From Candidatus Lambdaproteobacteria bacterium RIFOXYD2_FULL_50_16 (lineage in GTDB: Bacteria > SAR324 > XYD2-FULL-50-16): a stretch of DNA of 42,270 bases. The stretch is from assembly GCA_001783695.1 (NCBI GenBank), contig MFNE01000009.1:4802-47071 (forward strand). The letters run 5' to 3'. The position numbers were made by a program, and so were the translations under genes. The notes beneath the pieces were generated by a model. It was not told where the DNA came from and made no database searches. It worked only from the letters and a program-made list of their open reading frames with translations. Of this stretch, positions 1 to 42,270 are shown in pieces. Each line of letters starts with the position of its first letter. Position 1 is the first letter of the stretch.

Positions 1-232
1 GCTAATAAGTCCATATAATTTTTATCTACAACGGTCATTGGGGGCTCCGTGATGAGACCTAAATGAGGTTTTCAAAATGTGGGCCAAAATGTCCACAAAT
101 CCGAAACAAGCTAGCCTCTGGTCGCTCAAGTTGTCAACTAATGGGTTGGTTAAACGAGGACCATAGACGAAGCTACTACGAATTTCAATCTTAGGCCAAG
201 TAAAATATGTATATTTTGCCGGTTTTTACCCC

Positions 233-1349
233 TTAATCCCGCTTTTGGGCGGCCATGAGATTTAGGGTGGCTTCGATGAAGTCGTCTAGGTGACCGTCTA
301 GGACCTTTTGGGACTGGCTGGTCTCGAAGTCGGTGCGGTGGTCTTTGACCATTTGGTAAGGGTGGAGCACATAGCTCCTGACCTGACTGCCCCACTCGAT
401 CTTGGCTTTTTCGGCGTGGTCTTTTTCGGCCTCTTCCCGGCGTTTTTGTTCTTCTTGCTCAAACATCATGGCCTTCAGCAGTTTCATCGCGGTGGACTTG
501 TTTTTGTGCTGGCTGCGTTCGTTTTGGCACTGGGCGACTAGGCCAGTGGGAATATGGGTGATGCGAACGGCGGAATCGGTGGTGTTGACGTGCTGACCGC
601 CGGAACCAGAGCTACGGTAGGTGTCGATACGGAGGTCCGACTCTTTGATATCAATGTCGATTTCTTCGTTTAAATCGGGCATGACCCCCACCGAGGCAAA
701 GCTTGTATGGCGCCGTTTGTTGGCGTCGAAGGGGGAGATACGCACCAAGCGGTGCACCCCCACTTCGGCCTTGAGTTTTCCATAGGCGAATTCACTTTCA
801 ATGCAGAGGGTCGCCGACTTGATCCCGGCCTCTTCGCCTGGTTGGATATCAAGCAAAACTACCTTAGCCCCTTGATCCTCACCCCACCGGCGGTACATCC
901 GCATCAACATACCCGCCCAGTCCATCGATTCGGTACCTCCCGCCCCCGAATTGATAGTGACAATCGCCCCCGCATGGTCGCGAGGGCCCGAAAGCAAATG
1001 GGCTAACTCAAATTCTTTCAGCGCTTTCTCCGCCTCGTCTAAGGCCCCATCGGCCTCCAGGAGGAGTTCGGCATCTTCTTCTTGTTCGAGTAGTTCCATC
1101 ACACTTAAGGCGTCAGCCAAAAAACGCTCGATCCGCTCGAAGCGCCCTAGTTCCTCTTTGAGGCTGGCAATCTCCTTGAGTACCGCTGCCTGGGCCGCTT
1201 GCGGCTCAGACCAAAAACGGTCTTGGGCGGTTTTGTATTCGAGTTCTTCTAAGCGGGCCCTTTTTTTGTCCCAGTCAAAGGTAGCCTTGGAGAGTCTCCG
1301 CCCGGTCTTGGACGGATACGATACGGGCCTGGGTTTTATCTACGCTCAT
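233..1349 (-). CDS. prfB: Peptide chain release factor 2, expressed through +1 programmed frameshifting (zero-frame 1349..1275, shifted frame 1276..233)
   Basis: ORF 233..1120 has GGQ motif (GSGGQHVNTTDSAVRITHIPTG), the RF2 SPF tripeptide (VRISPFDANKRRHTSF) and SGAGGTESMDWA. Upstream minus-strand reading ATG AGC GTA GAT ... CAA GGC TAC CTT TGA C gives MSVDKTQARIVSVQDRAETLQGYL*, then +1 frame DWDKKRARLEELEYKTAQDRFWSEPQAAQA... runs uninterrupted into the annotated ORF. Confidence 0.96.
1274..1280 (-). promoter_or_regulatory. RF2 programmed +1 frameshift heptamer CTTTGAC (in-frame UGA as codon 25)
   Basis: Plus strand gtcaaag at 1274-1280; TGA at 1277..1275 is in frame with ATG at 1349..1347 (72 nt = 24 codons); preceded by weak SD-like AAGG. 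Confidence 0.93.
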
Positions 1350-2563
1350 AAGGATTTGATAGTATCTCGCACCGCTTGACCGATCAGTTTTAGGCCTTGA
1401 GTGGTTTCTTCTTCGCTGATTAAAAGGCTAGGGGCCAACCGGATCACGTTAGGCCCAGCCACTAATATCAACAAACCCAAACCTAAGGCCGTCTGCACAA
1501 ATAGTTTGGCTTTGTCTTGGTACGGGGGGGAAAGCTCGCTGCCAATCAACAATCCTCGAGCCCGCACTTCTCCAAAGACCCCGGTTTCGGCGGCAATTTT
1601 TTGGAGGCCCGCCAAAAACTGGGCGCTCCGCTTATTGACGTTGGCCAGGGTTTGAGGTTTAGAGATAATCTCTAGGGTGGCTTTGGCGGCCACAGCGGCT
1701 AAAGGGTTACCGCCAAAGGTGCTGCCGTGAACGCCCGGCTGGAAAACCTGGGCGATTTTGGTGCTGGTCAACATGGCACCAATAGGAAAGCCCGAACCCA
1801 AGGCCTTGGCCGCAGTCAAGACATCGGGCATGACCCCTAATTGTTGGTAGCCAAACAGGCTTCCCGTCCGGCCTACGCCTGACTGGACCTCATCAAAAAT
1901 CAACAAGGCTTGGTGCTGGTCGCAAAGGGCCCGCACCGCCTGGGCAAATTCAGGGGTGGCAGGCAAAACCCCGCCCTCGCCTTGGACGGGCTCCATAATC
2001 ACAGCGCAGCACTGGTCTGAAATCAGCCGTTTAAGGTCGTCTGCATCGTTGTAAATCCCATAAATCATCTTGGGTGGCAACGGGCCAAAACCGGTGCGGT
2101 AGGCCTCTTGGCCTCCGGCGGTAACCGAAAATAGGGTCCGACCGTGGAAACTTTTGTGAAAGGATATAATCTCGTTTTTGTCCGGGCCAAAATGGTCGTG
2201 GGCGTATCGCCGGACCAACTTGAGGGCGGCCTCCACTGCTTCAGAGCCCGAGTTGGCAAAAAAAGCACGTTCAAAGCCGGTCAAGCTGGTGAAAAGCTCG
2301 GCCAGTTCGACCACGGGCAGGTTGGCGTAATAATTAGAGACGTGCCAAACCTTATCCAGTTGGGCTTTTAAAGCCGCCGCAACCTCGGGAGGGCAATGAC
2401 CCAATCCAGTGACCGCAATACCGCCGGTGAGGTCTAGGTATTTTTTTCCTTCTACATCTTCAAGCCAAACCCCTTGGCCCTTGATCGGCATAAACCGGGC
2501 TGGGGCATAATTGGGGACCATAACCTTTTTGTATCTGGCTAAGATAGCGTCTGTTTTTTCCAT
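1346..2563 (-). CDS. argD: Acetylornithine / succinyldiaminopimelate-type aminotransferase (class III PLP)
   Basis: NSGSEAVEAALKLVRRYA, FHGRTLFSVTAGG, IMEPVQGEGGV, LIFDEVQSGVGRTG, TAAKALGSGFPIGAM; stop overlaps the prfB ATG (ATGA). Confidence 0.93.
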   Translation of the reverse strand: MEKTDAILARYKKVMVPNYAPARFMPIKGQGVWLEDVEGKKYLDLTGGIAVTGLGHCPPEVAAALKAQLDKVWHVSNYYANLPVVELAELFTSLTGFERAFFANSGSEAVEAALKLVRRYAHDHFGPDKNEIISFHKSFHGRTLFSVTAGGQEAYRTGFGPLPPKMIYGIYNDADDLKRLISDQCCAVIMEPVQGEGGVLPATPEFAQAVRALCDQHQALLIFDEVQSGVGRTGSLFGYQQLGVMPDVLTAAKALGSGFPIGAMLTSTKIAQVFQPGVHGSTFGGNPLAAVAAKATLEIISKPQTLANVNKRSAQFLAGLQKIAAETGVFGEVRARGLLIGSELSPPYQDKAKLFVQTALGLGLLILVAGPNVIRLAPSLLISEEETTQGLKLIGQAVRDTIKSL

Positions 2564-2564
2564 G

Positions 2565-3353
2565 TTACTTTCTTTTAATCACAAGCCCTTTGGGGTGGCG
2601 GAGGTCAACATAGGCGAGACGGTTTTCTCGCTGGTGTAGATCGGCGCTGGCCCGGTGTAGTCGTTCTAATTTTTCTTCAAACTGCCCTAACCCAAAGCGG
2701 AATTCGAGGCCGCTGGGAAGGGTGATTAATTTTAGGTTCAAAGGATCAGTGAGCACAATCTCGCTAACTGCGGACAGGGGGATCACCGGGTCGTTTTCAA
2801 GGAGCTTCATCAACTTAAGCGCCCGCTCTACTGCGGCTGAATCCAACCGGTCGCCCTCTTTGGCCTCTTCTAATCCTGGGTCGGTCAAGACCGGAAGTTC
2901 CCAGAAACGCTGCTTGTCGGGCAAGGACAAAAGTACGAGATTTTCGTCCATTAAAAACAGTTGGTCTCGGGTTTTGACATAAACCATGGGGGTGCGCTCG
3001 ACCACCTCGATCATCAGCCCCAAGCTACTGGTTTTTTTTACTTTTGCTTGAGCAACCCAAGGCTCTTTAAGCAACTGTTCGGTTAAAACATAAGGATCAA
3101 GCCCCCACCAGCCAATCGGCTCCTTGCCCAGTGCCAACCGGGAAACCAGGGCCTGGGCCGAAAGAATCTGATTGCCCGAAACCTGCACCTCCCGCAAATC
3201 GCCTGCCAAATAAAAAGGCATCCAGCCCCAACTAGCAATAAACAGGACCATCGTAGCCAAGGTCAGCGCCGTCCGGCCCAAACCCGGCAACATGGGCACC
3301 TTGGGCGGGGCGGACCTTTGCCGGCCAAAGTCCTGGGCAGCGAAGTCCTTCAT
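2565..3353 (-). CDS. ftsQ: FtsQ/DivIB-like cell division protein (POTRA + FtsQ domain)
   Basis: Single N-terminal TM followed by LREVQVSGNQILSAQALVSRLALG...LTEQLLKEPWVAQAKVKKTSSLGLMIEVVERTPMVYV. MKDFAAQ at 3353 is the more likely start because the track start at 3425 overlaps the upstream gene. Confidence 0.78.
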   Translation of the reverse strand: MKDFAAQDFGRQRSAPPKVPMLPGLGRTALTLATMVLFIASWGWMPFYLAGDLREVQVSGNQILSAQALVSRLALGKEPIGWWGLDPYVLTEQLLKEPWVAQAKVKKTSSLGLMIEVVERTPMVYVKTRDQLFLMDENLVLLSLPDKQRFWELPVLTDPGLEEAKEGDRLDSAAVERALKLMKLLENDPVIPLSAVSEIVLTDPLNLKLITLPSGLEFRFGLGQFEEKLERLHRASADLHQRENRLAYVDLRHPKGLVIKRK

Positions 3354-3357
3354 GGGG

Positions 3358-3783
3358 TCAGTTAAAGAGGATCTTACGGAGGTCGCGGAAATAGATCTCA
3401 AACTTGCCAAAACTGGTCTCGCCAAACAACTTCGAATTCCCCTTTACGGTCAAGTCGATGGTCTCACCTGATTTAAGGGTCACCTTAGCGGCTATCGAGC
3501 CTGGAGGGGCAGCGTTTTCAGGGAGAACCTCCACCTGATTCAGCTTCTCAAAACTAATCGTGGTCAAAGCTTCGCCCCTTTTCCCTTGCAAATACACCTT
3601 GCCGTCCCAGCTAACCCGCTTGGCAGTGGTCTGGACTGCTTGTGCGTCCACCACAATCACTGAATAGTTGATTTCAGGCAGCGGAATCTCTCGGTCGCCA
3701 GAACTGGAATTGTCGCCCAAGGCAAACAGGGGAGCGGCCCAGAGGGTTAGAAAAAGCAAAAAGGGAGTAAATTTGAAGCCCAT
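3358..3783 (-). CDS. Secreted protein of unknown function
   Basis: Signal peptide MGFKFTPFLLFLTLWAAPLFALG; beta-rich mature part; co-directional with ftsQ-like gene. Confidence 0.65.
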   Translation of the reverse strand: MGFKFTPFLLFLTLWAAPLFALGDNSSSGDREIPLPEINYSVIVVDAQAVQTTAKRVSWDGKVYLQGKRGEALTTISFEKLNQVEVLPENAAPPGSIAAKVTLKSGETIDLTVKGNSKLFGETSFGKFEIYFRDLRKILFN

Positions 3784-3835
3784 AGGTTGCCCTTAGTTTA
3801 AGAGTGGCCCAGTCTAACCGGGCTTGGGGGTGGTG

Positions 3836-6109
3836 TCAATCTTGGCCCAAGACCAAGTATTGCCGAACCGCTTTTAAGGTGGCGTCTTCGCAGTCTTTAA
3901 GCGCGGCTAAAGAAAGGTGAAGGCCAGGGTCCTGGGTTCGGGCTTGGGTCTCGATGTGTATGGCCCAATGTCCCGCCCGCTTTACGCCGATATTAACACA
4001 AGAACCTTTGAGTTTGTGGGCCGTTTGGCTGATCAAGTCAAAACGTCCGGTTTTAAGGTGGGTTTCCATCGCTTGCCTGGCTTCGACAAACTCTTGGCAA
4101 AAAAAGCCCCCTAGTTCGGTTAAAAGGGTGTGTGCATAATTGGCTTTTAGACCTTGGATGTAATTTTGATCGAGTATAGGCAAAATATGTGGGTCGATGG
4201 GTGCTGCGGTCTTTGGGGCTTCGCCTGCTCCCATAAAAGGCTGCCCAGGAATTCCTTTCCAATACCGCCCCCACTTTTCAATCATCTTGCCCAGGTGTTC
4301 AATCTCCACGGGTTTAGGCAAAAAGTCGTCCATCCCGGCCTCTAAACATTGGGCCCGGTCCTCGGTGTTGGCGTTGGCGGTCATCGCCACAATCAGGGGG
4401 CGGTGGTCGGTGGGCCAAGATTCTTTAATAATCCGGGTGGTTTCTAGGCCGTCCATCTCGGGCATTTGCACATCCATTAAAATGAGGTCAAAATCCTCCT
4501 TTTCTAAGGCGACCATCAATTCAACCCCGTTGACCACGTGGGCGGCGGTGTAACCAAAGAGTTCGAGATTGGCCAAAGCAATCTTAAGGTTGATTTTGTT
4601 GTCTTCTGCGACCAAAATTTTAAAGGGATAAATTTTTGCCAGATTGGGGTACTTTGCCTGTTGTTCAGTCATTTCAGGTAAAGAGGTTTGCCCGGAACTC
4701 AACCTAGAAATAGCCTCAAGCCATTGCCGATTGTGTACTGGCTTAGCCATTTGCACTTCAGGCATAGAAGGATGAACCCGCAAGGTTAACTTTTGCCCTA
4801 CATGGGTCATCATTAAGCAGGGCAAAGGGGTGCTAGCTTGCAGAACCCGAATTCGCTTTAGCAGTTCCGTGCCCTCAACCAAAGGCATCATTCGGTCTAT
4901 CACCGCAAGGTCGAAGGGAGGCCCGGCCTGAACCGCTTCCATGGCGACCAGCGGGCTTTGGCAGGCGGTTACCTGCATCTGGTGGGATTCCGCCAAATCA
5001 GTAAGCTTAGCTAATTGGCTTTGGTTGTCTTCGACCAATAACAGGCGCTTGCCTCGCAAGGCAGCAAAACTTGGGGGTGCTGGGGTAGGTTGATCTGGGG
5101 CTTGCAGGGGTAGGGTAAAGAGAAAGGTTGAACCTTCTCTGGGGACCGACTGTACCTCGATTTTTCCGCCAAAAAGCTCGACCAGTTTTTGACAAATCGA
5201 AAGCCCGAGGCCTGTGCCGCCATACAGCCTAGAGGTATTTCGGTCCGCTTGGGTAAAGGCGGTAAAGAGTTTGCTTAGCTGGCTTGGTTCAATGCCAATT
5301 CCTGAATCCTTGACACAAAACAACAAGGCTTCTTCTTCGCCAGTTCCTTGGCAGGTGACCTCCACCTCGACCTGTCCCTTTTCGGTGAACTTGATTGCGT
5401 TGTTAACTAAATTGACCAGTACTTGAGCCAGCCTAGTTGGGTCTGCCATAAAGGATTGCGGGGCCTTTTGGGTGCGGTAAACCAGTTCTAAATTTTTTTC
5501 AGCTGCCGGGACTGCGACGAGATCAAAAACCCCTTCAATCAAGGAGTCTAACTCGATGGGCTGAATCTCCAGTTCCAAACGTCCTGATTCGATTTTGGAG
5601 AAGTCCAAAATGTCGTTGATTACCACCATCAAAATCTTCCCCGAAGAAATGATGGTCTCAATGTAGTCCTGCTGGGATTCGTTTAAGTAGCCGTTTTTTA
5701 ACAGGTTTGCACTGCCGATCACCCCGTTTAAAGGGGTGCGTAGTTCGTGGCTCATGCTGGCGAAAAAGCGGGCTTTATCGTCGAGCGCCTTTTCTGCCAC
5801 TTCCTTAGCGTGGGTGAGTCGGACCTGGGATTCTCTAAGCTTTATCTCCATCTCCCGCCGCCGGGCTAACTCCTTTTGCAGCCCAGATTGAGCTTCCCTG
5901 AGTTCGGCTTGGTCCCGGTCGTTGATGTTGACCACCTTGGCAAACTGGTTGTAGAGCTTTTTGTAGGCATCTAATAGGGCTAAATAATCCTTGGCCAAGG
6001 GACTAGGGTCCCCAACTAGGGAGTTGGCAACCTTTTCTCCCTGCTGGAGCCGACGGTATTCCTGGCCAAATAGGATTGAATCTTCGGGGTTTGCCATTTT
6101 TGGTGACAT
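3836..6109 (-). CDS. Hybrid sensor histidine kinase (HisKA-HATPase-REC-REC-Hpt), no obvious TM or sensor domain
   Basis: SMSHELRTPLNGVIG (H-box), VNNAIKF / DSGIGI / GGTGLGLSI, REC LILMDVQMPEMDG, Hpt TAHKLKGSCVNIG. Confidence 0.93.
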   Translation of the reverse strand: MSPKMANPEDSILFGQEYRRLQQGEKVANSLVGDPSPLAKDYLALLDAYKKLYNQFAKVVNINDRDQAELREAQSGLQKELARRREMEIKLRESQVRLTHAKEVAEKALDDKARFFASMSHELRTPLNGVIGSANLLKNGYLNESQQDYIETIISSGKILMVVINDILDFSKIESGRLELEIQPIELDSLIEGVFDLVAVPAAEKNLELVYRTQKAPQSFMADPTRLAQVLVNLVNNAIKFTEKGQVEVEVTCQGTGEEEALLFCVKDSGIGIEPSQLSKLFTAFTQADRNTSRLYGGTGLGLSICQKLVELFGGKIEVQSVPREGSTFLFTLPLQAPDQPTPAPPSFAALRGKRLLLVEDNQSQLAKLTDLAESHQMQVTACQSPLVAMEAVQAGPPFDLAVIDRMMPLVEGTELLKRIRVLQASTPLPCLMMTHVGQKLTLRVHPSMPEVQMAKPVHNRQWLEAISRLSSGQTSLPEMTEQQAKYPNLAKIYPFKILVAEDNKINLKIALANLELFGYTAAHVVNGVELMVALEKEDFDLILMDVQMPEMDGLETTRIIKESWPTDHRPLIVAMTANANTEDRAQCLEAGMDDFLPKPVEIEHLGKMIEKWGRYWKGIPGQPFMGAGEAPKTAAPIDPHILPILDQNYIQGLKANYAHTLLTELGGFFCQEFVEARQAMETHLKTGRFDLISQTAHKLKGSCVNIGVKRAGHWAIHIETQARTQDPGLHLSLAALKDCEDATLKAVRQYLVLGQD

Positions 6110-6169
6110 TGAGTTTGGTTACCAGTTTAAAGCTTAAAGAATAAAAAAAATACCCCTTTTGCGAGGAAA

Positions 6170-6811
6170 TTGAAACGAATTGATCTAAATCAGGCCTGGG
6201 GGCAGGGGATTTTATACGGAATCACGGACGCCCACTTATTCGGCGGGAGTTGCGCAGAGGCCGCTAAAGCCTTGGTGTTAGCTGGGGTTTCTTGGGTTCA
6301 GTACCGGGCTAAGGGGCTAGATTTGGCCACCCAACGAGCCGAGCTAAAAGACTTGATCCCTTGGGTTAGGGCTCAAGGGGCCTATCTATTAGTGAATGAT
6401 TCGGTAGAGCTGGCCCAAGAATTGGGGGCGGATGGGGTGCATTTGGGTCAGGGGGACATGGAACCCCAAAAGGCGCGGGCCCTCTTGGGGCCTTACGCGA
6501 TCCTGGGTTGGTCCACCCACAACCTAGCCCAAGTCCAAAGTGCTCAAGGGATGGACCTGGATTATCTGGGAGTAGGCCCGGCCTTTCCTACTCAAACCAA
6601 ACCAGCAGAGCCAGTCGTTGGATTGGATTTTTTAGGGCAAGCTAGTTTGTACTCAAGCTTGCCCTTGGTGGCCATTGGTGGGATCGACTTAAGTCGGATA
6701 AAGGCCGTTCAAAAGACCGGGGTCCGTTCAGTTGCAATGATTCAGGGGCTTTTTGAGGCCCCCGATTTGAGGGCCCGAGTTCAAAGGATTAAAGAGCGTT
6801 TAGCCCGTTAA
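6170..6811 (+). CDS. thiE: Thiamine-phosphate synthase
   Basis: YGITDAHLF, WVQYRAKG, LLVNDSVELAQELGADGVHLGQGDM, GVGPAFPTQTK, LPLVAIGGI; TTG start with upstream GAGGAAA. Confidence 0.92.
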   Translation: MKRIDLNQAWGQGILYGITDAHLFGGSCAEAAKALVLAGVSWVQYRAKGLDLATQRAELKDLIPWVRAQGAYLLVNDSVELAQELGADGVHLGQGDMEPQKARALLGPYAILGWSTHNLAQVQSAQGMDLDYLGVGPAFPTQTKPAEPVVGLDFLGQASLYSSLPLVAIGGIDLSRIKAVQKTGVRSVAMIQGLFEAPDLRARVQRIKERLAR

Positions 6812-7761
6812 CCTTGGGGAAAGCGGGTTTTCTCAAAGGGGCGTGGGCGGGCCTTGACCTGCTGGCGGACCTCTTCGATTAAGCCGTTGATCTGTACAGA
6901 ATGGTAACCTAAGGTGACTCCCGGTTCGCCCGATAACATTGGCTTGCCGTTAAGCTCCAAGGTAATTAGATTTTTTAGTTCGTTGCTCATGGGCAGAACC
7001 TCGCCCTTTTCTAAGCTTTTTTCCAACTGCGCCCGAGAAATAAACAACTCACCTAAAATCGCGGTCGCTTTATAATCAGCTTCTTGCTCAATGATCCGCT
7101 CTAAAGGTTCCTTTGGGGTAGGCACCCGGCCCGGTTCGCCAGTTAGTAGGGCCTTTTTGCCATAGCGCTTTAAAATGGGGTCTAGTTGATAGGCAGAAAA
7201 ACAGAATTCTAGGTGGCTTTTAAACCCTTTATATTCAACCGCGACCTGGACACTAACGCAAGATTCGCCCGGTTCCATGATTTTAGCCTTGATCCGGTGG
7301 CTGACCAATTTCTTCACCTTAACTTGGCTGGGCAAGATCCGGTTCCAGCAGCGGTTAAAAATTTCAACAATCTCTTGAACCCCGGTTTCGAGTCGAGGAT
7401 AGTTTTCTAAGGTGACTGCAAAGTCTTTGGGTAACTTGGCCCGCCCTTGTTCCACCAGTTCCTTGCGAGCCAAAATCAAGTTGGATAAGGGGTTTTCTAA
7501 GATCAAAAGACATTCCCCGCCCAAGACCGACATTTCGACCACAAAAATCGGGGTCGGTTGAGGAATCTTGGCCAAATAGGGCTCAAATTTTCCGGCCGGA
7601 CTTAGCTTAGACGAGAAGTGGCAGCTTATGGTGAACTGGTCAAAAAAATAGGATTCCAGTTCGCTTAAAAAATGCCGGGTAACCACTTCTAGGGTTGTAA
7701 AATAACCGGACCTTACCTGTTCGCCTCGGGTTAAATCGTAGGGCCTGACAACAGCGTTCAT
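6808..7761 (-). CDS. fliM: Flagellar motor switch protein FliM-like, divergent
   Basis: FliM middle-domain-like LETGVQEIVEIFNRCWNRI and VSVQVAVEYKGFKSHLEFCFSAYQLDPIL, C-terminal SpoA-like ELKNLITLELNGKPMLSGEPGVTLGYHSVQI; adjacent to fliN-like gene. Confidence 0.8.
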   Translation of the reverse strand: MNAVVRPYDLTRGEQVRSGYFTTLEVVTRHFLSELESYFFDQFTISCHFSSKLSPAGKFEPYLAKIPQPTPIFVVEMSVLGGECLLILENPLSNLILARKELVEQGRAKLPKDFAVTLENYPRLETGVQEIVEIFNRCWNRILPSQVKVKKLVSHRIKAKIMEPGESCVSVQVAVEYKGFKSHLEFCFSAYQLDPILKRYGKKALLTGEPGRVPTPKEPLERIIEQEADYKATAILGELFISRAQLEKSLEKGEVLPMSNELKNLITLELNGKPMLSGEPGVTLGYHSVQINGLIEEVRQQVKARPRPFEKTRFPQG

Positions 7762-7768
7762 GGTTCTC

Positions 7769-9037
7769 CTAATAGTCGATGCGGGTGACCCGAACGCCCA
7801 ATTGATCCTCGTTTATCTGCACCACTTCGCCCTTGGCAATCACTTGGTCACCCAAGCAAATATCCACCGGGTCCCCGATTTTGCGATTGAGTTCGATCAC
7901 CGAACCATAATCCAGCCGGGTTAAATCCTCACCAGAGAGATTGGCGCTACCAATCTGCACGGTCAGTTGGTGTGGGATCTTATAAAGCAGGTTTTTGCCG
8001 ACTAAAGCCTGCTCCGTCATCTTCGGCTCGCTAGCCGGGGGGCGGACTACCGGGGACTTGGGCAGTTCAGGGCCCAGGTCAACCTTCATCATCTCGGCCG
8101 GGCTGGCGGTTTGGTCGATATCGAAGTCTTCGGGCTCACCAAAGACATCGTCGTTCTCTTCCGCCTCTTCGATAATCTCGGTTAAACCAGGACCCATGTC
8201 TTCTTCGAGGTCGTCTAAACCGGGTTCGTCAAGATCAGGCATCGAAAAGTCGTCCTCTTCTGAAATCGAATCCTCTTCACCCATAAGAGGTTCTTCGAGA
8301 TCATCAAAACTGGCCTCTTCGGGTGCCATGTCAAAATCTTCGGGCATTGATAGTTCCTCTTCCGGCTCTTCGGCATCGGGCATTTCTAAGTCATCTTCGA
8401 GGCTTTCCTCTATCAACTCGTCGTCCTCTTGCACTAAATCGTCTGGCAAATCGGTTTCTAATTCTTCTTCTAACAGGTCCTCGTCGTGTGCCTCTAGGTC
8501 GAGGTCGTCCGAGAGATCTACGGCGGCGTCCTCTGGGAGACTCGGGGGCTCGTCAAAGGGCTCTGCGTCTTCTTCGGTCGCGGCCAGATCGTCTGCCAGT
8601 CCGGCGTCCATTTCGTCGGCCTCAAGGTCGCCACCCATGTCCAAATCTTCTTCAGGCTCAACCACTTCCATTGATTCGTCTAAAACCAATTCCTCTGAAA
8701 GACTGGCCAATTCGGCGTCTAGCTCGTCGTCTGAATCAATTTCTTTGATTTGATCCACCGTTTCGGGCAAATCGGCCTCATCCAGGCCCAGTTCGTCTTC
8801 TAGGCCACTCATGTCCACTGCGGGCAGGTCGTCTCCCATGTCTAGGTCGTCGCCGCCTAGGTCCAGGTTATCTGCGGAATCGTCTAGGTCGCCACTTAGG
8901 TCCTCTTCTCCTAGGTCCGCGTCCATGTCTAGGTCCCCACCTAGGTCGAGGTCGCCATCTAGATCGAGATCCCCGGCCTCGCCGAGGTCATCCATGTCCA
9001 TATCTAGGTCTAGATCGAGTTCGTCAGTTTTTGCCAT
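7769..9037 (-). CDS. fliN: FliN-like motor switch protein with a very long Asp/Glu-rich N-terminal region
   Basis: C-terminal SpoA/FliN: LLYKIPHQLTVQIGSANLSGEDLTRLDYGSVIELNRKIGDPVDICLGDQVIAKGEVVQINEDQLGVRVTRI; N-terminus is low-complexity DLDLDMDMDDLGEAGDLDLDGDLDLGGDLDMD... Confidence 0.86.
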   Translation of the reverse strand: MAKTDELDLDLDMDMDDLGEAGDLDLDGDLDLGGDLDMDADLGEEDLSGDLDDSADNLDLGGDDLDMGDDLPAVDMSGLEDELGLDEADLPETVDQIKEIDSDDELDAELASLSEELVLDESMEVVEPEEDLDMGGDLEADEMDAGLADDLAATEEDAEPFDEPPSLPEDAAVDLSDDLDLEAHDEDLLEEELETDLPDDLVQEDDELIEESLEDDLEMPDAEEPEEELSMPEDFDMAPEEASFDDLEEPLMGEEDSISEEDDFSMPDLDEPGLDDLEEDMGPGLTEIIEEAEENDDVFGEPEDFDIDQTASPAEMMKVDLGPELPKSPVVRPPASEPKMTEQALVGKNLLYKIPHQLTVQIGSANLSGEDLTRLDYGSVIELNRKIGDPVDICLGDQVIAKGEVVQINEDQLGVRVTRIDY

Positions 9038-9114
9038 GGTCTTACCGTAGGTTTGCTTTTCTGTTTACGAATTTGCTTGCCCTTGTGAGGCAGTCTTTCC
9101 AAAATCAGGTACTC

Positions 9115-9134
9115 AGTCGAAACTAATTTCGACT
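9115..9134. repeat. Perfect 8-bp inverted repeat AGTCGAAA-CTAA-TTTCGACT
   Basis: Read directly; lies in the divergent fliN/rsmG intergenic region just upstream of rsmG. Confidence 0.85.
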
Positions 9135-9152
9135 CTTGGCTTGGCCTCGTTT

Positions 9153-9818
9153 ATGCGAAAAGCAGTCCAAATTCAAAACGCGGTTCAAAATCTTTTTTCG
9201 GGCTTGCTGATCAACGAGGCCCAAGCAGACCAACTAGAGCGCCTGCTAACGGGCCTGGAGCGGTGGAACCAGAAGGTTAATTTAACCGCCATTTCTGGTT
9301 TCGAGGGCTTACTTAACAAGCACCTACTAGACTCCCTAGTACCCCTGGGTCTTTTGACCAACAGACAAATGACTCACTCCTTTGCCGGTCGTGGATTCGA
9401 TCTAGGGAGCGGAGCCGGGTTCCCGGGATTAATTATAGCGCTGATGTTGCCACAAGTCGAGGTGGTATCCGTAGAGAAGGTCGCTAAAAAGGTAGCTTTT
9501 CAGACCTGGGCCAAAGCGGAATTAGGATTAACCAACTTCACTGCTTGGTCCAAACGCTTTGAGGAATTAGGAGGGCAATCTGTTGATTTTATAATCGCTA
9601 GAGCCTTGGCTGAAATGGCAGACCTACTCCATTGGGCAGATTTGTTTTTGCGCCCAGAAGGTCTATTGTGGGCCTGGAAAGGGCAGGGCTTCGACCAGGA
9701 GTGGGCCCGCTGCCCCCAAGCTCTTCAAGCCCGGTTTGAAAGGGTTGAAGACCAGACTTATCAAATAGGTCCAGATCTAGGCGGGCGGTTGTTGGTATTT
9801 AAAAAACTGGCCAACTAG
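9153..9818 (+). CDS. rsmG: 16S rRNA (guanine527-N7)-methyltransferase
   Basis: RWNQKVNLTAISGFEGLLNKHLLDSL, FDLGSGAGFPGLIIALMLP, VEKVAKKVAF; ATG at 9153 (track starts at TTG 9141). Confidence 0.92.
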   Translation: MRKAVQIQNAVQNLFSGLLINEAQADQLERLLTGLERWNQKVNLTAISGFEGLLNKHLLDSLVPLGLLTNRQMTHSFAGRGFDLGSGAGFPGLIIALMLPQVEVVSVEKVAKKVAFQTWAKAELGLTNFTAWSKRFEELGGQSVDFIIARALAEMADLLHWADLFLRPEGLLWAWKGQGFDQEWARCPQALQARFERVEDQTYQIGPDLGGRLLVFKKLAN

Positions 9819-10714
9819 TCAAATCGCAACCTTGGGAAATGGTGCTCTAAGGCCTGCAATACCTCGCGGGCTTGGTCGCTGCGGTTCATGGTGTAAAAGT
9901 GGAAGTGGCCAAATCCTTGGGAAACGAGATCATCGACCTGCTCAATCGCGAATTCAGTGCCAAATTTCTGCATGGCATCTGCATCTTCACCCCACTTTTT
10001 GATTCCCGCTTCCAACTTCGCGGGCATTTTTCCACCAGAAAGTTCAAAAATCCGGGTCACCTGCCGGGCGTTGGAAAAAAGGAAAATCCCGGCCAATAGA
10101 GGCACCGTGACCTTTGCTTGATCTAGCTTTTGGGCAAAGTCGAACAGGTAACGATTTTCAAAAAACGCCTGGGTCACAATCCCGTCAGCCCCGGCTTTGA
10201 CCTTGTCCACTAACCGCCTAAAGTCGTTTTCTTTATCTGGGTTTTCCATATGCCCCTCAGGATAACCAGCGACCAAAATTCCCAAATGGGGGGCGTTTTC
10301 GCGGATAAAGGCGACCAGTTCGCTGGCGTAAGCAAAGCCATTTTCGGGGCGCACAAACTGCTCGGCCCCTTGGGGCGGGTCCCCGCGCAAGGCGAGTACA
10401 TTATTGATCCCATGAAATTCGAGTTGGCCAAGTAGGGCCAAAACCTGGGGCCGGTCCATGCCCACACAAGTAAAATGGGCCACGCAGGTCTGGGAAGCCA
10501 GATTGGTTATCGCCGAAGCCACGTCTAAACTCCGCTCAGCCGTGCTTCCGCCAGCACCGTAGGTCACCGAAAAAAAATCGGGTCCCAGCTTTTGGAGTTG
10601 TGCAATACTCTTGTAAATCTGCCTCAGCCCCTGATTGGTCCTTGGCGGGAACAACTCAAAAGAGACATGCCGATTGCTGCCCAATATAGATTTAATGTGT
10701 TTTTTGTAGCTCAT
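9815..10714 (-). CDS. metF: Methylenetetrahydrofolate reductase
   Basis: HVSFELFPPRTNQG, FFSVTYGAGGST, HFTCVGMDR, NNVLALRGDPP, GADGIVTQAFFE. Confidence 0.94.
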   Translation of the reverse strand: MSYKKHIKSILGSNRHVSFELFPPRTNQGLRQIYKSIAQLQKLGPDFFSVTYGAGGSTAERSLDVASAITNLASQTCVAHFTCVGMDRPQVLALLGQLEFHGINNVLALRGDPPQGAEQFVRPENGFAYASELVAFIRENAPHLGILVAGYPEGHMENPDKENDFRRLVDKVKAGADGIVTQAFFENRYLFDFAQKLDQAKVTVPLLAGIFLFSNARQVTRIFELSGGKMPAKLEAGIKKWGEDADAMQKFGTEFAIEQVDDLVSQGFGHFHFYTMNRSDQAREVLQALEHHFPRLRFD

Positions 10715-13455
10715 AGGTCAACTTCTACCTGGCGCAGTTGTTCTGCGGTTTTAGAAAAAAGGTCGCGCATTTCGAGGAGGTGCGCCTCTACTTTGTACAG
10801 GTGGTTTTCGCTAGCGAGTACCTCTAGCTCAAAACATAAACCAGCTAAAAGTTCGGCACCGATGTTATCAGCCAGCCCTTTGGCTTGGTGGGCGATCCTC
10901 ATACAGGAAACGTCGTCTCCTTGATAACAGGTTTGCTCTATTTGCTCAATCAGGTTAGGTAAATCATCTAAAAAATGGGTCCGTAAATGATCAAAAAAGA
11001 ATCCCCCCACCCTAATACGGGAATGGATTACCTTCGGGTTGAGAAGCTGTGGGTCTCGCTCGGGCAAGGCTACGTGGGAAAGGTGTTGGTGTTTTTTAAT
11101 GGTTCGGCCCCAATAGGACAACACCGATCCCAAGTCACTAGGCAAAATAGGTTTCGAGACCAAGTCTTTCATGCCAATCTGTTGGTATAATTCCCGGTCA
11201 TTAAGCATAACATTGGCAGTCATGGCCACAATGATCGGATTTTTGCCGGCTCCCAAGATTCGTTTGGTTGCTTCCATCCCGTCTAGTTTTGGCATGCGGA
11301 TGTCCATAAAAATCAAATCATAATCCCGCTTCAGCGCCATCTCGACCGCCGCTATACCATTATCTGTATGGTCAACGCGGTACCCTAAGCGTTCGAAGAT
11401 TTTTGTGGCCAACATTTGGTTTACATAGTCGTCTTCGGCCAAAAGGATTTTCATAGGATAAATCGCCGCGAGATTGGGCAATATATCCTCTTTTTTGCCG
11501 GTCTCTTCTTCGATCTGGGTACTCTGCCGTTGGCATAACAAGGCTAGTAATTTAGATGCCCGTAGAGGTTTTTTTAGAACCGAAATTTCGGATCCTGCTC
11601 TTTGGTGGGCGCCTAAAAAATACAAACAGATTGGCTTGATATGAGGGAGGCTACGGGCTAGGCTGGCTGGTTCGGGAGAGCCAGCGGGCAGGGGGATATC
11701 CAGGAGTAAAAAGGGCTCTTTTTCCCCTCTGGTTTTATCTTCAATCTCAACTAGGGAAAAAACCGGCACCACTTCCATCTTGACCGTCTGGAGCATTAGT
11801 TCCAAACAGCGGCCAAATACGGGGTTGGCGCTCCAGTAATAAAGTTTGCGGCCTTCAAGCTGGGCTAAACGAAGGCGGACAGGTTCGGAGGGGACGGGGG
11901 CCAGACGGGTTTGAATACTAAAGCAAAAAACCGCGCCTTGCCCCAATTCCGACTTGAACCAAATCTGCCCACCCATTAAAATACTTAGTTGTTTAGAAAT
12001 ATGGAGTCCGAGACCAGAACCAAACTGGGCTTTGACCTGCGGTTGTGCTTGCACATAAGCGTCAAACAGGTTTGCTTGCGCCTCGTAGGGAATCCCTGGG
12101 CCCGTATCGGTCACCTTAAACAACAATTCCATCCCCTGGTGCTGCTTTTTGGTGACCTCCACCTCGATATAAATGTAACCCTTGTTGGTGAATTTAACCG
12201 AGTTGCCAACTAGGTTGATTAGAATTTGTTTAAGTCTTGCTTTATCCACCAAAATTGCTTTTGGCACCCTTTGGTCAACTGAATAAAAGAGGTCAACCCG
12301 ACGTTCAGCAGCCTTTAAGGCAAACATATCAGCCACTTCTTCTAATAAACCCCCCAAATCGGTGGGGGACTCGACCAGTTCTAATTTACCAGCTTCAAGT
12401 TTAGATAAATCTAATACCTCATTGATTATCATCAAAAGGTATTCGCTAGAATAGGTGATCGTGTCTAAATATTCTCGCTGTTCAGAGGAAAGTTCGGTTT
12501 CGGCACATAAACGGGCTACCCCAATGACTCCAGAAAGTGGAGTCCTGATTTCGTGGCTCATGTTGGCCAAAAAGCCTGATTTGATGGCTACCGCGTTTTC
12601 CGCCTCTTGTTTAGCTTCTTCGTATTCGCGGGTGCGCAGCGCAACCTGTTCTTCTAGGTGGTCATGTTGGTTAGCCAACTCTTTTTCGTACTGTTCGATC
12701 TGATTAAATCCGCTTTGACTGCGCCAAGCAAACAGCCCAATGGTTATTAACCCTAGGAGGTAAAAAATAAGATGGGTGCGTTGGTTTTCGAAAATCGAAC
12801 GTTCTTCAACCGTATAGTAGTCCTCTAAGGGAATGGAAACGGCGATAGCCCCACGTACGTCTCCTAAATGGTACCCTTGATGGGAATGACACTTCAAGCA
12901 GCCTTGGGCGACAAACAAGGGCTTGATCAACTTTAAGAAGGGTTTCCCTTCTATGCTTGTAATTCCATATTCTTCGGTTTTGCCTTGATCGAAGGACTCT
13001 AAAGCCCTCTTTTCCCACTCGTCAGGAGCGTTAGCCGGGTTCAGGGGCTTGAGGCTGGTTATCTTACCATAAACCCCAAATATTTCAGAATATTCGTTTA
13101 AAACCTGACGCAACATGTAGGCCGGGTTCATCAGGGTCAACTTTTTGCCACTTGGGGTCACCACATCCCGTTCAGGGACCTTTAGGTAGGGATTCGGGGG
13201 GGTCCTTTCCGTGATGGGGACATAAACCCCGCCGTGTTCGGTAGCCCAGTGACGAAAGGCGAGATCCTTAAAATAGGCGGCACGGGCCGCATGAAGCGCC
13301 AGATCCAGGGTTACCCGTTTTTCATGACTGACGTTGATATGAAGGGAGGTCAGGATGACCAAGCTCCACAAGGCAGCCGCCAGAAAAGCAAATAACTTAA
13401 CCGGAGGTCTTCTAGGAGGGGCTGTAAAACGAATTTGATTTAACTTGCTGCTCAA
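10711..13455 (-). CDS. Hybrid sensor histidine kinase with periplasmic DUF3365/Tll0287-like c-haem sensor domain (HisKA-HATPase-pseudoREC-REC-Hpt)
   Basis: N-terminal TM; AQGCLKCHSHQGYHLGDVRGAIAVSIPLEDYY (CxxCH); NMSHEIRTPLSGVIG; GSGLGLHIS; REC LIFMDIRMPKLDG; Hpt-like AHQAKGLADNIG. Confidence 0.9.
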   Translation of the reverse strand: MSSKLNQIRFTAPPRRPPVKLFAFLAAALWSLVILTSLHINVSHEKRVTLDLALHAARAAYFKDLAFRHWATEHGGVYVPITERTPPNPYLKVPERDVVTPSGKKLTLMNPAYMLRQVLNEYSEIFGVYGKITSLKPLNPANAPDEWEKRALESFDQGKTEEYGITSIEGKPFLKLIKPLFVAQGCLKCHSHQGYHLGDVRGAIAVSIPLEDYYTVEERSIFENQRTHLIFYLLGLITIGLFAWRSQSGFNQIEQYEKELANQHDHLEEQVALRTREYEEAKQEAENAVAIKSGFLANMSHEIRTPLSGVIGVARLCAETELSSEQREYLDTITYSSEYLLMIINEVLDLSKLEAGKLELVESPTDLGGLLEEVADMFALKAAERRVDLFYSVDQRVPKAILVDKARLKQILINLVGNSVKFTNKGYIYIEVEVTKKQHQGMELLFKVTDTGPGIPYEAQANLFDAYVQAQPQVKAQFGSGLGLHISKQLSILMGGQIWFKSELGQGAVFCFSIQTRLAPVPSEPVRLRLAQLEGRKLYYWSANPVFGRCLELMLQTVKMEVVPVFSLVEIEDKTRGEKEPFLLLDIPLPAGSPEPASLARSLPHIKPICLYFLGAHQRAGSEISVLKKPLRASKLLALLCQRQSTQIEEETGKKEDILPNLAAIYPMKILLAEDDYVNQMLATKIFERLGYRVDHTDNGIAAVEMALKRDYDLIFMDIRMPKLDGMEATKRILGAGKNPIIVAMTANVMLNDRELYQQIGMKDLVSKPILPSDLGSVLSYWGRTIKKHQHLSHVALPERDPQLLNPKVIHSRIRVGGFFFDHLRTHFLDDLPNLIEQIEQTCYQGDDVSCMRIAHQAKGLADNIGAELLAGLCFELEVLASENHLYKVEAHLLEMRDLFSKTAEQLRQVEVDL

Positions 13456-13521
13456 ACAATCCTCTTGCTACTAAACGGCCTAAACGTAACAAAGGCTTGG
13501 GGTTTGGGGTAGGAAAACGAG

Positions 13522-13860
13522 CTATTGAGCAGGAGCTTCTTGCGCCAGACATTTGCCAATGGACCCTTTTTTGCACACCGTTTTCCCGTCAACCCACAAG
13601 GCACCTGTAAAATTGGCCCCTTTAAGGTTAGCCCCGCCAAATTTTGCATCGGTCAGGGTAGCTCCGAGAAAACTGGCATATTCGAGGTTGGCCCCCGATA
13701 GGTCCACCCCGGTCAGATCGTGATGTGCGAAGTTGGTCCGAGCCAGATAACACCCGGTACAGTGGTTTAGGTGACGCACCTGTTCTTCCGCAGTGTAAGC
13801 CAGTAAAGACCCAACCAACATCAAGCTCAGCAGGGTTAAAAAAAACAAGGTGCGTTTCAT
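13522..13860 (-). CDS. Small secreted pentapeptide-repeat protein
   Basis: Signal peptide MKRTLFFLTLLSLMLVGSLLA; repeats DLTGVDLSGANLEYASFLGATLTDAKFGGANLKGANFTGAL; CTGC and two C-terminal Cys. Confidence 0.8.
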   Translation of the reverse strand: MKRTLFFLTLLSLMLVGSLLAYTAEEQVRHLNHCTGCYLARTNFAHHDLTGVDLSGANLEYASFLGATLTDAKFGGANLKGANFTGALWVDGKTVCKKGSIGKCLAQEAPAQ

Positions 13861-13865
13861 GGGGT

Positions 13866-13964
13866 TTATAAGAATTGGGTAGGTCGTTCTTTATGTGCTT
13901 GAAATAACAAAGCAACTAGGAAAAACGGAATCGAAACCAGGAAAAATCCAGCCTGTGTTAACAT
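13866..13964 (-). CDS. 32-aa single-TM peptide (absent from the supplied ORF track)
   Basis: MLTQAGFFLVSIPFFLVALLFQAHKERPTQFL*, preceded by AGAGGAG-ATTC-ATG; 5 nt upstream of the pentapeptide-repeat gene. Confidence 0.72.
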   Translation of the reverse strand: MLTQAGFFLVSIPFFLVALLFQAHKERPTQFL

Positions 13965-14022
13965 GAATCTCCTCTAGTCTAAATGGGTAGTTATTTACCC
14001 TAGTTGGCTAGTAACCTAATAC

Positions 14023-14053
14023 AAAAGCGAGACACTTTGCAAGAGTGTCTCGC
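14023..14053 (-). terminator. Rho-independent terminator after cytochrome c4 gene
   Basis: Minus strand GCGAGACACT-CTTGCAA-AGTGTCTCGC-TTTTGT: perfect 10-bp stem with T-run, just downstream of the CDS stop. Confidence 0.88.
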
Positions 14054-14066
14054 TATCGTAACCCGA

Positions 14067-14699
14067 TTATTCGATCGTGCTAAGGTAGCTGGCGAGTGAA
14101 CGCAGTTCCTTGTCGGTCAGCTTCTCGGCTTTAAACTTATCACGCATGGTTAAAGCGTGGTTGTTGGTCCGTTTGCCTTCGAGGATCCGTTTCATTTGCC
14201 AGAATAGATAATCGCCATGTTGTCCATTCAAGCGGGGGTAAGCGGCGAACTTGGGGTCTGATCCTAAAGGCATCCCTTTGCCGCCAGCCCCATGGCATTC
14301 GGGGCAACCCATGTTTTTAAACATAGCCTCGCCCTTGGCTACATCGGCCGGGTCCACCTGACCTGGGGTAGCAACACGCTTAAGTCCCGAAAGGAAGGTA
14401 GCAATATCTTCAATTTCAGCTGGGCTGAAATCTTTCAGTTTCGGGTGGTTTTTCATCAAAGCAGACGAGCCCAATTCGCGCTTGCCGAAAATAATGGCGT
14501 TGAACTGGTTTACTAAATATTCTTTGTTCTGGCCCGCCAGATGGGGATACTGAGGGGTTTTAGAATGTCCATCAGCACCGTGACAGTTTACGCAAAACTT
14601 TTTAGTAAAAAGCGCTTTGCCGTCGCCAGCCAAAGCCGAAGAAGAAATCAAAGCGGCACAAAGTACTAAAAACGAACCCAGGGTCAGGACTTTTTTCAT
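14067..14699 (-). CDS. Dihaem cytochrome c4-like
   Basis: Signal peptide plus two CxxCH (FCVNCHGADGHSKTPQYPHLAGQ; MGCPECHGAGGKGMPLGSDPKFAAYPRLNGQ), duplicated domain architecture. Confidence 0.9.
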   Translation of the reverse strand: MKKVLTLGSFLVLCAALISSSALAGDGKALFTKKFCVNCHGADGHSKTPQYPHLAGQNKEYLVNQFNAIIFGKRELGSSALMKNHPKLKDFSPAEIEDIATFLSGLKRVATPGQVDPADVAKGEAMFKNMGCPECHGAGGKGMPLGSDPKFAAYPRLNGQHGDYLFWQMKRILEGKRTNNHALTMRDKFKAEKLTDKELRSLASYLSTIE

Positions 14700-14955
14700 C
14701 GGATTACCTCATAACACTTGAAAAAGTGGTGTTGTTGAGTAGGATCAAAGGAGAAACCTCTTCCAGACCTAAGTGCCTGGACATTGTTTCTTTCGGAGTG
14801 GTTATACTGTAAAAAACAGATAAAACCAAGTCTTTTGCCGCATAGGACCCTAAAAAAGCGACAAGGTTAGTTGAATGTTCGTGCAGCAGACTGAATTAAA
14901 AAGACTTATTTTAAATGTTAGCCCTGTTCAAGTTTGGGCTTTCGCATCGGGTTAT

Positions 14956-15432
14956 ATGAAAAAGACGATATGCTTTGGCCGTTTTTGGGTGGTTTGGGTG
15001 GTATTTTTGTTCTCGCTCCAACCGGCTCTTTGGGCGCTGGAATTGGACTTGAGCCAGTTCCCATTAACCGATCAACACGACCAAACCTTAAAAGCTCCCC
15101 AACAGGTTCACTATCTCCTATTCGCCGGGGACCAAGCCAGTTTTGAGTTGGTCTCTGATGAGCTGAACCAAAAAGGGCAAGACTGGCTCGACCAACGGCA
15201 AACTATAATCCTGGCCGACATCCATAAGATGCCCCGTCTAATCTCCAAACTGTTTGCCCTGCCGGCGATGAAAAAATTTAGCTTCCAGCTTTTTTTGGAC
15301 CACCAAGGGGATTATACCCAAACTTGGCCCCACCCGCCCAAGTTATTGGTTCTTTTCGATCTACGCTCGCCCACCCTGGTTTCGCGGCAGATCGGTAGCT
15401 TTACCGAATTGGAAGAGGCACTTAAACCATGA
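14956..15432 (+). CDS. Exported protein of unknown function
   Basis: Signal peptide MKKTICFGRFWVVWVVFLFSLQPALWA from ATG 14956; track ORF begins at 14875; stop overlaps the next start (ATGA). Confidence 0.6.
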   Translation: MKKTICFGRFWVVWVVFLFSLQPALWALELDLSQFPLTDQHDQTLKAPQQVHYLLFAGDQASFELVSDELNQKGQDWLDQRQTIILADIHKMPRLISKLFALPAMKKFSFQLFLDHQGDYTQTWPHPPKLLVLFDLRSPTLVSRQIGSFTELEEALKP

Positions 15433-16073
15433 ACTTTGATGGAGTAATTTTTGACCTGGACGGAACCCTGCTCGATTCCTTAGAGGACTTGGCGGCGGCG
15501 ACCAATCGGGTTTTGGCAAGGCATGGACTGGCTGTGTATCCTGTGGCCGCCTATCGGGGGTTTGTCGGTGAAGGGGCGAGGCATTTGATCCAATCGGCGT
15601 TAGGTGGGCTGGCTCCTATGGACCAAGTCGAGCAACTGCTGGCCGACTTTCAACAAGACTACCAGCAAAATGCCCGAATTCGCTCCCATATTTATCCAGG
15701 CATAAAACCAATGCTTGAACAGCTTGCCCTGCGTAAGCTTAAGTTAGGGGTGCTTTCGAACAAACCCCACCTGATTACACAAGCCTGTGTAGCGCATTAT
15801 TTAGGGGAGTATCCGTTTAACCCGGTGTTTGGTCAGACCGAAGGTTGGCCCAGAAAGCCAGACCCCAAAAGGGCTTTAGAAATCGCACGGCTTTGGGCCG
15901 TTGAGCCTTCGCGTATTTTGTACGTGGGAGACACGGCAATCGACATTAAAACCGCTCGGGCTGCTGGGTTTTATCCCTTAGGGGTCCGTTGGGGGTTTAG
16001 GCCCGAAGAACTGCTTCCTGCCGGGGCTAAAGAGGTGATTGATCAACCACAAGCCTTACTAAAGCTACTCTAA
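15429..16073 (+). CDS. gph: HAD-family phosphatase, phosphoglycolate phosphatase-like
   Basis: GVIFDLDGTLLDSLEDLAAATNRVL, LGVLSNKPH, RKPDPKRALEIA, ILYVGDTAIDIKTARAAGF. Confidence 0.85.
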   Translation: MNFDGVIFDLDGTLLDSLEDLAAATNRVLARHGLAVYPVAAYRGFVGEGARHLIQSALGGLAPMDQVEQLLADFQQDYQQNARIRSHIYPGIKPMLEQLALRKLKLGVLSNKPHLITQACVAHYLGEYPFNPVFGQTEGWPRKPDPKRALEIARLWAVEPSRILYVGDTAIDIKTARAAGFYPLGVRWGFRPEELLPAGAKEVIDQPQALLKLL

Positions 16074-16144
16074 ACGCCAGGGGGTTGAAAAAATAGATTG
16101 GTTAGGTTAGTATTGCGTCCAGAACCCATAATTAAAGGTAAACA

Positions 16145-16384
16145 ATGAGACTTTTGGTTTTTGCGCTGATGGCCACCTTGCTGACTGTGCCCTCGGTTTT
16201 TGCAGTGGTGCAGACCGAAGCCCCTAGGAACAAAGAAGTGGTCTATAAACAGCAATACACCTGCACCAACGGTGAGTGGAAAACCGTGATTCGCCAACGA
16301 ACCAACGATAACGGTTTGAACGAACGGGTGGTTGGATATAAGTGTATCCGCGAGCCAGGTAAAAAAGCTAAAACTAGTGAATAG
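16145..16384 (+). CDS. Small secreted protein, two conserved-looking Cys
   Basis: MRLLVFALMATLLTVPSVFA signal peptide, then YTCTNGEWKTVIRQRTNDNGLNERVVGYKC. Confidence 0.55.
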   Translation: MRLLVFALMATLLTVPSVFAVVQTEAPRNKEVVYKQQYTCTNGEWKTVIRQRTNDNGLNERVVGYKCIREPGKKAKTSE

Positions 16385-16410
16385 ATAGCCATAGTTATAG
16401 TCAAACTTAG

Positions 16411-16447
16411 CCTCGTTAGGGTTCGTTTTTTAAGGACCCCAGCGAGG
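16411..16447. terminator. Intergenic stem-loop (possible terminator)
   Basis: CCTCG-TTA-GGGTTC-GTTTTTTAA-GGACCC-CAG-CGAGG, near-continuous stem with one A.C mismatch, downstream of the small secreted protein; no 3' U-tract. Confidence 0.5.
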
Positions 16448-16594
16448 TTAGTTACCCGGCATCCCCGGCCCTAGGTAGTCTCCCTTATCCCCCTTTGATC
16501 CCCTTAAACCAAGTCTAAGACCATGGACAAGGCACCTAACCTCTGGTAAATAGCCAGACACGGCTAGGTTAAGGCTGACCCCATACCAATTAGA

Positions 16595-17527
16595 TTGATG
16601 AAAAAAAGGGTGTTAATTATTGGGATGGGCTCGATCGGTCGCCGTCACGCACGGGTGTTTAGCGAGTTAGGCGCTCAAGTGGAAGCGGTTAGTGCCTATC
16701 CGCAACCGGAAATAAAGGTGTATTCAACGCTACCCCAAGCCTTCGAAGGGGGAGCGCCCCACCTAGTGCTGATTGCTAATCCCACCTCCCAACACTTCTC
16801 CACCTTAAACGAACTCGCCCATATAAAATATTCTGGCTTGGTGCTGGTCGAAAAACCCTTGTACCAGGAACCTAAAGCCCTTGTAGGGCTGGATAAATCG
16901 GCGATCTTTGTGGCTTACAACCTGCGGTTTCATCCAATCCTAGAGCGCCTGAAGGCCCTATTAATAGGTAAACAAGTGATCAGCGTACAGGCTTATGTAG
17001 GGCAATATCTGCCTACTTGGCGACCAGAGCGACCATACCAAGAAAGTTATTCGGCCAAAAAAGCCGAAGGCGGGGGGGCGCTTCGGGATTTAAGCCACGA
17101 GTTGGACTACCTCCACTGGCTCTTTGGGCCTTGGGCTGCGCTTAGTGCGCTGGGGGGTAAAGCCAGCGACTTAGAGATCGATTCAGACGACCATTTTTGC
17201 CTCTTGATGGGTTTGGCCTCGGGAGCGGCGGTAACCTTAGAAGTGAACTACCTAGACCGGCGGCCTGCCCGAAGGATTAGTGTAAACTGCGTGGAGGGTA
17301 GTTTTTATGCCGATTTAATCGCTGGGGAGTTATATCAAGACCAAAATCTGGAGTCGATTAAAGCCGAGCGAGACCAGACCTACCGAGGGCAAAACCAAGC
17401 TTTACTGCTTGGCCAAACTGAAAACCTGTGTGACTACGCGACAGGCCTAGCCCATATGGAAACCATAGCCGCCGCTGAACGAGCGGCCCAAAAACCTTAC
17501 CGCTGGATTACCCAAGAGGGCGCATGA
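16595..17527 (+). CDS. Gfo/Idh/MocA-family NAD(P)-dependent oxidoreductase
   Basis: VLIIGMGSIGRRHARVF, LVLIANPTSQHF, VLVEKPLYQEP, GGGALRDLSHELDYLHWLFG. Confidence 0.87.
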   Translation: MMKKRVLIIGMGSIGRRHARVFSELGAQVEAVSAYPQPEIKVYSTLPQAFEGGAPHLVLIANPTSQHFSTLNELAHIKYSGLVLVEKPLYQEPKALVGLDKSAIFVAYNLRFHPILERLKALLIGKQVISVQAYVGQYLPTWRPERPYQESYSAKKAEGGGALRDLSHELDYLHWLFGPWAALSALGGKASDLEIDSDDHFCLLMGLASGAAVTLEVNYLDRRPARRISVNCVEGSFYADLIAGELYQDQNLESIKAERDQTYRGQNQALLLGQTENLCDYATGLAHMETIAAAERAAQKPYRWITQEGA

Positions 17528-18234
17528 AACGACTTTGTACCATCTCTGCTCGGGGCGGCAGTAAAGGGGTCTTAGGTAAAAACCTGCGCGACCTCTTAGG
17601 CAAACCCCTGCTGGCGCATAGCATCCTTCAAGCCAAGGCCAGTGGCCTGTTTGAGGCGGTTGCGGTCAATAGCGATTCAGACGCCATCTTAGAATGTGGT
17701 CTTAAATGGGGGGCCGACTTTGCTTTAAAGCGGCCTGCTGAAATGGCTAGCGACACCGCCCCTAAGCTGCCTGCCATCCAGTGGGGGGCCAAAGAGGTAG
17801 AGCGATTGATGGGGCTCGAGTTTGATACCTTTGTGGATTTAGATGCGACTAGTCCTTTGCGAATCGTAAAAGACATTGTGGGGTCAGTGGCGCTTTTAGA
17901 AAGGGAACAGGCCAGTAATGTGTTAACCGGAGCCCCGGCGAGGCGTTCCCCCTATTTTAATCTGGTTGAACAGGACTCTACGGGCCGGGTTAGCCTATCG
18001 AAACCACCTCAAGGCGCGGTCTTCCGCCGTCAAGACGCCCCCCCTTGTTTCGATCTGAACGCCAGCATCTATGTTTGGGACCGGGCTCATATGTTTGGGC
18101 CTACTAGTGTGATCTTAGAAAATACCCGTCTCTTTGAGATGCCCGAAGACCGTAGTCAAGATATTGACACAGAATTAGACTTTGAAATTGTTGAATTGCT
18201 GATGAAAAAGCGCGGGGGGCAGGGTGGTGTTTAA
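17524..18234 (+). CDS. Acylneuraminate (nonulosonate) cytidylyltransferase-like
   Basis: TISARGGSKGVLGKNLRDLLGKPLLAHSI, AVNSDSDAI, RPAEMASDTAPKLPAI, DLDATSPLR. Confidence 0.86.
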   Translation: MKRLCTISARGGSKGVLGKNLRDLLGKPLLAHSILQAKASGLFEAVAVNSDSDAILECGLKWGADFALKRPAEMASDTAPKLPAIQWGAKEVERLMGLEFDTFVDLDATSPLRIVKDIVGSVALLEREQASNVLTGAPARRSPYFNLVEQDSTGRVSLSKPPQGAVFRRQDAPPCFDLNASIYVWDRAHMFGPTSVILENTRLFEMPEDRSQDIDTELDFEIVELLMKKRGGQGGV

Positions 18235-20173
18235 GCTGGTTTTATTAGGCTTTTACTTGGTGCTTTTTTTGGGCCTACCGGCGTTGGTTTTGCAACGGGG
18301 GTTTAAGGCCAAAGGCTGGATCCAAAACGGCTCTATTGCCCAGTTAACCCTGTTTGGCTTGGGTTTCCACTTGCCTAGCTTGATCCTCTATCGGTTGGCT
18401 GCCACACCTTTAGGGCTGCCTGTGTGGCCTTATTTTGTTCTGCCATTGGGATTTTTGGTTTGGGCCTTTTTAGAGACCAAAGCGGGCCACTGGGCCCCCA
18501 AGGCAGAGCTTAAGGCTTGGGGCCTAAGCCTGCTTAACGCGCAAACCTTTAAACGGGCCCTCTTTTTTGGGCTAGGTTTGGTGATGATTATTGCCGCAGT
18601 TAAAACCTATAGCTTTCAGCCCATAGAGGATTACTACCAAGACGAACACCAGCGGATGAGTATTGCTCATTTTATTAAGCTCGCCTATCCGCCGCCCGAA
18701 TTCCACGTTTACGCCCCTGATAAAAGTTACCGCTACTATAATTTCTCTGAACTCCTGGTGGCCACGATTAGCCAGTTCACCGGGATTTCCGTAGCCAACC
18801 TCTATTTCAGATTTTTATTAGGTTTTAACTGGACCTTAATCTGGATCGGGTTTTGGGGCATGTCCCATGCCAAAAAAAATCATTCGCCAGGACTCACCTT
18901 TTTGTTGTTTGCTTTCTTTTTTTTCATCCAAGGGGCAGGTGGGCAACAAAAAATATGGCACTTTAATTTTCACCAAAACAGTTTTGCCCTGGCTTGTGTA
19001 CTGCTTAGTTTTTTTGGGCTTTTGCGGTTTTATCATCACCGGCAATTTAACGACTATTTGTGGGCGATTGCAGTCGGGAGTCTGGCGATTGGGACCAAGC
19101 TAGTCGCCTTTGTGCCTTTGGCGGTGGCCATTCCCTGGATTGGGTTAGGAGCCTTTTTAAAGGGTTGGATCTCGTTTCGCCGGTTTTTGGTTGCCGGGAT
19201 TTTGGCGGCCTGTCTTTCTGGAGGTTGGTATTTTGGGGTGGTTCGAAACTATAGTCCTGAAGCCCAACCAAAACTAGCCTATGAATATGAGCCTAGCTTA
19301 AAAAACCATTGGATGTTGCGCGAATCCATTCGCAAGATGAACCTTGTTCCCAACCAACTCTTTAACTATTTAGTGCAAGCGTCCGTCCATCGGTTCGGGG
19401 ACCCGCTTTATTGGTTTTGGACCCCGGTTTTTTTAAACTTGGAATATGTAATTTTACTCTTGGCCGCGGTTTTCTTAGGCCGCCAAAAAAGGGCTGGGCC
19501 CTTAGGGGCAGTATTTTGGGTATTGGTTTTAGGCTGTGTGGCTTCGTTAGAGATTTTTTCCCTCTTTATGTTTGATAAGTCGGGAGGGTCCTTGGCCTAT
19601 TTCCTCTTTTTTGGTTCTTGGGGTTTTTGCGCACTCGCGGCCTACGCCTTTTTGCAGCGCTTTGGTGGGGAAGATTCCCGATTAGGTATGGGTTTGGTGT
19701 TAATTTTGGCCTTTTTGTCGCTGAACCACTACGCCTTAACAGACAGCCAAAACTTTCAACCCCTTACCAACCACTGGCACCATAGCACTTTAGAAATGCA
19801 GGCCTTTAATACGATCAAACACCAAACAAACCCCCAAGACTGGGCGCTTCACAACTATTACCGCACCAACCAGATCTGGTCCTTTGCCTCCTTGGCCGAA
19901 CGTCGAGCGATTATTACTAGTTATTACCCCGGTGCGGTGAATCAAGACCCCCTATACTATGGTACCATCCGTCCCCAGGCCGACCGGTTTTTTAATGATC
20001 AAATGTCCAAAGAGGAGCTAGCCTCCTTTTTAAAGCATTACCCGGCCAAAGCGGTCATGGCTTTAAGAAAAATGGGCTCAGGACCCGATTTGAGCGGGTT
20101 GGGCTTTAAAAAGGTGATGGAGAATAACGAATTGGTACTGTGGATCAAAGAAGAAATTTCGCCAGAAGGCTAG
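18224..20173 (+). CDS. Large multi-TM membrane protein, possible GT-C-type glycosyltransferase
   Basis: Many hydrophobic segments, DEHQ in the first large extracytoplasmic loop, overlaps the cytidylyltransferase gene; fold assignment is inference. Confidence 0.6.
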   Translation: MVFKLVLLGFYLVLFLGLPALVLQRGFKAKGWIQNGSIAQLTLFGLGFHLPSLILYRLAATPLGLPVWPYFVLPLGFLVWAFLETKAGHWAPKAELKAWGLSLLNAQTFKRALFFGLGLVMIIAAVKTYSFQPIEDYYQDEHQRMSIAHFIKLAYPPPEFHVYAPDKSYRYYNFSELLVATISQFTGISVANLYFRFLLGFNWTLIWIGFWGMSHAKKNHSPGLTFLLFAFFFFIQGAGGQQKIWHFNFHQNSFALACVLLSFFGLLRFYHHRQFNDYLWAIAVGSLAIGTKLVAFVPLAVAIPWIGLGAFLKGWISFRRFLVAGILAACLSGGWYFGVVRNYSPEAQPKLAYEYEPSLKNHWMLRESIRKMNLVPNQLFNYLVQASVHRFGDPLYWFWTPVFLNLEYVILLLAAVFLGRQKRAGPLGAVFWVLVLGCVASLEIFSLFMFDKSGGSLAYFLFFGSWGFCALAAYAFLQRFGGEDSRLGMGLVLILAFLSLNHYALTDSQNFQPLTNHWHHSTLEMQAFNTIKHQTNPQDWALHNYYRTNQIWSFASLAERRAIITSYYPGAVNQDPLYYGTIRPQADRFFNDQMSKEELASFLKHYPAKAVMALRKMGSGPDLSGLGFKKVMENNELVLWIKEEISPEG

Positions 20174-20241
20174 AGAGGATTGGCAAAAAGGAGTCTAACC
20201 AGTTAGATTAAGTGAAAAAAGGCTACATTCGGGAAAAAAAT

Positions 20242-20895
20242 ATGAAAATCAAGGTGCTGATTGCAGACGACCATAAGATCATGCGGGACGGCATGAATCT
20301 GTTGATGCAGCGGCTCGAAAATATTGAGGTGGTTGCTGAAGCCGAAAACGGACAGGACGCCGTGCGCCTTGCTCTGGAGACCCAGCCGGACATTGTGTTG
20401 ATGGATATCAACATGCCTGGCATGAACGGAATTGATGCCACCCAAGCGATTTGCCAGCAAAACCCCCATACGCGGGTGATTGCCCTGACCAGCCATACAG
20501 ACAGCAAAATGGTGCAGGAGATGTTTCGCGCGGGGGCCATGGCTTTTTTGGGGAAAAGTTGCACGAACCAAGAGATCTTGACGGCTATTGAGTCGGTCGC
20601 AGAGGATCGGTATTATATATCGGAAGAGATGACCAGTAAGGTTATTGAAGACTTTGTGGTTAAACACATTCCTCAAATAACCGAAGTCTCTGACAAGTTG
20701 ACCAGTCGGGAGAAACAGGTGCTCAAACTGATTGCTGAGGGACATTCGACCAAAGATATTGCAGAGTCCTTAAATCTCTCTTCAAAAACAGTGGGAGCCC
20801 ATCGGGAAAACCTAATGAAAAAATTGAACCTACATAATATCGCTCAACTCACTCGATACGCGATTCAAAAGGGCCTACTTTCGATCCACACTTAA
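20242..20895 (+). CDS. NarL/FixJ-type response regulator (REC + LuxR HTH)
   Basis: KVLIADDHKIMRDGMNLL, DIVLMDINMPGMNGIDAT, LTSREKQVLKLIAEGHSTKDIAESLNLSSKTVGAHRENLMKKL. Confidence 0.93.
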   Translation: MKIKVLIADDHKIMRDGMNLLMQRLENIEVVAEAENGQDAVRLALETQPDIVLMDINMPGMNGIDATQAICQQNPHTRVIALTSHTDSKMVQEMFRAGAMAFLGKSCTNQEILTAIESVAEDRYYISEEMTSKVIEDFVVKHIPQITEVSDKLTSREKQVLKLIAEGHSTKDIAESLNLSSKTVGAHRENLMKKLNLHNIAQLTRYAIQKGLLSIHT

Positions 20896-20900
20896 GAAGG

Positions 20901-20930
20901 GGCTAATGCCCCCAAACTTGGGGCATAGCC
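20901..20930. terminator. Bulged hairpin between convergent genes
   Basis: GGCT-A-ATGCCCC-CAAACTT-GGGGCAT-AGCC, 11 bp stem with 1-nt bulge, between the LuxR-type regulator and hemerythrin stops; no immediate U-tract. Confidence 0.65.
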
Positions 20931-21337
20931 TACTTGACCCCTTTTTCCTCAAACAAGGGCAAGTACTTTTCGTCTTCGCCTAAGATATGATCGATTAGCC
21001 ATTGGGTCAAAAAGTTCAGCAAATCAGAAGCCACCCCGAAATTACCTTTTGAGTCAAATTTAGACCTAAGCGCTTTCATATTAGTAATAAACAAATCGTG
21101 TAGGGCTAAATGCTGGGAACTGTTAGCATATTGGTATTGTGAAAAGAGCTGTTCTTCGTGGCCGAAGTGAAATAGGGTATATTCTAAAAGCCCATCAAAG
21201 ATCGGGGTCAACACCTCTTTTGATTTCCCTTTGCTTAAGGCGGTTTCTAGGTCGGCAATATAACCAAACAATCTTTGGTGTTCGTCGTCGATCGACTTAA
21301 TCCCGGTTGCTAGAGATTCATCCCATCCAATATCCAT
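20930..21337 (-). CDS. Bacteriohemerythrin
   Basis: IGWDESLATGIKSIDDEHQRLF, FHFGHEEQLF, HLALHDLF, HILGEDEKYLPLF. Confidence 0.92.
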   Translation of the reverse strand: MDIGWDESLATGIKSIDDEHQRLFGYIADLETALSKGKSKEVLTPIFDGLLEYTLFHFGHEEQLFSQYQYANSSQHLALHDLFITNMKALRSKFDSKGNFGVASDLLNFLTQWLIDHILGEDEKYLPLFEEKGVK

Positions 21338-21361
21338 CCTCTCCTCCTGCCCCTTTTTGGC

Positions 21362-21772
21362 TTATTTAACCCCGTTTTTGTTAAACAAGGGTAGATATTT
21401 CCGATCTTCACCCATCACGTGTTCAATTAACCAATCGTTTAAAAAGTTCATTACATCCACCCCAATCATAAAGTTAGATTGAGCGTCGAATTGGCTTTTT
21501 AGGACAGCCATTTTGTCGGTAAAAAGGTCATGTTTGGCTAAATGGGCGGCCCGGTTTTCGTATCCAAGTTCTTCAAAGAGTCGGGCTTCGTGGCCAAAGT
21601 GATTATTGGTATAGTCGATCAATCCCGCGAAGATTTGTCCTAAGGCGCTGCTCGACTGGCCTTTGGTCATTGCTTTTTGCAATTGGTCGATCATCTCAAA
21701 AAGCTTTTGGTGCTCACGATCGATCGACTCGATGCCCAACGCCATCTTTTCATTCCATCCAAACTTGCTCAT
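21362..21772 (-). CDS. Bacteriohemerythrin (paralogue)
   Basis: FGWNEKMALGIESIDREHQKLFEMI, NHFGHEARLFEELGY, HLAKHDLF, HVMGEDRKYLPLF. Confidence 0.92.
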   Translation of the reverse strand: MSKFGWNEKMALGIESIDREHQKLFEMIDQLQKAMTKGQSSSALGQIFAGLIDYTNNHFGHEARLFEELGYENRAAHLAKHDLFTDKMAVLKSQFDAQSNFMIGVDVMNFLNDWLIEHVMGEDRKYLPLFNKNGVK

Positions 21773-21990
21773 ACTACTCTAAAGCTAGAGGTTTGCAAAG
21801 GATTGTTTATAATCCACCTTTGCCCTTTTGAAAAGCCAAAACGACGCTTTTTTATAAGGGTGGTCCGCTTACCTGGCGTAGAGCCGGGCTTTTCCTTGAT
21901 CCTTTGCTAAGGTTGGTTTAACCCTAGGTAACCGGGGTGTGACCTTTGGGTCTATTGATCCCCCATAATTATAGGTGATGGAGCCCTAAA

Positions 21991-23343
21991 ATGGAAGTGA
22001 TAGAACAGGTGGTCGGTTGGCTAAACGGGCTGGTCTGGGGGCCTTTGATGTTGGTGTTAATCTTGGGAACAGGCCTGTATTTAATGGCTGGGCTAAAAGG
22101 GTTTCCGCTGCGTAATCTGGGCCGCGGGTTTGGCTTGCTGTGGGCCGGGCGCAAGGGCAGCGGCCAAGGGGATATTACTCCCTGGGGCGCGTTGATGACC
22201 GCCTTGGCGGCAACCATTGGCACGGGCAACATCGCTGGGGTAGCGACCGCTATTTTTTTAGGCGGGCCTGGGGCGCTGTTTTGGATGTGGTGTACCGCCC
22301 TATTGGGCATGGCGACCAGCTATTCAGAGGCGGTTTTGGCGGTTAAATACCGGGAGGTGGACCAGCGCGGCGAGCATGTGGGTGGGCCTATGTATTACAT
22401 CCGCAAGGGATTGAGTGAGGCGGGGCCACTCTGGGCCAAGCCGTTAGCCAAACCTTTGGGGCTGGCCTTTGCTTTTTTCGCCATTTTTGCGGGCTTTGGA
22501 ATTGGTAACGGGGTTCAGGCGAACAGTGTTGCCGCGGTACTTTATTCGAGTTTGCAGGTCCCTTTCTGGGTCAGTGGGTTAGTGATGGCGGTCTTGGTGG
22601 GGTTGGTGCTTTTAGGGGGCATTAAACGTATTGCCCAGGTCTCAAGTAAACTGGTTCCCTTAATGGCAATTTTGTATGTGGGTGGGGGGCTGGTGATTAT
22701 AGCTCTAAATATTGGGCAGGTTCCAGGGGTTCTCGCTCTAATCTTTACCGAGGCCTTCAGCCCTACCGCCGCCCAAGGCGGCTTTGCGGGGGCAACGATC
22801 TGGATGGGGATGAGATATGGGGTGGCTAGGGGGGTGTTTTCTAATGAGGCCGGGCTAGGTTCGGCACCAATCGCCCACGCCGCCGCCAAAACCGAAGGCC
22901 CGGTCACCCAAGGCATGGTGGCTATGTTGGGCTGTTTTATTGACACCATCTTGGTTTGTACGGTGACCGGGCTGGTGATCTTGATAACCGGGGCTTGGAC
23001 CAGCGGGCAGACGGGCTCGGCATTGTCGGCGCTGGCCTTTGAAGCTGGTATAGGGGTTTGGGGGACAGCGACCGTGACCATAGGGTTGGTGCTTTTTGCT
23101 TTTACGACCTTGATTGGTTGGAGCTTTTATGGAGAAAAGGCCGCCGAATTCCTCTTTGGGGAACGCTCGATTTTGCCTTACCGCATCGCTTGGGTCTTGA
23201 TGGTGCCTGTCGGGGCCTTGGTTAAGCTCGATTTTATTTGGCTCCTCGCCGACACCTTAAACGCTTTGATGGCCATCCCCAACCTGATTGCCTTAGGGCT
23301 CTTAGGCCCTTTGATCTTTAAACTCACCCGGGAACGGCGGTGA
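21991..23343 (+). CDS. Alanine/glycine:cation symporter (AGCS family)
   Basis: DITPWGALMTALAATIGTGNIAGVATAIFLGGPGALFWMW, GGPMYYIRKGL, VARGVFSNEAGLGSAPIAHAAA. Confidence 0.93.
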   Translation: MEVIEQVVGWLNGLVWGPLMLVLILGTGLYLMAGLKGFPLRNLGRGFGLLWAGRKGSGQGDITPWGALMTALAATIGTGNIAGVATAIFLGGPGALFWMWCTALLGMATSYSEAVLAVKYREVDQRGEHVGGPMYYIRKGLSEAGPLWAKPLAKPLGLAFAFFAIFAGFGIGNGVQANSVAAVLYSSLQVPFWVSGLVMAVLVGLVLLGGIKRIAQVSSKLVPLMAILYVGGGLVIIALNIGQVPGVLALIFTEAFSPTAAQGGFAGATIWMGMRYGVARGVFSNEAGLGSAPIAHAAAKTEGPVTQGMVAMLGCFIDTILVCTVTGLVILITGAWTSGQTGSALSALAFEAGIGVWGTATVTIGLVLFAFTTLIGWSFYGEKAAEFLFGERSILPYRIAWVLMVPVGALVKLDFIWLLADTLNALMAIPNLIALGLLGPLIFKLTRERR

Positions 23344-24227
23344 AATTCGTTTGGGCCTTGGGCCTGTTTATTCTGCCTTGGACGACGCTGGCGTTTGAGG
23401 GAGCGGGGGCCTTTAAAAACATTGAAACCCAAATGGGCTTTGGTCCCCGTTATGTGACCAGCGAGGGCCAGAAAAAGGCGCGGGCTTGGCTTAAAAAAGA
23501 GGTGGGCCAGCTCGCGGAAGTGGCCGAGGTTCACGCCTGGAAACACCAAGACGCCCATGGGAAGGTTTACGCCTTAGAAAACCTAATCTTCCGTTTTAAC
23601 CCGCAAGCCAAACGCCGGGTGATCCTAGGCAGCCACTATGACAGCCGTCACTATCCAGACCAAGACGAAACCGATCCTTACGCCCCCTTTTTAGGGGCTA
23701 ACGATGGGGCCAGCGGGGTGGCGGTCTTGGTGGAATTGGCCAGGGACTTAAGGCGGGACGCGAAAAACTGGGATTTTGGGGTGGATTTGATCTTTTTTGA
23801 CGCCGAAGAGGGAGAGCTAGACCCCAAGCCCCGCCGCTGGCGGCCGATTGGCTCGATTCAGTTTGCCGAGGAATTGGGGAAATACTACCCCAAGGCCAAG
23901 CCTGAATTGGCGATCGTGATCGACATGGTTTGCGATAAAGATTTGCAACTTAAATTGGAGCAATTTTCGATCGATTCGGCGAGTGGCGAGGTTTGGCGGC
24001 TCTGGCAAATCGGCAGCAAACATTCCCCCGGTTTTATTCCCGAAATGGGCTACCGCATCTACGACGACCATTGGGCCCTGATCCAAAAAGGAATCCCTTC
24101 TATGCTCCTAATCGACTTCGACTACCCCCCCTTCCACACCCAAAAAGACCTAATCGACCAATGCTCCATACAGTCACTGGAAGCCGTCGGCCAAACCCTG
24201 CTGGAGTTTTTGAAGGGGAAGAGGTAG
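23340..24227 (+). CDS. M28-family zinc peptidase / glutaminyl-peptide cyclotransferase-like, exported
   Basis: VILGSHYDSRHY...APFLGANDGASGVAVLVELARDL, DLIFFDAEEGEL, YDDHWALIQKGIPSMLLIDFDYPPFHTQKD; GTG start overlaps preceding stop. Confidence 0.82.
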   Translation: MKFVWALGLFILPWTTLAFEGAGAFKNIETQMGFGPRYVTSEGQKKARAWLKKEVGQLAEVAEVHAWKHQDAHGKVYALENLIFRFNPQAKRRVILGSHYDSRHYPDQDETDPYAPFLGANDGASGVAVLVELARDLRRDAKNWDFGVDLIFFDAEEGELDPKPRRWRPIGSIQFAEELGKYYPKAKPELAIVIDMVCDKDLQLKLEQFSIDSASGEVWRLWQIGSKHSPGFIPEMGYRIYDDHWALIQKGIPSMLLIDFDYPPFHTQKDLIDQCSIQSLEAVGQTLLEFLKGKR

Positions 24228-24259
24228 GGGGGGCTTGAAAATTATTATTGATTGTGATG

Positions 24260-24288
24260 TTTTTAATAACCAAAATGGTTAATAAAAA
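24260..24288. promoter_or_regulatory. Candidate TA-module operator: TTTTTA-a-TAACCA-AAA-TGGTTA-a-TAAAAA
   Basis: Two 6-bp arms each side of a single A.A mismatch, ending 1 nt before the likely higB ATG at 24290. Confidence 0.65.
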
Positions 24289-24289
24289 T

Positions 24290-24626
24290 ATGGAAATATA
24301 CTTTAGCCCTAGTTCACTCGAGAAGTTGATTAACAAAGATGACAAGTTACGCAAAAAATACGGAACCAAACAAACAGACCTTATTCGGCGAAGGCTCGAC
24401 GAGCTGGAAGCGGCGGCAAACTTAGAGGAATTAACCAAGATTCCTTGGCTAAAGGTTCATCCGTTAAAACATAACCGGGCGGGGCAAGGGTCGGTTAATT
24501 TAGATGGGGATTGGCGGTTTTTTTATTCCGAAACCAAACAAGCAACTGCCTTCGGGAGGGCTGGTTCTAAAAGCAGCGACCGCAGTTGAATTACAAGAAA
24601 TCGTTGATTATCCCCCTAAAAGCTAG
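24290..24626 (+). pseudogene. HigB/RelE-type toxin, frameshifted
   Basis: MEIYFSPSSLEKLINKDDKLRKKYGTKQTDLIRRRLDELEAAANLEELTKIPWLKVHPLKHNRAGQGSVNLDGDWRFFY in frame 0; expected C-terminal GGLVLKAATAVELQEIVDY is found only in the +1 frame (stop TAG 24624-24626). Confidence 0.75.
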
Positions 24627-24642
24627 GGGAGAAGGGGCAAAC

Positions 24643-24933
24643 ATGAACGCTAGAAAAACAACCCAATACCGGCCAGATCGGGTTTCGCCACCGGGCCATA
24701 GCTTGCGCGAAGCACTGGAAAGCATGGGCATTTCTCAATTTGAACTAGCCCAGAGGTCCGGGGAAACGCCTAAATATATTAGTGACCTAATTAACGCCAA
24801 GGCGCTGATTTCACCTGAATTTGCGCTTCAGTTGGAGTCAATATTGGGCGTTCCGTCCCAATTCTGGATTAAGCGAGAAAAACGCTATCAGGAAAACAAT
24901 ACAGAACCCTACCCCGCAATAGGCCGATTATAA
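24643..24933 (+). CDS. HigA-type HTH antitoxin, possibly C-terminally truncated
   Basis: QYRPDRVSPPGHSLREALESMGISQFELAQRSGETPKYISDLINAKALISPEFALQLESILGVPSQFWIKREKRYQ; runs 25 nt into the convergent mgsA 3' end. Confidence 0.82.
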   Translation: MNARKTTQYRPDRVSPPGHSLREALESMGISQFELAQRSGETPKYISDLINAKALISPEFALQLESILGVPSQFWIKREKRYQENNTEPYPAIGRL

Positions 24934-25364
24934 TGGTTGGAGTAGTCGATGATTTGGCGGGTGTATTCGCCGTCCATGAGGCTGGAGGAGATCAAAAAGT
25001 CGGCGGTGGCGCGGTTGCAGGCCATGGGGATGTTCCAGAGGACCGCGAGGCGGAGCAGGGCCTTGACATCGGTGTCGTGGGGCTGGGCGGCTAGGGGATC
25101 CCAGAAGAAAAAGAGGAAGTCGAGTTTCGCTTCGGTGATCATGGCCCCAATCTGGGAATCGCCGCCTAAAGGACCGGACACCAGGGAGGTGACCTTTAAG
25201 CCCACCTCTTTTTCCAACAAGGCCCCAGTGGTCCCGGTTGCCCAGAGGAGGTGCTTCTCTAAGATCACCTTGTTAAAGCGTGACCATTCAACCAAAACCT
25301 TTTTGCGGTTGTCGTGGGCGACCAGCGCAATCCGTTTGACCTTATCGATTTTCCGATTTTTCAT
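24909..25364 (-). CDS. mgsA: Methylglyoxal synthase
   Basis: IALVAHDNRK, LWATGTTGALLEKEVGL, SGPLGGDSQIGAMITEAKLDFLFFFWDPLAAQPHDTDVKALLRLAVLWNIPMACNRATADFLI. Confidence 0.95.
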   Translation of the reverse strand: MKNRKIDKVKRIALVAHDNRKKVLVEWSRFNKVILEKHLLWATGTTGALLEKEVGLKVTSLVSGPLGGDSQIGAMITEAKLDFLFFFWDPLAAQPHDTDVKALLRLAVLWNIPMACNRATADFLISSSLMDGEYTRQIIDYSNHYNRPIAG

Positions 25365-25515
25365 AAAACCCAGGGGGTGAGGATTTTTTAACTATAGTTT
25401 AGGACCTGTAGCCGCCTCGGACAACCTTTATTATCCGATTTTGGGCCTCTGACTACTAAGTTTGATTTTTTGCCTGTGCCCGTTAACTGGGATTTGAGGT
25501 TTTTTTTTGTTTAAG

Positions 25516-25547
25516 TTAGGTTGTAACTTATGAGAGGGACAACCTAA
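25516..25547. promoter_or_regulatory. Perfect 9-bp inverted repeat TTAGGTTGT-N14-ACAACCTAA directly before the methyltransferase RBS
   Basis: Read directly; GGGGAG Shine-Dalgarno and ATG 25560 follow immediately. Confidence 0.7.
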
Positions 25548-25559
25548 ACGGGGAGCCGC

Positions 25560-26183
25560 ATGGAATCTTTTTATAAAAAGTGGTTTTTCCCACACCTGAT
25601 GGACCTGGCCTTAGGGGGCGAGCCCTTTAGTGGGCTTAGAGGTGAGTTGCTGTCTCGAGCGAGGGGGGAGGTTTTAGAGATTGGTTTGGGTACGGGGCTT
25701 AATTTGGCTCACTATCCTAAAACGGTAAAACAGGTTCACGGGGTGGAGCCCAGCGAGGCTATGCTTGGCCGGGCGCAAAAACGCATTGAGGCTTCGGGTC
25801 TGAGTGTCACCTCTTATTTGGGCGGAGCCGAGGAATTGCCTTTTGAGGACCAGCGGTTTGATCAGGTGGTTTCCTCCTGGACCCTGTGTAGCATTGCCGA
25901 TCTACCAGCGGCCCTGCGCGAGATCAAACGGGTGCTGAAGCCGACGGGAATCTTTTTTTTCGTCGAACACGGGGCCCACCCCAATTGGCGGGTCAGGAAG
26001 TGGCAAGATCGGCTCAATCCCCTCCACCAACATATCTCTGGCGGTTGCAACCTAAACCGCGACTTTGCCACTTTGCTACGGGCCCAAGGTTTTTGCTTTG
26101 AGAACCTTAGCTGCTTTGAACTGCCCGGTGAGCCGAAACTCTTTAACTACCACTACTTCGGCACGGCTCGGATTTTAGAGTAG
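25560..26183 (+). CDS. Class I SAM-dependent methyltransferase (METTL7-like)
   Basis: VLEIGLGTGLNLAHYP, GVEPSEAML, VVSSWTLCSIADLPAALREIKRVLKPTGIFFFVEHGAHPN, GCNLNRDF. Confidence 0.88.
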   Translation: MESFYKKWFFPHLMDLALGGEPFSGLRGELLSRARGEVLEIGLGTGLNLAHYPKTVKQVHGVEPSEAMLGRAQKRIEASGLSVTSYLGGAEELPFEDQRFDQVVSSWTLCSIADLPAALREIKRVLKPTGIFFFVEHGAHPNWRVRKWQDRLNPLHQHISGGCNLNRDFATLLRAQGFCFENLSCFELPGEPKLFNYHYFGTARILE

Positions 26184-26185
26184 GA

Positions 26186-26785
26186 TTATATTTTGTAATC
26201 AAGCCCCAACCAGCCGACGGAGTCGTTATAACTTCCGGCAGCAAAGCCGGGGAAGGTCACCGAAGTTTGGCTGAGCCTATACCCTATGATCAGGCCCCAA
26301 GGGTTACCCATAGGCCAAGTCCAGTCGAGGTTGATATTTTGGCCCGATACGGATGAAGCCTTGCGATTAAATTGGCTGCAAACGGGGTTGTCATAGACGA
26401 TTTCCGCCGTTCCAGAACGCAACAACCCAAAACCCAAGGTGAAGGGGGACTTGTCGCCGAAACTATAATTGAGGTTTAGGTAATCTAGTTCGACAAGGGT
26501 GTCAGTGCCCGAATAATATTGGTAATACTTAAAGGTGGTGTCTGCTTTGTAAAAGTGGCGCTCTTTAGAGACCCCAAAGCCCCAACCACTTTTAAACCGT
26601 AGGCCGACATCAAACCCCGAGGCCCGCCGAGATTGGTTTTCGATCAAATAAGTGCTGTCTTCAAAATTGGCCCTTGGGTGAGAGGAGGGTTCGGGGGTCA
26701 AAAACCGCAAAGCTTGAATCTGTGCTTGGGCAGGGAGGCTCCATAACAAAAGAGCGATTAGGCTTAAACAAATTCGGGTTCGCAT
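26186..26785 (-). CDS. Exported beta-barrel-like outer membrane protein, unknown function
   Basis: Signal peptide MRTRICLSLIALLLWSLPAQAQ from ATG 26785; alternating aromatic/Gly beta strands, terminal GWLGLDYKI. Confidence 0.6.
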   Translation of the reverse strand: MRTRICLSLIALLLWSLPAQAQIQALRFLTPEPSSHPRANFEDSTYLIENQSRRASGFDVGLRFKSGWGFGVSKERHFYKADTTFKYYQYYSGTDTLVELDYLNLNYSFGDKSPFTLGFGLLRSGTAEIVYDNPVCSQFNRKASSVSGQNINLDWTWPMGNPWGLIIGYRLSQTSVTFPGFAAGSYNDSVGWLGLDYKI

Positions 26786-26858
26786 CTGGCCTCTGGTTTT
26801 TAAGGGAACGGTTTTAGAGTACGATATGCAAAAAACCGGCCCCAACCCATAAAATACG

Positions 26859-27410
26859 CTATTTGGTGGGCTCGAATAACCCTGTATTTAACCCGTCGAT
26901 ACTTTTTTGGTTATTTGCCTTTTGGTAGTCCACAATCCCTTCAGGCCCTTTCTTTTCAGCCCATTTGTTTAAAGTGTCTCGCTCGCCGTGGTATTCAAAA
27001 AAGGGGACTGATTCACCACAACTGGTTTGCACGGACTCGATCTGGATTAAAACAATCTGTCTCGCTCCAGGCAGGGGGGGGAACTTGGGGTATAAGGTTT
27101 CCCATTCTTGGTCCCTAGGATGGATAGAGCGGCCATGGCCGTAGATTCGAAGTATCAAGGGAGACTTAGTAAAGCTGCAAAACATAACCGTAATCCGCCC
27201 GTTTTGACTTAAATGGGCCGCAGTTTCATTGCCCGAACCGGTCACGTTTAAAAAGGCAGCTTGGTGGGCATCCAGGCATAAAAAGCTATCCATTCCCTTA
27301 GGGCTCAAGCTAAGTCGCCCCTCCAAGGGGGCGGTGGCCACAAAAAAAATCTTTTGTTGCCCCACAAAGTCTTGGTATTTGGGGGGGAGGTGGTCATAAA
27401 ATTTGGCCAT
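26859..27410 (-). CDS. Pyridoxamine 5'-phosphate oxidase-like (PNPOx-fold) protein
   Basis: FFVATAPLEGRLSLSPKGMDSFLCLD, ETAAHLSQNGRITVMFCSFTKSPLILRIYGHGR. Confidence 0.85.
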   Translation of the reverse strand: MAKFYDHLPPKYQDFVGQQKIFFVATAPLEGRLSLSPKGMDSFLCLDAHQAAFLNVTGSGNETAAHLSQNGRITVMFCSFTKSPLILRIYGHGRSIHPRDQEWETLYPKFPPLPGARQIVLIQIESVQTSCGESVPFFEYHGERDTLNKWAEKKGPEGIVDYQKANNQKSIDGLNTGLFEPTK

Positions 27411-27442
27411 GTCGTCGCCTTTGATTAGGCCCCAATAAAGGA

Positions 27443-29566
27443 TTGGGGGAGGTGAAGAAAAGGATTCGTTTTTTTTGCGGCGATAGCCGTTTACCTTACG
27501 TTAACTTTTTTATATACTACCGAGGTTTTCCCCGTCTATTGCCCGATATGAGAGCCGAAACCGAAGCTTTAAAAAAAATACTCGACAATCCCCCCCTAGC
27601 GCAGATCTATGCGCGAGAGGCCTTTCTGCATATGGGGGAGCAGTTAGACGAGATGATGGGCGATTTTTTACAAAAGCAGCTACTCAAATATTCTAAGATA
27701 ACGGTTTTAAAGGACAAAATTCATCGGGCAAAAGACATATCCGAAAAGTTGCAGGTGGTAATAGACCAAGTTCCTGGACTTTTGTTTATGTTGCCCTTCC
27801 GTTTTAATGCGGGCGGTAGGCCGGGGATGAGCCTTAAACTGCTGCGTATTGCGGTGGTCGCCTACGGGCTAGAGAAATACCGCGAACCTCAGACCTTTTT
27901 GAGCGGTTATAACGCCTCCATCCCCTTTAACATGACCATTGCCCAAATCAACGAGGCCATGGGCAGTGAAGAAGGAGATCCCAGTTTTTTACCGCGCACC
28001 TTAGCCACCGACTTCACGCAAGTGGCCCAAGGGTTTTTGAAAATCCCTCAGGCCGAAAAAATTAAAGACGCAGTTGAGCTTTATTACCTCGCGCAAGGGA
28101 CGGCGCAGGTATTTAATAACTTGTTTTTTGAACTGATCTGCCGCACCCCAACCCAGACCTCTTTGGCGCTTTGCGAAAAGGTGTTTGGTTATCTTTTGGC
28201 CGCATTGAGGCGTTTTGAACTCGACCAGTTTGTTAAAGGGAAGTTTACGGTAGAGCAGATTGAGGCCTTAATCGAAAAAGACGCCCCAAATTTTCGCCAC
28301 AGTCATTTGAGAAAACCTATCTTTTCAAATGTGACCAACTTCAGCCCGATCTTGCAAAACACCAAGCAAAAAGGGATGAGTGCCAATGGGCAGCGGCTCA
28401 TGCAGTCGCAGATGGAAAAGGTCCGCAAGCTCAGTTCAGACCGGGCCAGTTTGCTTTTTAAATCACTTAGACGTTACCGAGGGCCGCAGTCGGTGGTGTT
28501 GGTAATGGGGCTTTTGCAAAGGCTTGACCCTAGCAAGTTGACCGAAGTCGCCGATTTTTTATCCTCGAAAGACACACCCGAAGAAAAAGAGCTTTATCAA
28601 TTAGTCGAGCGGTTTGCGGAAAAAATTAGAAAAAACACCAGTAAGCCCGTCATTAAGGCGGTCTTTACCAATAAGTCCTATGAGACCGAACGGCTCGAAC
28701 AGGCCCAAGCTAAACTGGCGGCGTTAGACAGCGCAAAAATGATGAACCAGTTTAAGGTTAACGACTACTTAAAAGACCGACTGGCCAAGTTATACGAGCG
28801 GGTTAAAATGGAAGGTGCCTTGACCCAAGGCGGCATCGCCAAGCACCTTGAAAAATTCGCTTATGCCGCTGACGGCTTGATTGGCAAACCTACAGTCACC
28901 CAAGCAGAGATTGACCAATTTGAAGAAGACGCCATTCAGATTGTTGAAGAAATCGCCGCTGCCGGGGACCTTTCGATAGAAGAAGTAAAGCAACAGACAG
29001 ACGCAATCAAAGAACTGGCCGAGGGTATGAAAGGGTCCAGTGCTGACGAACGAGAAGACCTGATTTCCAAGGTGGGGATCAAATTGATGGATGTCGAGTC
29101 CATAGCCCAAGAAAAACTGCCTGAAGAGGAGCGCCGGAAAATTGATTTTGCCAAGTTAATGGCGGCCGAGATTATTCCGATCGGCATCCAGCCTTCGGCG
29201 CCCAAAATGAATGTGGCGGATTTCTTATCCTTTCCCTTAGCTAAAAATAAGGAAAAAGCGCAGGCCAATTGGTTTGAATATCACCAGAAATACTTGCGGA
29301 TTTTAATTGATAATAAGAGAATAGCCGAGAGCAAGGTATTAGATATTGAAGCGGTTTTACCTAAGATTCCGGCAGGCAATTTCAAAAAGTATTTTGACAT
29401 TTTCCCTAACGAACAGCTTGAAGAATCAGTCTTAGGTGCGGTATATTCGTTATGGGAGAACAATGGGTTATTAAAACTAAGAATTTCAGCAACTGGCCCG
29501 GAGGGGGCGCAACCCGTAGAAGAACCGGGCGAAGAAACCCAGGCAACAAAAACCGATGCGGTATAA
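27443..29566 (+). CDS. Large predicted mostly helical cytoplasmic protein of unrecognised family (start may be ATG 27548)
   Basis: Single long ORF with no recognised motifs, followed within 10 nt by an HD-GYP gene. Confidence 0.7.
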   Translation: MGEVKKRIRFFCGDSRLPYVNFFIYYRGFPRLLPDMRAETEALKKILDNPPLAQIYAREAFLHMGEQLDEMMGDFLQKQLLKYSKITVLKDKIHRAKDISEKLQVVIDQVPGLLFMLPFRFNAGGRPGMSLKLLRIAVVAYGLEKYREPQTFLSGYNASIPFNMTIAQINEAMGSEEGDPSFLPRTLATDFTQVAQGFLKIPQAEKIKDAVELYYLAQGTAQVFNNLFFELICRTPTQTSLALCEKVFGYLLAALRRFELDQFVKGKFTVEQIEALIEKDAPNFRHSHLRKPIFSNVTNFSPILQNTKQKGMSANGQRLMQSQMEKVRKLSSDRASLLFKSLRRYRGPQSVVLVMGLLQRLDPSKLTEVADFLSSKDTPEEKELYQLVERFAEKIRKNTSKPVIKAVFTNKSYETERLEQAQAKLAALDSAKMMNQFKVNDYLKDRLAKLYERVKMEGALTQGGIAKHLEKFAYAADGLIGKPTVTQAEIDQFEEDAIQIVEEIAAAGDLSIEEVKQQTDAIKELAEGMKGSSADEREDLISKVGIKLMDVESIAQEKLPEEERRKIDFAKLMAAEIIPIGIQPSAPKMNVADFLSFPLAKNKEKAQANWFEYHQKYLRILIDNKRIAESKVLDIEAVLPKIPAGNFKKYFDIFPNEQLEESVLGAVYSLWENNGLLKLRISATGPEGAQPVEEPGEETQATKTDAV

Positions 29567-29575
29567 GGAGTTTCT

Positions 29576-30934
29576 TTGGAAAAGATTAGATCTCGCCAAG
29601 TGCTCTTAGACGAGTTAGACGAATCGATGACCATTACTGGTTATTTAAGCCTGCAAGCCCCTTACAGCCCTGCGACAGACAAAGCCTGCCAGTGGCTGAT
29701 TTTAAACTTCAAGGGGGCTACGGCTTCGGTTGAGCGTGCTGGAAAAAAGGGTGCGATCCCGGTTGAGAAGTTGCAGCCTGGCGATGTGGTTAATCGCATC
29801 TACGACTTCCCCCCTACCTTAGCCAAGTTAACCAAAGTTTCGCCTGCGTTACTAGACAATCTCCAAAAACGCGGTTTTACCAAGTTTCAGATCGAAGAAG
29901 AGGTGCATAGTGCCACCTCCCCTCGGCAATTAACCAGAGAACACCAAGAAAAGGTGGCTGAGGCTTCGGTCTTTATAGAAATGGTAGAGGCGTCTGTGGC
30001 GACCCACAAAGAGGCGTCTGGGGCGGTCGAAAATATGTTGGATGACGCCCGTTTAGGGAAGATTAACGCCGAACAGGTCGGCAGCTATGTAAACCAGATT
30101 TGCGAAGATGGAAAGGGCGAAGCCCTGACGGCCATGGCTTCGCTTCAGGCTTCGGACCAGACCTACGCGCACTGCGTCGAGGTAGGGGCCATCTTTCAGA
30201 CCGCTTATTTAGAGATTTGCCGCTACACGGGCAACAAAAACATCTTTACCGACTTGAACCAAATGACCTTGGCTGCGTTTATGCACGACTTTGGTAAAGC
30301 GAAGGTGCCCAAAGAAATCCTAGACTCAACCACTCGCTTTGAGCGTGATTCGAAAGAGATGAACCTGATGCAGTCCCATCCTCGCTTTGGGGCGGAACTG
30401 CTGACGGACATGGGATTGCCGAACTATGTGATTAACATGGCCCATTACCATCACACCAAAATGGACGCAGGTATGAAGTCTAGTTATCCCCCGGCTGACT
30501 ATGGGGACGTGATCTTCGAGACCCGGCTTTTGGCTTTGGTGGATGTGTACCAAGCCCTGATTGGCAAACGAAAATACAAACGCGCCTGGACCCCCCCTGA
30601 GACTATACGCTACCTAGCCAGTCTTTCTGAAATTGAGTTTGAAGAGAGTTTGTATCAGCATTTTGTTAATGCTTTAGGCAAATTCCCCAAGTCTAGCTTG
30701 GTGCAGCTTTCAGACCTACGCACTGGCTTTGTGATGAATGTGCCCGAAGACAAAAACTTGCTAGAGCGCCCGCAAGTGGCAGTGGTGCTCGATAAGGACG
30801 GGGAACACTTTGAGCACAGCGAGTTGGTCGATCTTTCTGTAGAGTTGGACTTGCGTATTATCAAAGAGTTAGACGCCCAAGCGGTCTTTGGCCAACATGC
30901 CCTAGACGTTTTTTGTCGGATTAACGTTTCTTAA
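29576..30934 (+). CDS. HD-GYP-like metal-dependent phosphohydrolase
   Basis: FMHDFGKAKVPKEIL, SHPRFGAELL, HYHHTKMDAGMKSSYPP, VDVYQALIGKRKYKRA; TTG start with AAGGAG RBS. Confidence 0.85.
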   Translation: MEKIRSRQVLLDELDESMTITGYLSLQAPYSPATDKACQWLILNFKGATASVERAGKKGAIPVEKLQPGDVVNRIYDFPPTLAKLTKVSPALLDNLQKRGFTKFQIEEEVHSATSPRQLTREHQEKVAEASVFIEMVEASVATHKEASGAVENMLDDARLGKINAEQVGSYVNQICEDGKGEALTAMASLQASDQTYAHCVEVGAIFQTAYLEICRYTGNKNIFTDLNQMTLAAFMHDFGKAKVPKEILDSTTRFERDSKEMNLMQSHPRFGAELLTDMGLPNYVINMAHYHHTKMDAGMKSSYPPADYGDVIFETRLLALVDVYQALIGKRKYKRAWTPPETIRYLASLSEIEFEESLYQHFVNALGKFPKSSLVQLSDLRTGFVMNVPEDKNLLERPQVAVVLDKDGEHFEHSELVDLSVELDLRIIKELDAQAVFGQHALDVFCRINVS

Positions 30935-30971
30935 ACAACCTTGGTTTAGGCTTCGAACAGCCTTTTTTTTT

Positions 30972-31325
30972 ATGAGCCTGCCTTGGTGGATTAAATTGCT
31001 TTTAACCGGGGCCATTGTGACCGGCGCGACCGAACTTGCCAAAACCTCGGGCCGCCTGGGCGCGTTTGTGATGGTCTTACCTTGGATGACCCTGACCACC
31101 ATTGTCTGGTTGCGTGTCGAGGGCTATCAAGACAAAATCCCTGATCTACTCCGGCCCACCCTCTGGTATATTATTCCTTCCTTACCGATCTTTATCGGAC
31201 TGCCTTGGCTGATGGACAAAGGATATAACCTTTGGATTTCCCTGGGGTTTTTAGCCTTTTTAGGTACCCTATTATTTGTGGTCGAGGTTTGGATCTTGAA
31301 ATTTTTTGGTGTCGAACTTTTGTAA
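30972..31325 (+). CDS. Small membrane protein, DUF3147-like
   Basis: Four hydrophobic segments; TSGRLGAFVMVLPWMTLTTIVWL pattern. Confidence 0.65.
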   Translation: MSLPWWIKLLLTGAIVTGATELAKTSGRLGAFVMVLPWMTLTTIVWLRVEGYQDKIPDLLRPTLWYIIPSLPIFIGLPWLMDKGYNLWISLGFLAFLGTLLFVVEVWILKFFGVELL

Positions 31326-31347
31326 ACCCCCGGCCTAAACCGGGGGT
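31326..31347. terminator. Hairpin ACCCCCGG-CCTAAA-CCGGGGGT between convergent genes
   Basis: Perfect 8-bp GC-rich stem; minus-strand reading continues GGGTTTAC. Confidence 0.75.
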
Positions 31348-31357
31348 CCTATTGGCC

Positions 31358-32971
31358 CTACATCGAAGAGGGGGTTAGGGTTAGGGTGGCGTAGGCGGTG
31401 CCTGTGGTGGTGCCGTCGCTAGTGGCATAGACGCTGCCGTCTCCGTCTAGTAATACCCTTACATATAGGGTGGCCGCGGTGCCACTAGTTAAGCCCATGC
31501 CGGTGGCGCTGTAATGGCCATCGTTACTTGCCGAGGCCATGGCGCTCCAGGTGGTTTTGTCTTTGGAATATTCCACCGTAATAGAAGATGGGGTCAGAGC
31601 ATAAGCTCCGCCAGAGTTGTACGTGGTCCCCGTTTTAAGGGCCGGGAAGCTCATCATACTCTCTTGGGTGACTAAAAACAGGCTTACTTTGTCGGTGGTC
31701 ACGCTATCTTTAAAGAGGTAATAATACCGCTTGGTGGACGCAGCCGAGTACAATACGGTCGAGCGCAGGGTAGCCCTGGTGGTGTCGGTCATGGCCATGC
31801 CTACTGCCGGATAAAAGACAACGGATTCGTCACTGGCACCTGATTTAGAAACCTTAGCGGTCAACTTCCAATATCCCATCCCTGCTCCGCCTGCCATTAG
31901 GTAATAAACCCTACAGGTAAAGATATTAGTGCTGCCCGATTTTAAGCTGCAGCCTTCTTGGGGGGTTGAGTGGGACATGGAGGCCATGTTCATCAGCAAG
32001 GTTAGGCCGATTGAGGCACCCGAAACCGCGTTGCCCGATAAATCGGTGACCGCTAGGTCGAAGGTAGTTAGCCCTTGCATGGCCGCCATGGTGCCAGGGG
32101 TGTAGGTCACCAGATAGTTGCTGCTAGTTGCGGTTTTGCCAAAGGGCAGACCGCCAATTTGCGCTGGTGTCAAGGCCGAAAGGTTGGCGCTGCTGGCCAT
32201 ATAGGTTAACAGGGCCGTTTCCCAGCGGTTTTGGATGCTGGTGGGTAGGGTTTGATTAGCAACACTAAGGGTAGAACCATTGCCTTTGCCGTCGAGACTA
32301 CCATCGGCCAAGTCATCGGCAATTGCGCTTAAAAGACTGATCTTTAATCTGGAATCCCCCAAAACATCCTTGGCCAGTTGGCTAAAGGCAGCCTCCCGTA
32401 AACCTTCAAGCTTTTGGGCTTCCGAATCGGTGCTAGCAGGAGTAGCGGCGGCGGATACGGCTTTAACCGTATGGTCTGGCGTATAACCAAAGGCAGTGGC
32501 GTAATAGGTGGCTAGGTCTTCAAAGGTGTCATCTAAGGTATGGGTGTGACCATGGGCGGCGTGGTATTGGACCATTGTGACCGCGCCAAGATAATTAAGA
32601 GTGGTTCCCGCGTTGAGGTTGACCTCGGTGGCGGTGGCACTCAGCGCGTTGGCCGGGACCATGGCCGAAAAGCCTTGGGTGGATCCCAAGAATACCTGCT
32701 GGCCTGAAACTTCGTCGGTATAACTACCACCAGTGGTGCTAAACAACAAACTGGAGGACAACGCGGTTTCGGGGATGGCCAGTGAATAATTTCCCTCTGC
32801 ATCGGTCACGGCGCTGGCTCCAGCCCCACTGACGGTAGCTCCTGAAACTCCTGCTGCACCTACGTGACCGGTGATCGTGACGGTGTTGGTTGTGTTAGAA
32901 TCGGTGGACTTACAGCCGGTTAAAGATAGGCCTAAGAGACCAATCGCCAGATATAAAAAGATAGGTTTCAT
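31358..32971 (-). CDS. Lipoprotein with His-rich segment and Met/His segment, possible metal (copper) handling
   Basis: Lipobox MKPIFLYLAIGLLGLSLTGC from ATG 32971; YHAAHGHTHTLDD; LLMNMASMSHSTPQEGCSL...YYLMAGGAGMGYWKL. Confidence 0.62.
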   Translation of the reverse strand: MKPIFLYLAIGLLGLSLTGCKSTDSNTTNTVTITGHVGAAGVSGATVSGAGASAVTDAEGNYSLAIPETALSSSLLFSTTGGSYTDEVSGQQVFLGSTQGFSAMVPANALSATATEVNLNAGTTLNYLGAVTMVQYHAAHGHTHTLDDTFEDLATYYATAFGYTPDHTVKAVSAAATPASTDSEAQKLEGLREAAFSQLAKDVLGDSRLKISLLSAIADDLADGSLDGKGNGSTLSVANQTLPTSIQNRWETALLTYMASSANLSALTPAQIGGLPFGKTATSSNYLVTYTPGTMAAMQGLTTFDLAVTDLSGNAVSGASIGLTLLMNMASMSHSTPQEGCSLKSGSTNIFTCRVYYLMAGGAGMGYWKLTAKVSKSGASDESVVFYPAVGMAMTDTTRATLRSTVLYSAASTKRYYYLFKDSVTTDKVSLFLVTQESMMSFPALKTGTTYNSGGAYALTPSSITVEYSKDKTTWSAMASASNDGHYSATGMGLTSGTAATLYVRVLLDGDGSVYATSDGTTTGTAYATLTLTPSSM

Positions 32972-33076
32972 CGAGTGTTTCCAAACGAGGTTTTGCCCAA
33001 GTGTTTTATTAAAAAAACATTTGAGCGCCAAATAGGGTTTAATTTTAAGGTGTTGGACAAATTTGCCCAAACTAAA

Positions 33077-33460
33077 TTAAACCGCCGGAGGCCCTCGACT
33101 GGTAGGAGGAAAATAGAGTTTTGCCATCGCAGCGGTTTGACGCTCGATGGGTTGCAGCGGTGCGGGAAGCAGAAAAAAACTAAAGGCGACCTTTGACGCC
33201 AGTTGGCCCACAACGTGGCTTAGACAAAAATGGCATTGCGCACAGTTATGACGATCCTGGCTAGGGGCCTTTGGGCTGCCGGCGGGATCTGTAGTACAAA
33301 CAAAGTGGGCGTCAAAACCGCTGCCATTTTGGGCCACACTAGAAAGCGGCCCCCAGACCAAAACCAAGGGCAGGCTCAAGATCCCCAATAAAAACAGGGT
33401 CAAGATCCCAAGCCTAAGGGCATGGGTCGTTTTTAATAAAGGGAGGTTCTCTCGCAACAC
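33077..33460 (-). CDS. DUF2946-like membrane-anchored protein
   Basis: N-terminal TM, FVCTTDPAG...HNCAQCHFC...SRGPP ending; GTG/TTG start. Confidence 0.7.
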   Translation of the reverse strand: MLRENLPLLKTTHALRLGILTLFLLGILSLPLVLVWGPLSSVAQNGSGFDAHFVCTTDPAGSPKAPSQDRHNCAQCHFCLSHVVGQLASKVAFSFFLLPAPLQPIERQTAAMAKLYFPPTSRGPPAV

Positions 33461-33875
33461 CAGGGGGCAGAGTTAAGGTTTATAACACCTGCCCAGATAA
33501 CACGGTCACGCTTACCCGGTCAAGGCCCAGCTAAAATCTTGTCGAATAGGGGCGGGAAGAGGTCGAGATCTCCTGGGCGAAGTTCAACTAATTTCGGGAT
33601 TAACTCGATTCCTTATGGCGCGGGCTGATAAATCACCCAGGTGTAGGGGAAAAGCACCCTGTTTTAAAAAATGCTTTCCTAGACTCCCTGGCAAATACTT
33701 GCTAGACTCTCCCCATAGGTGACATAAACAACAAGTTATACCAACTACCCATTAACCAAGTTTGTGGTATAGGGGGAGCCGGACTATGAGGAATCTGATC
33801 CCTTGATAAGGGCTCGCCTGTTCTGGCACGCAATTAATGCGGCCTAAAATTAGGCAATATTTGGCTGAGAGTGTT

Positions 33876-36800
33876 ATGATTCCTAAATACGATTTAGTTG
33901 AGCATTTGTACCAATCCAGCAGCACCACGATCTGGCGGGTCAAATCTCAAAAGGATCATTCTTTTAAAATCATCAAAACCCTAGATGATTCGGCCACTTC
34001 CTTTGACGGCCGCGTTCGGCTGCAACATGAATTTAAATTAGCTCAAAAAGTTAGCCATCCGAACTTGATCTCTTTTGAAGAGATTATCAGCACAGGTAAT
34101 ACCACTGCCCTCTTAATGGAGGATTTCGGTGGGGTTTCTTTGACTGAAGCTTTTAACGGCAAGCGACTCGCTTTAAAAACCTTTTTTAGTATCGCCATCA
34201 GCGCCGCCGAGGCCCTTTCGGCCTTGCATGAATCGGGGATCATCCATAAAGACATTAGCCCAGGTAATCTTCTATATAATTTAAAAACCGGCCAATTTAA
34301 ATTAATTGATTTAGGAATCAGTTCCGAGGTTCCTCAAGAATCCCAACAGTTAGAGGCGGTTTCTAACCTAGAAGGAACCCTGGACTTTTTAGCTCCCGAA
34401 CAGTCTGGACGAATCGCTTGGCCCCTTGACTACCGTGCCGATTTTTATAGCCTTGGAGCAACTCTTTACTACTGCCTTGCAGGGCATCCGCCTTTTTTGA
34501 CTAAGGACCCTTTAGAGTTGATCCACGCCCATCTAGCCAAAAAACCGGCTCCCTTAGCCGAGGTCGCCAAGGAGGTCCCTGCCTACCTATCCTTGGTTAT
34601 CGCCAAGTTACTAGAAAAATCCCCAGATGATCGATACCAAAGCGCCCAAGGTTTGATTTATGACCTAAAAGAATGCCAACGATTTTGGGAAAACCTAGCA
34701 GATTCTAGCCAGTTCGTTCCAGGTTCCAAAGATATTAGCGCAAAATTCAAGCTTCCCCAGACCTTGTTTGGGCGGGAAATGGAGATTGAGTTGCTTTCAA
34801 ATGAGGTAGAAAAGGCTTCAAACGGAAACTGCCGACTGTGTTTGGTGACCGGAGAGGCAGGGGTAGGCAAATCCGCTGTGATTGGCCAAGCGCAAAACTT
34901 GATTTTTAGGGAAAAAGGGCTGTTTTTCAGCGGAAAATATGACCAGTTGCAAGCTAAAACCCCGTTTAGCGCCCTTTTGCAAGCTCTTTCTAAAATGTTG
35001 CAACACATCTTGCAAGAACCAGAAACCGTTAAACAGTCCTGGCAATCCCGCATTAATTCGGCCATTGGCCAACAAGGACGGGTGCTTTTGGAGGTTTTGC
35101 CCGAATTAGAGGCACTTTTATTTGAATGCCCCGCTGTCGAAGGTCTTCCTGCTTTAGAAGCACAAATTCGCTTTAACCGAACCTTTTTAGACCTCATCCG
35201 GGCTTTGAGCCACCCCGACTATCCCTTAATTATTTTCCTCGACGACCTGCAATGGGCTGACGAGGCCAGCCTCAATTTTATTGAGGAAATCATGGGTGAT
35301 TTGTCGATTAAAAACCTCCTAATTATTGGCGCATACCGCCAGAACGAGGTGGGCCCAGACCATTATTTAACCTTTATTTTAGGGCGGTTGCAGCAGAAAA
35401 ATGGTTTTAAAGGGCGGATCGACCATATCTTCTTGGTGCCTTTGAGTTTAAAAGCCATTATTGACCTGGTCGAGGCTACCTTTTTTGTGGACCCACAAAA
35501 GGCCGAAGGCCTCGCCCAGGTGTTGCTTACCAAAACCCGCGGGAACCCGTTTTTTCTTCATTCTTATATTACCAGTCTTTTCCACCAAGGAGCGGTCCAT
35601 TTTAACCAAAGTCAAAGTTGCTGGACTTGGAACCTTCAAGAAATTGAGCAGCAATATGTCGCCAATAACGTCCTGCAACTACTGCTAGATCGGTTTAGCC
35701 AACTCCCTAAAGAAACAGTCGAAGCCATGGGTTGGGCGGCGGTCTTAAGTAATTATTTCAACCTAGGGGCCCTCTCTGAGGTAACCGGGGTCAGTGCGGT
35801 GCAGCTTCGCGAACGCTTGATGCCCGCCCTAAAATTGGGTTACCTAGTCAATCTTAACACCGCTTATCGATATAGCGACGAGGGTGAAGAAAAATTAGCC
35901 CTGGCGGAATATCGATTTCAACATGATCAAGTCCAGAGCGCAGCGCGCAACCTAATTGATCCAGAGGATTTAAAAAAATTACACCTAAATGCCGCCCGGC
36001 AACTTTATCAAACCCAAGGAGAAGGGAAAGTAGGGGAACGGCTCTTTGATATTGTACGCTATTATAACGAAGGTTGTGAGCAGGTAGTCGAGCCTGCGGA
36101 GCGCCATCGGATTATTCAGCTAAACCTACAGGCTGCGCAAAAATCAATCAACGCCAACGCCTATGATGTGGCCCTAACGTTCGCCAACAAAGGCTTTGAA
36201 TTGTTAGGGGAACAGCCCTGGAACACTAATCATGGGTTTGCCTTTTCCTTATGTTTCCTGCGATATGAGACCTATTTTTTATCCAGTAAATATGAGGAAA
36301 TGGATCAATTGTATGAACTACTTCGAGAAAAGGCCCAGACGGTTTTAGAAAAGGTTAACGTCATCAATTTAAAGATGTTGGCCGCTGGCAATACGGGTTT
36401 TCTAAAATTGTCCTCTGAACTTGCGGTTGAGGCATCGAGTTTATTAGGGCTCAATTGGCCCAAGTCATTTGGCATGGCTAGCGTCGTGGCTACCTTGCTG
36501 GGCACTAAAATTTTTCTTCGGAAATTTGATCCAAACAAGTTAGACGACCTTCCGCCAGCCGAGGACCCAGAAGTCCTGATGTTACATGAAATCATGCTAA
36601 ACGCGGCAGGGGTTTTGTATCAACATGACCCCAATATGTTTGCCATAGGGATGATGATTTGGACCAAGATTTCATTGACGAAGGGATTTTCGCCTCGTTG
36701 TGTCAGTGGGTTTGTGACCTTTGCCATTATTTTGATGAATACGGGCTCACCTAAACAGGCCTTTGCCTGGGCGGATTTAGCCTCTAGACTTAACACTAAA

Positions 36801-39800
36801 CATCCTAACGACAATGCCCGCGGAAAAACTCGATTTACTTTAGCCGCTTTTATCGATCCCTGGCGTACTTCGATCCACGAATTGATCAACGAATATGTTG
36901 AGGTTATTCCCATCTCTTTGCGTGTAGGGGATACCCAATACGCTTTGTTCGCGGCCAACCACATCGCCCCCAACATGCTTTGGGTCGGCGCCAATCTTGA
37001 TGAAATCATCACCCGACGAGCGTTAAACCGGCCCTTGATGACCCAAACCGGGTTTACCAACGGTTTGATCTGGGACGACGCCTTCGCTCAAACTGCTCGG
37101 TGTTTGCAAGGCAAAACCAACTCGTCTCTGACCTTTGACGACGCCCACTTTATTGAAGAAGAATTCCAAAAAGAGATCCTCGCCATCGAGATAATGATGG
37201 TGCAACTATGGTATTATATTTTTAAGTGTTTTTGTTTGGTGTTTTTTGGCCATTATAAGGAAGCAACCCATTATGGCGAATTAGCCCAAAAAAATCGCGG
37301 AGCCTCTGACGGATTGGGCTTTATGACCGCGATTGATATTTTTTACGGAATCGCTTTGTTGCGCTCCGCGCATACCGAAAGCGAAAGGGACTTCGCCAAG
37401 AAACAAGCAGGCAAATTTCTTAAACAACTTAAAAAATGGGCCACCGGATGTGAGGCCAACTATCTGGCACCAGCACTGCTTTTAGAGGCAGAGTATGCTT
37501 TATTTCTTGGTAAAAGAAATGAAGCCATTGGGTTTTATTTGGAGTCCATTGGATACAGCGCAAAATATAATTTTGTGCATTTCCAGGCGCTTGCCTGCGA
37601 ACAACTCGCCAAGGTTTATGACGAGTCCCAAAGCAATTTTTATTATCGGCGCCTCTATTTGCGAGAAGCGGTCGGGCTTTACACCACTTGGGGGGCGCAG
37701 GGCAAAGTGGACCAATTGATTCAAGCCAACCCCGACCTTCGCCTGACGGGCTCGCCCAGTCATGGAAGCTTGCAAACCTCTATTAGCGGTTCGAGTGGTT
37801 CTGCTTTTGGTTCGCAAGGTAGCCATATTGGCCGCTTGGACTTTGAGAGTTTGCTTAAAACCACCCAAACCTTAAGTGAGGAAATCAATTACCAACGGCT
37901 GCAAGAACAGCTATTTAACCTAATCATTGAAAATGCTGGGGCGCAAAAGGCTTGGCTGATTCTAAAACAAAACGAAATGTGGCAGGTGGTGGCCTCTATT
38001 GGTGAAGAAATTAAGACCAATCTGCCCATCGCCCTAGAGGATTGCCACTTGATGTCGGGCCGAATCATGCGTCGGGTGATCCAGTCTGGGGAGCCCGTAG
38101 TGGTGGTTAACGCCAAAGAAGACCCCTTGTTTAGCGATGAGGCCTATATCCAACAATATCAGGTCCGCTCGATCCTTTGCCAACCCTTGATCCTGGGGAA
38201 AAAACTATTAGGCGCGGTTTATTTAGAAAACAATTTGATCAGCGGTTGTTTTACTCAAGAGCGTTTGGCAGTGTTGCAAGTGATTGCCAGCCAAGCGTCC
38301 ATTAGCTTAGAAAACGCCCGCTTGTTTGAAGAAGCCAAACTGGCAAGGACCAAGCTGGAAGAATATGCCCAGAGCTTAGAACAACGGGTTGAGCAGCGTA
38401 CTTTTGAGCTAAAAGAAGCCAACGAAACCAAAGACCGGTTTTTCTCTATTATCGCCCACGATTTACGAGGCCCAATTGGCAGCCTGTCGGTTATCTTTAA
38501 CGAAGTGCTCAACGCTGGGGACGTACTAGAAGAAGAACTGTTTGAATCCATTCGCTCGACCACAAAAAGCACCTACGAACTTTTAGAAAATCTCTTGACC
38601 TGGGCTCGCAATCAAAAGGGGTTGATTGAGGTAGTCAAAGGCGAGATTCTCCTCAATGGCCCCATTGAGGAGAGTTGTCGGCTCTTACAAGCCTCGGCCA
38701 AAGCTAAAGGTATCAGCTTAACTTACAAAATTAATCTGACACATCAGGTTCATGCCGACGCCTCGATGATCACCACTGTGGTCAGAAACCTGATCAATAA
38801 CGCCATCAAATTTAGCACCACTCACGGAAGTATTCAAGTGGTGGCTACTGAAGAGAATGGCAAAGCAGTGGTCTCGGTTATTGATAACGGACTGGGGATG
38901 TCCGAAGAACATGCACTGGTCTTGTTTGACGACCATGCTCCTAAAAAATCCTTCCGAGGCACTGGTAACGAGCGGGGAACCGGACTAGGCTTGGTTTTGT
39001 GCAAGGATTTTGTTTTGCAAAATGGAGGCGAGATTGGAGTAACCAGTGGACTAGGCAAAGGCAGTCGTTTTTGGTTTAGCCTCAAATTGGGCGAACCGAT
39101 CGAAAAGGAAGAAGAATCTAGTTTGCCTTTTCAAAACAAACAAATCAGAACCCTGCTGGTTGAGGATGATTCCTTGTCCTTACAAGCGAGTGCCAATGTT
39201 CTAAAAGAAATAAAAATTCTTTTTGATCACGCTGAAAACGGAGAAATCGCCGTGGAAATGGCGAAGTCGGGTGGTTATGAAGTGGTCTGGATGGATATCG
39301 AAATGCCGGTGATGGACGGGTTAACCGCCACTGAAATCTTGCGCCAAATCGATGCCCTCAATCGACTTAAGATTGTTGCTTTAAGCTCTTATACAGAGAT
39401 GGAATTAGCTAAAAGGGTCGATGATCGTCCTGATTTAAGTCATGTCTATTTTGACGGATACCTGGCCAAGCCACCGGTGAAAAAACAAATCGAAAAGATG
39501 TTGGAGCGACTGTTTGCTCCAGGCCCGCAAACGATACTTGAATCTACTGAATTGGCGGTTTTGGTGATTGATGACAATCTTTTAAACCTAAAACTCGCAG
39601 AAAAAACGTTGGCATCGCTGTTTAATAAGGTGGTCACAGTTCAAAGTGGGGTAAGCGCATTGAAACTTTTGGAAAACAGTAGCTTCCAACTGTTTTTTGT
39701 GGATATAGAAATGCCTGAAATGGACGGGTTCCAAACCACGAGGCAGATTCGGCAAATGGATATTACGGCACCCATTATCGCCCTAACCAGCCATGATCGA

Positions 39801-39911
39801 AATGAAATACTTAAAAAAGGTGAGGCCTTTGGGATAAACGAAGTCATCACCAAACCGATTCACCTCGAAAGCCTCAAGAAACTGCTCGAAAAGGAGATCT
39901 TTAGGCGCTGA
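33876..39911 (+). CDS. Giant hybrid: Ser/Thr protein kinase - AAA/NACHT-like predicted ATPase - helical repeat - GAF - HisKA - HATPase - REC - REC
   Basis: HESGIIHKDISPGNLLYN...LIDLG (STK); CLVTGEAGVGKSAV (P-loop) and LIIFLDDLQWADEASL; GAF region LILGKKLLGAVYLEN; FFSIIAHDLRGPIGSLS; RGTGLGLVLCKDF; VVWMDIEMPVMDG; LFFVDIEMPEMDG. ATG 33876 preferred (track start 33837). Confidence 0.93.
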   Translation: MIPKYDLVEHLYQSSSTTIWRVKSQKDHSFKIIKTLDDSATSFDGRVRLQHEFKLAQKVSHPNLISFEEIISTGNTTALLMEDFGGVSLTEAFNGKRLALKTFFSIAISAAEALSALHESGIIHKDISPGNLLYNLKTGQFKLIDLGISSEVPQESQQLEAVSNLEGTLDFLAPEQSGRIAWPLDYRADFYSLGATLYYCLAGHPPFLTKDPLELIHAHLAKKPAPLAEVAKEVPAYLSLVIAKLLEKSPDDRYQSAQGLIYDLKECQRFWENLADSSQFVPGSKDISAKFKLPQTLFGREMEIELLSNEVEKASNGNCRLCLVTGEAGVGKSAVIGQAQNLIFREKGLFFSGKYDQLQAKTPFSALLQALSKMLQHILQEPETVKQSWQSRINSAIGQQGRVLLEVLPELEALLFECPAVEGLPALEAQIRFNRTFLDLIRALSHPDYPLIIFLDDLQWADEASLNFIEEIMGDLSIKNLLIIGAYRQNEVGPDHYLTFILGRLQQKNGFKGRIDHIFLVPLSLKAIIDLVEATFFVDPQKAEGLAQVLLTKTRGNPFFLHSYITSLFHQGAVHFNQSQSCWTWNLQEIEQQYVANNVLQLLLDRFSQLPKETVEAMGWAAVLSNYFNLGALSEVTGVSAVQLRERLMPALKLGYLVNLNTAYRYSDEGEEKLALAEYRFQHDQVQSAARNLIDPEDLKKLHLNAARQLYQTQGEGKVGERLFDIVRYYNEGCEQVVEPAERHRIIQLNLQAAQKSINANAYDVALTFANKGFELLGEQPWNTNHGFAFSLCFLRYETYFLSSKYEEMDQLYELLREKAQTVLEKVNVINLKMLAAGNTGFLKLSSELAVEASSLLGLNWPKSFGMASVVATLLGTKIFLRKFDPNKLDDLPPAEDPEVLMLHEIMLNAAGVLYQHDPNMFAIGMMIWTKISLTKGFSPRCVSGFVTFAIILMNTGSPKQAFAWADLASRLNTKHPNDNARGKTRFTLAAFIDPWRTSIHELINEYVEVIPISLRVGDTQYALFAANHIAPNMLWVGANLDEIITRRALNRPLMTQTGFTNGLIWDDAFAQTARCLQGKTNSSLTFDDAHFIEEEFQKEILAIEIMMVQLWYYIFKCFCLVFFGHYKEATHYGELAQKNRGASDGLGFMTAIDIFYGIALLRSAHTESERDFAKKQAGKFLKQLKKWATGCEANYLAPALLLEAEYALFLGKRNEAIGFYLESIGYSAKYNFVHFQALACEQLAKVYDESQSNFYYRRLYLREAVGLYTTWGAQGKVDQLIQANPDLRLTGSPSHGSLQTSISGSSGSAFGSQGSHIGRLDFESLLKTTQTLSEEINYQRLQEQLFNLIIENAGAQKAWLILKQNEMWQVVASIGEEIKTNLPIALEDCHLMSGRIMRRVIQSGEPVVVVNAKEDPLFSDEAYIQQYQVRSILCQPLILGKKLLGAVYLENNLISGCFTQERLAVLQVIASQASISLENARLFEEAKLARTKLEEYAQSLEQRVEQRTFELKEANETKDRFFSIIAHDLRGPIGSLSVIFNEVLNAGDVLEEELFESIRSTTKSTYELLENLLTWARNQKGLIEVVKGEILLNGPIEESCRLLQASAKAKGISLTYKINLTHQVHADASMITTVVRNLINNAIKFSTTHGSIQVVATEENGKAVVSVIDNGLGMSEEHALVLFDDHAPKKSFRGTGNERGTGLGLVLCKDFVLQNGGEIGVTSGLGKGSRFWFSLKLGEPIEKEEESSLPFQNKQIRTLLVEDDSLSLQASANVLKEIKILFDHAENGEIAVEMAKSGGYEVVWMDIEMPVMDGLTATEILRQIDALNRLKIVALSSYTEMELAKRVDDRPDLSHVYFDGYLAKPPVKKQIEKMLERLFAPGPQTILESTELAVLVIDDNLLNLKLAEKTLASLFNKVVTVQSGVSALKLLENSSFQLFFVDIEMPEMDGFQTTRQIRQMDITAPIIALTSHDRNEILKKGEAFGINEVITKPIHLESLKKLLEKEIFRR

Positions 39912-39958
39912 TAGATTGATTTTTTCTACCAAACCAACCCAAATAAAGGAGGCGTTAA

Positions 39959-40921
39959 ATGACGGCACCAAGGTATATTAATCATATTAGTCCCATTATT
40001 TTTTCGGGGCCCTACCGATTGCAAGACACCAAATTGTTTTTGTTCGCTGTCGAGGCGGACCAAAAAAAGGTGCAAGCCTCAGTAGATAGCTTCTTTTTAG
40101 AGGTACTTGAAGGCTCGAATATTTCGTATAAGGCCTTTACTAGTCACGTTGCCCTGGGCGCAGCCTACATGGACGCGATCAGCACCGACCCCTTTACCCA
40201 AACCATTTTTGGTGGTTTTCCTGAAACCGATTATGCGGTTTGGATTCCTTTGTTAAAATATGTAAATGGCTGGCCTGTAGGTATTTATTGGTTTATGTCG
40301 GTGGTATTGGTGGACAATCCTTTGGCTATTGTCACCGGTAGAGAGGTCTATGGGTTTCAAAAAAATCAGGGCCAATTTGCTCCCCCAGATAAACCCGATG
40401 GCCCGGTCAATTTCTCTGCCTCCGCCTGGAGCTTAGAGACCTACTCCCCAACCTCTAGGGTGAAGTTGTTTCCTTTATTTGAACTGATAAAAACCGGCCA
40501 GCCCGCCAAACGGGCGGGTCTTTTAAACAAGATAATTAAGGGGACCGAAGAGCTGGTTGGCTTGATCGAAGACGATTGGACAAGGGTTGCCGAATCGATG
40601 GCCAATATGAGTGGATTTGCCCAGTATTTCCATAGGAACCTTAAGGCGGGTGTGGTGCCAATGGTTTTTTTAAAACAATTCCGTAGCGCCACTAACCCTC
40701 AAGAGGCCTGTTGCCGCGCGGTGATCGAGACCTCTTTTACTATTACCGAGCTCACTAAGGTGGCGGCGATTGAAGACGAATATCAATTTAATTATTCGAC
40801 CAACGCCACTTACGATTTCCTCGAAGATTATGGGGTCACCAACCACAACCTGCTTGATCTCAATTTTGAAATAGATATGAGTTTTAACCTACCCAATGGG
40901 GTTCAGATTTACCCTAAATAA
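39959..40921 (+). CDS. Acetoacetate decarboxylase (ADC)-superfamily protein
   Basis: VTGREVYGFQKNQG aligned by eye to ADC AVGRELSAYPKKLG; FGGFPETDYAVWIPLL; AGGAGGCG RBS. Confidence 0.72.
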   Translation: MTAPRYINHISPIIFSGPYRLQDTKLFLFAVEADQKKVQASVDSFFLEVLEGSNISYKAFTSHVALGAAYMDAISTDPFTQTIFGGFPETDYAVWIPLLKYVNGWPVGIYWFMSVVLVDNPLAIVTGREVYGFQKNQGQFAPPDKPDGPVNFSASAWSLETYSPTSRVKLFPLFELIKTGQPAKRAGLLNKIIKGTEELVGLIEDDWTRVAESMANMSGFAQYFHRNLKAGVVPMVFLKQFRSATNPQEACCRAVIETSFTITELTKVAAIEDEYQFNYSTNATYDFLEDYGVTNHNLLDLNFEIDMSFNLPNGVQIYPK

Positions 40922-41017
40922 GGGCTAATTTTGTTTTTAGCCAAAAAGGGCGAAGTGATTGAGGCCACTCGCCCACACGAATTGTTGCCTCTTTTCTAAA
41001 TTTAATAAAGGATTACT

Positions 41018-42223
41018 ATGACCCAACCAGTAGAAAAGGTCGCTGTCTTAGGAGGCGGGCTTGGTAGTTTAATAACCCTAGCGGGTATTGTCAGTCGGCC
41101 CGAGTGGAAGAACCAATACGAATTTACAGTTTATGAAAAAAGTTGGCGACTAGGTGGTAAAGGGGCCAGCGGGCGTGAACCGGTCAATCCGAATGGCAGT
41201 TGGGAGGATGGCAGCCGGATTTTAGAACATGGTCTTCATATTTGGTTGGGATTTTATAACAACGCTTTTCATTATATGCAGGCGGCTTTTGAGGCCTTGG
41301 GCGAGGATTGGGCCAACTTTTATACCTCCCTCGATTTGCTGGTTTTTCAAGAATCTCTAGTAAAGGTTCCAGACTCCCTTAAAAATCCAATTCACTACGA
41401 ACCCTGGCCCATCAATTTTCCCACCAACCCTGGAGTCCCTGGCACCCCGAGCCTGTTTGGCTGGGAGGGTGCAGAGGAAAGCCCCGAGGATTCAGCCGCC
41501 CAACTTTTAGGCGCCTTAATTCCTTTTGTACGCAAAATGATGTCCCAAAGTGGAGTAGCGCGCCAATTTGACGAACTGATCAAAAACGCCGCTGAAAGCG
41601 CCGAAGGCTTAAAAAAACTGGCTCTACTTGGACTCGACGAACTCCTTAAGACTCGCTTAAAAGGCGGGATTTCTAGTTGGCTTGATAGTCTTGAAGAGCA
41701 AGTAAAAAAGATTTTAGAAAAAGACGCTGTCGAAGCAGTGCCTTTTACGATTAATTTAATCACTTTTCTGCAAAGGTGGCTGCATACGGTTCCTTTGATT
41801 TACAATTTAAATAAAAACAGCGGGGCCCGCCATATTTATATCGCTCTCGACTTAGGCTTGGCCTTGCTTAGAGGAATTATCGAAAGCGAGGTGATCACCA
41901 AAGGTTTTGACAGTGTCAACGATCTCGAATGGACCGCTTGGCTAAAGCAAAACGGGGCTAGCGAATGGACTTTAGACAGCGCCCCCATCCGCGCTTTGTA
42001 TGATCTGGTTTTTGGTTATGAAAAAGGGGACATTAACCAACGCAGCTTTTCAGCTGGGGTTTCTCTCTACTGCATTTTCCGCATCTTTTTGACCTACAAG
42101 GGGCATATTCTTTGGAAAATGAACATGGGAATGGGCGATACCATCTTTACCACCTTAGAGAAATATTTGAGCCTTAAGGGTGAAGTGGACCCCATTGTCC
42201 AGACAAACTTCCCGGCTTTTTAA
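41018..42223 (+). CDS. FAD/NAD(P)-binding oxidoreductase (COG3349-like, amine oxidase/phytoene desaturase fold), apparently truncated
   Basis: KVAVLGGGLGSLITLAGI, YEKSWRLGGKGASGR, LEHGLHIWLGFYNNAFHYMQ, NMGMGDTIFTTLEKYL; RBS AAAGGA. Confidence 0.75.
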   Translation: MTQPVEKVAVLGGGLGSLITLAGIVSRPEWKNQYEFTVYEKSWRLGGKGASGREPVNPNGSWEDGSRILEHGLHIWLGFYNNAFHYMQAAFEALGEDWANFYTSLDLLVFQESLVKVPDSLKNPIHYEPWPINFPTNPGVPGTPSLFGWEGAEESPEDSAAQLLGALIPFVRKMMSQSGVARQFDELIKNAAESAEGLKKLALLGLDELLKTRLKGGISSWLDSLEEQVKKILEKDAVEAVPFTINLITFLQRWLHTVPLIYNLNKNSGARHIYIALDLGLALLRGIIESEVITKGFDSVNDLEWTAWLKQNGASEWTLDSAPIRALYDLVFGYEKGDINQRSFSAGVSLYCIFRIFLTYKGHILWKMNMGMGDTIFTTLEKYLSLKGEVDPIVQTNFPAF

Positions 42224-42270
42224 GATAGAATCGGGGTTTGTTTAAGCAGCCAAGCCCAGGATTGGGTTTT

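Follow-up and report, generated by a model that had tools for sequence, protein, structure and literature searches.

The window analysed here is the whole stretch of 42,270 nucleotides taken from contig MFNE01000009.1 of Candidatus Lambdaproteobacteria bacterium RIFOXYD2_FULL_50_16, a lineage which we take to be SAR324. Its minus strand carries two adjacent SpoA genes, referred to below as fliN-ac and fliM2, which lie outside the flagellar operons among neighbours that look by eye rsmG-like, thiE-like and metF-like. The features of the pair are as follows.

7769..9037, minus strand: fliN-ac, a FliN-like protein of 422 aa with a hyperacidic tail; ATG start, intact reading frame
7778..7987, minus strand: SpoA (FliMN_C) domain, residues 351-420 of FliN-ac, by Pfam match
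8003..9037, minus strand: acidic tail, residues 1-345 of FliN-ac, 42% D+E, net charge -138
8825..9025, minus strand: D-L-D-x-D near-repeats, residues 5-71 of FliN-ac, read from the protein sequence
8699..8815, minus strand: conserved island DMSGLEDELGLDEADLPETVDQIKEIDSDDELDAELASL, residues 75-113 of FliN-ac, from family conservation and predicted helices
8663..8683, minus strand: LDESMEV motif, residues 119-125 of FliN-ac, recognised by eye
6808..7761, minus strand: fliM2, a divergent FliM of 317 aa (PF02154 and FliMN_C), 7 bp after the end of fliN-ac

The only Pfam domain of FliN-ac above its cut-off is FliMN_C (E 1.4e-17; 63.8 bits against a cut-off of 23.8), and the same search gave no CheC, LysM, TPR, FimV or EF-hand domain. 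SpoA is confined to roughly the last 77 residues, close to the 75 given in the preliminary description, and its closest solved structures are FliN of T. maritima and of Salmonella. Against the NCBIfam FliN equivalog TIGR02480 the protein scores 69.3 bits, below the cut-off of 84.05. The residues V111-V113 of E. coli FliN form the FliH-binding patch and also contact CheY-P (PMC6700473). FliN-ac reads GEVVQIN where canonical FliN has GEVVVV, so that the first and second patch positions are hydrophobic and the third is Gln; the hydrophobic patch is kept in the three other FliNs of the cell. Scored with their own profile, SpoA domains of the FliN-ac type reach at least 93 bits, against at most 80.6 for all other SpoA domains among the matches listed, inside or outside the phylum, and by these scores they appear to be a separate set.

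The hyperacidic N-terminal region of about 340 residues described earlier is real: the 345 residues contain 144 Asp and Glu, six aromatic residues and no Cys, with the charge spread evenly at -7 to -14 per 25 residues up to about residue 325. The D-L-D-x-D near-repeats at its start are likewise present. Pfam found no folded domain in the roughly 345 residues before SpoA, and no hydrophobic segment is visible there. A low-confidence AlphaFold2 model built from a two-sequence alignment (mean pLDDT 45) gives strands in the SpoA domain, helices in the tail at residues 77-82 and 102-116 only, and predicted disorder elsewhere, in keeping with the disorder suggested before, apart from the two helices. 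At the DNA level the repetitive part is limited to 2.7 copies of an 18-bp unit (8927-8974, 48 bp), and the length of the tail is therefore not that of a collapsible DNA repeat. The D-L-D pattern occurs at 20 sites in the genome, of which only that in fliN-ac is strongly acidic across 80 residues (0.51). With the pattern used, the sole other clear D-L-D acidic tail in the genome belongs to a 491-aa protein, PilZ-like by eye (L189:2217-3692), with an acidic C-terminal stretch EDLDLRSEDLDLDLEPDEEDE.

The preliminary description, whose observation of the tail stands, omitted the partner gene fliM2, which is needed for any interpretation of it. FliM2 matches PF02154 (E 5e-9) and FliMN_C (E 4e-6), and scores 75.3 bits against the TIGR01397 FliM cut-off of 219.6. 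A moderately confident structure model (mean pLDDT 51, highest at residues 23-190) resembles solved FliM in Foldseek (E about 1e-10 to 1e-11), with TM-scores of 0.67-0.81 when normalised by isolated FliM middle domains, and a profile search matched the FliM of 8umd. Sequence and model together point to a FliM middle-domain fold followed by a C-terminal SpoA domain. In FliM the N-terminal LSQxEIDALL peptide binds CheY-P and the GGxG motif binds FliG (PMC6700473). The docking peptide (EIDxLL / LSQxEIDALL) is absent from the N-terminus of all 38 FliM2 proteins; a pattern search on the sequences failed to find GGxG in 35 of the 38, including all ten of the family to which the window belongs, which has thus lost both contact motifs. 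At least one FliM2 of family f3 (L076) has GGSG near the expected place.

The pair is obligate: at every one of the 38 SAR324 loci examined the two genes lie side by side, and the neighbour of fliM2 is always a FliN lengthened by a long stretch at its N-terminus, in some cases ended by a contig edge. Since the flanking genes change between genera while the pair stays, the pair constitutes a conserved unit; in f3 motA and motB lie upstream of it (Pfam matches at L078 and L086, a homologous pair at L076). Complete tails of the SAR324 orthologs are about 210-680 residues long and mostly have a D+E fraction of 0.28-0.46, with two f3 orthologs at 0.19 and 0.22. An assembly collapse or artefact was rejected, as 37 other SAR324 loci from independent assemblies share this architecture while differing in the length of the tail. 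FliM2 is present in 10/10 genomes of the family and, at E < 1e-20, in 40 of 52 across the phylum, where its absence from the other 12 is weak evidence because these genomes are mostly incomplete MAGs. From its gene content the phylum appears to be essentially always flagellated, with FlhA in 51/52 genomes and a canonical FliM in 52/52.

Within the sample the pair is restricted to SAR324. FliM2 was not found outside it among approximately 235 genomes sampled across the domain, which were searched for FliM2 and this SpoA subfamily rather than for acidic tails as such. Three borderline outside matches at E < 1e-20 were rejected: each is a canonical FliM that carries the docking peptide, and GGxG is seen as well in two. 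Eight other long FliNs were examined, one of them a second long FliN inside the phylum; the seven from outside are, by sequence, mostly CheC-domain FliYs. The extensions have a D+E fraction of 0.09-0.27. The literature searched, which left most subscription journals aside, contained no account of a FliN with an acidic tail, nor of C-ring paralogs in SAR324. The suggestion that the locus belongs to an undescribed system thus agrees both with a real architecture and with this search, and what is apparently an extra rotor module seems to have gone undescribed so far.

Short conserved islands are embedded in the variable acidic tail. The main one in the window reads LSSLEDELGL...SDDELERELASL and corresponds to a family island of 38-41 residues (D-[LMF]-[ST]-x-L-E-[DT]-E-L ... 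E-L-A-S-[LFM]), coinciding with the only helices predicted for the tail in the low-confidence model. When a profile built from eight of the nine complete family tails was scored on the ninth, the islands reached 25-84 bits against best-shuffle scores of 10-25, every real island exceeding the best of 500 shuffles of its own tail (9/9); for the window the island scored 57 bits and its shuffles 14 at most. A search of the 52 phylum genomes returned one match in each of the ten family genomes and none in the other 42 or in any other protein. The second conserved element, LDESMEV, is recognisable by eye in family orthologs as LDESMEV, LDESLEV, LDESMVV, LDDSMVV or LDQSMQV. For the island of f1 no match turned up in f3 or f4, whose tails carry, by eye, other recurring islands, among them FADLDNEI and DVDGxxDELxxxLGLETEI. 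An HD-GYP-type protein, so assigned by eye, at 29576-30934 of the window has the N-terminus LLDELDESMTI, which resembles LDESMEV, maybe by chance.

The same genome encodes three short FliNs of 155, 125 and 154 aa, a canonical FliM that starts MSQVLSQDEVDSLLKGI and retains an intact CheY-docking peptide, two FliGs and a single FlhA. Because of the three short FliNs, FliN-ac is not the sole FliN of the cell, and that candidate role was rejected. The idea that the genome encodes another export system was likewise rejected, since it has only one FlhA. The preliminary description had named a canonical short fliN elsewhere, with the present gene unexpressed, as evidence against its reading; the three short FliNs supply one half of this. 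Its proposal that the acidic segment replaces a missing FliM peptide is not supported, because the canonical FliM carries the peptide, which is therefore not missing from the cell. A docking segment of the FliM-peptide type hidden in the tail was rejected for the window: the docking-peptide PSSM scored 18.2 at best in the window tail against mean shuffle maxima of 15.8-16.5 (p 0.22 and 0.30), no better than shuffled tails, with a weak signal in some f4 orthologs only (p 0.04-0.06).

FliM-like peptides do occur on sister FliNs. A different FliN of 438 aa from an f4 genome, G042 (L185:5634-6950, equivalent to L176:834-2150), has a tail that strings together FliM-like peptides of the CheY-docking type, MNQDDIDALLAQA, MDQGNIDALLESA and others like them; scores above 20 are reached at 12 places, where shuffles average 0.07. 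The sister FliN of G040 has four places above the threshold. FliN paralogs of other SAR324 genera carry two to four tandem short motifs before SpoA (L179:717-1484, L180:592-1344, L181:1292-2065, L182:613-1263 and L183:365-1201), such as DQADIDALL in G040 and LDDDLQAALDD, MDDDLASMMDD, LDDDLKSIMEG and LDSDLESMLGD in f3, and these read as fast-evolving motif arrays on FliN. Since a sister paralog carries FliM-like peptides, SAR324 FliN tails can become motif carriers. A multivalent CheY-docking FliN, as G042 may possess, would be striking and is possibly more interesting than FliN-ac itself.

Among published systems the split FliN/FliY C ring and HubP/FimV come closest, and neither has this combination of features. 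FliN-ac shares the C-terminal SpoA domain with FliN and differs from it by the 345-residue acidic tail and the Gln at the V113 position; FliM2 shares the middle fold and SpoA with FliM (PF02154 / TIGR01397), and lacks LSQxEIDALL and, within the family, GGxG. In the split C ring of Campylobacter and Helicobacter extra SpoA paralogs divide the C-ring work of a single motor, with distinct tasks in Campylobacter, as they may here, and degenerate EIDAL motifs occur in its FliN and FliY (PMC6946799); FliY there is a CheC-domain fusion, in place of which the SAR324 system has a further FliM and the acidic tail.

We propose that fliN-ac and fliM2 encode an accessory, non-switch C-ring (SpoA) adaptor specific to SAR324, whose tail presents docking helices to a soluble partner, and give this reading a probability of about 0.4. 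The complex would work beside the canonical FliG/FliM/FliN switch. In this reading the SpoA domains of the two proteins would pair as FliM-C does with FliN, and through this pairing the assembly would be anchored to the lower SpoA ring or the export platform of the flagellum. The tail would be a flexible, self-repelling polyanion reaching into the cytoplasm, presenting short amphipathic helices (LSSLEDELGL, DELERELASL) together with LDESMEV, and these islands may bind a soluble partner much as the disordered FliM N-terminus captures CheY-P, FliM-N being disordered until CheY-P binds (PMC6700473). The strict pairing, the flagellated phylum, motAB in f3, the FliM fold, the lost motifs, the island and the peptides of the sister FliNs were counted in favour of the adaptor; the family-specific islands, the two less acidic f3 tails, the position of the pair outside flagellar operons and the low confidence of the tail model were counted against it.

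Several other readings have to be weighed against the adaptor. The acidic tail could be a polar tether that holds the C ring, or the chemosensory or FlhF/FlhG machinery, at the cell pole. HubP and FimV, which likewise act in the setting of flagella and cell poles, have a long acidic stretch in the cytoplasm that is unstructured (about 25% D+E in P. putida FimV; pI 3.5-3.8) and whose length and repeats differ between close relatives (PMC12918733), and the FliN-ac tails behave alike. Yet HubP/FimV proteins have LysM, membrane and TPR domains, FliN-ac and FliM2 have no LysM, membrane or FimV/TPR domain, the acidic region of FliN-ac sits on a SpoA protein, and no polarity gene was recognised beside the pair, so that we regard a tether as unlikely. 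A soluble sorting platform like SctQ, with FliM2 and FliN-ac carrying FliH-FliI or chaperone-substrate complexes to the export gate and having no switching role, would suit two SpoA proteins that lack the FliG and CheY contacts, and FliH is anchored by FliN/FliM or FliY platforms in other species (PMC6946799). SctQ/SpaO (TIGR02551) is indeed a SpoA-based platform without FliG binding, but the similarity of 52.8 bits is weak and well below the cut-off of 100.8, the FliM and FliN parts lie here on two genes in a genome with one FlhA, and FliN-ac has Gln at the third FliH-contact position, where the other three FliNs are hydrophobic; on balance this is rather unlikely.

An unspecific electrostatic brush or Ca2+/Mg2+ buffer on the rotor, for which the details of sequence would be irrelevant, accounts for a tail of even charge whose length and exact sequence vary widely, and to that extent the brush or cation-binding idea of the preliminary description survives. 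It does not predict a 39-residue island conserved far above shuffled tails, nor strict linkage with a FliM that lost its FliG motif, and no EF-hand or other known cation-binding Pfam domain was found, which makes it quite improbable. That the pair serves a non-flagellar process, as its setting among housekeeping genes and the loss of both switch motifs from FliM2 might suggest, is harder still to credit for a pair confined, in our sample, to an essentially always flagellated phylum and lying near motAB in f3. Canonical FliN and FliM genes elsewhere could leave fliN-ac and fliM2 as a decaying duplicate, but independent assemblies from across the phylum contain the two genes, their frames are intact, the pairing is strict and the islands are conserved. 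Decay or artefact is therefore extremely improbable, and an artefact is already refuted by the 38 loci.

The adaptor reading can be carried further, to the rather doubtful proposition that SAR324 motors contain an additional SpoA assembly, peculiar to this phylum, which serves neither as the switch nor as an export platform of the classical kind but as a polyanionic rotor hub, its disordered tails capturing a soluble regulator through fast-evolving short helices. Were this true, the sister FliN with its 12 peptides would suggest a general strategy in which FliN tails become multivalent docking arrays. The C ring counts as a core machine that hardly varies. If a whole phylum were to carry an additional, obligate FliM/FliN pair in which the two contacts that define FliM are gone and an extremely acidic tail has been gained, the make-up of the rotor would be much more plastic than model species lead one to expect, and FliN-ac would point to a testable route for recruiting regulators to the rotor.

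Further C-ring genes were observed in these genomes. The two FliGs of the window's genome are near-identical (G000:C39:22260 and G000:C26:99200; L100:4749-5762 and L101:5189-6202) and lie on different contigs, with no other flagellar gene recognised beside either. In most genomes of f4 a third FliM, with about 40-49% identity to the canonical protein (for example G041:C3:16359-17342), occurs alongside the canonical FliM and FliM2. At another locus (L105; G004:C195:1-15000) three SpoA reading frames of 84, 213 and 329 aa are clustered, including one FliM without the N-terminal docking peptide, and this cluster is possibly a second export or C-ring system.
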